A stretch of DNA of 46,911 bases, from assembly GCF_000702165.1 (NCBI RefSeq), contig NZ_JNKU01000017.1:1-46911 (forward strand), in the 5' to 3' direction. A program made the position numbers and the translations under genes. Below the pieces are notes generated by a model. That model was not told the origin of the DNA and searched no databases. It saw nothing but the letters and a program-made list of their open reading frames with translations. Below are positions 1 through 46,911 of the stretch, piece after piece. Numbering within the stretch: position 1 is the stretch's first letter; each line of letters starts with the position of its first letter. This DNA comes from Sharpea azabuensis DSM 18934 (lineage in GTDB: Bacteria; Bacillota_I; Bacilli_A; Erysipelotrichales; Coprobacillaceae).

Positions 1-174
1 AAGAACAATTACATCAAGAAGATACTCAGCAATGCCAATGGCTATAGAAACTTTAATAGGGCAAGAAACAAAATCATGTTTTCACAGAATCTGCATAACG
101 AATATGATTCAGGTTTTAGCGACCTGTATATTGTTGACAGGATACTGAACAGCAGAAAACAAAAAGCGAAATAA
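1..174 (+). CDS. ISL3-like transposase, C-terminal fragment (cut by window edge)
   Basis: An open frame runs from base 1 to a TAA at 172-174 and encodes 57 residues. It includes the segment NANGYRNFNRARNKIMF, which resembles the extreme C terminus of ISL3-family DDE transposases (typically ..GYRNFxNFRxRI..). The rest of the gene would lie left of the window, so intactness cannot be judged. It is followed by a hairpin and a repeat cluster before mreD. The family call is from memory of the terminal motif only. Confidence 0.7.
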   Translation, partial: KNNYIKKILSNANGYRNFNRARNKIMFSQNLHNEYDSGFSDLYIVDRILNSRKQKAK

Positions 175-203
175 AGCAATGATCTAAAAATACGGGGACG
201 GAC

Positions 204-253
204 AAAAACTGTGGAATCATATGCATCAGGTGCATACTGACCCCACAGTTTTT
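204..253. repeat. Imperfect inverted repeat downstream of the transposase
   Basis: An 11-bp arm, AAAAACTGTGG (204-214), is repeated in inverted form as CCACAGTTTTT (243-253). An inner pair ATGCA/TGCAT sits at 221-225 and 231-235. It could be the IS terminator or a terminal inverted repeat. Its right arm is part of the first copy of the 20-bp direct repeat. Confidence 0.65.
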
Positions 254-335
254 TAAAGCGAATTTAAAATTTGTCAGCTAAGACCCCACGATTTCTTAAA
301 GCGAAATTCGTCAAACCCCACGATTATTTAAAGCG
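241..335. repeat. Three tandem-like copies of a 20-bp repeat at the IS/mreD junction
   Basis: Copies lie at 241-260 (CCCCACAGTTTTTTAAAGCG), 284-303 (CCCCACGATTTCTTAAAGCG) and 316-335 (CCCCACGATTATTTAAAGCG). All three share CCCCAC and TTAAAGCG. Centre-to-centre spacing is 43 and 32 bp. The last copy ends two bases before the mreD stop codon. They may be subterminal transposase-binding repeats or end fragments left by repeated insertions at one site. Confidence 0.75.
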
Positions 336-337
336 CC

Positions 338-883
338 TTAATTTTCAAGATCATCATAAGGATTAATATCCACCTTGATATGAAAGGATTTAAAGATCAA
401 GTAGACAATTGGTGATAACAATAAATTGACCCCAAGCGTTGGCAACAATCTCTTAAGTGCAAAAGTTAAAATAGCCATATGCGTAATCTTGGCTGAAAGC
501 AACATGATGTAGACAATGACTTCTTTGGCAGTAATTGCTAGCATACAAAGAAATAGAAATTCCCCAAGCGATAAATTATCGCTATGGTAAATATAACTAC
601 GAACAAATGTTATGCCTAAAAAGATTAAGACATAGATTGATAATTCCCTTCCATATACCAAAGTATAGAAAACACCAGAAACTGTCGCAAAGAAGAAACG
701 ACTTGGTGCATCCGGTAATGTCATCGATAAAGGTACAAACATCATCAATGCAATACTTGGCACAACAGTAATTGATGATTTATCTAGATTAAGTGGTAAG
801 AAATAAGCAATCGTGCTATCAACAATAAAACATATCAGCATAATTATAAAATTTCTTACCAATGGCTTATTCTGACTACTCAT
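338..883 (-). CDS. mreD: Rod shape-determining protein MreD
   Basis: A 181-aa, very hydrophobic protein with about five predicted membrane segments and the short charged C terminus usual for MreD. MreD is an integral membrane part of the elongasome that works with MreC and MreB in side-wall peptidoglycan synthesis. The identification rests mainly on size, hydrophobicity and position, since MreD sequences are poorly conserved. Its ATG overlaps the mreC stop by four bases, so translation is probably coupled. The mreB and minCD genes often found alongside are absent; downstream there is only IS debris. Confidence 0.85.
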   Translation of the reverse strand: MSSQNKPLVRNFIIMLICFIVDSTIAYFLPLNLDKSSITVVPSIALMMFVPLSMTLPDAPSRFFFATVSGVFYTLVYGRELSIYVLIFLGITFVRSYIYHSDNLSLGEFLFLCMLAITAKEVIVYIMLLSAKITHMAILTFALKRLLPTLGVNLLLSPIVYLIFKSFHIKVDINPYDDLEN

Positions 884-1725
884 GAATCCGTCCTCTTAAC
901 AACAGCAACATAATTCAAATCATCAAAATTAGCTGCCGGCTTAACTGTAACTGTTTTCCCTGTTGCATTATCACCACTAGAAAATGAAGTAACTGTTCCA
1001 ACAAGCAATCCTTTAGGACTCTTGCCCTTACCTCCTAGGCCACTTGTTGTAACGCTTGCACCTTTGGCAATCTTATCAACAGTAGAAAGAATGGAGACAT
1101 TAAATGTCTTGCTCTTAATATTATAGCTGTTAAGTAAGCCATAATATGTAGCTGAGCCATCGGTAATCATGACAGGTAGCTGGCTTTTCGCATTTTCATC
1201 CGTCAATAAAGTAACTGTGGAAGAGACAGGCGTAACTTTTGTAACAGTGCCTATCATACCCTTACTTGTAATAACGGCCATGCCATTCGTAACATCAGAA
1301 TTACTGCCAATGTTGATTGTGACTTCATTGCTCCAGTTATTGGCATCACGTTCAATAATATTGGTATATTTCAATTCATAATCCGTTGAAAGATTTTTAA
1401 TACCAGTCAGTTTCTTCATTTCTTCAAGCTCATTTGTAAGCACATTATTCATAGCAAGCTCACCAGCATAGCCATCTAGCGACTTCTTCAGACGCTTGTT
1501 TTCACGATAAACGACTTTTAAATCTACATATTCCTGAAACACTGAACGCACATAGCTAATTGGTGCCTTAATAATATAATATTCAATGTTAGCTACACTA
1601 TCTTTGACAATATAAGCTCCAGGAATGTCAACATTCGCTAATAGTGAAAAGACTGAAACAACGACTAATATAATTGTGACAGCAATCATCCTGCTGCTTC
1701 GTTTTTTCTTATCATTGTTGTACAA
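880..1725 (-). CDS. mreC: Rod shape-determining protein MreC
   Basis: MreC is the single-pass scaffold of the elongation machinery. A short basic N terminus (NDKKKRSSR) precedes one transmembrane helix, then a coiled coil (around VVYRENKRLKKSLDG), then the beta-rich MreC core with the typical 'GMAVITSKGMIGTV' stretch. I start it at a TTG at 1723-1725, giving 281 aa, because GAGGTGG lies five bases upstream. The longer open frame reads through the promoter hexamers at 1745-1773, so the start assigned at 1773 is unlikely. It is co-transcribed with mreD. Confidence 0.9.
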   Translation of the reverse strand: MYNNDKKKRSSRMIAVTIILVVVSVFSLLANVDIPGAYIVKDSVANIEYYIIKAPISYVRSVFQEYVDLKVVYRENKRLKKSLDGYAGELAMNNVLTNELEEMKKLTGIKNLSTDYELKYTNIIERDANNWSNEVTINIGSNSDVTNGMAVITSKGMIGTVTKVTPVSSTVTLLTDENAKSQLPVMITDGSATYYGLLNSYNIKSKTFNVSILSTVDKIAKGASVTTSGLGGKGKSPKGLLVGTVTSFSSGDNATGKTVTVKPAANFDDLNYVAVVKRTDS

Positions 1726-1744
1726 AGGTACCACCTCAAAAAGC

Positions 1745-1773
1745 ATTATAATAAAACCACAGGCAAAAAGCAA
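1745..1773 (-). promoter_or_regulatory. Promoter of mreCD
   Basis: On the minus strand TTGCTT (1768-1773) is separated by 17 bp from a perfect TATAAT (1745-1750). The implied transcript begins about a dozen bases before the TTG start, leaving room only for the ribosome binding site. Confidence 0.75.
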
Positions 1774-1790
1774 TTGACATTTATCGAAGG

Positions 1791-2471
1791 TTATTCTGCT
1801 ACGCTAAACACCCTGCCAGCTTTAAAGCTATAATACTCATGCATGCCAATAATAATATGATCGATAAATTCAATATGCATAATCGTGCTTGATTCTTCAA
1901 GATTCTTTGTAATCAAATAATCATCGTCGCTAGGTGATGCCTTACCGCTTGGATGGTTATGAACACAGATAATAGCCACACCATTCACACTTAAAGCTGC
2001 TTTATAAATATCCCTTGTTGAGACGAGTGAACAATCAGCCGTCCCAATAAACAGCGTTTGTTTTTTTATAAGTTCATGGCGACAATTAAGAATGAGAATA
2101 ACGAAATGCTCCTGTGTCTCAAGCATCAAGTCACTCTTTAGAAAATGATAGACATCACCAGGATTCTCTACAGTAAATGCGAGTGTCTTCTCACTTATCA
2201 CACGCTTGCCAAGTTCAATAGCCGCAAGCAGCTCTATCGCCTTCGCTTTCTTAATACCGTTTATTGCTGTCAGTTGATTGTAATTGAGATATCTCATTTG
2301 GCTCATGCCCCCTGCTGTATTGATCACTTCTGTTGAAAGTTCCAATACGGATTTCTGTTTGTTGCCCGTTCTGAGCAACAGTGCAAGAAGCTCAATATTC
2401 GTAAGTGATGTAAGGCCATTAATTAAAGCCTTCTCACGTGGATTTTCTTCAATTGGAAGATCCTTAATCAT
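1791..2471 (-). CDS. radC: RadC/JAB domain DNA repair-associated protein
   Basis: A 226-aa RadC protein with an N-terminal helix-hairpin-helix region (LTAINGIKKAKAIEL, about residues 67-81). The C-terminal JAB/MPN metalloprotease-like domain carries the full JAMM signature: H171 and H173 in CVHNHPSG, S175, and D184 in PSDDD. The real function of RadC is unresolved despite its historical DNA-repair label. The radC-mreC-mreD order is a classic Bacillota arrangement, with mreB missing here. No separate promoter is obvious, so it may be expressed by readthrough of the terminator just upstream. Confidence 0.93.
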   Translation of the reverse strand: MIKDLPIEENPREKALINGLTSLTNIELLALLLRTGNKQKSVLELSTEVINTAGGMSQMRYLNYNQLTAINGIKKAKAIELLAAIELGKRVISEKTLAFTVENPGDVYHFLKSDLMLETQEHFVILILNCRHELIKKQTLFIGTADCSLVSTRDIYKAALSVNGVAIICVHNHPSGKASPSDDDYLITKNLEESSTIMHIEFIDHIIIGMHEYYSFKAGRVFSVAE

Positions 2472-2485
2472 TAGCTCACGCCCCT

Positions 2486-2516
2486 TTTAAAAGAGAGGCA
2501 ATAAATTGCCTCTCTC
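2486..2516 (-). terminator. Terminator after the double-glycine peptide gene
   Basis: A perfect 10-bp stem (2492-2501 with 2506-2515, loop of four) is followed on the minus strand by TTTTAAAA. It separates the small peptide gene from radC. Confidence 0.8.
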
Positions 2517-2520
2517 AAAC

Positions 2521-2679
2521 TTAACTCCATTCAATTTGAATTAATCGTGGTAAGCCAATACGGCCACGTTTTGAACGTATGAGCTTATAAACACCAACCC
2601 CAAGAATGACATAAACAAGATAAACAAGCGCTGAACCTCCATTAATACTTTGCATTTCCATTTCAGTTAATTCATACAT
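2521..2679 (-). CDS. Small double-glycine-leader peptide (bacteriocin- or pheromone-like)
   Basis: A 52-aa peptide beginning MYELTEMEMQSINGG, which matches the double-glycine leader cleaved by peptidase-containing ABC exporters (C39 family): hydrophobic and acidic residues spaced before GG. The predicted 37-aa remainder has a hydrophobic Val/Tyr-rich stretch (ALVYLVYVILGVGVYKLI) followed by a basic RSKRGR segment. Start: ATG at 2677-2679 preceded by AAGGAG; the longer frame starting at 2739 would include the promoter. It has its own promoter and terminator. No exporter or immunity gene is visible nearby, so the role as bacteriocin, signal or membrane peptide is open. Confidence 0.7.
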   Translation of the reverse strand: MYELTEMEMQSINGGSALVYLVYVILGVGVYKLIRSKRGRIGLPRLIQIEWS

Positions 2680-2702
2680 AGAATTTCTCCTTCCTGCCCC
2701 TC

Positions 2703-2730
2703 TATATATGTATTCGTTAGAAAAATGCAA
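2703..2730 (-). promoter_or_regulatory. Promoter of the double-glycine peptide gene
   Basis: Minus-strand TTGCAT (2725-2730), 16-bp spacer, TATATA (2703-2708). It lies 24 bases upstream of the chosen ATG. Confidence 0.6.
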
Positions 2731-2769
2731 ATTTCTCACATAAATTTCAAATTTTCAGCATTTGAAAGA

Positions 2770-3732
2770 TTATATCTCATACTCATTACGACCATGATAT
2801 TTATATTGTGGTGTTTCCTTAATTGCTTCTTTTAAATTTCTTGTTATAAAGAGCACTTCATCCTCATCTTTCAGATAGCCATCAAAATAATCAAGCAATT
2901 TCGCTAGCTTTTCTCCTTGAATGATACTCTCATACAGTTTTCTCATGAACTTTTTCTCTTTATATTCACTTAGAGATTTCGTACGAATGAACTGGTCAAT
3001 TCTATTATATGAAATAGATGAAATAGGATAACCTTCATTATAGTGATCAAGAATTTGATCTGTTCGTGGATATTTCATTTCATAGTATTGCTGCAGTTCC
3101 TTTGTTGATTCTAAAGAATCCTTCTTTAAGAGATCAAAAGCAATGAAATTATGATCCATATAAACAAACTTTTGAAAATCAAGAGGAATAAGTGAAAAAT
3201 AGTATTCAATGTCCTCACGCGAGGCATTAAAGCCTGCTCTGCTGTTATACATTGTACAAACTTCATCAATGGAAACGAGGCCATAAAGGAAGAAAGCATG
3301 ATAAAGCACAGCATGAAGCCAAAAGACTTTTCTGCGTGTTTTCTCAAACTCATGATTATCAATCTTTAAAATAAGATTACGAACATCCATTGGAATAAAA
3401 ACTTCTTCTCTTTCTTCATCAATATCGACATAATCAAGGGCATCAAGCTCAATAAAAGCTTCATTTTCCTTACTCCGATTTGAAAGTATAAAACGATCCT
3501 GATGTTTCAATAATTTGCGAATAATCTTCATATGCTGATCACTGATGACATAGAGATGTTCACGAAAATAGTCTTCATCAAGCAAGCAATCAACAATATC
3601 CTTGATAATCTTTTTCTTTGTATCATCTTCATCATAAGAAATATCGCGCACATCAGCTAATTTATGAATACCCTCTAATGAGTAAATCTGATCCAGCATT
3701 TCAAACAAAGAAAGTTCTTCCAAAACTATCAT
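2770..3732 (-). CDS. Protein of unknown function, 320 aa
   Basis: I do not recognise this family. The protein is soluble, acidic and largely helical, with no signal peptide, membrane segment or Cys cluster. An acidic N-terminal part (up to about residue 120) is followed by an aromatic-rich centre (FWLHAVLYHAFFLYGLVS) and a Lys/Tyr-rich C-terminal part. I start it at the ATG at 3730-3732, preceded by GGCTGGGG. The in-frame ATG at 3771 overlaps a perfect TATAAT (3770-3775 on the minus strand), so it is probably upstream of the transcript. It is a separate transcription unit between the valS terminator and the peptide gene. Confidence 0.75.
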   Translation of the reverse strand: MIVLEELSLFEMLDQIYSLEGIHKLADVRDISYDEDDTKKKIIKDIVDCLLDEDYFREHLYVISDQHMKIIRKLLKHQDRFILSNRSKENEAFIELDALDYVDIDEEREEVFIPMDVRNLILKIDNHEFEKTRRKVFWLHAVLYHAFFLYGLVSIDEVCTMYNSRAGFNASREDIEYYFSLIPLDFQKFVYMDHNFIAFDLLKKDSLESTKELQQYYEMKYPRTDQILDHYNEGYPISSISYNRIDQFIRTKSLSEYKEKKFMRKLYESIIQGEKLAKLLDYFDGYLKDEDEVLFITRNLKEAIKETPQYKYHGRNEYEI

Positions 3733-3825
3733 ATAATCCCCAGCCTTTCTACATTTTCTTTTCACTTCCATTATAGTCTAATATGTAAGCCTTTTCACGT
3801 TTTTGACAGCAATGTTAGAAAAGTT

Positions 3826-3857
3826 CTTAAAAAAATCACTCCCCTTGGGGAGTGATT
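3826..3857 (-). terminator. Terminator of the valS operon
   Basis: An 11-bp perfect stem (3834-3844 with 3847-3857) closed by a two-base gap, followed on the minus strand by a long T tract. Confidence 0.9.
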
Positions 3858-3863
3858 CAACAA

Positions 3864-6485
3864 TTACATATTGGCAAGCTTTTCTCTTAAAGCAGCATAC
3901 TTTGCTTCATAGTCAGCTTGTTTCTTCTTTTCTTCTTCCACTTTGCTTGCTGGTGCCTTATTGACAAAGTTAGGATTTGAAAGCATCTTTTTGCTTCTTT
4001 CCAATTCTTTTTCAAGCTTTCCAAGTTCTTTCTGCGCTTTAGCCTTTTCTGCTTCCATATCAACATACTGGCCTAAGTCAATCGAAAGTGTATTACCACC
4101 CTTAATGATGATATTAGCTGCATTCTTACCTACTTCAAGGTTATAGCCAGCTACCTTGGCATTGACAAGCTTAGAGATAAATGGTGCCATATCAGCTAAT
4201 AGTTCTTCTAAGCCATCTACTTTTGTAGTAATTGTATATTCAACTTCGACAGTATTCTTGATGACATACTGATGTCTGATTTCACGAATACCTTTAACAA
4301 TATCCATTAAGTATGCAAACTGATCATCAATCTTATCATTGTCAAAGTCAGCATTGACTTCTGGCCAGCTCGCAATGACAATGGATTCACTTGCATGTGG
4401 AATAGACTGATAGATTTCTTCAGTAACAAATGGCATGAATGGATGAAGCAGGCGTACAATCGCATTGAGAACATAAACAAGTGTATCCTGTGTTGCCTTT
4501 TTCGCAATTGCATCATCGCCATTAAGTGTTTCCTTAGCCAATTCAATATACCAGCTACAGAATTCATTCCAGATAAAGTCATATAACGCACTACCAACAT
4601 TACCAAACTCAAACTTATCCATATTGGTATTAACATCACGAATGACTTCATTCAAACGATTGAGAATCCAAAGATCAGGCAAGTTAAGATTCTCTAGCTT
4701 GACATCATCCCATGTCATATCTTCACTAATATTCATCTTTACGAAACGGGCAGAATTCCAGATCTTATTAATAAAGTGTGATATTGCTTCTAGCTTTGAA
4801 GGAACATAACGCATATCCTGACCTGGAGCAGTATTATTTGTGAGGAAGAAACGTAATGTATCAGCCCCATATTGATCAATGACATCCATTGGATCAACAC
4901 CATTACCTAAAGATTTTGACATCTTTCTTCCCTGTTCATCACGGATTAAGCCATGAATCAAGACATGATTGAATGGTCTCTTGCCAGTAAATTCTAGTGA
5001 TTGGAAGATCATTCTACTTACCCAGAAGAAGATGATATCATATCCTGTTACTAATGTATCTGTTGGGAAATAACGTTTAAAGAGTTCGTTATCTGTATCA
5101 GGCCAGCCCATCGTTGAGAATGGCCAAAGAGCTGAAGAGAACCATGTATCAAGAACATCTTCATCCTGTTTCCAGTTTTCTATGTCTTCAGGTGCTTCTT
5201 TGCCAACATAGACTTCTCCAGTTGTTTTATTATACCAAGCTGGAATCTGATGACCCCACCAGAGCTGTCTAGAAATACACCAGTCTTCGATATTATCCAT
5301 CCATTGTGTGAAGATCTTTTCAAAACGATCAGGAACAAAGTTTACACGATTATCTTCATTTTTCTGATTATCCAAAGCTGCCTGTGCTAATGGCTTCATC
5401 TTGACAAACCATTGCTTAGAAAGTCTTGGTTCAACAATTGCATGTGATCTTTCTGAATGTCCAACTGGGTGAACAATTTCCTCAATATGATCGACAACAC
5501 CAGCTGCTTCAAAGTCCTTGACTAAAGCATCACGACATGCGAAACGATCCATGCCATTATACTTTCCAGCTAACTCATTCATTGTGCCATCATCATTCAT
5601 ACAAATTGGCATAGCTAAACCATATTTCTTACCTAAAGCAAAGTCATTAGGATCATGAGCAGGTGTACATTTCATGACAGAAGTCCCCTTGCCAAGTTCA
5701 ATATAATCATCAGCCATAATTGGTAATTCATCCCCATTAGCTGGATTAATAGCTTTCATGCCAACATATTTCTGATATCTTTCATCATCAGGATGAACAA
5801 AGATAGCCGTATCACCAAACATTGTTTCCGGACGTGTAGTCGCTACAACTAATTCTTCATCACTATCAACAATCTTATATTTGAAATAATACATATAGCC
5901 TTTGATATCTTCATGATAAACTTCAATATCACTTAAAGCTGTACGCTGAACAGGATCCCAGTTAATAATTCTTTCGCCCTGATAGATAAGGCCTTTATTG
6001 TAAAGTGTGACAAAGACAGTCTTAACAGCTTCACTCAAACCTTCATCTAAAGTAAATCTTTCCTTTGAATAATCTAAGGCAAGGCCTAGCTTAGCCCATT
6101 GGGAACGAATGATTGATGCATATTCTTCTTTCCAGCTCCAAGCTTTTTCCAAGAACTTCTCACGACCAATATCATAACGGCTGATACCTTCTTCACGCAT
6201 TCTTGCTTCAACTTTTGCCTGTGTCGCAATGCCGGCATGGTCCATACCTGGTAGCCATAAAGCATCAAAGCCCTGCATTCTTTTATAACGAATAATGATA
6301 TCCTGTAATGTTGTATCCCAGGCATGTCCTAAATGTAATTTGCCTGTTACATTTGGTGGAGGAATAACAATGCTGTAAGGTTTCTTGCTTAAATCTCCAG
6401 CTTCAAAATATCCTTTTTCTACCCAATTTGTATATTTGTCTTTTTCGACCATATGATGATCGTACTTATCTGCTAACTGTTTCAT
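3864..6485 (-). CDS. valS: Valyl-tRNA synthetase
   Basis: Class I aminoacyl-tRNA synthetase charging tRNA-Val, cytoplasmic. The 873-aa length is normal for the family. Visible parts are the HIGH-region PPPNVTGKLHLGH (residues 42-54), the CP1 editing domain including TTRPETMFGD (about 217-226), WCISRQLWWGHQIPAW (402-417), and KMSKS (521-525). A C-terminal charged coiled-coil arm covers roughly residues 805-870. The start is the ATG at 6483-6485 preceded by AGAGGAGC; a longer frame upstream is not needed. It overlaps the upstream gene by 20 bp. Both are controlled by the T-box at 7135-7347. Confidence 0.97.
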   Translation of the reverse strand: MKQLADKYDHHMVEKDKYTNWVEKGYFEAGDLSKKPYSIVIPPPNVTGKLHLGHAWDTTLQDIIIRYKRMQGFDALWLPGMDHAGIATQAKVEARMREEGISRYDIGREKFLEKAWSWKEEYASIIRSQWAKLGLALDYSKERFTLDEGLSEAVKTVFVTLYNKGLIYQGERIINWDPVQRTALSDIEVYHEDIKGYMYYFKYKIVDSDEELVVATTRPETMFGDTAIFVHPDDERYQKYVGMKAINPANGDELPIMADDYIELGKGTSVMKCTPAHDPNDFALGKKYGLAMPICMNDDGTMNELAGKYNGMDRFACRDALVKDFEAAGVVDHIEEIVHPVGHSERSHAIVEPRLSKQWFVKMKPLAQAALDNQKNEDNRVNFVPDRFEKIFTQWMDNIEDWCISRQLWWGHQIPAWYNKTTGEVYVGKEAPEDIENWKQDEDVLDTWFSSALWPFSTMGWPDTDNELFKRYFPTDTLVTGYDIIFFWVSRMIFQSLEFTGKRPFNHVLIHGLIRDEQGRKMSKSLGNGVDPMDVIDQYGADTLRFFLTNNTAPGQDMRYVPSKLEAISHFINKIWNSARFVKMNISEDMTWDDVKLENLNLPDLWILNRLNEVIRDVNTNMDKFEFGNVGSALYDFIWNEFCSWYIELAKETLNGDDAIAKKATQDTLVYVLNAIVRLLHPFMPFVTEEIYQSIPHASESIVIASWPEVNADFDNDKIDDQFAYLMDIVKGIREIRHQYVIKNTVEVEYTITTKVDGLEELLADMAPFISKLVNAKVAGYNLEVGKNAANIIIKGGNTLSIDLGQYVDMEAEKAKAQKELGKLEKELERSKKMLSNPNFVNKAPASKVEEEKKKQADYEAKYAALREKLANM

Positions 6486-7119
6486 CTTCTGCTCCTCTTT
6501 CAATAAATTCCTCTTTATGTTCTTCAACATACTGGGCCATCTTCGTTGTGAAGTTTGTCCCAACAACCAATGTTACATATTCATGTGTTAAATCAGAAAA
6601 GTTATAAGTCACATATTCAGGTGACATATCCTTTTCTAAAGAATCATCATCCGTCTCCATGATCTTGTTTAAAATTCCTGCATTTCTCACAACTTCAGCG
6701 ACATCAAAAGCACCAATATTCTTATAGTAAGTCACAAGATCTTTTAGAAATGGTTCACTTGCTGGGGAAATAAAGAATGATCTCAAGCCAGCATTCGAGC
6801 TAACGGTTTGATTGACTTGATAAATCGCATAAATCGTTTTTTCCGCTTCACTTAAATGCTGAAAATAATTATCATCTTCATCTTCTTTGCGTAAACATTG
6901 ATAAATAACTGCTTCAACAAGCTTTTCTCCTGAGAGTGCATCTAATTTCTTTTCATCAAGATATGCATATTCTAAACGATCACTTTGATATTGTGCTTCT
7001 TGCTTTGCTTTATATTTGCGATTTTCTCGCAGGCGTTTTAACGAGAATGGTACAAGTATCAACATGATGATAAAAAAGGCACTCCAGACGATTACATTGA
7101 CTAAAGTATTATTGCTCAA
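6466..7119 (-). CDS. Membrane-anchored DMP19 (DUF4375)-like protein ahead of valS
   Basis: A 217-aa protein with one N-terminal membrane helix (VNVIVWSAFFIIMLILVPFSL), a basic linker (KRLRENRKYKAK), and a soluble domain. The domain includes LSEAEKTIYAIYQVNQTVSS and later FLKDLVTYYKNIGAFDVAEVV, which resemble the DMP19/DUF4375 fold (..NGGFxQYF..SG...AL..IGA). That match is by eye and partial, so treat it as tentative. The start is a TTG at 7117-7119, five bases after GGAGGAGGA; the TTG at 7134 lies inside that ribosome binding site region. It sits between the T-box and valS, so it should be induced by valine-tRNA starvation. Its function is unknown. Confidence 0.7.
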   Translation of the reverse strand: MSNNTLVNVIVWSAFFIIMLILVPFSLKRLRENRKYKAKQEAQYQSDRLEYAYLDEKKLDALSGEKLVEAVIYQCLRKEDEDDNYFQHLSEAEKTIYAIYQVNQTVSSNAGLRSFFISPASEPFLKDLVTYYKNIGAFDVAEVVRNAGILNKIMETDDDSLEKDMSPEYVTYNFSDLTHEYVTLVVGTNFTTKMAQYVEEHKEEFIERGAEDETVSR

Positions 7120-7133
7120 AACTTCCTCCTCCA

Positions 7134-7166
7134 ATAAAAAAAGACATTCGCTAAGGACGAATGTCT
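7134..7166 (-). terminator. Regulated terminator of the valine T-box
   Basis: A 9-bp perfect stem (7142-7150 with 7158-7166) followed on the minus strand by seven or more T residues. It directly precedes the ribosome binding site of the first gene and competes with the T-box antiterminator. Confidence 0.88.
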
Positions 7167-7347
7167 CGTGGTACCACCTTAATTCACATATTGCTATGCC
7201 TTAAGACTTTAACGCAGTCATACGGACTTCACTACTTACTTTCATGAAATCTTCTCCGAGGCTACCTTCAACAGTTCCGCTTCTCCCTTTCCACCAATCG
7301 GGATTCTCTTTAAAGCTAGAAGCTATTTACTCCTCCTCATCAACGAT
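7135..7347 (-). promoter_or_regulatory. Valine T-box riboswitch leader
   Basis: The minus-strand leader contains the conserved T-box sequence AAGGTGGTACCACG (complement of 7167-7180). It also has a stem I with GGTGGAAAG and a GAAG-GTA-GCC specifier region; the GTA codon (Val) is the complement of 7263-7265. It ends in a terminator stem AGACATTCG/CGAATGTCT (7142-7150 with 7158-7166) and a T run. Uncharged tRNA-Val should stabilise the antiterminator and allow expression of the DMP19-like gene and valS. The stem I pairing was not folded computationally. Confidence 0.92.
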
Positions 7348-7353
7348 AGCCTA

Positions 7354-7382
7354 ATAATATCAAAAGCCTCAGCAATTGTCAA
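7354..7382 (-). promoter_or_regulatory. Promoter of the T-box/valS operon
   Basis: Minus-strand consensus TTGACA (7377-7382), 17-bp spacer, TATTAT (7354-7359). The predicted start of transcription is near 7347, at the foot of the T-box leader. Confidence 0.85.
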
Positions 7383-7389
7383 TTTATGC

Positions 7390-7701
7390 TTAATGTTTCT
7401 TATCCAAATGTTCAAAAGCTAAATCAAGCACGGATGCTCCATCCATCATCCCATATTCTCTCATTGGGACCATGACAACGGGAATATCACGGCCTATTTC
7501 AAAAGCTATCTTATCACGCATGTAGAGAACTTGAGGGCCCAACAAGACAATATCTGCTTTCTTTGCTTCAACTGCAATATCCTTAGCTGGTGCTGCCCAG
7601 ATATTGGCCGCAATGTGACGATCATCAGCAACCTCCTTCATCTTTTCGACAAGCAAACTCGTCGACATGCCAGATGCACAAAGTAATAAAATATTCACCA
7701 T
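7390..7701 (-). CDS. PTS lactose/cellobiose-family IIB component
   Basis: A 103-aa stand-alone EIIB of the lactose/chitobiose type. The phosphocysteine loop is at the N terminus (ILLLCASGMSTS, Cys8), and GPQVLYMRDKI is also typical of the family. It accepts phosphate from IIA-His and passes it to the sugar bound by a IIC permease. Start: ATG at 7699-7701 after AGAGGA. No IIA or IIC gene is in the window; the GH1 6-phospho-beta-glucosidase at 42.8 kb would be a logical partner but is 35 kb away. No terminator is visible, so transcripts probably run into the T-box terminator. Confidence 0.9.
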   Translation of the reverse strand: MVNILLLCASGMSTSLLVEKMKEVADDRHIAANIWAAPAKDIAVEAKKADIVLLGPQVLYMRDKIAFEIGRDIPVVMVPMREYGMMDGASVLDLAFEHLDKKH

Positions 7702-7792
7702 AAAACATTCCTCTTTTCTTGACATTATTATAAGCCATGATGACAAATGAGAAAAGTGAATGTCGTTCATTTTTCAAAGTTAAATTGACCTC

Positions 7793-7836
7793 TAAAAAAG
7801 GACGGCTAATGCCATCAAGGCATTGTGTCGTCCTTA
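7793..7836 (-). terminator. Terminator of the tig/lon/engB region
   Basis: A long stem AAGGAC..GTCCTT with inner ATGCC/GGCAT (7798-7836), followed on the minus strand by a T-rich run. It lies just after engB. Confidence 0.88.
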
Positions 7837-7862
7837 AAATTTACGGGTTAACTGCTAAAGCA

Positions 7863-8465
7863 TTAAGCTTTTTTTCTAAGCCCTGTTAAATGTAAAATTG
7901 TATCCCAGGTCTCATCAACACCTTTTTTCTTTAATGAAGAGAAACGAATAAATGTGTCATTCTCATCAAAGTCAAGGTCACGTTTGATACGTTCTTCATG
8001 AGGCTTTAATTCATTCATTTTGAGTTTATCCATCTTAGTCGCAACAACGATTACAGGAATATCATAATACTTGGCATATTGATACATATTGATATCGTCT
8101 TCTTTAGGAGGATGGCGATAATCAACAAGTAAGACCATCCCCTTAAGATTATTACGTTTTGTCAGATAAACATCTATCATCTCAGCGAATTGTTCAATCA
8201 TCTTCTGGGGAACTTTCGCATAACCGTATCCCGGTACATCGACTAAGCGCAGTTCATCATTAACATTGAAGAAATTCAATGTACGTGTCTTACCAGGCGT
8301 TCCTGAAACCTTTGCAAGTCCGCTCACATTGGTAATCGTGTTGATAAAAGAACTCTTTCCGACATTTGAACGACCCGCAAGGACAACTTCTGGCAAGGAT
8401 TCATCAGGCCACTGACTTGTCCATGCTGCCGATAACAAATATTCTGCTTTTTTAATTGTATACAT
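7863..8465 (-). CDS. engB: Ribosome biogenesis GTPase EngB (YsxC/YihA)
   Basis: A 200-aa TRAFAC GTPase needed for late 50S subunit assembly. Motifs are G1 GRSNVGKSS (31-39), G3 DVPGYG (76-81) and G4 TKMD, with the family's GTPGKTRTLNFF switch region between. The ATG follows the lon stop with no gap, so the two genes are translated from one message. The lon-engB order is the same as lonA-ysxC in Bacillus. Confidence 0.96.
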   Translation of the reverse strand: MYTIKKAEYLLSAAWTSQWPDESLPEVVLAGRSNVGKSSFINTITNVSGLAKVSGTPGKTRTLNFFNVNDELRLVDVPGYGYAKVPQKMIEQFAEMIDVYLTKRNNLKGMVLLVDYRHPPKEDDINMYQYAKYYDIPVIVVATKMDKLKMNELKPHEERIKRDLDFDENDTFIRFSSLKKKGVDETWDTILHLTGLRKKA

Positions 8466-10787
8466 TTATTTCACCAGCGCATTCTCAAGCACAGTATCAA
8501 TATTATCTGCCAAGATAATGTGAAGTTCTTTTCTCACTGATTCAGGAATATCATCAATGTCCTTTTCATTGTCTTTAGGAATGATGATTGTCTTGATGCC
8601 TGAACGGTTTGCAGAAATAGATTTTTCTTTTAAACCACCAATTGGTAGAACATCGCCTGTTAAAGTAATTTCACCAGTCATGGCTATATCATCTCTTACT
8701 GGCTTGCCTGTGAAGGCTGAATATAGCGCAGTTGTCAATGTAACGCCAGCACTAGGGCCATCTTTCTTAACAGCTCCTTCTGGGACATGAATATGAATAT
8801 CCTGTTTTTCAAAATCTTCAGGCTTTAAGCCATATTCCTTTTCATGTGCCTTCAAATAGTCAAGAGCGATGGATGCCGATTCTTTCATCACATCACCAAG
8901 CTGACCAGTAATAATGAACTGTCCTGTTCCAGGAAAATGGTTTACTTCGATTGGTAAGATATCACCACCAAATTGTGTCCATGCAAGTCCTGTTACAACC
9001 CCTACAGTAGGCTTCTTAAGCTTCTTTGTATGATCAAACTGAGCTTTTCCTAAGAAATCCTCTAGATCTTTTTCTTCAACTGTGACATTTGTCTGACCAT
9101 CTCTTAAAATCTTCAAGACAGCCTTACGACAGATTGCTGCAATAAGACGTTCTAGCTGACGGACACCAGCTTCTCTTGTATAGTGTCTAATAATATACAT
9201 GAGAGCATCATCAGTAATTGTCAACTGATCTTCTTTCAAGCCATTGGCATCACGTTCTTTACGAATAAGATGTTCTTTCGCAATCATCATCTTTTCTTGT
9301 TCTGTATAGCTTGATAATTCAATGATTTCAAGACGATCTCTTAATGGTCCTGGAATACCACCTAAATCATTGGCTGTCGCGATAAATAAGACCTTTGATA
9401 AATCATATGGTTCTTCAATATAGTTATCAGAGAAGAATTCGTTTTGTTCAGGATCTAGTACTTCAAGCATTGCACTTGTTGGATCACCTTTATAGTCAGA
9501 ACTCATCTTATCAATTTCATCAAGTAAGAACACAGGATTAATAACTCCTGCCTTCTTCATTGACTGAATAATACGACCAGGCATGGATCCTAGGTAAGTT
9601 CTACGATGTCCTCTAATTTCTGATTCATCCGTTACCCCACCTAAAGAAGCTTTGACAAACTTTCTGTTTAAAGCATGGGCAATAGATTTTGCAATAGAAG
9701 TCTTACCAACTCCTGGAGGACCAACTAAACAAATAATAGGTGCCTTTAAAGAATTTGTCATCTGCTTAACAGCAAGATATTCCATAATTCTTTCCTTTGG
9801 CTTTTCTAGACCATAATGATCGCCATCAAGAATTTCCTGAACCTTCTTTAAGTCCTGGTTATCAGCAGTTTCCTGATACCAAGGTGTCTTTAAAACCCAG
9901 TCAATATAAGTACGTATGACATTAGCTTCAGGTGAAGATGCTGTCATCATCTCATAGCGCTGAAGTTCTTCTCTCACTTTAGCCTTGATATTATCTGGAT
10001 ATGGATTCTTTTCTAATTTTTGACGAATAGCTTCAACATCATCTGCTCCATTTGGGACATCACCAAGTTCTTCTTTAATAGCTTTCATCTTCTCACGAAG
10101 ATAGAATTCTTTCTGATTTTCATCAATTGACTGTTTTACACGCGTATTAATATTCGCTTCAACTTCATTGATTGTCTTTTCTTTTTGCATGCAAGCAAGA
10201 CATAACAACAAACGCTTATTAACATCAGTTTCTTCAAGAATCTGCTGTCTTTCTTTTAAGTCAATATTCATATAATTGCCAATCGTATCAGCAAGTGCTC
10301 CAGCTGAAACACCCTGAGTAATATTGGCAAAAAGCTCTCTTGGGAAGATTGTTCCGCCACGGTTTACAAATTGCATTTGTGAATGTATTTTACGCACAAG
10401 TGCAGTCTCTTCAATTTCATCGCCTTTAATATCCTCAAGCAATTCTACTTTGGCAAAGTAAGAACCATCTTGTTCATAGAAATCATGTAATCTTACACGC
10501 TTTTCGCCGCTAACAGTTAACTTGATAGTCCCATGGTTATCTTTTTTTACACGTCTGACAACCTTCGCAAGCGTACCTACATGATAAATAGCATCAAAAT
10601 TTGTATCCTCGTCTAAAGGACGGATCTGTGAGACAAAAACAATGTTATTATCATAATTCTCAATAGCCTGATTAACAGCAGCTAATGAGAATGGACGACC
10701 AACATCAATAGACATCTCATGACCAGGGAAAACAAGCATCCCACGCGTACAAACAACCGGTAAATCAATTGTCATTACTTCATCCAT
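8466..10787 (-). CDS. lon: ATP-dependent protease Lon
   Basis: Full-length LonA (773 aa): N-terminal substrate-binding domain (about 1-205), coiled linker, and AAA+ module with Walker A GPPGVGKT (356-363), Walker B VFLLDEID and sensor residues. The C-terminal Ser-Lys protease domain has catalytic Ser679 in DGPSAG and Lys722 in GGLKEK. It degrades misfolded and regulatory proteins in the cytoplasm. The start is fixed by AAAGGAGG upstream of the ATG at 10787. It is followed directly by engB and preceded by tig; Bacillus has clpX and lonB in the same stretch, and neither is here. Confidence 0.97.
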   Translation of the reverse strand: MDEVMTIDLPVVCTRGMLVFPGHEMSIDVGRPFSLAAVNQAIENYDNNIVFVSQIRPLDEDTNFDAIYHVGTLAKVVRRVKKDNHGTIKLTVSGEKRVRLHDFYEQDGSYFAKVELLEDIKGDEIEETALVRKIHSQMQFVNRGGTIFPRELFANITQGVSAGALADTIGNYMNIDLKERQQILEETDVNKRLLLCLACMQKEKTINEVEANINTRVKQSIDENQKEFYLREKMKAIKEELGDVPNGADDVEAIRQKLEKNPYPDNIKAKVREELQRYEMMTASSPEANVIRTYIDWVLKTPWYQETADNQDLKKVQEILDGDHYGLEKPKERIMEYLAVKQMTNSLKAPIICLVGPPGVGKTSIAKSIAHALNRKFVKASLGGVTDESEIRGHRRTYLGSMPGRIIQSMKKAGVINPVFLLDEIDKMSSDYKGDPTSAMLEVLDPEQNEFFSDNYIEEPYDLSKVLFIATANDLGGIPGPLRDRLEIIELSSYTEQEKMMIAKEHLIRKERDANGLKEDQLTITDDALMYIIRHYTREAGVRQLERLIAAICRKAVLKILRDGQTNVTVEEKDLEDFLGKAQFDHTKKLKKPTVGVVTGLAWTQFGGDILPIEVNHFPGTGQFIITGQLGDVMKESASIALDYLKAHEKEYGLKPEDFEKQDIHIHVPEGAVKKDGPSAGVTLTTALYSAFTGKPVRDDIAMTGEITLTGDVLPIGGLKEKSISANRSGIKTIIIPKDNEKDIDDIPESVRKELHIILADNIDTVLENALVK

Positions 10788-10801
10788 GTCATTTACCTCC
10801 T

Positions 10802-10831
10802 TTAAAGAAATAAGACGCTTGCGCGTCTTAT
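10802..10831 (-). terminator. Terminator between tig and lon
   Basis: A 9-bp stem ATAAGACGC/GCGTCTTAT (10810-10818 with 10823-10831) with a T-rich minus-strand tail. It lies only about 20 bases upstream of the lon ribosome binding site, so lon may depend on readthrough or on an unrecognised promoter. Confidence 0.75.
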
Positions 10832-10845
10832 CTCATAGCTTTTAA

Positions 10846-12135
10846 TTATTTAGCAACATTTTCTTTTACTAAATCAACTGCTTTTCTGCTTGCAACATCT
10901 TCCTTGATACGATCTTCCTGACCAGCAAAGATCTTCTTAACTTCTTCCTCTTCACGGCCATAGTATGTTGCAATATTCTTGATTTCTTCAGCAAGTTCTT
11001 CATCAGAAACTTCAATATTTTCAGCCTTAACAATTTCAGCAACAATTAACTGATATTTAACTCTCTTTTCAGCATTGTCTCTTACATCAGCCTTTAACTG
11101 ATCCATTGTCTGACCTGTCATCTGCTGATATAATTCAAGAGTTAAGCCCTGCTGCTGTAAGTTAGCATTGATTTCAGAAATAATATTCTGTACTTCTGTT
11201 TCAACCATTGCATCAGGTACTTCGAAAGGTGTATTTTCGATTAACTTATCAATGATTTCTTCATTAAATGCTTCTTCAGCTTCAGCTTCCTTAGAACTCT
11301 TTAATTGTTCTTTGATATGTTTCTTTAAAGCTTCTAAATCTTCAACGCCATCAATATTAACATCCTTAGCTAATTCATCATCTAATTCAGGTAATACCTT
11401 TGATTTGATTTCATGAACTGTTACCTTGAATGTTGCATCAGCACCAGCTAAATCCTTAGCCTGGTATTCTTCAGGGAACTTCACATTGATATCCTTAGTT
11501 TCGCCAACCTTCATACCAACGACCTGATCTTCAAAGCCAGGAATGAAAGAGCCTGAACCTAATTCTAATGGATAGTTTTCACCTTTACCACCTTCGAAAG
11601 CAACACCATCCTTGAAGCCTTCAAAGTCAATAGTTACAGTATCGCCATTTTCTGCAACAGCATCTTCGCCTTCCTTAATAACAAGTTCAGCGAATTCATT
11701 CTGATACTGTTCTAATTTTTCATTGATTTCCTTTTCAGTAACTCTTACTCTCTTCTTTTTAACATCTAAGCCTTTATATTCACCTAACTTGAATTCAGGA
11801 GCAACAGGTGCTGTGAATGACAATTCTAATTCATCAGCTGTCATTTTAACAATGCTTACTGATGGCTGACCAACAGGATTAATACCATTGTCAATAAAAA
11901 TCTTGCTGTAGCTATCAGATAAAATAACATCAACAGCTTCTGACTGTAATGCAGCAGCACCAATCTTAGCTTTAATTAAGCCTTTTGGGGCATGACCTTT
12001 TCTAAAGCCATCTAACTGGGCGCTAGCAGCTACTTTATCAAGAGCCTTATCCTGAGCAGCCTTCCATTCTTCTTTGTCAAATACAGCTTTGACTTCAACC
12101 TGAGATTTTTCAAGTTTCTTAACTTCTGTTTTCAT
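10846..12135 (-). CDS. tig: Trigger factor
   Basis: Ribosome-associated chaperone and prolyl isomerase, 429 aa as usual. It has the N-terminal ribosome-binding domain with the signature region FRKGHAPKGLIKAKIG (a variant of GFRxGKxP), the FKBP-type PPIase domain around residues 150-245 (VTIDFEGFKDG, FIPGFEDQVVGMKVGE), and a long helical C-terminal chaperone domain. AAGGAG precedes the ATG. It has its own promoter (12169-12196). Confidence 0.97.
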   Translation of the reverse strand: MKTEVKKLEKSQVEVKAVFDKEEWKAAQDKALDKVAASAQLDGFRKGHAPKGLIKAKIGAAALQSEAVDVILSDSYSKIFIDNGINPVGQPSVSIVKMTADELELSFTAPVAPEFKLGEYKGLDVKKKRVRVTEKEINEKLEQYQNEFAELVIKEGEDAVAENGDTVTIDFEGFKDGVAFEGGKGENYPLELGSGSFIPGFEDQVVGMKVGETKDINVKFPEEYQAKDLAGADATFKVTVHEIKSKVLPELDDELAKDVNIDGVEDLEALKKHIKEQLKSSKEAEAEEAFNEEIIDKLIENTPFEVPDAMVETEVQNIISEINANLQQQGLTLELYQQMTGQTMDQLKADVRDNAEKRVKYQLIVAEIVKAENIEVSDEELAEEIKNIATYYGREEEEVKKIFAGQEDRIKEDVASRKAVDLVKENVAK

Positions 12136-12168
12136 TACATATTTCTCCTTAAATTATATTACATGCTT

Positions 12169-12196
12169 ATTATACACAGTTTTTCAACAATTGCAA
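12169..12196 (-). promoter_or_regulatory. Promoter of tig
   Basis: Minus-strand TTGCAA (12191-12196), 16-bp spacer, TATAAT (12169-12174). Confidence 0.75.
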
Positions 12197-12205
12197 CTAG
12201 GATTA

Positions 12206-13123
12206 TCACTCAATAGATTTGAGTGCTAAAAGCACTTCTTCTAGCATTTCTAAATTCACATTATAGTCGACTTCAAGATCCACTTCTGACACATCAATAT
12301 TCTGCATTGATGCAACATAGTAATGAATACCTGCAGCATATAATGCATATTCATCTTCATATATTTCTTGTGGATATGAGGCATAGAGAAAGTATTCAAG
12401 ATAATCAATACATTGATTCATTAATGCGGGATTGTCATCTTCAAGAACACGTACAAGCTGCTTTCCGATGCCTTGATAACACTCTCTTTCTAAGACAAGC
12501 GCACTGATGGCTGGATTGAAATCATAAATATGGCCATTTTTATGAACCTCAAATTCATCATCTATTTGCTGCTGAATTAAGGTTTCCATAATCAGCGTCT
12601 TGGCAAAAGCCGGCTTTAAATCATCTTCTAGATAGCGATGCAATGCTGGTAAAAGCATTCGGATATTAAGCTGTGTCATTTGGTCCAATGCCATATAAAG
12701 CAAGTCATCATTCACATTCTTGCGATCTAAAAGCTTTTCAATTTCTTCAATGGAGAATATCTGACTACGATCAAGCTGGGCATTCATTTCCTGCTTTTCT
12801 AAAAGAATCTGATCATAGACCTCATTAAAGAGTGATTCATATTCATAAGGAATATAAGGCATACTTAATTCTTCAACAAGAATATCGATTGCTTTCTCAT
12901 ATTCTTCGCATTCCTTCAAAGCTTCAAGATAAGCAACAAGCACATCATAATAGGTCTCTTTGGCCATTGCCTTCGCATTGGCACCTTCCATCATGCTTTG
13001 GCGATATTCACCCATTGCATTTAAACATACAAGACGCAAATAACGTGTCTTTTCATCATTTAAATCATTTAATTTTTCAAGAGCAGCACTAAACTGTCCT
13101 TCACTCATGAGTTCTTCAATCAA
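12206..13123 (-). CDS. TPR-like helical protein of unknown function
   Basis: About 305 aa, acidic and all-helical. The first 100 residues read as paired helices of the TPR/SEL1 kind (MSEGQFSAALEKLNDLNDEK, then YLEALKECEEYEKAIDILVEEL). A middle segment resembles HEAT-like repeats. The protein may belong with the DUF3196-type TPR proteins of Mollicutes/Erysipelotrichia, but I cannot confirm this. The start is a TTG at 13121-13123, nine bases after AGAAGGAGG; the longer ATG frame to 13171 would place that Shine-Dalgarno inside the gene. It lies between tig and pfkA in a separate unit. Confidence 0.75.
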   Translation of the reverse strand: MIEELMSEGQFSAALEKLNDLNDEKTRYLRLVCLNAMGEYRQSMMEGANAKAMAKETYYDVLVAYLEALKECEEYEKAIDILVEELSMPYIPYEYESLFNEVYDQILLEKQEMNAQLDRSQIFSIEEIEKLLDRKNVNDDLLYMALDQMTQLNIRMLLPALHRYLEDDLKPAFAKTLIMETLIQQQIDDEFEVHKNGHIYDFNPAISALVLERECYQGIGKQLVRVLEDDNPALMNQCIDYLEYFLYASYPQEIYEDEYALYAAGIHYYVASMQNIDVSEVDLEVDYNVNLEMLEEVLLALKSIE

Positions 13124-13179
13124 TCGAAGATCCCTCCTTCTTGTGTATCTTAACAAAAAGATTAACAACATACAAACAA

Positions 13180-13207
13180 AATGAAAAAAACCTTACGAAA
13201 GTAAGGT
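13180..13207 (-). terminator. Terminator of pfkA
   Basis: Stem ACCTTAC/GTAAGGT (13190-13196 with 13201-13207) with a run of seven T residues on the minus strand. Confidence 0.88.
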
Positions 13208-13218
13208 CATTTTCTTAA

Positions 13219-14337
13219 TTATTCATCACCAAATGAAACACCAATTGCCTTAGCCGCCATAACAAGTTCACCCTTTGGATCAACATGCTTCTGCTGACCA
13301 ATCTTAGCAGCACCAATAACTTCCTCAAGAGAAGTATAGCCCATTTCACCATGATTGATTGTTACAACATTACCAAACTTACCTTCATTAATAAGATCAG
13401 CTGCAGCAACACCATAACGGATCGAAAGGATACGGTCATAGGCATTGATATCACCACCACGAATAATATGTCCTGGGTTCACAGAACGCACTTCATGATC
13501 AGGAATCACTTTCTCAAGATCAGCTTCAAGCTGCTTAGCAATACCACCCAGTCTTACTGGATCTGGAGAATCTTCGACAATCTTGCCAATGACCTTAGTA
13601 CCATCGGCATACTTTGCACCTTCAGCACAGGCAATAACTGTATATGGCAAGCCAGCTTCATCACGTCTTTTAACTGCCTTAGCAATGTTTTCAACAGTAA
13701 ATGGAATTTCTGGAATCAAGCAGACACCAGCATTTCCAGCTAAGCCTGCATATAATGTAATCCAGCCGGCATCACGGCCCATTAATTCACAAAGAATGAC
13801 ACGGTGATGGCTCTTTGCTGTTGTCTGTAAGCGATCGATGAATTCTGTACCAACACTCATGGCACTCATAAAGCCATAAGTGACATCAGTACTTGCAAGA
13901 TCGTTATCCATTGTCTTTGGTACCCCAATGACATTGACACCTTTTCTTGAGAAATCACGAGCACTCGTTAATGTCCCATCGCCGCCAAGAACAACAAGTA
14001 CATCAACGCCATCCTTCTTAAGATTTGCGACACCAACATCGGATACATCTTTCTTGACTTTTCCACCATGACCATCATCAACAAGATAATCAAATAAGTT
14101 ATCCTTATTTGAAGAATAAAGAATTGTTCCACCTTCTTTATAAATATCTTCGACTTTATCCAATGTCAGTTCAATATAATCATTGTTATATAATCCTCGA
14201 TATCCAAAAACATAACCGATAACCTCCCAGCCATATTTTTGAATTGCTGTTTTAGTGATTGTTCTAATAACTGCATTTAAGCCTGGACAATCGCCTCCAC
14301 CAGACAACAAGGCAATTCTCTTTACTTTACCACCCAT
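13219..14337 (-). CDS. pfkA: 6-phosphofructokinase (group III type, phosphoryl donor uncertain)
   Basis: A 372-aa phosphofructokinase, longer than the ~320-aa Bacillus/E. coli enzyme. It converts fructose 6-phosphate to fructose 1,6-bisphosphate. Motifs are SGGGDCPGLN (12-21), GGDGT (118-122) and PKTMDNDL (140-147), plus the sugar-phosphate site MGRDAGWI. The donor-site pair is Gly in GGDG and Lys in PKTxDND: Gly is usual for ATP enzymes and Lys is usual for pyrophosphate enzymes. This mixed pair is known in ATP-using actinobacterial PFKs. Start: ATG after GGAGG. Monocistronic, with a strong promoter and a cre-like palindrome. Confidence 0.93.
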   Translation of the reverse strand: MGGKVKRIALLSGGGDCPGLNAVIRTITKTAIQKYGWEVIGYVFGYRGLYNNDYIELTLDKVEDIYKEGGTILYSSNKDNLFDYLVDDGHGGKVKKDVSDVGVANLKKDGVDVLVVLGGDGTLTSARDFSRKGVNVIGVPKTMDNDLASTDVTYGFMSAMSVGTEFIDRLQTTAKSHHRVILCELMGRDAGWITLYAGLAGNAGVCLIPEIPFTVENIAKAVKRRDEAGLPYTVIACAEGAKYADGTKVIGKIVEDSPDPVRLGGIAKQLEADLEKVIPDHEVRSVNPGHIIRGGDINAYDRILSIRYGVAAADLINEGKFGNVVTINHGEMGYTSLEEVIGAAKIGQQKHVDPKGELVMAAKAIGVSFGDE

Positions 14338-14364
14338 AATTCATAACCTCCATATCTTTCATTA

Positions 14365-14408
14365 TTATAGCAAAATTTTCACAACGTCACAAGGTGAAAC
14401 GCTTTCAT
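14365..14408 (-). promoter_or_regulatory. pfkA promoter with adjacent cre-like palindrome
   Basis: Minus-strand TTGTGA (14388-14393), 17-bp spacer, TATAAT (14365-14370). Two bases upstream of the -35 lies the 13-bp palindrome TGAAAGCGTTTCA (14396-14408). It looks like a CcpA cre site with one base missing. A site just upstream of -35 would fit activation rather than repression; that is inference. Confidence 0.65.
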
Positions 14409-14467
14409 TTTCCTTTAAAATAATAAAATATTTTCTATCACACCAGCAAAGATACAGACAATCATAT

Positions 14468-14496
14468 ACAAAAAAAAGGATATATCATTGTATACC
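14468..14496 (-). terminator. Weak terminator after tcdA
   Basis: A short bulged stem (GG.TATA with TATACC, 14478-14496) followed on the minus strand by eight or more T residues. Confidence 0.5.
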
Positions 14497-15252
14497 CTAT
14501 TTCTTAATAAAATCATTAACAACTGCCCCAGCAATCATCAGTCCAGCAACACTTGGTACAAAGGAAATCGAGCCAGGAATATCTCGACGATCTGTGCACT
14601 TTCTTTCTGTGCCTGGTGGACAGATACAATGGAAAGCGCAAGAATTTGCTTCTGAGGTTGCAGGTTTGATTGGCTTTTCTGTTGAAAAAGCTACTTTGAG
14701 TTTTCCAAGACGACGTTTTTTCATTTCGTAACGCATTGTGTGGGCTAATGGATCCATTTCTGTTTTTGAAATATCCGTAATCTTGATTTTCGTTGGATCA
14801 ATCTTATTGCCCATTCCCATACAGCTTATGACAGGTGTCTTGGTTCTTTTCGCTTCACTTATAATTGTGAGCTTAGCCGTTACTGTATCGACAGCATCAA
14901 CAACATAGTCATAATCATGAAAATCAAACTGATCCTTTGTCTCTGGCAAATAGAAAACCTTATGGACATGAATGGTCGCTTTGGGATTGATTTCATGAAT
15001 ACGTTTGGCCATGACATCGACCTTATACTGGCCGACAGTTGGAATTGTTGCAATAATCTGACGGTTGATATTTGTCAGGCAGACCTTATCATCATCAAAT
15101 AAATCAAATGCACCAATCCCTGCCCTAGCTAGACCTTCGGCTACATATCCACCAACGCCGCCAATACCAAAAATAGCTACACGCTTCTGATGCAATTGTT
15201 CAAGTGCTTCATCACCAATGATGAGGGCTGTTCTAGAAAACTGATTTAGCAT
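14497..15252 (-). CDS. tcdA: tRNA threonylcarbamoyladenosine dehydratase (TcdA/CsdL)
   Basis: A 251-aa E1-like (ThiF/MoeB superfamily) enzyme that cyclises t6A to ct6A at tRNA position 37. It has the nucleotide-binding GIGGVGGYVAEGLARAG loop near the N terminus and the DDDKVCLTNINRQI stretch typical of TcdA. Later motifs are DAVDTVTAK and a C-terminal CICPPGTERKC. Ribosome binding site AGAGGGGG precedes the ATG. The sulfur-transfer partners of ThiF/MoeB are not nearby, which supports the TcdA assignment over thiamine or molybdopterin roles. Confidence 0.9.
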   Translation of the reverse strand: MLNQFSRTALIIGDEALEQLHQKRVAIFGIGGVGGYVAEGLARAGIGAFDLFDDDKVCLTNINRQIIATIPTVGQYKVDVMAKRIHEINPKATIHVHKVFYLPETKDQFDFHDYDYVVDAVDTVTAKLTIISEAKRTKTPVISCMGMGNKIDPTKIKITDISKTEMDPLAHTMRYEMKKRRLGKLKVAFSTEKPIKPATSEANSCAFHCICPPGTERKCTDRRDIPGSISFVPSVAGLMIAGAVVNDFIKK

Positions 15253-15309
15253 GTTTATCCCCCTCTTTTAATCTTCATTATTTTACATTAAATCATTCAC
15301 TTTGCAAGA

Positions 15310-15342
15310 AAAATGAAATTCAGGCGTCTAGGATGCCTGAAT
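15310..15342 (-). terminator. Terminator of the gmk-to-thiN gene block
   Basis: An 8-bp stem ATTCAGGC/GCCTGAAT (15318-15325 with 15335-15342) with a T-rich minus-strand tail. It overlaps the last codons of thiN. Confidence 0.83.
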
Positions 15343-15915
15343 GAAAAAGATATCTGCAGTCGTATGTAAATAAAGCATGCTTTCACACTGGTTACTGACA
15401 CATAAAGGATCATGTCTTTTCAGCAGGTAGTTTTCAAGCTCGTAAACACATTTTCTTAATGTCAATCTCGTATCATCAATCGCAAAAATAGAAAAATAAT
15501 GATAGTGCTGACAATCAATTTCATATTCTCCTGCCTTAAGCAATGTGATACAGTTTTTTTGATCATAGATTGTGATATGAATATCACGATATTGTTCAAG
15601 CAAACATAACACACCAAGAAAATGATCCATTCTTCCTTGCATGACACCTGTAATTTCGATTTCATCATAGCCATGTTCAATAGCCCACTTTAAAGCGATT
15701 GCTGTATCCGTATCATCCTTGACTGGATTATAGCGTAAGACGTCTACCTTTTCGAGCAGGCTTGTTTCTTCAAGCGAATCAAAGTCACCAATGGCAACGA
15801 TGGGCTTTATACCTTCACGAAGCAAAAATGACAACCCCTGATCAATAGCAATATAGTCAATCGTGCGATCTCTTACCCTGCCATTATCAATACCGCCATA
15901 CATGCCTATTTTCAT
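15328..15915 (-). CDS. thiN: Thiamine pyrophosphokinase
   Basis: A 195-aa enzyme transferring pyrophosphate from ATP to thiamine to make ThDP. Motifs: GDFDS (43-47), KDDTDT (66-71) and GRMDH (94-98), all typical of the family. The start overlaps the rpe stop by four bases. It is last in the conserved prpC-prkC-rsgA-rpe-thiN string, as in Bacillus, and its 3' end forms the terminator stem. Confidence 0.95.
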   Translation of the reverse strand: MKIGMYGGIDNGRVRDRTIDYIAIDQGLSFLLREGIKPIVAIGDFDSLEETSLLEKVDVLRYNPVKDDTDTAIALKWAIEHGYDEIEITGVMQGRMDHFLGVLCLLEQYRDIHITIYDQKNCITLLKAGEYEIDCQHYHYFSIFAIDDTRLTLRKCVYELENYLLKRHDPLCVSNQCESMLYLHTTADIFFIQAS

Positions 15916-16556
15916 AACAATGCTTCAACAGCTTTCTTGCGGTCTTGTTGGTTAAAAACCGCTGAACCAGCCACAAATAAATCACAGCCCGCTTTTCTGA
16001 CATCCTGAATTGTCGTGGCATTAATACCACCATCAACTTCAATAATGAAATGTTTTTCTTCCTTAAGCTTGCTTAAAGCCGCAATCTTCTTGATGGCTAC
16101 TGGATTGAACTTCTGACCGCCAAAGCCAGGCTGTACGCTCATAACAAGAATCATATCAATATCATCCAAAAATGGCAGAACAGCTTCATATGAAGTTCCT
16201 GGATTGATGGCAAGAGAAGCTTTGACACCAGCATCTTTAATTTTTTTAATGAGTTCTCTTGTTTTTTCAATAGATTCCATTGCTTCTATATGAAAGGAAA
16301 TATAAGAAGCACCTGCCTTAATAAAACGATCAACATAGAATAATGGATCACTAATCATGAGATGGACATCAAGTTCCATCTTGCAAGCCTGATGAACATT
16401 AGCAAGAATATCTGCCCCAAAAGAAATATTTGGGACAAAATGTCCATCCATAACATCATAATGAAGAATGCTGCAGCCAGCTTCTTCAATTGACTTCAAT
16501 TCACTTTTTAAATCTGCAAAATTTGCTGATAACAATGATGGGGCAATATCAACCAT
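15912..16556 (-). CDS. rpe: Ribulose-phosphate 3-epimerase
   Basis: A 214-aa TIM-barrel enzyme interconverting ribulose 5-phosphate and xylulose 5-phosphate in the pentose phosphate pathway. Metal and catalytic motifs are visible: APSLLSANF at the N terminus, HYDVMDGHFVPNISFG, DVHLM, VMSVQPGFGGQ and EVDGGI. Overlaps rsgA by eight bases and thiN by four. Confidence 0.97.
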   Translation of the reverse strand: MVDIAPSLLSANFADLKSELKSIEEAGCSILHYDVMDGHFVPNISFGADILANVHQACKMELDVHLMISDPLFYVDRFIKAGASYISFHIEAMESIEKTRELIKKIKDAGVKASLAINPGTSYEAVLPFLDDIDMILVMSVQPGFGGQKFNPVAIKKIAALSKLKEEKHFIIEVDGGINATTIQDVRKAGCDLFVAGSAVFNQQDRKKAVEALL

Positions 16557-17415
16557 ATCTTTTCTCCTTTATCTCTTTGACTTCTTTTAAAAAGCTGAGG
16601 TAGTGCACATAACGATCTTTTGCAATCTCGCCATCTTCAACAGCTTTTTTTACAGCACAATAAGGTTCTTTGTCATGCAGGCATCCTCTAAACTTACAAG
16701 ACTCTGATAATCTTCTAAAATCATGATAGCTAACTGCTAACTCTCTTGGCTCCATTTCTAATTCCAACGAAGAAAAGCCAGGTGTATCAGCAACATAACC
16801 ATCATGCATTTTAATGAGTTCAACATGTCTTGTTGTATGCTTGCCTCTGCCAAGGGCATCCGATATTTCATTTGTTTCAATATGCAAATGGATATCCAAG
16901 GCATTGAGCAGTGAACTCTTGCCAACACCAGATTGCCCTGTCACAACTGTCACCTTATCCTTCAGCACAGCTTTTACTTCATCAATACCTATATGTTCTT
17001 TGCTTGAAACAAATATTACCTGATAGTCATGATAATCCTCCTTGATCTTTTCTATCAAGCTTTGATCAAGATCGATTTTCGTAATAACAATGACTGGTTT
17101 GACATTCTTGTGTTCAACATTCGCTAAAAAGCGATCAAGCAACAAGCTATCAAAATCAGGATGTGTAATGGAAAAGACAAGTAGTGCCTGATCAATATTA
17201 CTCACCGGTGGACGCGTAAGCTGATTTTTGCGTTTGTCGATTGTCTTAATATAACCTTCGTTATTTTCATCAATCTCAAAATCACAAATATCCCCGACCA
17301 CTGGTTTCATATTCTCTTTCCTAAACTTTCCTCTTGCCCTACATGTGTAAAGTTGATTCTGACTTTCTACATAATAAAAACCTGCTAATGATTTAATAAT
17401 TCTGCCCTGCAGCAT
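16549..17415 (-). CDS. rsgA: Ribosome small-subunit biogenesis GTPase RsgA
   Basis: A 288-aa circularly permuted GTPase acting in 30S maturation. It has an N-terminal OB fold (about 1-65). The motifs come in permuted order: G4 TKID (112-115), G1 GQSGVGKS (160-167), G3 DTPG (210-213). A zinc-binding C-terminal knuckle uses Cys240, Cys245, His247 and Cys253. AGGAGAAGAT precedes the ATG, 14 bases after prkC. In Bacillus the homologous cpgA sits in the same place and its product is a PrkC substrate. Confidence 0.97.
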   Translation of the reverse strand: MLQGRIIKSLAGFYYVESQNQLYTCRARGKFRKENMKPVVGDICDFEIDENNEGYIKTIDKRKNQLTRPPVSNIDQALLVFSITHPDFDSLLLDRFLANVEHKNVKPVIVITKIDLDQSLIEKIKEDYHDYQVIFVSSKEHIGIDEVKAVLKDKVTVVTGQSGVGKSSLLNALDIHLHIETNEISDALGRGKHTTRHVELIKMHDGYVADTPGFSSLELEMEPRELAVSYHDFRRLSESCKFRGCLHDKEPYCAVKKAVEDGEIAKDRYVHYLSFLKEVKEIKEKRYG

Positions 17416-17429
17416 ATCTTCTCCTATTC

Positions 17430-19373
17430 CTAATTTGTCTTGTTTCCAGTATTCGTATTTTCCGATGGTGTATTCGTCGTATTGTCTGAATTTGTTGAAC
17501 CATTATTGCCATTTGTACCACTCGAATTATTGTTATTGTTATTTGTTGTATTTGTATTGTTGTTATTATTACTGTTGTTGTTGCCATTATTTGTAGTACC
17601 TGCATTATTGTCTGGATTTTCAGTTGGCGTTTTAACTTCCGGTTTATGGTCGTAATAGTTCAAAGTGATTTCAACACCCTTTTTATTAACCTGTGTATAA
17701 GGCTCAATAGACTGTGATATCACCGTATTGATTGACATCGTATTGATGACATTAGGATCAGTAGGTTCAGCAAGTACTGAAAGGTTGACCTTAAAGCCTA
17801 GTCTTTGTAATGTCGTCTTGGCATTTTCAATATTTTCGCCACGAAGATTAGGGACGGTTATAATAACGCCCTTTGAGACAGTCAAAGTAATTGTTTTATC
17901 TTTTTCATTTGGGTCTATCTTTTCACCTTTTGAAATAGATTGATCAATAACGACATCCTTACTAAATGCTTCATCTGTTTGATAGTATGTCTTTACACTA
18001 AAGCCTTGTTTTTCAAGTTCTTTACGTGCTTGTGAGAGTTTTACCCCCGTATAGTCCTTCATCACTTGATACTTTCCAGAAGATACTGTTAGCTTGATGG
18101 TACTGCCTTTCTTGATTCTTTTATTGGCAAGTGGATCTGTTTCAATAACATAGCCTTTCGCATAATCATCACTCAGTTCCTCATCAATATCACTATCAAT
18201 CTTGTATCCCTTTTCCTTTAATAGAGCGATGGCTTCCGCCTTCTTCATGCCTACAACATTAGGCATTGTTAAACTTTGATTGCTGTTTATATAGACAACA
18301 ATACCAATCACTAAAGCAAGAAGAGCGATAACACCTGCCCCAATCATTTTCTTTTTACGGGAGCTTTGTTTCTTAGCCTTTTGTTCATTTAATCTTGTAA
18401 CTCTTGTTGTTCTTGTTTCTTTTGGTTCAATTTCAGCAGGTTTCTCTTCTTCCTGTTCTTCTAATTCAGGTTTCTTAAAAAACTGCGTTTCACCAGCAAT
18501 GATAGTTGGTTCATCCGTTGGCAAATCAAAAGTCAGTTTTGGCTCATCCGGTCTTGATAAACATGTCTCCAAATCTTCAAGCATCTCATCAGCTGAAGCA
18601 TAGCGATCTTTGACATTCTTTGCTGTTGCCTTAATGATGATATTCTCAACCGATTGTGGAATGCTTGGATTGAATTCACGCACCGATGGAATTTCATCAC
18701 GCATGTGCTTTAAGGCAATATTGACAGGTGATTCACCATTAAATGGCACCTCACCACGCAACAGCTCATAGAACACGATACCAAGAGCATAGATATCGGA
18801 TTGGACGGTAGCTTTTTCCCCACGGGCTATTTCAGGAGCCAAATAATGCAATGATCCCATCACAGTATCCGTCTCAGTGACTTGCGAAAGTGACGATATA
18901 GATGCTATACCAAAATCAGCAATCTTCACCGTGCCACTATCCGTAACTAAAATATTCTGTGGTTTCAAGTCACGATGAATAATGCCATGGTGATGGGCAT
19001 CCGCCGTTCCTGCAACAACTTGCTTCATAATATCAATTGCTTCTACATGATGTAAGGCACCACGCTTGTAAAGCAGGTTTTTTAATGTCTGTCCACGAAC
19101 ATATTCCATGACAATATAATACAATTCATCTTCTTCACCAACATCATAGATAGCGACGATATTGGGATGGCTCAAGGCTGCAGCCGCACTTGCCTCACGA
19201 TGAAAACGCGTAATATAGATTGGATCACCAGTTAATGAAGATCTCAAGATTTTCACAGCAACTGTACGCTTTAGAATCTGGTCTTCCGCTAAATAAACAT
19301 CTGCCATACCACCCTGACCAATCAAACGGATAAGGTGGTAGCGTCCTGCTAATACTCTTTCAACTTCACTCAT
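17430..19373 (-). CDS. prkC: PASTA-domain Ser/Thr kinase PrkC/StkP with Asn-rich tail
   Basis: A 647-aa membrane kinase sensing wall fragments. The cytoplasmic Hanks-type kinase domain (about 13-272) has a Gly-rich loop IGQGGMADVY, Lys41, HRDLKPQN (133-140) and DFG (153-155). An acidic linker and one membrane helix (343-362) follow, then three extracellular PASTA repeats (about 367-434, 435-501, 502-575). The last ~55 residues are almost pure Asn/Thr/Ser/Gly. The start is the ATG at 19371-19373 with AAGGAG upstream; it overlaps prpC by eight bases. The cognate phosphatase is the preceding gene. Confidence 0.96.
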   Translation of the reverse strand: MSEVERVLAGRYHLIRLIGQGGMADVYLAEDQILKRTVAVKILRSSLTGDPIYITRFHREASAAAALSHPNIVAIYDVGEEDELYYIVMEYVRGQTLKNLLYKRGALHHVEAIDIMKQVVAGTADAHHHGIIHRDLKPQNILVTDSGTVKIADFGIASISSLSQVTETDTVMGSLHYLAPEIARGEKATVQSDIYALGIVFYELLRGEVPFNGESPVNIALKHMRDEIPSVREFNPSIPQSVENIIIKATAKNVKDRYASADEMLEDLETCLSRPDEPKLTFDLPTDEPTIIAGETQFFKKPELEEQEEEKPAEIEPKETRTTRVTRLNEQKAKKQSSRKKKMIGAGVIALLALVIGIVVYINSNQSLTMPNVVGMKKAEAIALLKEKGYKIDSDIDEELSDDYAKGYVIETDPLANKRIKKGSTIKLTVSSGKYQVMKDYTGVKLSQARKELEKQGFSVKTYYQTDEAFSKDVVIDQSISKGEKIDPNEKDKTITLTVSKGVIITVPNLRGENIENAKTTLQRLGFKVNLSVLAEPTDPNVINTMSINTVISQSIEPYTQVNKKGVEITLNYYDHKPEVKTPTENPDNNAGTTNNGNNNSNNNNNTNTTNNNNNNSSGTNGNNGSTNSDNTTNTPSENTNTGNKTN

Positions 19374-20106
19374 TGACTTCAGCTCCTTCCACAAGAAGTA
19401 CACTGATGTTATCATAACCGCCAAGCATTCTTGCCTGTTGCAACATCGTGCTTGTCTTTTCTTTGACATTTGTTGTAAGTTCTAATATTTCTACAATTTC
19501 ATCATTATTTAAGGAATTGTAGAGCCCATCACTACAAAGCAATAAAGCATCAAAGTCACCACTGTATTTATGAAAAGAAATATTAAGAGGGGTCGTTACG
19601 CCAACAGCCTGGGAAAGAATATTCTTTTTAGGATGGTTCTTGGCCTGATTCGCTGTAAGATAGCCTTTCTTAACAAGATCATTTACCAATGTATCATCTT
19701 CAGTGATCTGAATAAGCTGGTGATTGCAGAAGATATAAGCACGACTGTCACCAACATGGGAGATATAAATATTTTCATCAACAACATAGGCTATAACAGC
19801 TGTCGTCCCCATGCCATCATATGCTTGATTGCCATTGGCTTCATGCTTGATGATATGATTCGCATGTTCAAGAATCTCAACAAAATAAGCCTTGATATCA
19901 GCGTCAGTAAAGAAAGGTGGATGCTTTGGAAAGCTCTTGATGAGATCTTCCCCACACAGTGAGCTTGCGACTTCACCAGCACGATGGCCACCCATGCCAT
20001 CACAAAGAACACAGAAGAACTCATTTTCACCCAGTACTACATAATTGACATAGTCCTGATTTGTTTCACGAACTCTGCCAATATCACTACCAGCATCAAT
20101 TTTCAT
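19366..20106 (-). CDS. prpC: PP2C-family protein phosphatase PrpC/Stp
   Basis: A 246-aa PPM phosphatase that reverses PrkC phosphorylation. Metal-binding motifs are visible: the N-terminal SDIGRVRETNQD, CDGMGGHRAGEVAS, SHVGDSRAY and CSDGLYNSL, with GGYDNISVLLV near the end. It overlaps rlmN by 11 bases upstream and prkC by eight downstream. Confidence 0.97.
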   Translation of the reverse strand: MKIDAGSDIGRVRETNQDYVNYVVLGENEFFCVLCDGMGGHRAGEVASSLCGEDLIKSFPKHPPFFTDADIKAYFVEILEHANHIIKHEANGNQAYDGMGTTAVIAYVVDENIYISHVGDSRAYIFCNHQLIQITEDDTLVNDLVKKGYLTANQAKNHPKKNILSQAVGVTTPLNISFHKYSGDFDALLLCSDGLYNSLNNDEIVEILELTTNVKEKTSTMLQQARMLGGYDNISVLLVEGAEVNE

Positions 20107-21139
20107 TATCTGTCATTCTCCCTTCTCGCTTTGCCCGCAACTGGCCACATGCGCCATCAATATCGCCACCATGTTCTTTTCTTAAAGTACAGTTAATATG
20201 CAGACGAATAAGTTCATCTTTAAAAGCCTGAATCTTACGATCCGATGCCTTCTCCAAGCCATTTTCAATGACTGTATTATATGGAATGAGATTGACATAG
20301 ACATTCAACCCTCTTAAATAATGGGCAAGCATTCTTGCATGTGTAACTTCATCATTAATACCTTTCAAGAGAATATATTCCAATGTGACACGACGATTAG
20401 TCTTATCAATATAATTGCTGATGGCAACTCTTAAATCATCCATATTGTATGTATTGTTGATAGGCATTAAGCGACTGCGGATTTCATCATTTGGCGCATG
20501 CAATGAAATGGCCAGATTTACCTGTAAACCTTCATTCGCAAATTTATTGATTCCAGGAATAAGACCACATGTCGATACACTGATATGTCTTGCCCCTATC
20601 GCTAAACCTTTTGGCTCATTAATTGTATAGATGAAATTCATCACATTATCATAGTTATCAAATGGCTCTCCAGTTCCCATAATAACAACATGGCTAATAC
20701 GTTCCTTGAGATCATGACTTACAGTCATCACCTGATTGACCATCTCACCACTTGTTAGATTGCGCTGTTTCTTCAAAAGACCTGAAGCACAGAACTTACA
20801 GCCCATGTTACAGCCAAGCTGACTTGTTACACAGAGCGACTTCCCATAAGGATGAATCATGAGCACTGTTTCAATAAGTCCACCATCTTCCAAGCGCAAA
20901 AGATATTTTGTTGTGCCATCTTTAGAAACCTGTTTTTCAACGATGTCTAAGTAATGCGAAGCAAACGTTGCTTTCAGCTTTGCACGTAAGTCTTTAGAAA
21001 GATTTGTCATTTCATCAAAATCATGAACATCCTTTGTATAAAGCCATTCATAGACCTGCTTAGCTCTAAAAGGTCTTTCACCGATTTCTTCAAAAGCATC
21101 ACTCATCTGTTTTGCTGTAAAGTCAAAAATTGATTTCAT
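20096..21139 (-). CDS. rlmN: Dual-specificity rRNA/tRNA adenine-C2 methyltransferase RlmN
   Basis: A 347-aa radical-SAM methyltransferase for A2503 of 23S rRNA and A37 of certain tRNAs. The CxxxCxxC cluster motif is CNMGCKFC (Cys110, 114, 117). Also visible are GTGEPFDNYDNV, the conserved Cys in STCG (methylation cycle) and the C-terminal GACGQLR cysteine. The start is the ATG at 21137-21139, which shares a base with the rsmB stop (TAATG). The in-frame start at 21160 would lie inside rsmB without a better ribosome binding site. Confidence 0.96.
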   Translation of the reverse strand: MKSIFDFTAKQMSDAFEEIGERPFRAKQVYEWLYTKDVHDFDEMTNLSKDLRAKLKATFASHYLDIVEKQVSKDGTTKYLLRLEDGGLIETVLMIHPYGKSLCVTSQLGCNMGCKFCASGLLKKQRNLTSGEMVNQVMTVSHDLKERISHVVIMGTGEPFDNYDNVMNFIYTINEPKGLAIGARHISVSTCGLIPGINKFANEGLQVNLAISLHAPNDEIRSRLMPINNTYNMDDLRVAISNYIDKTNRRVTLEYILLKGINDEVTHARMLAHYLRGLNVYVNLIPYNTVIENGLEKASDRKIQAFKDELIRLHINCTLRKEHGGDIDGACGQLRAKREGRMTDNEN

Positions 21140-22377
21140 TATCTCTTCCTCATCAAACACATATAGAAACCATCACTATGATACTGATAAGGGAGAATGG
21201 TACGCTCTTCAAGCACTTCCATATCAGGATGTCTGTGAATAAAATTTTCTATCTGTTTTTCATTTTCTTTCTTATTTAAAGTACACGTACTATATACCAT
21301 CTTACCACCATTCTTCAATAAATAGTACGCATTTTCCAGTAATTTGGCTTGCAATGGGATAATTTCGTCCATTGCACTTGAGTCATGATACTTGATTTCT
21401 GGCTTTCTCGCAAGCACACCTAATCCTGAGCATGGTCCATCAAGCAAGATGGCATCATATTGTTTATCTAGCGTATCCTTAAGCGTTGTACTATCAGCAG
21501 TGTGGGTTGTAATATTTGTGACATGTAATCGTTTGATATTATCCTGAATAAGCTTTTCTTTATGCCTATAAAGATCATAGACATCAATATGTCCAGTATT
21601 ATGCATCAGGGCAGCTAGATGCGTTGTCTTGCTTCCTGGCGCACCGCACATATCAAGCACTTCACTTCCTTCATCAGGATTCAATAGCCTTGCTACCATT
21701 TGACTGCTTTCATCCTGAATGGTTACCTTTCCTTTTTTAAAAGCATCTGTTGCAGCAATATTGCCTCCCTCATAAAGCACGCCATCCTCGCTCAGATTAC
21801 CCTTTTGAAAATGCTCATCTTCTTCTAAGAGCTCTTTCCGGCTGATGACAAGCGTATTGACACGACCACTTCTTAAAGGCACCTGGTTATCAGCTTCCAG
21901 AATTTTAATGGTCTCCATTTCACCATATTGCTTCTTAAACATCTTGACTAACCAGAGCGGATGTGAAGTACGAAGTGCGAGCTGTTCATCCTCGCTCAAG
22001 CCTTCAAGATTTATTTCACTTTGAAAAGCATTACGTAATACCGCATTAATAAAAGATGCTGTTCGTATCCCTTTCACCTTTTTGGCTAAATTGACCAATT
22101 CATCCACAATGGCATAATCCGGAATATCCATGAAATAATGTTCATATAGTCCTATTAGGAGTATTGTCTTTTCACTTACTTTTACCTTTTTCACAAATTT
22201 CTTAAGCTGATATTCTAAAAGCAAGGCATTTTGCAATGTGCCATAAACAATGCGGGTAATACGATTCTTCATATGACGATCCATATCCGGTGTTAACGCC
22301 TTGTTTAATGTAATATTTAAATAACTACCTTCCTTAAAATAAGCAAGCAATATGTTATAAGCTATTTCCTGTTCCAT
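21139..22377 (-). CDS. rsmB: 16S rRNA cytosine-967 C5-methyltransferase RsmB
   Basis: A 412-aa SAM-dependent methyltransferase with an N-terminal NusB-like RNA-binding domain (about 1-135) and a C-terminal Rossmann methyltransferase. SAM motif: EVLDMCGAPGSKTTHLA. Catalytic cysteines are in LDGPCSGLG and YSTCTLNKKENE. The start is the ATG at 22375-22377, one base after the priA stop. There is no Shine-Dalgarno, so expression probably depends on coupling to priA. The def and fmt genes that lie between priA and rsmB in Bacillus are absent. Confidence 0.95.
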   Translation of the reverse strand: MEQEIAYNILLAYFKEGSYLNITLNKALTPDMDRHMKNRITRIVYGTLQNALLLEYQLKKFVKKVKVSEKTILLIGLYEHYFMDIPDYAIVDELVNLAKKVKGIRTASFINAVLRNAFQSEINLEGLSEDEQLALRTSHPLWLVKMFKKQYGEMETIKILEADNQVPLRSGRVNTLVISRKELLEEDEHFQKGNLSEDGVLYEGGNIAATDAFKKGKVTIQDESSQMVARLLNPDEGSEVLDMCGAPGSKTTHLAALMHNTGHIDVYDLYRHKEKLIQDNIKRLHVTNITTHTADSTTLKDTLDKQYDAILLDGPCSGLGVLARKPEIKYHDSSAMDEIIPLQAKLLENAYYLLKNGGKMVYSTCTLNKKENEKQIENFIHRHPDMEVLEERTILPYQYHSDGFYMCLMRKR

Positions 22378-22378
22378 A

Positions 22379-24565
22379 TTATATTGCGGTATACGGGTTA
22401 AAATCGCATACCAATGCCACCTTTCTTGTTTTATGATTGTAAAAGTCATCAAGCTGATTAAGTACTTTAAATACCTCATCAGCCTGTTTATATTTAATCA
22501 TGATCCGCATCCGATAAATATCTTGAAGCTTATAAATAGTAAGCTTTGCAGGACCAAGAATACGCACTTGATGAAGCTGACGAACAAGATAGTCCTTAAT
22601 ATCACTTGCCGCCTTTTCTACATCTTCTTCTCTAGCCGACTGTATTGTCAGTGCGACGAGATGACAATATGGCGGATAGTATGCCAATTTCCTAAATTTC
22701 ATTTCTTCATTATAGAAGGAACGATAGTCAGCTTTAGCCCCATCAACAATAGCATAGTGATCTGGATTATAGGTTTGAATGACGACCGTGCCAGTTTTCT
22801 TGCCTCTGCCGCTTCTGCCACCCACTTGTGCTAATAGATCAAAGGTTCTTTCACTAGAGCGGTAATCAGGAATGGCTAAAGTCAAATCTGCATTTAATAC
22901 ACCGACAAATGTGACATTCTCAAAATCAAGCCCTTTGGCAATCATTTGTGTGCCTAGAAGAATATTGGCTTCCTGCTTTTCAAATGCTTCAAGCAATCGT
23001 ACATGATCATTCTTATTTCTTGTTGTATCATAATCATAACGAATGATCTTTGCATTGTAAAAGCGCTGATGAAGCTCTTCTTCAATACGCTGTGTACCAA
23101 TGCCAATTCGTTTTAAGGCACTTGAATGACAATGTGGACAATGGCTAATCATGGGTACTGTGTAGCCGCAATAATGACATTTTAAGCTATTCTCACTTTT
23201 ATGATAGGTCAATGTCACATCACAATGAGGGCATTTTACAACCTCTCCACAGTCTTCACATTTCACAAATGATGCATAACCGCGCTTATTCAATAATAGA
23301 ATAGCTTGTTCGCCTTTTTCTAAAGTTTGTTCAAGCCGCTCTTCCATCAACCGACTTAACAGTCCATAATGATTAGCTTTTGCTTCTTGTGCCATATCTA
23401 CAATAGTACATGCTGGCAATGGCTTTTTATTAATTCTTTCTGGAAGCTCATAGAGATCATAGACACCTTTCAAAGCTCTTGCATAGCTTTCTACACTTGG
23501 TGTAGCACTACCTAACACAATATTGGCATGATGATACTTTGCTCGCATTTTCGCAATGGTCAATGTTGCATATCTAGGTGCTGACTCTTGTTTGTAGGAG
23601 GCATCATGTTCTTCATCCATAATAATCAAGCCAATATTCATCAGCGGTGCAAAGATTGCCGAACGCGCCCCAACAACAATATGAACCTCTCTCGCAGCAA
23701 TTCGGCGATATTCATCATAGCGCTCCCCCTCGGATAAGCGCGAATGAAAAATTGCAACATCATCACCAAAGCGTTCTTTGAAAATAGCAACCATCATCGG
23801 TGTTAAGGCAATTTCGGGAACAAGCATAATGACATTCTTATTTTCAGACAGCATTCTTTTAGTAAGCGCTAAATAGATTTCTGTTTTTCCCGAACCAGTC
23901 ACCCCATGAATGAGACTAATTCTTTCGCTTCTTGCCATTATCCCATCAACAATATCTTGTTGTTGCTTTGTTAGAGTGATGGCATGATGTTCTTGTGTTG
24001 ATGAGATTTGGGGAATACGCTTGATTTCCTGATCATAGATTTCTACGAGCCCTTGTTCGACTAAGCCTTTTAAAGGTGAAGAAGAATATGGCAAATCCTT
24101 AACAAAGTGAATGCCCGGTGTCAAGAGATATTGATAAAGAGCTTTTTGTGTTTTGGTTGTAGCTTCACCTTTTTGAATAATACGTGCAGCTTTTTGACTC
24201 TTAATAGCAACACTCTTGCCGCTTTTTGGTTTCAGGGCTTTAGGTAACATAGCTTGCAGACAGACAATCTGACTTGTGATATAAAGCTTGCTCATCTGCT
24301 CTGACAAAGCAACAAGTTCTTTGTTAAGAAGAGGCTTATCATCAATAACTTCAAGAATATAGTTATAGCGAAAGCCATCACGCAAGGCGAGTTCTTTTGA
24401 AGAAAGATTGGTATACTGGCACCCTAAGCTATAGCCAATAAGTTTTTGATGATTGAACATCACCCGGACACGAACCCCCTCCATCACTTCATTATTGGAT
24501 AGATAGGAAAATGGCTGCGATAAACGATTGGTTCCATGTTCAATTAATACACTTACAATATACAT
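22379..24565 (-). CDS. priA: Primosomal replication helicase PriA
   Basis: A 728-aa superfamily 2 helicase restarting collapsed replication forks. N-terminal DNA-binding domain (about 1-110); Walker A GVTGSGKT (221-228) and DEEH box (317-320). The cysteine-rich zinc module (CEDCGEVVKCPHC.., CHYCGY.., CPHC, about 430-475) and the C-terminal motifs GRSGRG and QTYNPDHY are present. AGAGGGGAG precedes the ATG. First gene after the gmk terminator, so it may start a transcript running to thiN. Confidence 0.97.
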   Translation of the reverse strand: MYIVSVLIEHGTNRLSQPFSYLSNNEVMEGVRVRVMFNHQKLIGYSLGCQYTNLSSKELALRDGFRYNYILEVIDDKPLLNKELVALSEQMSKLYITSQIVCLQAMLPKALKPKSGKSVAIKSQKAARIIQKGEATTKTQKALYQYLLTPGIHFVKDLPYSSSPLKGLVEQGLVEIYDQEIKRIPQISSTQEHHAITLTKQQQDIVDGIMARSERISLIHGVTGSGKTEIYLALTKRMLSENKNVIMLVPEIALTPMMVAIFKERFGDDVAIFHSRLSEGERYDEYRRIAAREVHIVVGARSAIFAPLMNIGLIIMDEEHDASYKQESAPRYATLTIAKMRAKYHHANIVLGSATPSVESYARALKGVYDLYELPERINKKPLPACTIVDMAQEAKANHYGLLSRLMEERLEQTLEKGEQAILLLNKRGYASFVKCEDCGEVVKCPHCDVTLTYHKSENSLKCHYCGYTVPMISHCPHCHSSALKRIGIGTQRIEEELHQRFYNAKIIRYDYDTTRNKNDHVRLLEAFEKQEANILLGTQMIAKGLDFENVTFVGVLNADLTLAIPDYRSSERTFDLLAQVGGRSGRGKKTGTVVIQTYNPDHYAIVDGAKADYRSFYNEEMKFRKLAYYPPYCHLVALTIQSAREEDVEKAASDIKDYLVRQLHQVRILGPAKLTIYKLQDIYRMRIMIKYKQADEVFKVLNQLDDFYNHKTRKVALVCDFNPYTAI

Positions 24566-24621
24566 ACCTAGCTCCCCTCTATTTTTCTCATTCTATCATA
24601 TTTTTATCAAATACAAAAATC

Positions 24622-24652
24622 AGAAACAAAAAAACTAGGCATATACCTAGTT
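24622..24652 (-). terminator. Terminator of gmk
   Basis: A stem AACTAGG/CCTAGTT (24633-24639 with 24646-24652) with seven T residues following on the minus strand. It overlaps the gmk stop codon. Confidence 0.88.
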
Positions 24653-25210
24653 AATATTGTGACGAATAATATCTGCTATTTCATTAGCTGCCTGCTCAAC
24701 AGTATTATTCACAACGACATGCTTATAGCTGTCTTTTGTTTTGATTTCACGTTCAGCTTTGGCAAGTCTTTCCTGCATGACGCTTTCTGCTTCTGTCTTG
24801 CGACCACGGATTCTTCTTTCAAGTTCTTCCATTGATGGTGGTACCAAGAAAATTGTTAGGGCTTCTGGAACCTTTTCCATAACCTGGAGTGCTCCCTGCA
24901 CTTCAATTTCTAAGACAACATTTTTCCCTTCTTCAAGCATTTCTTCGACTTTGTCTTTAGGTGTGCCATATGAATTGCTGACAAACTGAGCATATTCCAA
25001 GAAGCCATCCTCTTGAATCTTTTGATTAAATGTTGCCTGATCAACGAAATAATAATCAACTCCATTGACTTCCCCAGGGCGTGGCTTGCGGGTTGTCATC
25101 GAAATGGAATATGCTAAGTTTAAATCATTCATCTTAAATAATTGTTCTCGAACTGTCCCTTTGCCTACACCACTAGGACCACTCAGAATAATTAATGTAC
25201 CTCTCTTCAT
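24647..25210 (-). CDS. gmk: Guanylate kinase
   Basis: A 187-aa enzyme phosphorylating GMP to GDP. P-loop GPSGVGKGT (11-19), GMP-binding MTTRKPRPGEVNGVDYYF, and the ILVPP-type and R-rich lid region follow. The start is the ATG at 25208-25210 after GAGGAGGAAG. A TTG-initiated longer frame would start inside that ribosome binding site. Divergent from rqcH. The rpoZ and coaBC genes that follow gmk in Bacillus are missing here. Confidence 0.97.
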   Translation of the reverse strand: MKRGTLIILSGPSGVGKGTVREQLFKMNDLNLAYSISMTTRKPRPGEVNGVDYYFVDQATFNQKIQEDGFLEYAQFVSNSYGTPKDKVEEMLEEGKNVVLEIEVQGALQVMEKVPEALTIFLVPPSMEELERRIRGRKTEAESVMQERLAKAEREIKTKDSYKHVVVNNTVEQAANEIADIIRHNIN

Positions 25211-25236
25211 GGGCTTCCTCCTCAATCTTTTAAGAC

Positions 25237-25265
25237 ATTATAAAAAGAATAACATCTAATTACAA
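25237..25265 (-). promoter_or_regulatory. Promoter of gmk
   Basis: Minus-strand TTGTAA (25260-25265), 17-bp spacer, TATAAT (25237-25242). Confidence 0.8.
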
Positions 25266-25362
25266 CTTATTTATAACATCCTCGACAAATTCCTAATCAT
25301 CGCAAATAGAAACCTTAGGCGACAAGAAAGATTTATGATATACTGCCCTAGAGGTGATTGAA

Positions 25363-27009
25363 ATGGCATTTGACGGCATTGTCCTTAATGCAGTAACCAA
25401 GAAATTAAAAGAAGAAATAGAAAGTGGAAGAATATCAAAACTCTATGCAATATCACAATATGAACTATTGATGGTTATCCGTGCCCATAATAAAAACAAG
25501 AAATTTCTTGTTTCCATCCATCCAACATATGCCCGTATTCAGCTCACAAATCTCGATTATCCAACACCGGATTTTCCTGATGCAATGACAATGCTGATGC
25601 GTAAGCACATGGAAGGAAGCTTTATCGAGAAAATCGAACAAATAGGGTTGGATCGTATTGTTAAGATGACATTGAGAGGACGTAACGAGTTCAAAGACCA
25701 GGTTACGCTCTATCTCTATATCGAAATCATGGGCAAGCATTCCAACTTTACATTAACTGATGAAAACAACCGGATTATCGAATGTCTTAAGCGCGTATCC
25801 CCTAGTGAATCCATGCGTTTCTTACAGCCTGGAATTACTTACCATTTACCACCATTAATAGAAAAGAAAAATCCTTTTACCCAGGACTATATTCCTAGTG
25901 ATAATCTCATCAAGATTTATGAGGGCTTTTCTAAAGACCTAGCTGTGGAAGTGAAATATCGTATTGAAAAAGGTGAATCTTTTCAATCAATCATGAGCCA
26001 GCTTGAAAGCAGTGAACATCTCTATATTATCAAGACTGCAAAAAAAGATTACTACCACATCATTCCCCTTACTAACATCTCTGAAAATGCTGCATGTTAT
26101 CCCTTGTTCGAAGGCCTTGATCTATTCTATGATTCACTAGATCAGCGCGATCGTATCAAACAGCAGACAAATGACTTAATGCGTTATATCAAGAATGAAT
26201 ATACTAAGAATGTCAATAAATTGCATAAACTTGAAAAAACGCTTTTTGATTCACAAAATAGTGATGATTATCGCATTAAAGGCGACCTCCTCTATGCTTC
26301 ACTAGATAAAGTGCATAAGGGCATGAAAGAAGTTGTTGTTGATAACTATTATGATGGAACAAAGATGACGATTGAGCTTGATGTGCGTTTTGATGGCAAA
26401 GGGAATGCTAATCGCTATTATAATAAATATCAGAAAGCAAAGAATTCACTTAAGGTCTTAGAAGAACAAATCAGGCTGACAAAAGAAGAAATAGATTACT
26501 TTGATACCTTAAATACATCAATTGAACAAGCTGATTATTATGATGCTTTAGAAATCAAGGAAGAACTTGAAGGTTTAGGCTATCTAAAAAAGAAACAAGT
26601 CAAAAAACTTCACAAAAAGAAGAAGGAACCTCACTATACAACCCTTATCACAAAAGACGGTATTGCCATCTACGTAGGGAAGAACAACTTACAAAATGAC
26701 TATTTGACCTTTAAAAAGGCAAATCGTTTTGATATGTGGTTCCATGTCAAAGACATGCCTGGTTCCCATGTCATTGTTCATAGTCAGAATCTTGATGAAT
26801 ATACAATAAGACTTGCCGCAAAAATAGCTGCCTACTATTCCAAAGGGCGTCTTTCAAGTTCCGTCCCAGTCAACTACGCTCAAGTAAGAACGCTCAAAAA
26901 GCCACACTCCAACAAACCTGGACTTGTCTTACTTTCCAATTACAAAACAATTTATATAGATCCTGATGATACTTTTTTAACGGAGGTTATGAAAAAGAAA
27001 AATGGTTAA
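25363..27009 (+). CDS. rqcH: RqcH/Rqc2 homologue (NFACT family; FbpA)
   Basis: A 548-aa NFACT protein that binds stalled large ribosomal subunits and directs C-terminal alanine tailing; also annotated as fibronectin-binding protein. NFACT-N starts at AFDGIVLNAV, followed by helical and coiled-coil middle regions (about 270-430). The C-terminal NFACT-R domain contains DMWFHVKDMPGSHVIV. The start is the ATG at 25363 with AGAGGTGA before it, not the GTG inside that site. A TATACT -10 (25339-25344) precedes it. The stop overlaps pgeF by eight bases. Confidence 0.95.
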   Translation: MAFDGIVLNAVTKKLKEEIESGRISKLYAISQYELLMVIRAHNKNKKFLVSIHPTYARIQLTNLDYPTPDFPDAMTMLMRKHMEGSFIEKIEQIGLDRIVKMTLRGRNEFKDQVTLYLYIEIMGKHSNFTLTDENNRIIECLKRVSPSESMRFLQPGITYHLPPLIEKKNPFTQDYIPSDNLIKIYEGFSKDLAVEVKYRIEKGESFQSIMSQLESSEHLYIIKTAKKDYYHIIPLTNISENAACYPLFEGLDLFYDSLDQRDRIKQQTNDLMRYIKNEYTKNVNKLHKLEKTLFDSQNSDDYRIKGDLLYASLDKVHKGMKEVVVDNYYDGTKMTIELDVRFDGKGNANRYYNKYQKAKNSLKVLEEQIRLTKEEIDYFDTLNTSIEQADYYDALEIKEELEGLGYLKKKQVKKLHKKKKEPHYTTLITKDGIAIYVGKNNLQNDYLTFKKANRFDMWFHVKDMPGSHVIVHSQNLDEYTIRLAAKIAAYYSKGRLSSSVPVNYAQVRTLKKPHSNKPGLVLLSNYKTIYIDPDDTFLTEVMKKKNG

Positions 27010-27766
27010 ACTAATTGCTGCTCAATTCAACAATGAATATGTTCATGCCTATAGTGTTCCTGCATATGATGAGGAAGGTCATAACTTTAATCTTGGATTA
27101 AATGGCATGAATGACGAACAAACAATGAGAAACAGAGAAGCTCTTGCCAAGCAGCTTCACATTCCCCTTGATCATATGATTCTGCCCCATCAGGAACATA
27201 CAGATCATTTTGTAAAAGTTACCCTCGAAGATGGCGGTAAAGGGATGTATTCACTAGACACTGCACTCCCAGCGACCGATGCCACATATACGCGTGATAA
27301 AGGTTTAGTACTATGGAGCAGCCATGCGGACTGCTGCCCAGTATTAATGTATAGTCCTGACCAAGAGCTGATTGCTGCTATTCATTCTGGATGGAAAGGC
27401 ACTGTTCATGAAATTGTTGGCAAAGTCACAAAGCATCTGATTGAAAATGAAAATGTCGATCCCACACAGCTCCTCGTTTATACAGGACCAGCTATTGAAC
27501 AAAGAAACTTTGAAGCAATGGATGATATTATCAATCTTGTAAAAGCAATGAGTTTTGATACTTCTTCATTTTATAAAGTCAAAGATGAAACACATTATTT
27601 ATTGAATACAAAAGGACTCATTAAACAGCAATTACTTAATCTTGGTGTTAAGGAAGAACATATTGAACAATCTCCCATCTGTACCTATGAAGATGAACGT
27701 TTCTTCTCTTATCGCAAGACAAAGACAAAAGATCGTAACATGTCAATCATTTACATGCTTGACTAA
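27002..27766 (+). CDS. pgeF: Peptidoglycan editing factor PgeF (YfiH, laccase domain)
   Basis: A 254-aa YfiH/DUF152 protein. Members were called polyphenol oxidases; the family is now linked to removal of mis-incorporated residues in peptidoglycan precursors and to purine nucleoside activity. The His/Cys zinc site is visible: LPHQEHT (His63), SHADCCPVL (Cys111/112) and AIHSGWKGT (His128). Its reading frame starts inside the last codons of rqcH (GGAGG 14 bases upstream). Ends at a strong terminator. Confidence 0.92.
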   Translation: MVKLIAAQFNNEYVHAYSVPAYDEEGHNFNLGLNGMNDEQTMRNREALAKQLHIPLDHMILPHQEHTDHFVKVTLEDGGKGMYSLDTALPATDATYTRDKGLVLWSSHADCCPVLMYSPDQELIAAIHSGWKGTVHEIVGKVTKHLIENENVDPTQLLVYTGPAIEQRNFEAMDDIINLVKAMSFDTSSFYKVKDETHYLLNTKGLIKQQLLNLGVKEEHIEQSPICTYEDERFFSYRKTKTKDRNMSIIYMLD

Positions 27767-27790
27767 AGCAGGATTTCCTGCTTTTTCTTT
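27765..27790 (+). terminator. Terminator of rqcH-pgeF
   Basis: An 8-bp stem AAAGCAGG/CCTGCTTT (27765-27772 with 27777-27784), then TTTCTTT. Confidence 0.88.
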
Positions 27791-27793
27791 ATA

Positions 27794-27821
27794 TCAAAAA
27801 ATAGGTAGTTTCCCACCTATT
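27794..27821 (-). terminator. Terminator of the COG0523 gene
   Basis: Stem AATAGGT/ACCTATT (27800-27806 with 27815-27821) followed on the minus strand by TTTTTTGAT. It overlaps the gene's stop codon. Confidence 0.85.
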
Positions 27822-28737
27822 GAAAATACTGATGCAGTTTTTCTTCATCAAGCTGTTCACCAATAACAATGATAACTTCCTGGCCATCATTTATTGCCTC
27901 AACATGAATATCATCCTTTGTTGCATTGACCTCATACCACTGTCCGTCTTCATTAACAAATCCTTTGATACGAATGACATGACCAACATCAGGATCTCGA
28001 AATACAGAATTTGCTTTTTGTTTAAGCCCCGCTTTATCGAGATGAACATTAAGGAAGAAAAGTGAACGGAAGAAATCATCATCAATAGCTTGCTTATAGA
28101 ATATACCTAACTGATAGCCACTTTCCATAATACCTGCAAAGTCTTCATCACGATAATCATCCCATCTCTTTGCGATAATATCATTTGTAATATCACGCTG
28201 ACTATGATGCTCTCTTAACGCTTTATTAAGATGGTCAATAGTATGTTTGATATCATCTTCTTTTGCTTCATCAACACGACTTAGAATAATCTTTCCAGCA
28301 TAAGCTACTTCACTTGCTAGAACATAGTCAGATTGTTTAGAAAGGGCCTCAAGTCTGCTGTTAACAAGAGCAATGACATTGCCAATTTCATACCATTGAT
28401 CAAGTGGCGCTTCATGAAGGACATCAAAGAATTCATCCACATCATAAATTCCAGAAGGTTCAACAATCACACGATCATAGCCCTGCATGCCCATAGAAAT
28501 AAGCTTTGTCTTGAAACGTCGGATACGGCAATCCTTATCACCGCCAATAACCATTTCAACATCCGCCTTACCTTCAAGCGCCTCGGATAAAAGCATACGG
28601 TCAACATTTATAGCACCATAATCATTCTCAATAACAGCCACTCGTAAATGCTGACTCGCTAAGTATTCCACATATTTTTTTATAAAAGTCGTCTTCCCAG
28701 AACCTAAGAAGCCGGTAATTAAATCAACTTTAATCAT
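27817..28737 (-). CDS. COG0523 (CobW/YjiA-like) P-loop GTPase without the CxCC motif
   Basis: A 306-aa G3E GTPase of the metallochaperone-like COG0523 group. Walker A GFLGSGKTT (9-17), VIENDYGAINVD (35-46), EPSG (93-96) and a C-terminal CobW_C-like domain with the HVIRIKGFVN strand. The place where the family has GCICC reads GGDKDCRIRR, with only Cys70 left, so the usual metal site is degenerate. Start: ATG at 28735-28737 with AAGAGGTGATAAGC upstream. It stands alone, convergent with pgeF. The metal or client is unknown. Confidence 0.88.
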   Translation of the reverse strand: MIKVDLITGFLGSGKTTFIKKYVEYLASQHLRVAVIENDYGAINVDRMLLSEALEGKADVEMVIGGDKDCRIRRFKTKLISMGMQGYDRVIVEPSGIYDVDEFFDVLHEAPLDQWYEIGNVIALVNSRLEALSKQSDYVLASEVAYAGKIILSRVDEAKEDDIKHTIDHLNKALREHHSQRDITNDIIAKRWDDYRDEDFAGIMESGYQLGIFYKQAIDDDFFRSLFFLNVHLDKAGLKQKANSVFRDPDVGHVIRIKGFVNEDGQWYEVNATKDDIHVEAINDGQEVIIVIGEQLDEEKLHQYFQ

Positions 28738-28826
28738 GCTTATCACCTCTTGACTTCATTATAGCAACTCATATTTTCCTATTCAAATTGTGTGTTCAGA
28801 TATTTTCCTACAAAACATAGATAGCC

Positions 28827-28855
28827 TTTTCATTCCTAAAAAATCAGTGTACAAT
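28827..28855 (+). promoter_or_regulatory. Promoter of the 105-aa protein gene
   Basis: TTTTCA (28827-28832), 17-bp spacer, TACAAT (28850-28855). It is 22 bases from the ATG. Confidence 0.6.
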
Positions 28856-28877
28856 ATGAATTACGGAGGTGTTTACA

Positions 28878-29195
28878 ATGGCTGAACAGGATACAGCAAA
28901 ACTGTCTTATGACATGATCTTAAAAAATAATACAAAATTACAGAAGGAAGCTGCCATCTTCCATAAAGTAAAACATGACAAAGAGTTTACTTCGGCAGAT
29001 GTCGCTGAATATGCAGCTTCACAGATTGAAACAAAGAAAGATTTATTAGAAGTTCTTAAAACACTAAGAGCAAACTATGTTAAGATGGATTATCTTCCTG
29101 ATGTAAGAAAAATCAGAACTTTCGATAATTTAATTGAGGATGCCCAAACAGATATCGATTTCTATACTCTCATGAAAAAAGAATTTACTGCATAG
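28878..29195 (+). CDS. Small helical protein of unknown function, 105 aa
   Basis: Not recognised. The 105-aa soluble protein is predicted to be nearly all helix, with heptad-like Leu/Ile spacing and balanced charge (MILKNNTKLQKEAAIFHK.., IETKKDLLEVLKTLRANY). No Cys, signal peptide or membrane segment. ATG at 28878 with ACGGAGGTG upstream, a promoter and a terminator: a complete single-gene unit, which argues that it is real. Confidence 0.75.
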   Translation: MAEQDTAKLSYDMILKNNTKLQKEAAIFHKVKHDKEFTSADVAEYAASQIETKKDLLEVLKTLRANYVKMDYLPDVRKIRTFDNLIEDAQTDIDFYTLMKKEFTA

Positions 29196-29196
29196 A

Positions 29197-29222
29197 AAAA
29201 GGTGCTACGGCACCTTTTATTT
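29197..29222. terminator. Bidirectional terminator between the 105-aa gene and nnr
   Basis: A 9-bp stem AAAAGGTGC/GCACCTTTT with A and T tracts on its two sides. It can serve both converging genes and overlaps the nnr stop. Confidence 0.88.
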
Positions 29223-30692
29223 TTGCCCAATTAAAGACATGGCATGAGGAATCATTTTAGATAATTCTTCAGGCAAAACAGTATAATGATCTCGCGCAAT
29301 CAAATCACCTGTAAAGCCATGGATATAGACAGCAAGAATGGCTGCTTCAATGGCCTGATAATGACCACCTAGAAAAGCTGTCATCATCCCTGCAAGTGTA
29401 TCCCCCATGCCACCTACTGCCATTGCTTTATTACCTGAGGCATTTTTGTAAGAATGCTTGCCATCAGTCACAAGTGTATGTGGTCCCTTTAAAACAAGAA
29501 TACAATGATGTTCTTGTGCAAAGTTGATTGCTACTTCTGTTAATTGATCATCGCCAGAAAAATCACATAGGCGTTTAAATTCTCCAAGATGTGGGGTGAG
29601 AATGATTGGGCGTTGCTGTCGATCAAGTAATTCCAGATTGTTGGAGAGAATTGTTAAGCCATCCGCATCAATGATAAGTGGGCAAGAAGAATTTTCAATG
29701 ACATCAATAAAGCAATGATATGCATCCATATCCAGCCCCAAGCCAGGTCCTATACAAATTGCATCAAATTTTTTCAACATTTCACGACTATAGCTACCCG
29801 GTCTTATTTCACTAATTGCCTCGGGAAGATAAAGCGGCATGATATCAACAACTTCCTTTGCTGAAGAAAGATGAATAATACCTGCTCCACTTGCTACCGC
29901 TCCTTTTGTTGCTAAAAGAGCTGCCCCCTTGTATTGAGCGCTTCCTGCTACAAGTAAATCAACGCCATAATAATTCTTATAGCCATCATATTTGCGTTCT
30001 TTCAACATTTTCCTGGCATCAGATCTATCAAAATATTTAACAAGTCCAGCCTGCTCAAAGGGATTATCTATTGCCAGTTCTTCGACAATTACTTCTCCAG
30101 TAAAAGTTGAACTATCGGGATTTAAAAAGCCTTCCTTCAATGCACTTAAAGCAATCGTCTTTGAAGCATAAAGGGTGTTGGCATAGGGTTTACCCGTATT
30201 GCAATTAAGTCCTGTTGGAATATCAATTGCAATAACATCGCCTTCAAAATGGCTATTGATCATAGATATGACAGTTGCATATAAGCCTCTTGGAGCGCTA
30301 TTCAAGCCAAAGCCAAAAAAGCCATCACCCATAACATCAAGCACACTTAGGTCTTTCAAAAAATCATCAAGTTTCTCATCACTTAATTCGATAAGCGTCA
30401 GATTATTATTTTCACAAATATCAAAATAGAATTGGTTGCCAGCAGAGAACTTCTGGTGATTCCCAATATAATAAAGCTTCACATCTTTTCCTTCATTTGC
30501 CAGCTTTATTCCAAGCGAGAGTGCATCCGCCCCATTATTGCCAGGTCCAACTAATAATCCAATTTGATCATAATCCATAAAATGCTTTTTCAGACAATCA
30601 CTTGCTTTATCAACTAGTTCATAAATACTATAACCATGATCCATCAAATACTGATCATATGCTTTTAACTGATTCTGACTACCAATATACAT
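29217..30692 (-). CDS. nnrD: Bifunctional NAD(P)H-hydrate repair enzyme (epimerase + dehydratase)
   Basis: A 491-aa fusion. The N-terminal YjeF_N epimerase domain (about 1-205, with VGPGNNGADALSLG) interconverts R- and S-NAD(P)HX. The C-terminal carbohydrate-kinase-like dehydratase domain (about 225-490) uses ADP; it has VAGSAQYKGAALLATKGA, TPHLGEFKRL and the catalytic GGMGDTLAGM. Together they repair hydrated nicotinamide cofactors. AAGGAGATGAG precedes the ATG, 20 bases after the upstream membrane-protein gene, with which it probably forms an operon. Confidence 0.95.
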   Translation of the reverse strand: MYIGSQNQLKAYDQYLMDHGYSIYELVDKASDCLKKHFMDYDQIGLLVGPGNNGADALSLGIKLANEGKDVKLYYIGNHQKFSAGNQFYFDICENNNLTLIELSDEKLDDFLKDLSVLDVMGDGFFGFGLNSAPRGLYATVISMINSHFEGDVIAIDIPTGLNCNTGKPYANTLYASKTIALSALKEGFLNPDSSTFTGEVIVEELAIDNPFEQAGLVKYFDRSDARKMLKERKYDGYKNYYGVDLLVAGSAQYKGAALLATKGAVASGAGIIHLSSAKEVVDIMPLYLPEAISEIRPGSYSREMLKKFDAICIGPGLGLDMDAYHCFIDVIENSSCPLIIDADGLTILSNNLELLDRQQRPIILTPHLGEFKRLCDFSGDDQLTEVAINFAQEHHCILVLKGPHTLVTDGKHSYKNASGNKAMAVGGMGDTLAGMMTAFLGGHYQAIEAAILAVYIHGFTGDLIARDHYTVLPEELSKMIPHAMSLIGQK

Positions 30693-30712
30693 TTTAACTC
30701 ATCTCCTTAAAT

Positions 30713-31531
30713 TTAAAACAATCCTTTAAAAAGTAAAAATATAAGAAAGGAACAGACCAGTATTGATACGCAAGGTGGATCAATATGGGTTCCACATTCA
30801 CTATTAAATACTCTTGCAAACATATCACATATAGCTGCAGCTAAGACGCCAAAAAGAAGCGTTAACAAAATGTCATGGGTATACATCATTGCATAGCCTG
30901 CAATTAAAGTAATATGATGAGTTGCTGGAAAACGTGAATCACTGAGGGAAAATACAAGTGAAAAGGCAGAAAGACTAAAACCTAATGAATAGTATTTTGT
31001 AATCTTTGTTAGATAGCCTGTTAAAAAAGAAATCGACAAGGCAAATAAAACAAGATAAATCCAATATCGTTTATCACCTTCTTCTAGAAATACAATTCCC
31101 CGATGATTATAGAGCTGCTTACTGCCAAGGATAAAACGTGTGCATGTTCCTACCATTACAATACTAAAAGCACCAGCATCAAATGGCAGCTTTAGTTTTG
31201 TTGCAAGAATAAGAAGGCAATATCCTATCAGTCCACCCAATGCCCCGAAAATAAAAACAAGCGGGTCGCCAGTAAAGATTAAAGGCTTGCTTATATCAAA
31301 GCCTTTGATCTGATATTTTTTTGAAGCATAGGCTGTTGCAACCACAGCACCATTAAAGATTACAGCCGGTATAAGCAATGGCTGTGTGTGAAAATGCAGC
31401 AGCAGTCCATGATTGCCTAAAACTGCAACAAGGCCTACAAAACCAGTTATTATAAAGATCTGTATTCCACCAATAAGGCTACCGAGGCCACCACCAGCTA
31501 AAGCAAGAAGTAGATATTCTAGTTTCATCAT
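30713..31531 (-). CDS. Polytopic membrane protein of unknown function
   Basis: A 272-aa protein with about eight hydrophobic segments, many Gly-rich. I do not recognise the family; it could be a small permease. Possible functional spots are the charged loop VFLEEGDKRYW between helices, the motif DSRFPATHHITLIAGYA, and the CGTHIDPPC stretch, which pairs two cysteines around His-Asp near the last helix. Ribosome binding site AGAAGGGGG. It sits 20 bases upstream of nnr, but a link to cofactor repair is only positional. Confidence 0.8.
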   Translation of the reverse strand: MMKLEYLLLALAGGGLGSLIGGIQIFIITGFVGLVAVLGNHGLLLHFHTQPLLIPAVIFNGAVVATAYASKKYQIKGFDISKPLIFTGDPLVFIFGALGGLIGYCLLILATKLKLPFDAGAFSIVMVGTCTRFILGSKQLYNHRGIVFLEEGDKRYWIYLVLFALSISFLTGYLTKITKYYSLGFSLSAFSLVFSLSDSRFPATHHITLIAGYAMMYTHDILLTLLFGVLAAAICDMFARVFNSECGTHIDPPCVSILVCSFLIFLLFKGLF

Positions 31532-31629
31532 TTTGCCCCCTTCTAATACTATTATAATTCTCTTTTATGAAAACAAAAAAAGATTTTCTTCTTTTTATAA
31601 TATTTGATAAAATAGACGCGGTGATAAAT

Positions 31630-31914
31630 ATGGAAAGAGATTTAATTGCGAGAGCTTTAATGAATGTGCTTGATGTTGCACATTTCTATGATTATGAAAA
31701 ACTAAAAAATGATGATTTATATGAACAGCTAAAAGCTATTATTCATTCCCTTACAGACAATCAGGAAATTGCTGAGAAAGGTTATGCTGTATTGGATAAA
31801 AACAAAGCTATTATTGATAAGATTGTCAGCAATACAAATAGTTATGAAGAATTTCAGTTACTTTGTGAAGATTTACGCACTTTTAAGCGCCAAAACGGCT
31901 TGCTCAGCCACTAA
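31630..31914 (+). CDS. Small helical protein of unknown function, 94 aa
   Basis: Not recognised. A 94-aa acidic, all-helical protein beginning MERDLIARALMNVLDVAHFYD, with no Cys cluster, signal or membrane helix. The start is the ATG at 31630 after GCGGTGATAAAT; the longer frame from 31567 is unlikely because it covers the probable -10 region (TAAAAT near 31607). Divergent from the 272-aa membrane protein. No clear terminator follows directly. Confidence 0.65.
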   Translation: MERDLIARALMNVLDVAHFYDYEKLKNDDLYEQLKAIIHSLTDNQEIAEKGYAVLDKNKAIIDKIVSNTNSYEEFQLLCEDLRTFKRQNGLLSH

Positions 31915-32078
31915 CAAACACATTGTAAAGTACCCATACTTGCAAGCTTAAAAGATCATGCTTATTATTTGATTGATGGCAACAAGCCATATTGTAAAGA
32001 TTATTCCTCTATCCTGTAAACGAGCTAGTCATTCCAATAAAATTGCTATGAACCAAAATATAGGATAAAAGGAATGCA

Positions 32079-32168
32079 ATGATAATCATAACACCTATCA
32101 AGAAACTAGAAAGAAAATTGTTAGAAAGTATAGAAAAGATTGAAAAGAAGTGCATGAGGGTAAATTAA
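32079..32168 (+). CDS. Possible 29-aa basic amphipathic peptide
   Basis: ATG at 32079 with AAAAGGAATGCA upstream opens a 29-codon frame. It has a hydrophobic start (MIIITPIKK) followed by an alternating Leu/Ile-Lys/Glu helix (LERKLLESIEKIEKKC). A strong terminator begins ten bases after the stop, as expected for a short transcript. Small size means chance cannot be excluded. Confidence 0.35.
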   Translation: MIIITPIKKLERKLLESIEKIEKKCMRVN

Positions 32169-32177
32169 ATCATAAGC

Positions 32178-32204
32178 AAAGCCACCACAATTCGGTGGCC
32201 TTTT
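32178..32204 (+). terminator. Terminator in the gene-poor stretch
   Basis: Stem GCCACC/GGTGGC (32181-32186 with 32194-32199), extended by AAA/TTT pairing and followed by a T run on the plus strand. Confidence 0.85.
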
Positions 32205-32275
32205 CGTATACAAACTTATGCTAGACGCTTTAAGAGAGCTCTAGCTTAACCTTTAGAAAACTTTCAATTTAATGT

Positions 32276-32316
32276 ATGAAAAAAGTGATGAGCAGCACAA
32301 CTAAGACACTCATCAC
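32276..32316 (-). terminator. Terminator downstream of the prepilin peptidase
   Basis: An 8-bp perfect stem GTGATGAG/CTCATCAC (32285-32292 with 32309-32316) with a six-T tail on the minus strand. It lies about 140 bases after the gene it should serve. Confidence 0.75.
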
Positions 32317-32454
32317 CTATCCAGCCAAGCGAACTTTATATGTTAAAAGCATAGGAAAAAGTCCATCCCAAAAGCGAAGAAGCTTTCAAAAAACAACAGA
32401 AGCGATTTTTCAACCTCTTTACATAAGGGATGATAGTGCCTTGCGCATGTATAA

Positions 32455-33216
32455 CTAGTAATAGAAGAGGTGTAAATAGAATAATGCAAGTTTCTCTCCA
32501 TATATAAGTCCCATCAGGCAACCTAGACAAATAAAGGGTCCAAATGCCATATGCGCTTTAAGTTTTACCTGATGCATGATGATGAGAATCATTGCGCAAA
32601 ATCCACCACTTAGTATTGCAATCAACATTGCAACAGTCATATTTACAATACCAAGCATAAAGCCTGTAAAAAAGCACAGTTTAATATCTCCCCCACCAAA
32701 ACTATCTTCCTTTATAAAATTCATTAGCAGCATTGTTCCACTAAAGGCAGCACCTAAGACACGTGAGAGAAATGGCCTATGCCAAATAAACACGGATAAA
32801 AGAGCAAGTATTCCAATTGTGATATTTAGCTGGTTGGGAATGGTCATTGTTTCAATATCAATAATGCTGATTGCTAAGAAAGCCATTGACAGGACGAAAA
32901 CAAATAAGCAGGTCAAACTCAAGCCGTAATGACAAAAACAAAAGATACTAAGTATGCCACCGCTCATTTCAACCAAGGGATGAACGAGCGATATCTTCGT
33001 ATGGCAATAGCGACATTTCCCTCTTAAAAGAATATAGCTTACCACCGGAACTAGATCTCGTATTTGAAGTACATGATGACAATTTGTGCAATAACTACGT
33101 CCCTTAACGATTGAGATCCCTCGAGGTAAACGATAAATAACAACATTCACGAACGAAGCAACAATGCTTCCAAAAATAAAGCAGTAAATATAATAGAAAA
33201 TTAAAGCTGGATGCAT
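32455..33216 (-). CDS. Type IV prepilin peptidase (A24 family)
   Basis: A 253-aa integral membrane aspartyl protease with about seven helices. Its N-terminal cytoplasmic zinc domain carries two CxxC pairs (Cys43/46 and Cys68/71). Catalytic Asp120 (IIDIETMTIPN) and Asp177 (GGGDIK) are both present. It processes and N-methylates type IV pilins or competence pseudopilins (ComC/PilD role). AAGGAATTTGG precedes the ATG. No pilin, ComG or GspE gene is next to it. Confidence 0.95.
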   Translation of the reverse strand: MHPALIFYYIYCFIFGSIVASFVNVVIYRLPRGISIVKGRSYCTNCHHVLQIRDLVPVVSYILLRGKCRYCHTKISLVHPLVEMSGGILSIFCFCHYGLSLTCLFVFVLSMAFLAISIIDIETMTIPNQLNITIGILALLSVFIWHRPFLSRVLGAAFSGTMLLMNFIKEDSFGGGDIKLCFFTGFMLGIVNMTVAMLIAILSGGFCAMILIIMHQVKLKAHMAFGPFICLGCLMGLIYGEKLALFYLHLFYY

Positions 33217-33305
33217 CCAAATTCCTTTCTATCACATTCAATCAATATGTCTCCCTTGTTGTTATTATCATATCATAACCTTTGTTTATTTTTAAATATA
33301 TCATT

Positions 33306-33332
33306 CAAGAAAAAAAGACGCCTTAAGCGTCT
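33306..33332 (-). terminator. Terminator of the zinc-ribbon/DUF5685/J-domain cassette
   Basis: Stem AGACGC/GCGTCT (33316-33321 with 33327-33332) with a T run on the minus strand. It overlaps the J-protein stop codon. Confidence 0.83.
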
Positions 33333-33936
33333 AACAGCAAATGATTCCATAACGGCCACCAAAACAAGCCCCACAAAGACATTGCACCAATAAATAAGCA
33401 TAACAGCACTGACTTGGTGAAAAAGCTCGACCATATTGGGATGATGTCTGTTGATACTGTGAAGAACCTGATTGGAGTGATTGTAAAAGAATGATATATT
33501 CCAAGTTATTGGGATTCATGCTGTAGGCTGTTTTCGCAAATTCAATTGCCTGCAGACGATTCCCTAGGGCATTCTGACAAATGGCTGAATAGTAAAACCA
33601 GACATCATTACGTACACGAATTGTATCAAGAATTTTCCAGGCTTCATCAAATTGGTTAGCCTGCATATACATTGCCGCTTGATTATAGGCATAAGCCTCC
33701 TGTCCTGTCTGATTCTGATACTGACCATTGAAACTAGCTTGCGTCCCATTTTTTCTCGCATCCATGATGGTTTTATAGGCATTTTGTACTTCTTTGAATT
33801 TTTCAGTATATTCTGCCTGATGTGGCGAACCTATATTAGCGTCTGGATGATATTTCTTGGAAAGTCTGCGATAGGCTTTCTTGACTTCCTCATCACTTGC
33901 ATCACTAGAAATACCTAATATATCATAAGGATTCAT
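33331..33936 (-). CDS. J-domain protein with TPR-like middle and Cys-rich tail
   Basis: A 201-aa DnaJ-like co-chaperone, not a full DnaJ. The J domain (residues 2-65) has HPD at 30-32. The middle includes helices of TPR type ([20 protein letters not shown], then [20 protein letters not shown]). The last ~28 residues hold seven cysteines (QCC..QCLCGAC..CC), likely a metal or acylation site or a membrane-apposed tail. The G/F and zinc-finger regions of DnaJ are missing. The start is the ATG at 33934-33936, overlapping the DUF5685 gene by 14 bases; translation is probably coupled. Confidence 0.88.
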
Positions 33937-34756
33937 TCTTCTTTTCTCCCCTTTTTTCTCTGACTTGATTATACTTTGCCCATACACCCGAATAAAGAAT
34001 ATTTCTTAAAATATCACTATGGGTGATAATAGGCAGTTTTTCATATGACAATGCAGCATCTCCCATGAATATCTCAAGCATCATTTTAACGTCATCATCA
34101 AAGTGTTCATCTTGAGATCTTTTCTTTAAAGGATTAAATGTGCCCTTCTTTATATCCTCAAATAAGTCATCATAGGCATCCATTAAATAAATGAATTTAC
34201 CAAGATGATATCCAAGTGAATAAAGCTCATCAGCAAAAACAGCATCATATGAAACAATTTCTCCCATCACCCTACCAAATGTATTACATAAAAGATCTAA
34301 ATCATTACATGATTCATTTTCTAACTGATTTATTTTCTCTAATGCCAGTTCAATATGTTGAATCTTTTCAGGATATTCCTCTTTGATTTCTTCAAAAGGC
34401 TTTGTAAGTGATTTGAGCATGCTTTTATGTCGTCCTTCATCATGAACATCATCAACAGCTTTAAAATAAGCTAAGACAACATTCATTTTTGCGACATAGG
34501 AATCATACTTATTTATACGTGTTGTCACTTTAAGCAAAGGATTCACCATGCATTTCTCTTCAATGACTTCTTCAAGTGGTTCATTGAGAGCTGACAAAAG
34601 TACTTCGATAAATGTTAAGTCATTTGATAGAATACGAGTCGCCTTGACGCCATAAAGCTGTTTAATAGATTTACATAATCCACAATAATAGGAACGATAT
34701 AAAGCAAAATCATCCTCGCTTAAAGCATCTTTATTATATTGAATATATCCAAACAT
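33923..34756 (-). CDS. DUF5685-family protein
   Basis: A 277-aa, mostly helical cytoplasmic protein of the uncharacterised DUF5685 family. It has the N-terminal MFGYIQ..and [14 protein letters not shown] (Cys25, Cys28), Cys69 in EKCMVNPL, and two aspartate-rich motifs: VDDVHDE (101-107) and DAYDDLFED (193-201) followed by NPL. The paired Asp motifs in an all-helical protein recall class I isoprenoid synthases, but this is only my reading. It is second in a three-gene cassette, two bases after the membrane zinc-ribbon gene. No substrate can be named. Confidence 0.8.
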
Positions 34757-34758
34757 GC

Positions 34759-35151
34759 TTAAGTTCTCTTTTCAAAAACAGTTGAACAACGTGGACAACG
34801 AATATCTATACGTCCCTTACCTTTAGGTACACGGACAATCTGTTTACATGTTGGACATATGTAATATTTGTGATCTTTATCTTTTGATGACTTCTTGATG
34901 ACACTTACCCTTTTCATAATAGGGGCAATACTTTGTTCATAACGCTGATTTTCCTGATAGCGTTTATTGATATTTTTAGAAAGCATACGAAAGAGCACAT
35001 ACAATAAGAGTATATAAACAAAAACATAGATAATCACACTCTTGACAAAGACATTAGCAATTGTCAAAACAATTGAAAGAATCAATAAATGTTTATTGAG
35101 ACGATCACTGCCATAGCGTCCCATCATTAATCTATATAAGAAATTACGCAT
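34759..35151 (-). CDS. Two-helix membrane protein with C-terminal zinc ribbon
   Basis: A 130-aa protein. Two N-terminal membrane segments (about 21-36 and 38-56) are followed by a basic cytoplasmic linker and a zinc ribbon with CPTC (Cys99/102) and CPRC (Cys119/122). ATTATAGGAGG gives a strong ribosome binding site. First gene of the cassette with the DUF5685 and J-domain proteins; the shared theme is a membrane anchor plus several Cys/metal sites. Function unknown. Confidence 0.82.
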   Translation of the reverse strand: MRNFLYRLMMGRYGSDRLNKHLLILSIVLTIANVFVKSVIIYVFVYILLLYVLFRMLSKNINKRYQENQRYEQSIAPIMKRVSVIKKSSKDKDHKYYICPTCKQIVRVPKGKGRIDIRCPRCSTVFEKRT

Positions 35152-35213
35152 AATTTTCCTCCTATAATAGCCATCAGCTTAACGACTCTATATGAATATT
35201 TCATGAACCACGC

Positions 35214-35240
35214 CATAAAAAAGAAGGACGAGTCCTTCTT
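35214..35240 (-). terminator. Terminator of htrA
   Basis: A 9-bp perfect stem AAGAAGGAC/GTCCTTCTT (35221-35229 with 35232-35240) with a minus-strand T run, directly after the htrA stop. Confidence 0.92.
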
Positions 35241-35242
35241 TT

Positions 35243-36148
35243 CTATGCCGAATAAGATCCTTTTGAAATTAAGCTCTTAGCGATTTTTAATGCCGTATTA
35301 ACCGGAATAGCGAAGCCTAGGCCTTCAGAATTTGTATCCGAGCTCTTGGCATTCACAATCCCAATTAAAGTTCCATTGCTATCAAATAAGCCTCCACCAG
35401 AATTACCTGGAGAAACGGCTGCATCTGTCTGGATGACATTGAGCTTGGCTGTTGTAGATGTATTCTGAGTACGACCAAAGTATTGTGAATACTGGTTGTT
35501 TTCACCGTCAGATGATGAATCATCAATTGAGACAGTGATTGTACGATTCAATGCTGAAACAATGCCAGAAGTAATTGAACCAGAGAATGTACCTTCAGGA
35601 TTACCAACTGCATAAGCTGTCTGTCCCTGAGTAATCTTATCACTATCACCAAATGTTGCTGCGCTTAATCCTGTCGCATTAATCTTAATTACAGCAATAT
35701 CACCTTGTGTATATTTACCAACTAATTTCGCTGTATATGTCTTCTCATCACTTGTAGTGACCTTGATTGTACTTGCTCCATTGACAACATGGGCATTTGT
35801 AATGATGTAGCCATCACTACTCATAATGACACCAGAACCAGCTCCAGAGACAACCTGACTACCAAACCAGAAATTGCTTGTGGTCATGGCTTCAGTTGTA
35901 ATGGCTACAACAGAGTCCGTCATTTTCTTAGCAATATTTGAGGCATCCTTCTTGCTTGATGATGTTGTTGTAGCTGGTGTTGAGGACGTTGTCGTAATGA
36001 CTGAAGCACCATTTAGCTTCAAGACAACATATGCCCCTCCAGCCCCAGCACCAAAACATAATACGAGGACAAGAAGAATAATAATAAATGCAGAACCAAT
36101 GCCTCTCTTTTTTACCTGGTTCATATTATTTGAATTATTTTCGTTCAT
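35243..36148 (-). CDS. htrA: HtrA/DegP-like membrane serine protease lacking a PDZ domain
   Basis: A 301-aa trypsin-like S1C protease of the cell envelope. An N-terminal membrane anchor (17-43) precedes a Thr/Ser-rich linker and the protease domain with a full triad: His120 (NAHVV), Asp150 (GDIAVIKI) and Ser250 (GNSGGG). The chain stops about 20 residues after the protease domain (..IPVNTALKIAKSLISKG), where the PDZ domain would normally begin. A clean stop and strong terminator follow, so this is not an obvious frameshift. Start: ATG at 36146-36148, nine bases after AAAGGA. Confidence 0.92.
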   Translation of the reverse strand: MNENNSNNMNQVKKRGIGSAFIIILLVLVLCFGAGAGGAYVVLKLNGASVITTTSSTPATTTSSSKKDASNIAKKMTDSVVAITTEAMTTSNFWFGSQVVSGAGSGVIMSSDGYIITNAHVVNGASTIKVTTSDEKTYTAKLVGKYTQGDIAVIKINATGLSAATFGDSDKITQGQTAYAVGNPEGTFSGSITSGIVSALNRTITVSIDDSSSDGENNQYSQYFGRTQNTSTTAKLNVIQTDAAVSPGNSGGGLFDSNGTLIGIVNAKSSDTNSEGLGFAIPVNTALKIAKSLISKGSYSA

Positions 36149-36231
36149 ATCTATCATTCCTTTCGAATATGCTTCTAGTATATGTCACTATTACATGAAA
36201 TCTATGTACATATTTTGTGAAACTATGGGAA

Positions 36232-37008
36232 TTAGTCAGTTGATTTATTCAGGAATGTTTCATATAGCGCAATTTCTTCAGGATCATTCTTGCTTGATTC
36301 AAAGATAACTTCACCTTCACCTTCATTATTGATCTTGCCAGCTTCTGCAAGCTTGCTTGCAAGCTGACGAGCAGTTCCTGCTGCACCATCATAGAATTTG
36401 ATATCATCACCAAGCACTTCACGAATGGCATTCTTGACAAAAGGATAATGCGTACAGCCTAATACAACACTCTTAACTTCACCTTTATATGGAGCTAAGA
36501 GCTTATGCAGGACAACACGTACTTCCTCGCCATCAACATCACCAGTTTCAATGGCCTGAGCAAGTCCATTGCAGGCAACTTCTTTGACATTGACATGATT
36601 GCCATATGTCTTAGCAAGCTCATGATATTTATCAAGTCTTAATGTGTTTTCTGTTGCCATCACTAAGATTTCCCCATCATTAGCTTCTGCTGCTGGTTTT
36701 AAAGCCGGTTCCACACCAATAACAATAATATCAGTAAACACATCTCTTACCATTTCGATAGCTGCACTAGTAGCTGTATTACAAGCCACAACAATAGCCT
36801 TAACACCATGGTTGACCATATTATTCATTGTTTCCATCGTATAGTCCTGCACTTCCTTAAGTGATCTTTCACCATATGGAGCACGGGCACTATCACCATA
36901 GAAATAGAATTTTTCATGTGGCAAAAGCTTCACCATTTCCTTTAAGACGGAAATTCCGCCAAGTCCTGAATCAAATACACCAATATATCCATTTAAATCT
37001 TTTTTCAT
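36232..37008 (-). CDS. murI: Glutamate racemase
   Basis: A 258-aa cofactor-independent racemase giving D-glutamate for peptidoglycan. Both catalytic cysteines are visible (Cys76 in VACNTATS, Cys185 in GCTHYPF). DSGLGG (13-18) and YGDSARAPYG are also characteristic. The start is the ATG at 37006-37008 with GGAGGA upstream; the longer frame to 37056 runs into the Crp/Fnr gene. It lies between the regulator and htrA on the same strand. Confidence 0.97.
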   Translation of the reverse strand: MKKDLNGYIGVFDSGLGGISVLKEMVKLLPHEKFYFYGDSARAPYGERSLKEVQDYTMETMNNMVNHGVKAIVVACNTATSAAIEMVRDVFTDIIVIGVEPALKPAAEANDGEILVMATENTLRLDKYHELAKTYGNHVNVKEVACNGLAQAIETGDVDGEEVRVVLHKLLAPYKGEVKSVVLGCTHYPFVKNAIREVLGDDIKFYDGAAGTARQLASKLAEAGKINNEGEGEVIFESSKNDPEEIALYETFLNKSTD

Positions 37009-37052
37009 TTTCAATTCCTCCACACACATCTTAATCTTACTGATAAAGAAAA

Positions 37053-37694
37053 TCAATCTCTCACAAGAACCTTAAAGTGATTCTTATGATATTCAATAAT
37101 GCCTTCTCTTTTTAATACCGATAAACTGTGAGATAAAGCTGAACGATCCACTAATAAATAATCTGCAAGCTGCTGTCGATCAAAAGGAATATCGAATTCA
37201 TCACTATGATGAATTGCTGCTTGTGTGGACAAATAAGCAAGAATGCGTTCACTGATACTTTTTGGTGTGATCATGAGTATCTTACGTGAGAGCTGTAAGT
37301 TCTTCATTGCAATGAGCATCAATATATTCTCATTAAGTTTGGCATGGTTGACTTTACGCATCGCATCCACATCAATAAATAGAATATGCGCAGGTGTTTG
37401 TGCTTCAATACTAATCAACATGGGTTCACGCATATTGGCATAAGCTTCACCAAAGATATCTGGAGCACTTAAATGGGCAACAATATTTGCATGGCTAACC
37501 AAGTCTACTCCGACCCCATTTAATTCACCTTCTAAAACAATCCCTATCTCATGAATAATATCTCCTTGCGAAAAGACCTGTTCGCCTTTTTGAAAATATA
37601 CTTCACGACTACTTATTTTTCCAAGCAAACTTTCTAATTCATTTGCTTCAATGCCCTTAAAAACAGGCAATTTTGTTAATGCTTCAATATTCAT
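37053..37694 (-). CDS. Crp/Fnr-family transcription regulator
   Basis: A 213-aa regulator. It has an N-terminal cyclic-nucleotide-binding-type beta barrel (about 1-115; FQKGEQVFSQGD.., SAPDIFGEAYA), a dimerisation helix, and a C-terminal winged helix (about 150-210; FDRQQLADYLLVDRSALSHSLSVLKREG). The barrel lacks the FNR-type N-terminal Cys cluster, so oxygen sensing by Fe-S is unlikely. Divergent from a short-chain dehydrogenase gene with palindromes in the shared promoter region, suggesting autoregulation and control of that gene. Confidence 0.93.
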   Translation of the reverse strand: MNIEALTKLPVFKGIEANELESLLGKISSREVYFQKGEQVFSQGDIIHEIGIVLEGELNGVGVDLVSHANIVAHLSAPDIFGEAYANMREPMLISIEAQTPAHILFIDVDAMRKVNHAKLNENILMLIAMKNLQLSRKILMITPKSISERILAYLSTQAAIHHSDEFDIPFDRQQLADYLLVDRSALSHSLSVLKREGIIEYHKNHFKVLVRD

Positions 37695-37714
37695 ACAAAT
37701 TGCTCCTTGTTTCT

Positions 37715-37803
37715 ATTTTATAAGAGTTTGAGATTTATTTCAAATCATATCAATTGTTAGCGTTTTCATATTTCTTGAAATGGGACAATACTCGCTTTAT
37801 AAT
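37715..37803. promoter_or_regulatory. Divergent promoters and candidate operators between regulator and dehydrogenase
   Basis: Plus strand: TTGAAA (37775-37780), 17 bp, TATAAT (37798-37803) for the dehydrogenase. Minus strand: TTGAAA (37738-37743), 17 bp, TAAAAT (37715-37720) for the regulator. The palindrome ATTTCTTGAAAT (37770-37781) overlaps the first -35. TTTGA-N8-TCAAA (37727-37744) covers the second. Both are candidate binding sites for the Crp/Fnr protein. Confidence 0.7.
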
Positions 37804-37840
37804 AAATATGTCGATTATATAACACATTGGAGGTAAACAT

Positions 37841-38614
37841 ATGAAGAATTATTTTAATTTAAAGGATCAAGTTGCTTTGGTCACGGGGGCATCAGCTGGT
37901 TTAGGTGTCCAGATGGCCAAGGCCCTTGCTAGTCATGGAGCCAAGATTGTTGCTCTGGCAAGACGTAAAGAAAAAGTTGAAGCCGTCGCAAAAAGTATCA
38001 GTGAGGAATTTGGCGTAGAAGCTATTGGCTTACAATGCGATATTACTGATACAAAGCGCGTTGATGAAGTTATCGAGGACGTCTTATCACGTTTTGGACA
38101 TATTGATATCCTTGTTAATAATGCTGGAACTGGCGCAGTTGGTAATGCTGAGGATATTACTGATCAGCAGTTTGAAAATGAAATGAATATTGACTTGTTT
38201 GGAACTTTTAAAATGGCTAGAGCAGTTGCTAAGAAAGCCATGATCCCTGCTCAATATGGTCGTATTATCAACATTGCATCAATGTATGGACTTGTGGGAA
38301 ATAAGATTGCTGGTTCATCCCCTTACCATGCTGCTAAGGGTGGCGTAGTCAATCTTACAAGAGCATTAGCTGCTGAATGGGGCAAGCATCACATTACTGT
38401 CAATGCCATCTGCCCTGGCTATTTCTATACAGATCTTACTCGTGAAACACTCAATTCTGACTTCTTCCAGCAAAATGCCAAAACAATGATTCCATTAGAA
38501 CGTTATGGTGAAGAAGGCGAATTGGATACTGCTGTCCTCTTCTTATCTTCACCAATGAGTTCCTATGTCACAGGTGTGAACCTACCTGTTGATGGCGGTT
38601 ATACAGCTATGTAA
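37841..38614 (+). CDS. Short-chain dehydrogenase/reductase (gluconate 5-dehydrogenase-like)
   Basis: A 257-aa classical SDR. Cofactor motif TGASAGLG (15-22), NNAG (93-96), and the catalytic set Ser147, Tyr162 and Lys166 (YHAAK). ARRKEK after the second strand has basic residues that often favour NADPH. The overall pattern, including NVDLFGTFKMAR-like and GYFxTDLT stretches, is closest to gluconate 5-dehydrogenase/IdnO-type enzymes, but the substrate is not determined. TTGGAGG precedes the ATG. Monocistronic with its own promoter and terminator. Confidence 0.9.
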   Translation: MKNYFNLKDQVALVTGASAGLGVQMAKALASHGAKIVALARRKEKVEAVAKSISEEFGVEAIGLQCDITDTKRVDEVIEDVLSRFGHIDILVNNAGTGAVGNAEDITDQQFENEMNIDLFGTFKMARAVAKKAMIPAQYGRIINIASMYGLVGNKIAGSSPYHAAKGGVVNLTRALAAEWGKHHITVNAICPGYFYTDLTRETLNSDFFQQNAKTMIPLERYGEEGELDTAVLFLSSPMSSYVTGVNLPVDGGYTAM

Positions 38615-38640
38615 GGATTCCATCACGGAATCCTTTTTCT
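38613..38640 (+). terminator. Terminator of the SDR gene
   Basis: A 9-bp stem AAGGATTCC/GGAATCCTT (38613-38621 with 38627-38635), then a T tract. Confidence 0.92.
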
Positions 38641-38718
38641 TATACTAAATAAATCAGAATCCTTTTGATAAGTGTTGTTGTGTGATACAATAGATTTATT
38701 AAAAGGAGCGTGATTTTT

Positions 38719-39015
38719 ATGGATCATTTAACTGAAAATGTAAAGAAATTGTTATTATTAGGAATTGGTGCAGCTGCCACAACAGCTGAAAAATCAAAAG
38801 ATATTATTGATGATCTTGTTAAGAAAGGTGAAATTACTGTTGATCAGGGTAAAGTTCTTAATGAAGAGCTTAAGCGTAAAGCAAGCAATAAAGTAAGCGA
38901 TGCGATGTTAAATCGTGTTGAAAAGCTTTCAAAAGAAGAAAGAGATGCCCTAAAAGCAAAGCTTGCTGAATTGGACAGCGAAGAAGAAAAAGAAGAAGAT
39001 ACGCAGGAAGACTAG
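38719..39015 (+). CDS. Phasin-like coiled-coil protein
   Basis: A 98-aa helical protein: a short hydrophobic N-terminal stretch (VKKLLLLGIGAAATTAEKS), then a charged coiled coil with KKGEITVDQGKVLNEEL, and a very acidic tail. This fits the PhaF/phasin-like small proteins of Bacillota, which have no proven polyester link there. Start: ATG at 38719, after AAAAGGAG. A TACAAT -10 with TGN extension lies upstream. Three bases separate it from the UbiB-type gene, so the two are co-transcribed. Confidence 0.8.
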   Translation: MDHLTENVKKLLLLGIGAAATTAEKSKDIIDDLVKKGEITVDQGKVLNEELKRKASNKVSDAMLNRVEKLSKEERDALKAKLAELDSEEEKEEDTQED

Positions 39016-39018
39016 TTT

Positions 39019-40602
39019 ATGGCAAGAGAAGACAAGCATGCTTCTCGACGATTAAGTGAAATCATTTCTGTCTTAAATAAGCATCATATCTTAACCGGCC
39101 TAACCCCCATAAAACTTAGAGAGATTCTTGAAGATCTTGGCCCAACATATGTCAAATTTGGGCAGATTATGAGCATGCGTTCCGATATGATTCCCCACGA
39201 ATATTGTAAGGAACTTGAAAAGCTTCGCACCGATGTGACTCCTCTTGCTTATGATGAAGTCAAAAACATTATTGAAGAAGAACTCAAGCAACCGATAAAT
39301 GAAGTGTTCTCCTCAATTGTAAAGGAGCCTTTAGGATCCGCATCAATTGCGCAAGTCCATGAAGCATTTCTACTTAGTGGAGAAAAAGTAGTAATCAAAG
39401 TCCAGCGACCTTACATTTATGAAACCATGGAAGCTGATATCAAGCTGCTTAGACAAGCTTGCAAGATTTTAAAATTAGCTACTGGCACAGGTGACCTCCT
39501 TGATTTTAGAGCAGTCATTGAGGAATTATGGCGGACGAGCCAGATAGAAATGGACTTTTTCAAAGAAGCTGATAATATCGACCATTTTGCCCAATGTAAC
39601 CAGGATATTAATTATATTCTTGTTCCCCATGTTTACCACGAGTATACAACAAGACATCTTATTGTCATGAATGATGTTGGAAATCTACAAGTCGATCAAG
39701 TCAATGAATTAAAGAATTTAGGCTATGACATTGATGATATCGCAAGAAAGACAGCAGAAAACTTTGTCAAACAGATTCTTGATGATGGTTTTTTCCATGC
39801 TGACCCACATCCCGGTAATATTCATGTTACCGACAACAAGATTGCCTGGATTGACTTTGGCATGATGGGCACAGTCACCCCTTCAACGCAACAAATTCTC
39901 ACAAAAGGTATCAAAGCAATCTTAGATGATGATATCTACGATTTAGAAGAAGCTTTCTTGATGCTGACAAAGCCAGAACAGAAAATCAACGAAAGTCAGC
40001 TCATCTATCAGCTGAATATGATTGTTGAGAAATATAAGCAACGTAATTTTGGTGATTTTAATTTTGGGCCACTTATTGAGGGATGTATTGAGATTGTCAA
40101 AACAAACAAGATTGCCGTACCAGCTGATTTAACATTGCTTTTACGTGCGATGCTGACCATCAATGGAACCCTTGGCGAAATCTCTCCATCTTGTAACCTG
40201 ATAGAAATTCTCGCCAACCATATGCGTATTAAATGGCAGAAAGAACTAGATCTAAAAACTCAGATATTACATATTGCTCAATCTTTCTATACTTCTAGTA
40301 AAAAAGGATTGGCCACTCCATCTATTGTCTTTGATCTTCTTAAGCTTGCAAAAAATGGACATATTACATTAAATGTAAAAGAGAATAAAAGTGATCGTGA
40401 TATGCGCCTAGAGAAGCATAATTGGAATCATATTGTTATTGCTATTGTTTCTGGTTTTCTCTATCTCTCAGCAAGTATTCTTACTTTATCGCCATTAGAA
40501 CATAATGTTTTTGGGATGCCCCTATTATCCTTTATTGGATATGTGGCAGGGACAATCCTTGTTGTCATGCTGCTATGGCGATTAGAACATGATCAGGATT
40601 AA
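39019..40602 (+). CDS. UbiB/ABC1/AarF-family atypical kinase
   Basis: A 527-aa UbiB protein. The family's KxGQ motif is KFGQ (46-49), the Ala-rich nucleotide loop is GSASIAQVHEA, then KVQRP, HADPHPGN (catalytic loop) and WIDFGMMG (metal-binding DFG). Two C-terminal membrane helices follow (about 475-495 and 500-522). Known members support ubiquinone synthesis or lipid handling through ATPase activity. This looks like an anaerobe, so the quinone role is doubtful; a lipid role with the phasin-like partner is inference. Confidence 0.92.
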   Translation: MAREDKHASRRLSEIISVLNKHHILTGLTPIKLREILEDLGPTYVKFGQIMSMRSDMIPHEYCKELEKLRTDVTPLAYDEVKNIIEEELKQPINEVFSSIVKEPLGSASIAQVHEAFLLSGEKVVIKVQRPYIYETMEADIKLLRQACKILKLATGTGDLLDFRAVIEELWRTSQIEMDFFKEADNIDHFAQCNQDINYILVPHVYHEYTTRHLIVMNDVGNLQVDQVNELKNLGYDIDDIARKTAENFVKQILDDGFFHADPHPGNIHVTDNKIAWIDFGMMGTVTPSTQQILTKGIKAILDDDIYDLEEAFLMLTKPEQKINESQLIYQLNMIVEKYKQRNFGDFNFGPLIEGCIEIVKTNKIAVPADLTLLLRAMLTINGTLGEISPSCNLIEILANHMRIKWQKELDLKTQILHIAQSFYTSSKKGLATPSIVFDLLKLAKNGHITLNVKENKSDRDMRLEKHNWNHIVIAIVSGFLYLSASILTLSPLEHNVFGMPLLSFIGYVAGTILVVMLLWRLEHDQD

Positions 40603-40620
40603 AAAGATTTTTTTAAATTT

Positions 40621-40650
40621 GAGGTCTTTAAGCAGACCTCTTTTCAATTT
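40621..40650 (+). terminator. Terminator of the phasin-like/UbiB operon
   Basis: Stem GAGGTCT/AGACCTC (40621-40627 with 40634-40640) followed by TTTTCAATTTT. Confidence 0.9.
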
Positions 40651-40699
40651 TACAGTTAATAAGCATCATTTTCATTTCGTACTTTTTATAGCATATCAT

Positions 40700-40734
40700 A
40701 AAGCAAAAATAGCGGCATCATGTGTCGCTATTTT
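40700..40734 (-). terminator. Terminator of the GH13 gene
   Basis: A 9-bp stem AAAATAGCG/CGCTATTTT (40706-40714 with 40726-40734), T-rich on both sides. Confidence 0.87.
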
Positions 40735-40741
40735 TATAAGT

Positions 40742-42046
40742 CTATTCTGTTTTCCAGATGGCAATAGAAAGTGGTGCTAACTCACTGCCTGCTCCAAAAT
40801 CATGTTTTTCATTAGTCAGCAAGTCTTCACCTGTTCCACTATTGGCATTGAAATGCGCTACAAATGGTGCATCATCAATATTTAAAGCAACAATAATTCT
40901 TTCACCCTCAGCTTCTCTTTCAAATACATATTGCTTATTTGTGAGAAGGAGTTCTTTGAATTGGCCACTGTTGAGAGCTGGATGTTCATTTCTCAAATGA
41001 ATTAACTGCTCGATATATTCTGTCAATTCATTAGGCTCTGGCTTTGTGAATGCTGGACGTAAGCTATCGTCGCTCATTCCTGGTATCTTCTTGCCTTCAG
41101 TTCCCCATTCCGAACCATAATAGATACATGGAATACCAGGTAATGTTAGCTGTAAAGCAAATAATAATGGCAGTTTCTTTTTATCCGAAAGTTTGCTTGC
41201 GATACGATCAACATCATGATTGTCTAAGAAAGTCAGCAAGCTTTTTCCTCGATACATATCAAACATATTACGTTTAAGTGTATGCGCAATTTCAAACATA
41301 TTTAAAGAATTGAAGCTGCTCCACATGCCTTTATAGCCAGGATAATCAGTAATGGCATCAAGATGTCCTTCATCAAACATATAGCCAGCATTATCACCAA
41401 GCACTTCACCAACCATAAAGAAATCAGGCTTAAAACTTCGGGCAAAATCAGAAAGCATAGCCATAAACCAGCGTGGTAATGAATAAGCTACATCAAGACG
41501 AATACCATCAATATCAAAATATTCAATCCAGAACTTCACCGATTCCTTGAGATAGTCCTGTACTTCAGGATTTTCGAGATTGAGCTTTACTAATTCATAA
41601 TGCCCTTCCCATCCTTCATACCAGAAACCATCGTTATAATCAGAGTTGCCATTAAAATCAATATGGAACCAATCTCTATAACGACTATTTTCACGATTGC
41701 TTCTAACATCCTCAAAAGCGAAGAAACCTCTACCAACATGATTGAATACACCATCAAGGACGACTTTTATGCCCTTCTTATGAAGATCATCAACGACCTT
41801 CTTGAAATCTTCATTATGACCCAAACGTTCATCAAGACGGCGATAATCACGTGTATCATAACCATGATGATCACTAGAAAAAATAGGATTAAAATAGACA
41901 GCTTTAATGCCTAGTTTCTTTAAATAATCACTAAATGCTAATACTCTTAAAATACGATGTTCTTCAACAATACCATCATTGAAGCTTGGTGCATCACAAA
42001 AGTTCAATGTATAGATCTGATAAAACACACTTTTATTAAACCACAT
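40742..42046 (-). CDS. GH13 alpha-amylase-family glycosidase (cytoplasmic)
   Basis: A 434-aa GH13 enzyme with no signal peptide, so it acts on imported maltodextrin-like sugars. The four conserved regions are visible: DGVFNH (98-103), GIRLDVAY with nucleophile Asp185, the acid/base Glu214 in VGEV, and LDNHD with Asp278. No extra N- or C-terminal starch-binding modules. The compact form resembles neopullulanase/cyclomaltodextrinase-type or amylosucrase-distant members; substrate not fixed. Start: ATG at 42044-42046 after GAGGAGGTATG. Divergent from rubrerythrin. Confidence 0.92.
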   Translation of the reverse strand: MWFNKSVFYQIYTLNFCDAPSFNDGIVEEHRILRVLAFSDYLKKLGIKAVYFNPIFSSDHHGYDTRDYRRLDERLGHNEDFKKVVDDLHKKGIKVVLDGVFNHVGRGFFAFEDVRSNRENSRYRDWFHIDFNGNSDYNDGFWYEGWEGHYELVKLNLENPEVQDYLKESVKFWIEYFDIDGIRLDVAYSLPRWFMAMLSDFARSFKPDFFMVGEVLGDNAGYMFDEGHLDAITDYPGYKGMWSSFNSLNMFEIAHTLKRNMFDMYRGKSLLTFLDNHDVDRIASKLSDKKKLPLLFALQLTLPGIPCIYYGSEWGTEGKKIPGMSDDSLRPAFTKPEPNELTEYIEQLIHLRNEHPALNSGQFKELLLTNKQYVFEREAEGERIIVALNIDDAPFVAHFNANSGTGEDLLTNEKHDFGAGSELAPLSIAIWKTE

Positions 42047-42070
42047 CTTACATACCTCCTCGTTTTTGTC

Positions 42071-42099
42071 ATTATACACTTTTTGAAAGCCCTTGAAAA
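42071..42099 (-). promoter_or_regulatory. Promoter of the GH13 gene
   Basis: Minus-strand TTTTCA (42094-42099), 17-bp spacer, TATAAT (42071-42076). Confidence 0.65.
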
Positions 42100-42138
42100 A
42101 TATATTCTATGAATATTTAATATTTTTAAGCAAACTAA

Positions 42139-42194
42139 TTGCATTCATAAAGCATTTAGATAATAATGTAATTAGTGTGTAAGGGGTAACCCCT
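42139..42194 (+). promoter_or_regulatory. Rubrerythrin promoter and leader palindrome
   Basis: TTGCAT (42139-42144) is followed after 16-17 bp by TAATAAT (42161-42167). About 15 bases downstream lies the near-perfect palindrome AGGGGTAACCCCT (42182-42194), in the early transcript. It could act as an operator or as a 5' stabilising hairpin. Confidence 0.6.
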
Positions 42195-42215
42195 CAAAGA
42201 AAGGATGAAGAAATT

Positions 42216-42788
42216 ATGAAGTACAGATGTACAGTATGCGGTCATATCTATGACGAAGAAAAAGAAGGCGTAAAATTTGCTGATTTACCAGAAACTTGGA
42301 CTTGTCCAACATGTCATCAGCCTAAATCTAAATTCGTTCCTTTGGACGAAGAAAACAAGACTTGGGCTTGCGAACATGTTTTAGGTGTAGCAAAAGATGC
42401 TCCTGAAGATTTAAAGAATGACTTAAGAGCTTGCTTTGAAGGTGAATGCTCAGAAGTTGGTATGTATTTAGCTATGAGCCGTGTTGCTATTCGTGAAGGC
42501 TATCCTGAAATTGGTGCTTTCTATGAAAAAGCTGCATGGGAAGAAGCAGAACATGCTGCAAAGTTTGCTGAATTATTAGGTGAAGTATTAACTGATTCAA
42601 CTGAAGAAAACTTAAAGATGCGTGCTGAAGCTGAATATGGTGCTACTCAGGCTAGACAGGATATTGCTAGCAAAGCTAAGCAGTTAAACTTAGATGCTAT
42701 TCATGATACTGTTCATGAAATCGGTCGTGATGAAGCACGTCATGGTAAGGCATTCGAAGGTTTATTAAAGAGATACTTTGGTAAATAA
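42216..42788 (+). CDS. rbr: Reverse rubrerythrin
   Basis: A 190-aa peroxide-scavenging protein with the domain order reversed from classical rubrerythrin. The rubredoxin domain comes first (Cys5, Cys8, Cys30, Cys33), then a ferritin-like diiron four-helix bundle with EGECSE, AAWEEAEH and EIGRDEARHGKAFEG. It reduces hydrogen peroxide to water using electrons from rubredoxin-type donors, protecting anaerobes from oxygen exposure. GAAAGGATG precedes the ATG. Codon use is rich in highly expressed-type codons, as expected for an abundant protein. Confidence 0.95.
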   Translation: MKYRCTVCGHIYDEEKEGVKFADLPETWTCPTCHQPKSKFVPLDEENKTWACEHVLGVAKDAPEDLKNDLRACFEGECSEVGMYLAMSRVAIREGYPEIGAFYEKAAWEEAEHAAKFAELLGEVLTDSTEENLKMRAEAEYGATQARQDIASKAKQLNLDAIHDTVHEIGRDEARHGKAFEGLLKRYFGK

Positions 42789-42793
42789 AAGAC

Positions 42794-42820
42794 AGGTACC
42801 GGAATTCCGGTACCTTTATT
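42794..42820. terminator. Bidirectional palindromic terminator between rbr and bglA
   Basis: A 22-bp perfect palindrome from AGGTACCGG to CCGGTACCT (42794-42815), followed by a T-rich run on the plus strand and an A-rich run on the left. It can end both converging transcripts. Confidence 0.88.
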
Positions 42821-44201
42821 CGTTATTGCTAAGATTTTCTCCATTACTGCCAAATACCTGAGCAATCCAGTAGAAGGATTTCTTAGGAATTCTTCTTAGA
42901 TCTAACAGTTCGCTATCGGTACGATTGACATAAACAAAGCCATATCGTTTAGCCACTTCACAACTACTTGAAGGAATATCAATAGGTCCCCAGGTAATAT
43001 AGCCAAGACACTCTACTCCATCTTCAATGATGGCTTTTTTCATTTCTTCGATGTGTTCTTGATGATACTTGATTCGATAATCATCATGTATCTCTTCATT
43101 TTCATCAAGCGATTCCCTTGCTCCCATGCCATTTTCAAGAATAAAGATTGGCATATCATAGCGTTCATAGAGATCATTCATGACATAACGCAAACCTTTG
43201 GCATCCTTCTCCCAGCCCCATTCTGTGGCTTCGAGATGAGGATTTTTAATAACATGCTTTTCAACAATATCAGCAAATGGTGTTGTCATGTCAAATTCAC
43301 CTTCAGTTAGCGTATTGCTACGATAATAAGAGAAACATAAATAATCGCATGTATTCTTTAAAAGTTCTTCATCACCTTCTTCAAAGTGTGGGTACCAGCC
43401 ACGTTCTTTGAGATAATGCGTATAGTAGCTTGGATAGCTCCCTTTGGCATGGACATGTGTCACCCACATATTCATAAGATTGTTTGCTTTTTGTACAAAA
43501 AGATTGTTTTGTGGAGTTGTTGTTGCTGGATAGTAATTCGTGATTGTCGTCATGCCACCAAACTTTGCATCAGGTACAAGTTCTCTTAGAGCTTTAACTG
43601 CTTTACAATGAGCAATCATGACATTATGCGCAACCTGATAAAGAAATGCAGGTTCGCTTATCCCTTCAGGCACAACTTCAGCATTAGAATAAATAAGACG
43701 CATAGAATGTAAATTCTGTTCATTAAAACTCATCCAATGCTTAACACGATCGCCAAATCGTTCCATGCATACTCTTGCATATCGTTCAAACAAATCAACA
43801 ACATAACGTGATGCAAAGCCATTATATTCCTTAACAAGTTTATAAGGCATATCAAAATGAACTAAGGTAATCATTGGTGTAATGCCATTGGCAATCAGTT
43901 CATCAATCAGACGATTATAAAAAGCAACCCCTTCTTCATTCACATCATCATCACCATTAGGAATAATACGACTCCAGGCAATTGAAAAACGGTAAAAATT
44001 AAAATGCATTTGTTTCATTAATGCAATATCTTCTTTATAACGATGATATTCATCAATAGCAACTTTCCAATCAGCATGACCAGCCGGAGTTGGTCTGACA
44101 TCATAGATGGATAGACCCTTCCCTCCTTCATTCCAGGCCCCTTCAGTCTGAAATGATGAAACAGATCCACCCCAGTAAAAATTCTTTGGTAATTGTGACA
44201 T
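42816..44201 (-). CDS. bglA: GH1 6-phospho-beta-glucosidase
   Basis: A 461-aa cytoplasmic family 1 glycosidase. Acid/base Glu161 is in FNEQN, nucleophile Glu356 in LENGMG. The C-terminal KRYGFVYVNRT and PKKSFYW stretch is typical of enzymes that hydrolyse PTS-imported 6-phospho-beta-glucosides such as cellobiose-6P. Start: ATG at 44199-44201 after GGAGGAG. Divergent from an RpiR regulator and preceded by a cre site. No PTS permease gene is adjacent. Confidence 0.93.
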   Translation of the reverse strand: MSQLPKNFYWGGSVSSFQTEGAWNEGGKGLSIYDVRPTPAGHADWKVAIDEYHRYKEDIALMKQMHFNFYRFSIAWSRIIPNGDDDVNEEGVAFYNRLIDELIANGITPMITLVHFDMPYKLVKEYNGFASRYVVDLFERYARVCMERFGDRVKHWMSFNEQNLHSMRLIYSNAEVVPEGISEPAFLYQVAHNVMIAHCKAVKALRELVPDAKFGGMTTITNYYPATTTPQNNLFVQKANNLMNMWVTHVHAKGSYPSYYTHYLKERGWYPHFEEGDEELLKNTCDYLCFSYYRSNTLTEGEFDMTTPFADIVEKHVIKNPHLEATEWGWEKDAKGLRYVMNDLYERYDMPIFILENGMGARESLDENEEIHDDYRIKYHQEHIEEMKKAIIEDGVECLGYITWGPIDIPSSSCEVAKRYGFVYVNRTDSELLDLRRIPKKSFYWIAQVFGSNGENLSNNE

Positions 44202-44248
44202 AATCATTCTCCTCCAATACACGTTTATTTTAGACACCTTTCTTTTTT

Positions 44249-44277
44249 GATGTAAAGAAGATTACAAACGCTTTCAA
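44249..44277 (-). promoter_or_regulatory. bglA promoter overlapped by a cre-like site
   Basis: Minus-strand TTGAAA (44272-44277), 17 bp, TACATC (44249-44254). The cre-like sequence TGAAAGCGTTTGTA (complement of 44263-44276) overlaps the -35, which fits CcpA-type glucose repression. It matches the consensus TGWAANCGNTNWCA at 12 of 14 positions. Confidence 0.65.
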
Positions 44278-44314
44278 TTTTATTTCAACTTTTTTCATTA
44301 AAACCCTTATTTTT

Positions 44315-44338
44315 TGAAAATATTTTTCATGTTATAAT
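44315..44338 (+). promoter_or_regulatory. rpiR -10 element and candidate operator
   Basis: TATAAT at 44333-44338 serves the regulator gene. Just upstream is the palindrome TGAAAATATTTTTCA (44315-44329, arms TGAAAA/TTTTCA), in the position of an operator covering the -35 region. Confidence 0.6.
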
Positions 44339-44355
44339 AAGAATGGTGATATAAC

Positions 44356-45234
44356 ATGAACATTAGAACACAATTAGAACTAGAGGATCACTTTACCGAT
44401 AGTGAAAAGGAAATAGCGCGCTATATCCTCACAAATGGCAAAGATGTTGTCAAAGATTCTATTTCTACACTGGCCGAAAAGACATATACTTCACCCGCTA
44501 CGATTGTGCGTCTGACAAAGAAAATAGGTCTAGAAGGCTATAATGATTTTCGTATCCGTTATTCAGCTGAACTTGAAAAGCTTTCACTGTCAGATAATGA
44601 AATCGATGTTAATTTCCCTTTCACAAAAGAAAGCAGCTATGAAGAAATCATGAATAATTTAATTTTGCTTTCGCATCAGACTTTAGAACATACAAAATCC
44701 TTGCTTGATGAAAAAGTCTTACGAAAAGTCATTAAAATGATGAAAAAAGCTAGGATCATCGATCTTTATGGTACGGAGAACTCCTTGCTTGCTGCAGCTT
44801 TATTTCAAAATAAAATGACAAGAATAGGCAAGAATGTAGATATGCGTTCACTTGATGGTTCACAGACATTCTTAGCTTCAGCATCAGCTCCTGATCATCT
44901 TGCCATTGTCATTTCCTATAGCGGTGAAACAGAAAATGTTATTCGATGGGTGAAAATTCTCAAAAGCAAGCATACGCCTTTAATCGCTATTACAAGCTTA
45001 GGTGATAACCAGCTTTCACGTTATGCCGATATTATCATTTCCACTGATACAAGAGAAAAGCTCTTTCATAAGATTGCTCCTTTTTCTAGCATTCTTTCTA
45101 TTGAATATATTCTTTCAGTTATTTATTGCTGTTATTTTCAGGAAGACTATGACGGTCATCTAGATCATAAAATTAGTTTCGATAAGATGAGTGATAAACG
45201 ACCAGCCCATTTATTAAAAGATGAAAATGATTAA
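44356..45234 (+). CDS. MurR/RpiR-family transcription regulator
   Basis: A 292-aa regulator with an N-terminal HTH_6 domain (1-77; TLAEKTYTSPATIVRLTKKIGLEGYNDF split over two helices) and a C-terminal SIS sugar-phosphate-binding domain (about 125-260; VISYSGETENV). It probably senses a phosphorylated sugar and controls the divergent bglA. A weak ribosome binding site (GGTGAT) precedes the ATG. Ends at a hairpin terminator. Confidence 0.94.
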   Translation: MNIRTQLELEDHFTDSEKEIARYILTNGKDVVKDSISTLAEKTYTSPATIVRLTKKIGLEGYNDFRIRYSAELEKLSLSDNEIDVNFPFTKESSYEEIMNNLILLSHQTLEHTKSLLDEKVLRKVIKMMKKARIIDLYGTENSLLAAALFQNKMTRIGKNVDMRSLDGSQTFLASASAPDHLAIVISYSGETENVIRWVKILKSKHTPLIAITSLGDNQLSRYADIIISTDTREKLFHKIAPFSSILSIEYILSVIYCCYFQEDYDGHLDHKISFDKMSDKRPAHLLKDEND

Positions 45235-45235
45235 A

Positions 45236-45262
45236 AAAACGAGGAGTTCTTCCTCGTTTTCT
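45236..45262. terminator. Bidirectional terminator between the RpiR and AGCS genes
   Basis: A 10-bp stem AAAACGAGGA/TCCTCGTTTT (45236-45245 with 45251-45260), flanked by A and T runs. It overlaps the AGCS stop. Confidence 0.9.
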
Positions 45263-46664
45263 AATCCCAGCAATCCAGTCCTTCCAAATTAATACTCTTC
45301 GCTTTGAAAACCGGATGCTCAACATATTGTCGTTGTTGTTCATAATCTTTAAGCGCCTTAATGACTGTTGAACTTAATAAGAAACAAGCTGGTAAATTAA
45401 TTAAAGTCATAAGACCCATGGAAATATCTGCCAAAGCCCAGGCAGCATCCATTGGAATAATAGCACCTGCAAATATAACAAGCACGCAGATGAGATGAAT
45501 GAACTGCATTGTTTTTTTACCAGGCACTTTTTTCTTATTTAAGTAAGCCACAGCATTATCAATATAATAAAGATTACCAATTAATGTTGTGAAGGCAAAG
45601 AGAATCATGGCAGCCGTAATAAATATAGGGCCAAATTTCCCAAAGACTGTCGCAAGCGCATTCTGGACATATGGTGCTCCCGAAAGCTTGACTGAAGGTA
45701 AAATACCTGATGACAAGCACATGATTGCGGTTGCTGAGCAAAGCAATAATGTATCAATATAGACAGAAAGCATCTGAACTAGACCTTGCTTGACAGGATG
45801 TGTAACATCGGCTGAAGCACTTGCATTAGGTGCCGAGCCAACACCTGCTTCATTAGAATAAAGGCCACGCTTAATACCATAGATCATACAGCTGCCAGCC
45901 ATCCCTGAAAAAATAGCCTTAAAATTAAAGGCATCATGAATAACAAGCTTAACAACCGATGGAATAATTGATGCATGGGCAAACAATACAATCAGTGATG
46001 CAACCACATAGAGAATTCCCATCACCGGTACAACGATTTCCGTAATATGAACAATACGTTTACCGCCACCAAAAATAACAACGGCTACAAGAAGAGCTAA
46101 AATAGCACCAATAATATATGGTGTAATTTTAGCATCGTAGAAAGAATATTCGATAAAGGTTGATTGTAAGTTATAGCTGCAAAGCATATTGAAACCAACC
46201 CCATAAGTTAGAATCAAGAAAATGACAAATGCTCCCGCAAAAAACTTTGAATGAAGAGCCTGTTCAATATAATAAGCAGGGCCACCAAAGTATTCCCCTG
46301 TCTCTTTATTTTTCTTTTTATAAATCTGGGCTAAAGTACTCTCCATAAAGGCTGATGAAGCACCAAAGAAAGCTAATAGCCACATCCAGAATACCGCCCC
46401 AGGGCCACCTAAACAGATAGCTGTTGACACACCAACAATATTACCCGTTCCAACACGTGAAGCTGTTGAAACCATCAAAGCCTGGAATGATGAAACAGCA
46501 CGATCATCACTTGGCTTTTCAAAGATAATACGTAATGATTCTTTAAAATGACGAACCTGTACAAAACGAGTACGTAACGTAAAATATAATGCTGCAAAAC
46601 CTAGTACCACCAATAATACGGGATAATACATAATGCTATCAATATCTTTTAGAATTTCTAACAT
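45261..46664 (-). CDS. Sodium:alanine/glycine symporter (AGCS family)
   Basis: A 467-aa membrane transporter with about 10-11 helices. The AGCS signature GTGNIVGVSTAICLGGPG is present near residue 70, followed by MESTLAQIYK and GGPAYYIE. Imports alanine or glycine with sodium. Start: ATG at 46662-46664 after AAAGGAAG; the longer frame to 46793 extends into the IS end and is rejected. Has its own promoter. Confidence 0.95.
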   Translation of the reverse strand: MLEILKDIDSIMYYPVLLVVLGFAALYFTLRTRFVQVRHFKESLRIIFEKPSDDRAVSSFQALMVSTASRVGTGNIVGVSTAICLGGPGAVFWMWLLAFFGASSAFMESTLAQIYKKKNKETGEYFGGPAYYIEQALHSKFFAGAFVIFLILTYGVGFNMLCSYNLQSTFIEYSFYDAKITPYIIGAILALLVAVVIFGGGKRIVHITEIVVPVMGILYVVASLIVLFAHASIIPSVVKLVIHDAFNFKAIFSGMAGSCMIYGIKRGLYSNEAGVGSAPNASASADVTHPVKQGLVQMLSVYIDTLLLCSATAIMCLSSGILPSVKLSGAPYVQNALATVFGKFGPIFITAAMILFAFTTLIGNLYYIDNAVAYLNKKKVPGKKTMQFIHLICVLVIFAGAIIPMDAAWALADISMGLMTLINLPACFLLSSTVIKALKDYEQQRQYVEHPVFKAKSINLEGLDCWD

Positions 46665-46691
46665 AAAACACTTCCTTTCATTTATTTTTAC

Positions 46692-46721
46692 AGTATATCG
46701 AAATAATGAGAGGAATACCAA
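46692..46721 (-). promoter_or_regulatory. Promoter of the AGCS gene
   Basis: Minus-strand TTGGTA (46716-46721), 18-bp spacer, TATACT (46692-46697). Confidence 0.65.
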
Positions 46722-46775
46722 TGATTTTTTGGGTTTGCAGGATATGAAAAAAACTAAATAAAGACGCTTAGGGCA

Positions 46776-46911
46776 TTGTGAACTACCACCCACCTAAAGG
46801 TAGGTGGCTTCTAAGAACCTGACGGTTCTATTTAAGAAGTTTGATATTTAAGTTTCCACCTGACAAGTCAGGCAATCCTTATTCTTACAGGCGTGTCCAC
46901 TTCGCCTCTAC
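46776..46911 (-). mobile_element. End of an IS200/IS605 (TnpB-type) element, running off the right edge
   Basis: Four consecutive hairpins: CCACCCACC/GGTAGGTGG (46786-46807), AGAACC/GGTTCT (46814-46829), CCTGAC/GTCAGG (46859-46872) and AGGCG/CGCCT (46889-46907). Read on the minus strand they end in the GGTGGGTGGTAGTTCAC type sequence common at right ends of IS605-like elements. In such elements this region overlaps the 3' end of tnpB and encodes the omega (guide) RNA scaffold. The transposase and tnpB genes would lie outside the window. Confidence 0.75.

Follow-up and report, generated by a model that had tools for sequence, protein, structure and literature searches.

A DUF5685 protein with a predicted class I isoprenoid-synthase fold and its cysteine-tailed partner in Sharpea azabuensis

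The DUF5685 protein of Sharpea azabuensis DSM 18934, called D here, is predicted to have the class I isoprenoid-synthase fold and is encoded beside J, a J-domain protein whose C-terminal tail is rich in cysteine. That both parts hold together, the fold of D and its partnership with a Cys-tailed protein, we regard as highly probable. The sole annotation of DUF5685 so far is that of a family whose function is unknown, and in the full-text literature it was found in a single passing mention, in an in-silico paper on C. difficile. Placement of this orphan family in the isoprenoid-synthase superfamily, together with a named and near-obligate partner, makes it a directly testable enzyme-partner pair.

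Layout of the cassette

The window is the whole stretch of 46,911 nucleotides that was analysed (contig NZ_JNKU01000017.1). Among its open reading frames are three minus-strand genes, here named Z, D and J, with spacings of +2 and -14 bases. The features of the cassette are as follows.

34759..35151, minus strand: Z, a 130-aa membrane protein with two hydrophobic segments and a CxxC...CxxC zinc ribbon (ORF, alignment)
34786..34857, minus strand: zinc ribbon of Z, residues C99-C122 (alignment; Zn_ribbon_4-like match below cut-off)
33923..34756, minus strand: D, a 277-aa DUF5685 protein with a predicted class I isoprenoid-synthase fold (PF18937, AlphaFold2, VIA-align)
34439..34453, minus strand: first Asp-rich motif of D, D102-D-x-x-D106 (conservation; aligns with the phytoene synthase DDxxD)
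34154..34180, minus strand: second Asp-rich motif of D, D193xxxD197xxxD201 (conservation; aligns with the phytoene synthase NxxxDxxxD and the second Asp motif of FPP synthases)
34673..34684, minus strand: C25xxC28 of D, candidate metal site (conservation)
34550-34552, minus strand: C69 of D, candidate metal-site residue (conservation)
33331..33936, minus strand: J, a 201-aa protein with a J domain, a TPR-like region and a Cys-rich tail (ORF, alignment)
33751..33933, minus strand: J domain, residues 2-62, HPD at 30-32 (PF00226, E=5e-21)
33487..33684, minus strand: TPR-like region of J, about residues 85-150 (weak TPR matches, conservation)
33334..33408, minus strand: Cys-rich C-terminal tail of J, C177-C201, 7 Cys (sequence, homologues)
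33316..33332, minus strand: intrinsic terminator-like hairpin and T-run at the cassette end (hairpin scan)

J starts with ATG at 33936, its stop codon ends at 33331 and it overlaps D by 14 bases; a longer reading of J is a 218-aa ORF that begins with GTG at 33987. The terminator-like hairpin coincides with the J stop codon, and as shuffled sequence yields 1.0 terminator-like sites on average, the scan alone is not significant. A first-pass annotation of this DNA had described a tightly spaced three-gene cassette on one strand with a shared terminator, and the coordinates and the hairpin at the J stop confirm it. The CxxC/CxxC ribbon that it saw in the membrane protein is found in Z as C99xxC102...C119xxC122. 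The seven cysteines at the end of J are found as well, 7 of the 8 Cys of J falling in the last 26 residues.

Sharpea porci and Kandleria vitulina are the relatives that match best, which puts the window in their part of the Erysipelotrichia. An HtrA-type protease is encoded upstream and a prepilin peptidase downstream, and both recur at this place only in the closest relatives. A 272-aa multi-spanning membrane protein without a Pfam match at E<=1 is encoded elsewhere in the window (30713-31531, minus strand).

Fold and motifs of D

D matches PF18937 (DUF5685) with E=7e-87 and 291.7 bits, the gathering score being 26.7. No NCBIfam entry matched D. Sequence searches for solved relatives found none, the profile matches being designed helical repeats and coiled proteins that covered region 102-180 only. 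An AlphaFold2 model of D built from an alignment of 90 homologues had a pLDDT of 96.1 and a pTM of 0.92. The 50 matches listed by Foldseek against the PDB were all isoprenyl diphosphate synthases or the prenyltransferase MoeN5, the best having a probability of 1.0 and an E value of only 3e-3. With VIA-align 50/50 listed entries were isoprenyl synthases or MoeN5, with Z scores of 15.6-18.9 over 207-244 residues, which exceed the level that the tool warns of for helical bundles. The top score, 18.9, was to hexaprenyl diphosphate synthase, and the best viral structural match of D was also a trans-prenyltransferase.

Both Asp-rich motifs are almost invariant in the family. D102 is present in 172/172 homologues and D106 in 171/172, while D193 and D197 are present in 172/172 and D201 in 170/172. 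In the model the long helices 84-107 and 175-196 each carry one of the motifs at their C-terminal end, which is what class I architecture requires. The class I isoprenoid synthases of PF00348 and PF00494 likewise have two Asp-rich motifs, in the same order and at helix ends. When the D profile was compared with phytoene synthases (P=1.8e-4), both Asp motifs were superposed, DDxxDE of D with DDIVDE and DAYDDxxxD...NP with NILRDIGED...IP. Against FPP synthases the second motif alone was aligned (P=0.14), and a TPR profile, used as a negative control, gave 0.55. Weak Pfam cross-matches of D homologues were to SQS_PSY (three) and to DUF2600 (two), which we take to be the YtpB class IB terpene synthase family. 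The SQS_PSY matches (PF00494) came from 3/92 D homologues with a best E of 0.0075, none over the Pfam cut-off. Model and conserved residues together give good support for placing D, with its two metal motifs, in the class I isoprenoid-synthase superfamily. D has the all-alpha fold and the two Asp-rich motifs of that superfamily, and Mg-dependent turnover of a prenyl diphosphate would be predicted for it. The first-pass annotation had presented D as an all-helical protein with a CxxC; the CxxC stands and is invariant, and the isoprenoid-synthase fold was not visible to that reader.

D also departs from the known class I isoprenoid synthases. It has no significant sequence-family match to them, its second motif reads DAxxDxxxD, and it has an extra beta-hairpin, a CxxC...CxxH and a near-obligate Cys-tailed partner. 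The elements that bind IPP are rare among the homologues (GGK in 3/172, RR[GA] close to motif one in 8/172), and K187 is the sole nearly invariant basic residue. As D lacks the basic residues with which IPP is bound, chain elongation is not expected of it. A chain-elongating prenyl diphosphate synthase was rejected as the identity of D since both GGKxR and an RRG after the first Asp motif are absent. All homologues have C25, C28 and C69, and position 72 is occupied by His in 150/172 of them and by Asn in the window. This CxxC...CxxH is a candidate metal site.

D and its partner are conserved together

In 164/173 loci from three samples of Erysipelotrichia and Clostridia, D is followed directly by a J gene; a few genomes shared by two samples raise this count slightly but leave the proportion unaffected. 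Adjacency was 11/11 in the phylum sample, 78/80 among Erysipelotrichia and Lachnospiraceae and 75/82 in the Clostridia. Of the two exceptions among the 80 loci, one is at a contig end and one has J about 270 bases downstream. D-J adjacency is nearly universal. The first-pass annotation had stated that DUF5685 occurs with such J proteins in other Bacillota, and this is correct. It had also proposed that the neighbourhood of all three families be compared across genomes. They are often adjacent, with the order Z-D-J in 58/80 related loci, and the flanks beyond the cassette differ between the genomes of these 80 loci.

DUF5685 was found above the cut-off in 11 genomes of the phylum sample and in 157/291 sampled Clostridia genomes. 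Thermotoga maritima, a control genome far from the Bacillota, also carries it. Together with D, a partner with TPR and tail is present in 145/157 D-positive Clostridia genomes, compared with 4/134 D-negative genomes (Fisher p=2.5e-62, ignoring kinship). A model of TPR plus tail had strong matches in 19/20 D-positive genomes and in 0/31 D-negative genomes. Three D-positive genomes without a partner match have D at a contig end. D and partner co-occur even when they are unlinked.

The rule that D goes with a Cys-tailed partner is strong, not absolute. In three genomes (G339, G367, G395) residue 106 of D is Asn; two of them lack the partner and in the third it is unlinked. Another genome (G570) has an intact D, an almost Cys-free tail and a J domain without HPD. 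A J-TPR-Cys-tail protein occurs in G401 and a Cys-bearing tail in G535, and D was detected in neither genome.

A mobile cassette was considered and rejected on the plasmid records of D, of which there are only two, both very large Oscillospiraceae replicons with proteins 25-29% identical. PADLOC defence systems gave no match for Z, D or J.

The Cys tail is the constant part of the partner

HPD is invariant among the aligned J homologues. In the TPR-like region of J, W113, A137, P142, N144 and Y147 are nearly invariant. The last 45 residues of 153 tail-bearing homologues, which were selected for at least 4 tail Cys, contain 4-11 Cys with a median of 7, compared with a mean of 0.28 elsewhere. 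The enrichment of Cys in the tail, like the position of J behind D, is well beyond chance. The tail ends in CC in 60/153 of them. Clostridium-like tails, for example CDxCxxLxCADCCCECMGGDLISCC, look as much like metal-binding sites as like lipidation sites.

Two shorter versions of the partner were found. In four D-positive genomes the partner has no J domain and consists of TPR and Cys tail only, and its gene is unlinked to D. In four other genomes the partner has no TPR, and a J domain with a Cys tail is encoded directly downstream of D. The tail, 20-30 residues packed with Cys, is the only element that the three versions share. We therefore read the Cys tail rather than the co-chaperone as the constant counterpart of D, and a partnership of D and tail is strongly supported. 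The first-pass annotation had built its reading on a dedicated co-chaperone; this needs amending, as the J domain is not the essential part, the tail being kept without the J domain or without the TPR. J/Hsp70 chaperoning as the core of the cassette was likewise weakened by the J-less partners.

The J-less proteins are 134-136 aa long (L182:1963-2373, L183:1755-2159, L184:2088-2495, L185:2061-2465). A gene for a HAD-type phosphatase is close to each of them.

One D-negative genome (G392, L249:1095-2305) has a J-TPR gene with Z directly after it, and a hydrophobic helix replaces the Cys tail. This swap of Cys tail for helix is a single case.

Contact between D and J

The first-pass annotation had suggested structure prediction as a check of contact within the cassette. 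In one relative (L003) a single in-frame stop separates D from J. The read-through D-J fusion was modelled on an alignment that also contained other natural in-frame pairs. The pLDDT was 89 and the pTM 0.80; a linker within J was disordered, and the tail formed a helix of low confidence. D makes up 58% of the fusion, and a pTM of 0.80 therefore hints at placement of more than D, though part of J is fixed in place artificially by the near-zero linker. Contact is thus only suggested by the model, and for the pair D and J.

Proposed mechanism and alternatives

We propose that D and a Cys-tailed partner, here J, would form the core of a two-component isoprenoid module. D would bind one allylic prenyl diphosphate and ionise it with Mg, without chain elongation. 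The genome has one IspA-type synthase as a supply of prenyl diphosphate, and hence FPP should be available. The acceptor would be the thiol-rich tail, so that D would S-prenylate its own partner. Lipidation would anchor the partner in the membrane, and there its J domain would recruit Hsp70, either a dedicated paralogue encoded next door, as in relatives, or the housekeeping DnaK, as in the window genome. Z, like the other membrane proteins found in these cassettes, would assist facultatively from the membrane side. A tail that serves as acceptor would explain why only the tail is constant, why terpenoid genes do not recur close by and why a hydrophobic helix takes its place in one D-less relative. 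Prenylation of the tail by D is nevertheless a tentative idea, to which we give a good deal less than an even chance. The whole account, in which an isoprenoid module, tail prenylation and a lipid-anchored adaptor that recruits Hsp70 are combined, comes fairly close to an even chance without reaching it. An envelope modification system, as the first-pass annotation suggested, is possible.

ComQ-ComX and PalQ likewise pair a protein of isoprenoid-synthase fold with a small neighbour that may be its substrate. ComQ, the precedent for such a fold acting on a neighbouring protein, is FPPS-like, prenylates ComX, which is encoded next to it, and requires NDxxx/GDxxx in its pseudo-second motif (PMC5331326). 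The known chemistry of trans-IDS-like peptide prenyltransferases is on Trp (PMC13290415). ComQ and PalQ modify Trp of short peptides, whereas the window tail has seven Cys and no Trp, and D has DAxxDxxxD. With DAYDD...D in D and a tail free of Trp, a ComQ-type Trp prenyltransferase was rejected.

J itself resembles eukaryotic CSPalpha/DNAJC5 in having a J domain, a linker and a cysteine string as a candidate lipid anchor, a likeness of architecture only, not homology. CSPalpha/DNAJC5 is palmitoylated; the bacterial protein differs in its TPR-like region and in that some of its versions are without a J domain. It is somewhat unlikely, in our estimate, that DUF5685 is a bacterial protein S-prenyltransferase whose substrate is the Cys string of the neighbouring J/TPR protein, which would then be a bacterial counterpart of the cysteine string proteins. 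Another likeness is with plant ORANGE, a DnaJ-related, Cys-rich, membrane-associated chaperone of an isoprenoid-synthase-fold enzyme, to which J with D may be analogous. ORANGE carries a zinc finger of DnaJ type and, unlike J, is not known to have a J domain.

By analogy with phytoene synthase, which plant ORANGE and J proteins look after, D might be a class I terpenoid enzyme that acts on small molecules, a cyclase or a head-to-head synthase akin to phytoene and squalene synthases, with J as its dedicated chaperone or membrane adaptor. The best sequence-profile match of D is to phytoene synthases, and ORANGE stabilises phytoene synthase (PMC5025653, PMC12063368). Hsp70 paralogues occur in the cassette in 17/91 Erysipelotrichia/Lachnospiraceae loci, and HPD is intact in the aligned J homologues. 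However, no terpenoid-pathway gene recurs near D in the neighbourhoods of the surveyed loci, and the window genome has no other squalene or phytoene synthase. Several lineages dispense with the J domain and not with the Cys tail, and loss of J would be unexpected if chaperoning were the point. We consider this explanation, the main rival to our proposal, rather unlikely.

Alternatively, D could be a non-catalytic scaffold or sensor of isoprenoid-synthase fold that binds a diphosphate, perhaps a prenyl diphosphate, and docks a partner whose tail binds Zn or Fe-S. Most of the basic diphosphate-binding residues of known synthases are missing from D, which has a conserved candidate metal site in CxxC...CxxH, and Z is a zinc ribbon protein too. 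The Cys density of the tail and its CC and CxC motifs would also suit a metallothionein-like protein. A dead member of the fold, however, would be expected to lose its Asp motifs, and those of D are kept in 170-172 of the 172 homologues. The hydrophobic helix that replaces the tail in one D-less genome argues for an anchor and against metal binding. A non-catalytic D is in our view improbable. That Z, D and J are merely an accidental or generic housekeeping neighbourhood without shared function is very improbable indeed. Some genomes have Z and no D, several D-positive genomes carry Z away from D, and for Z chance proximity is possible, but for D and J it is contradicted by their adjacency amid changing flanks and by their co-occurrence even when unlinked.

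According to a 2017 review, no cysteine prenylation had been found in prokaryotes (PMC5331326). Should the tail be the acceptor, as we propose, D and J would provide cysteine prenylation in bacteria, the first such system native to bacteria. J would then be a bacterial J protein with a lipid anchor, an analogue of the cysteine string proteins of neurons, and S-prenylation would be widespread in gut Clostridia and Erysipelotrichia. If D instead makes a small isoprenoid, common gut bacteria would have an unrecognised terpenoid activity.

Z and other neighbours of the pair

Z has no family match above the cut-off, and C99, C102, C119 and C122 are invariant in its alignment. It is upstream of D in 60/80 related loci. 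Strong homologues of Z were also found in 11 D-negative genomes, and in several D-positive genomes Z is unlinked. Z as a dedicated membrane anchor, a claim of the first-pass annotation, was dropped because of these homologues in D-negative genomes, and other membrane proteins take the place of Z beside D-J. Z is an optional member of the cassette that is not specific to D.

In 30/52 Clostridia-type loci an unannotated multi-spanning membrane protein of about 170-190 aa is encoded directly after J. This family has no Pfam or NCBIfam match above the cut-off. Its members begin like IALSGILTALS... and are found in L132, L135, L141-L144, L146-L148, L150-L152 and others, as well as at L250:1894-2415 and L251:520-1044. 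One also follows J in the D-less genome G401.

A protein of the RseC/MucC family is encoded directly upstream of D-J in Pusillibacter faecalis (L100:3586-5508). This locus contains the string cdaA-cdaR ... gmk-rpoZ-priA and lies on pMM59_01, a replicon of 504 kb that is recorded as a plasmid.

An Hsp70 paralogue follows J in 11/80 related loci. The window genome has no Hsp70 in the cassette, only the dnaK-dnaJ locus. The second Hsp70 is DnaK-like, 572-591 aa long, and was seen at L016:7163-8881 and in L017, L018, L021, L022, L025, L027, L044, L054 and L079; it precedes D in L134 and L180. Finally, phosphatidylglycerophosphate synthase-like genes lie directly upstream of D in several Clostridia, at L256:1549-2097, L259:2403-3092 and L261:2782-3312, and a similar gene recurs near that place in five sampled loci.
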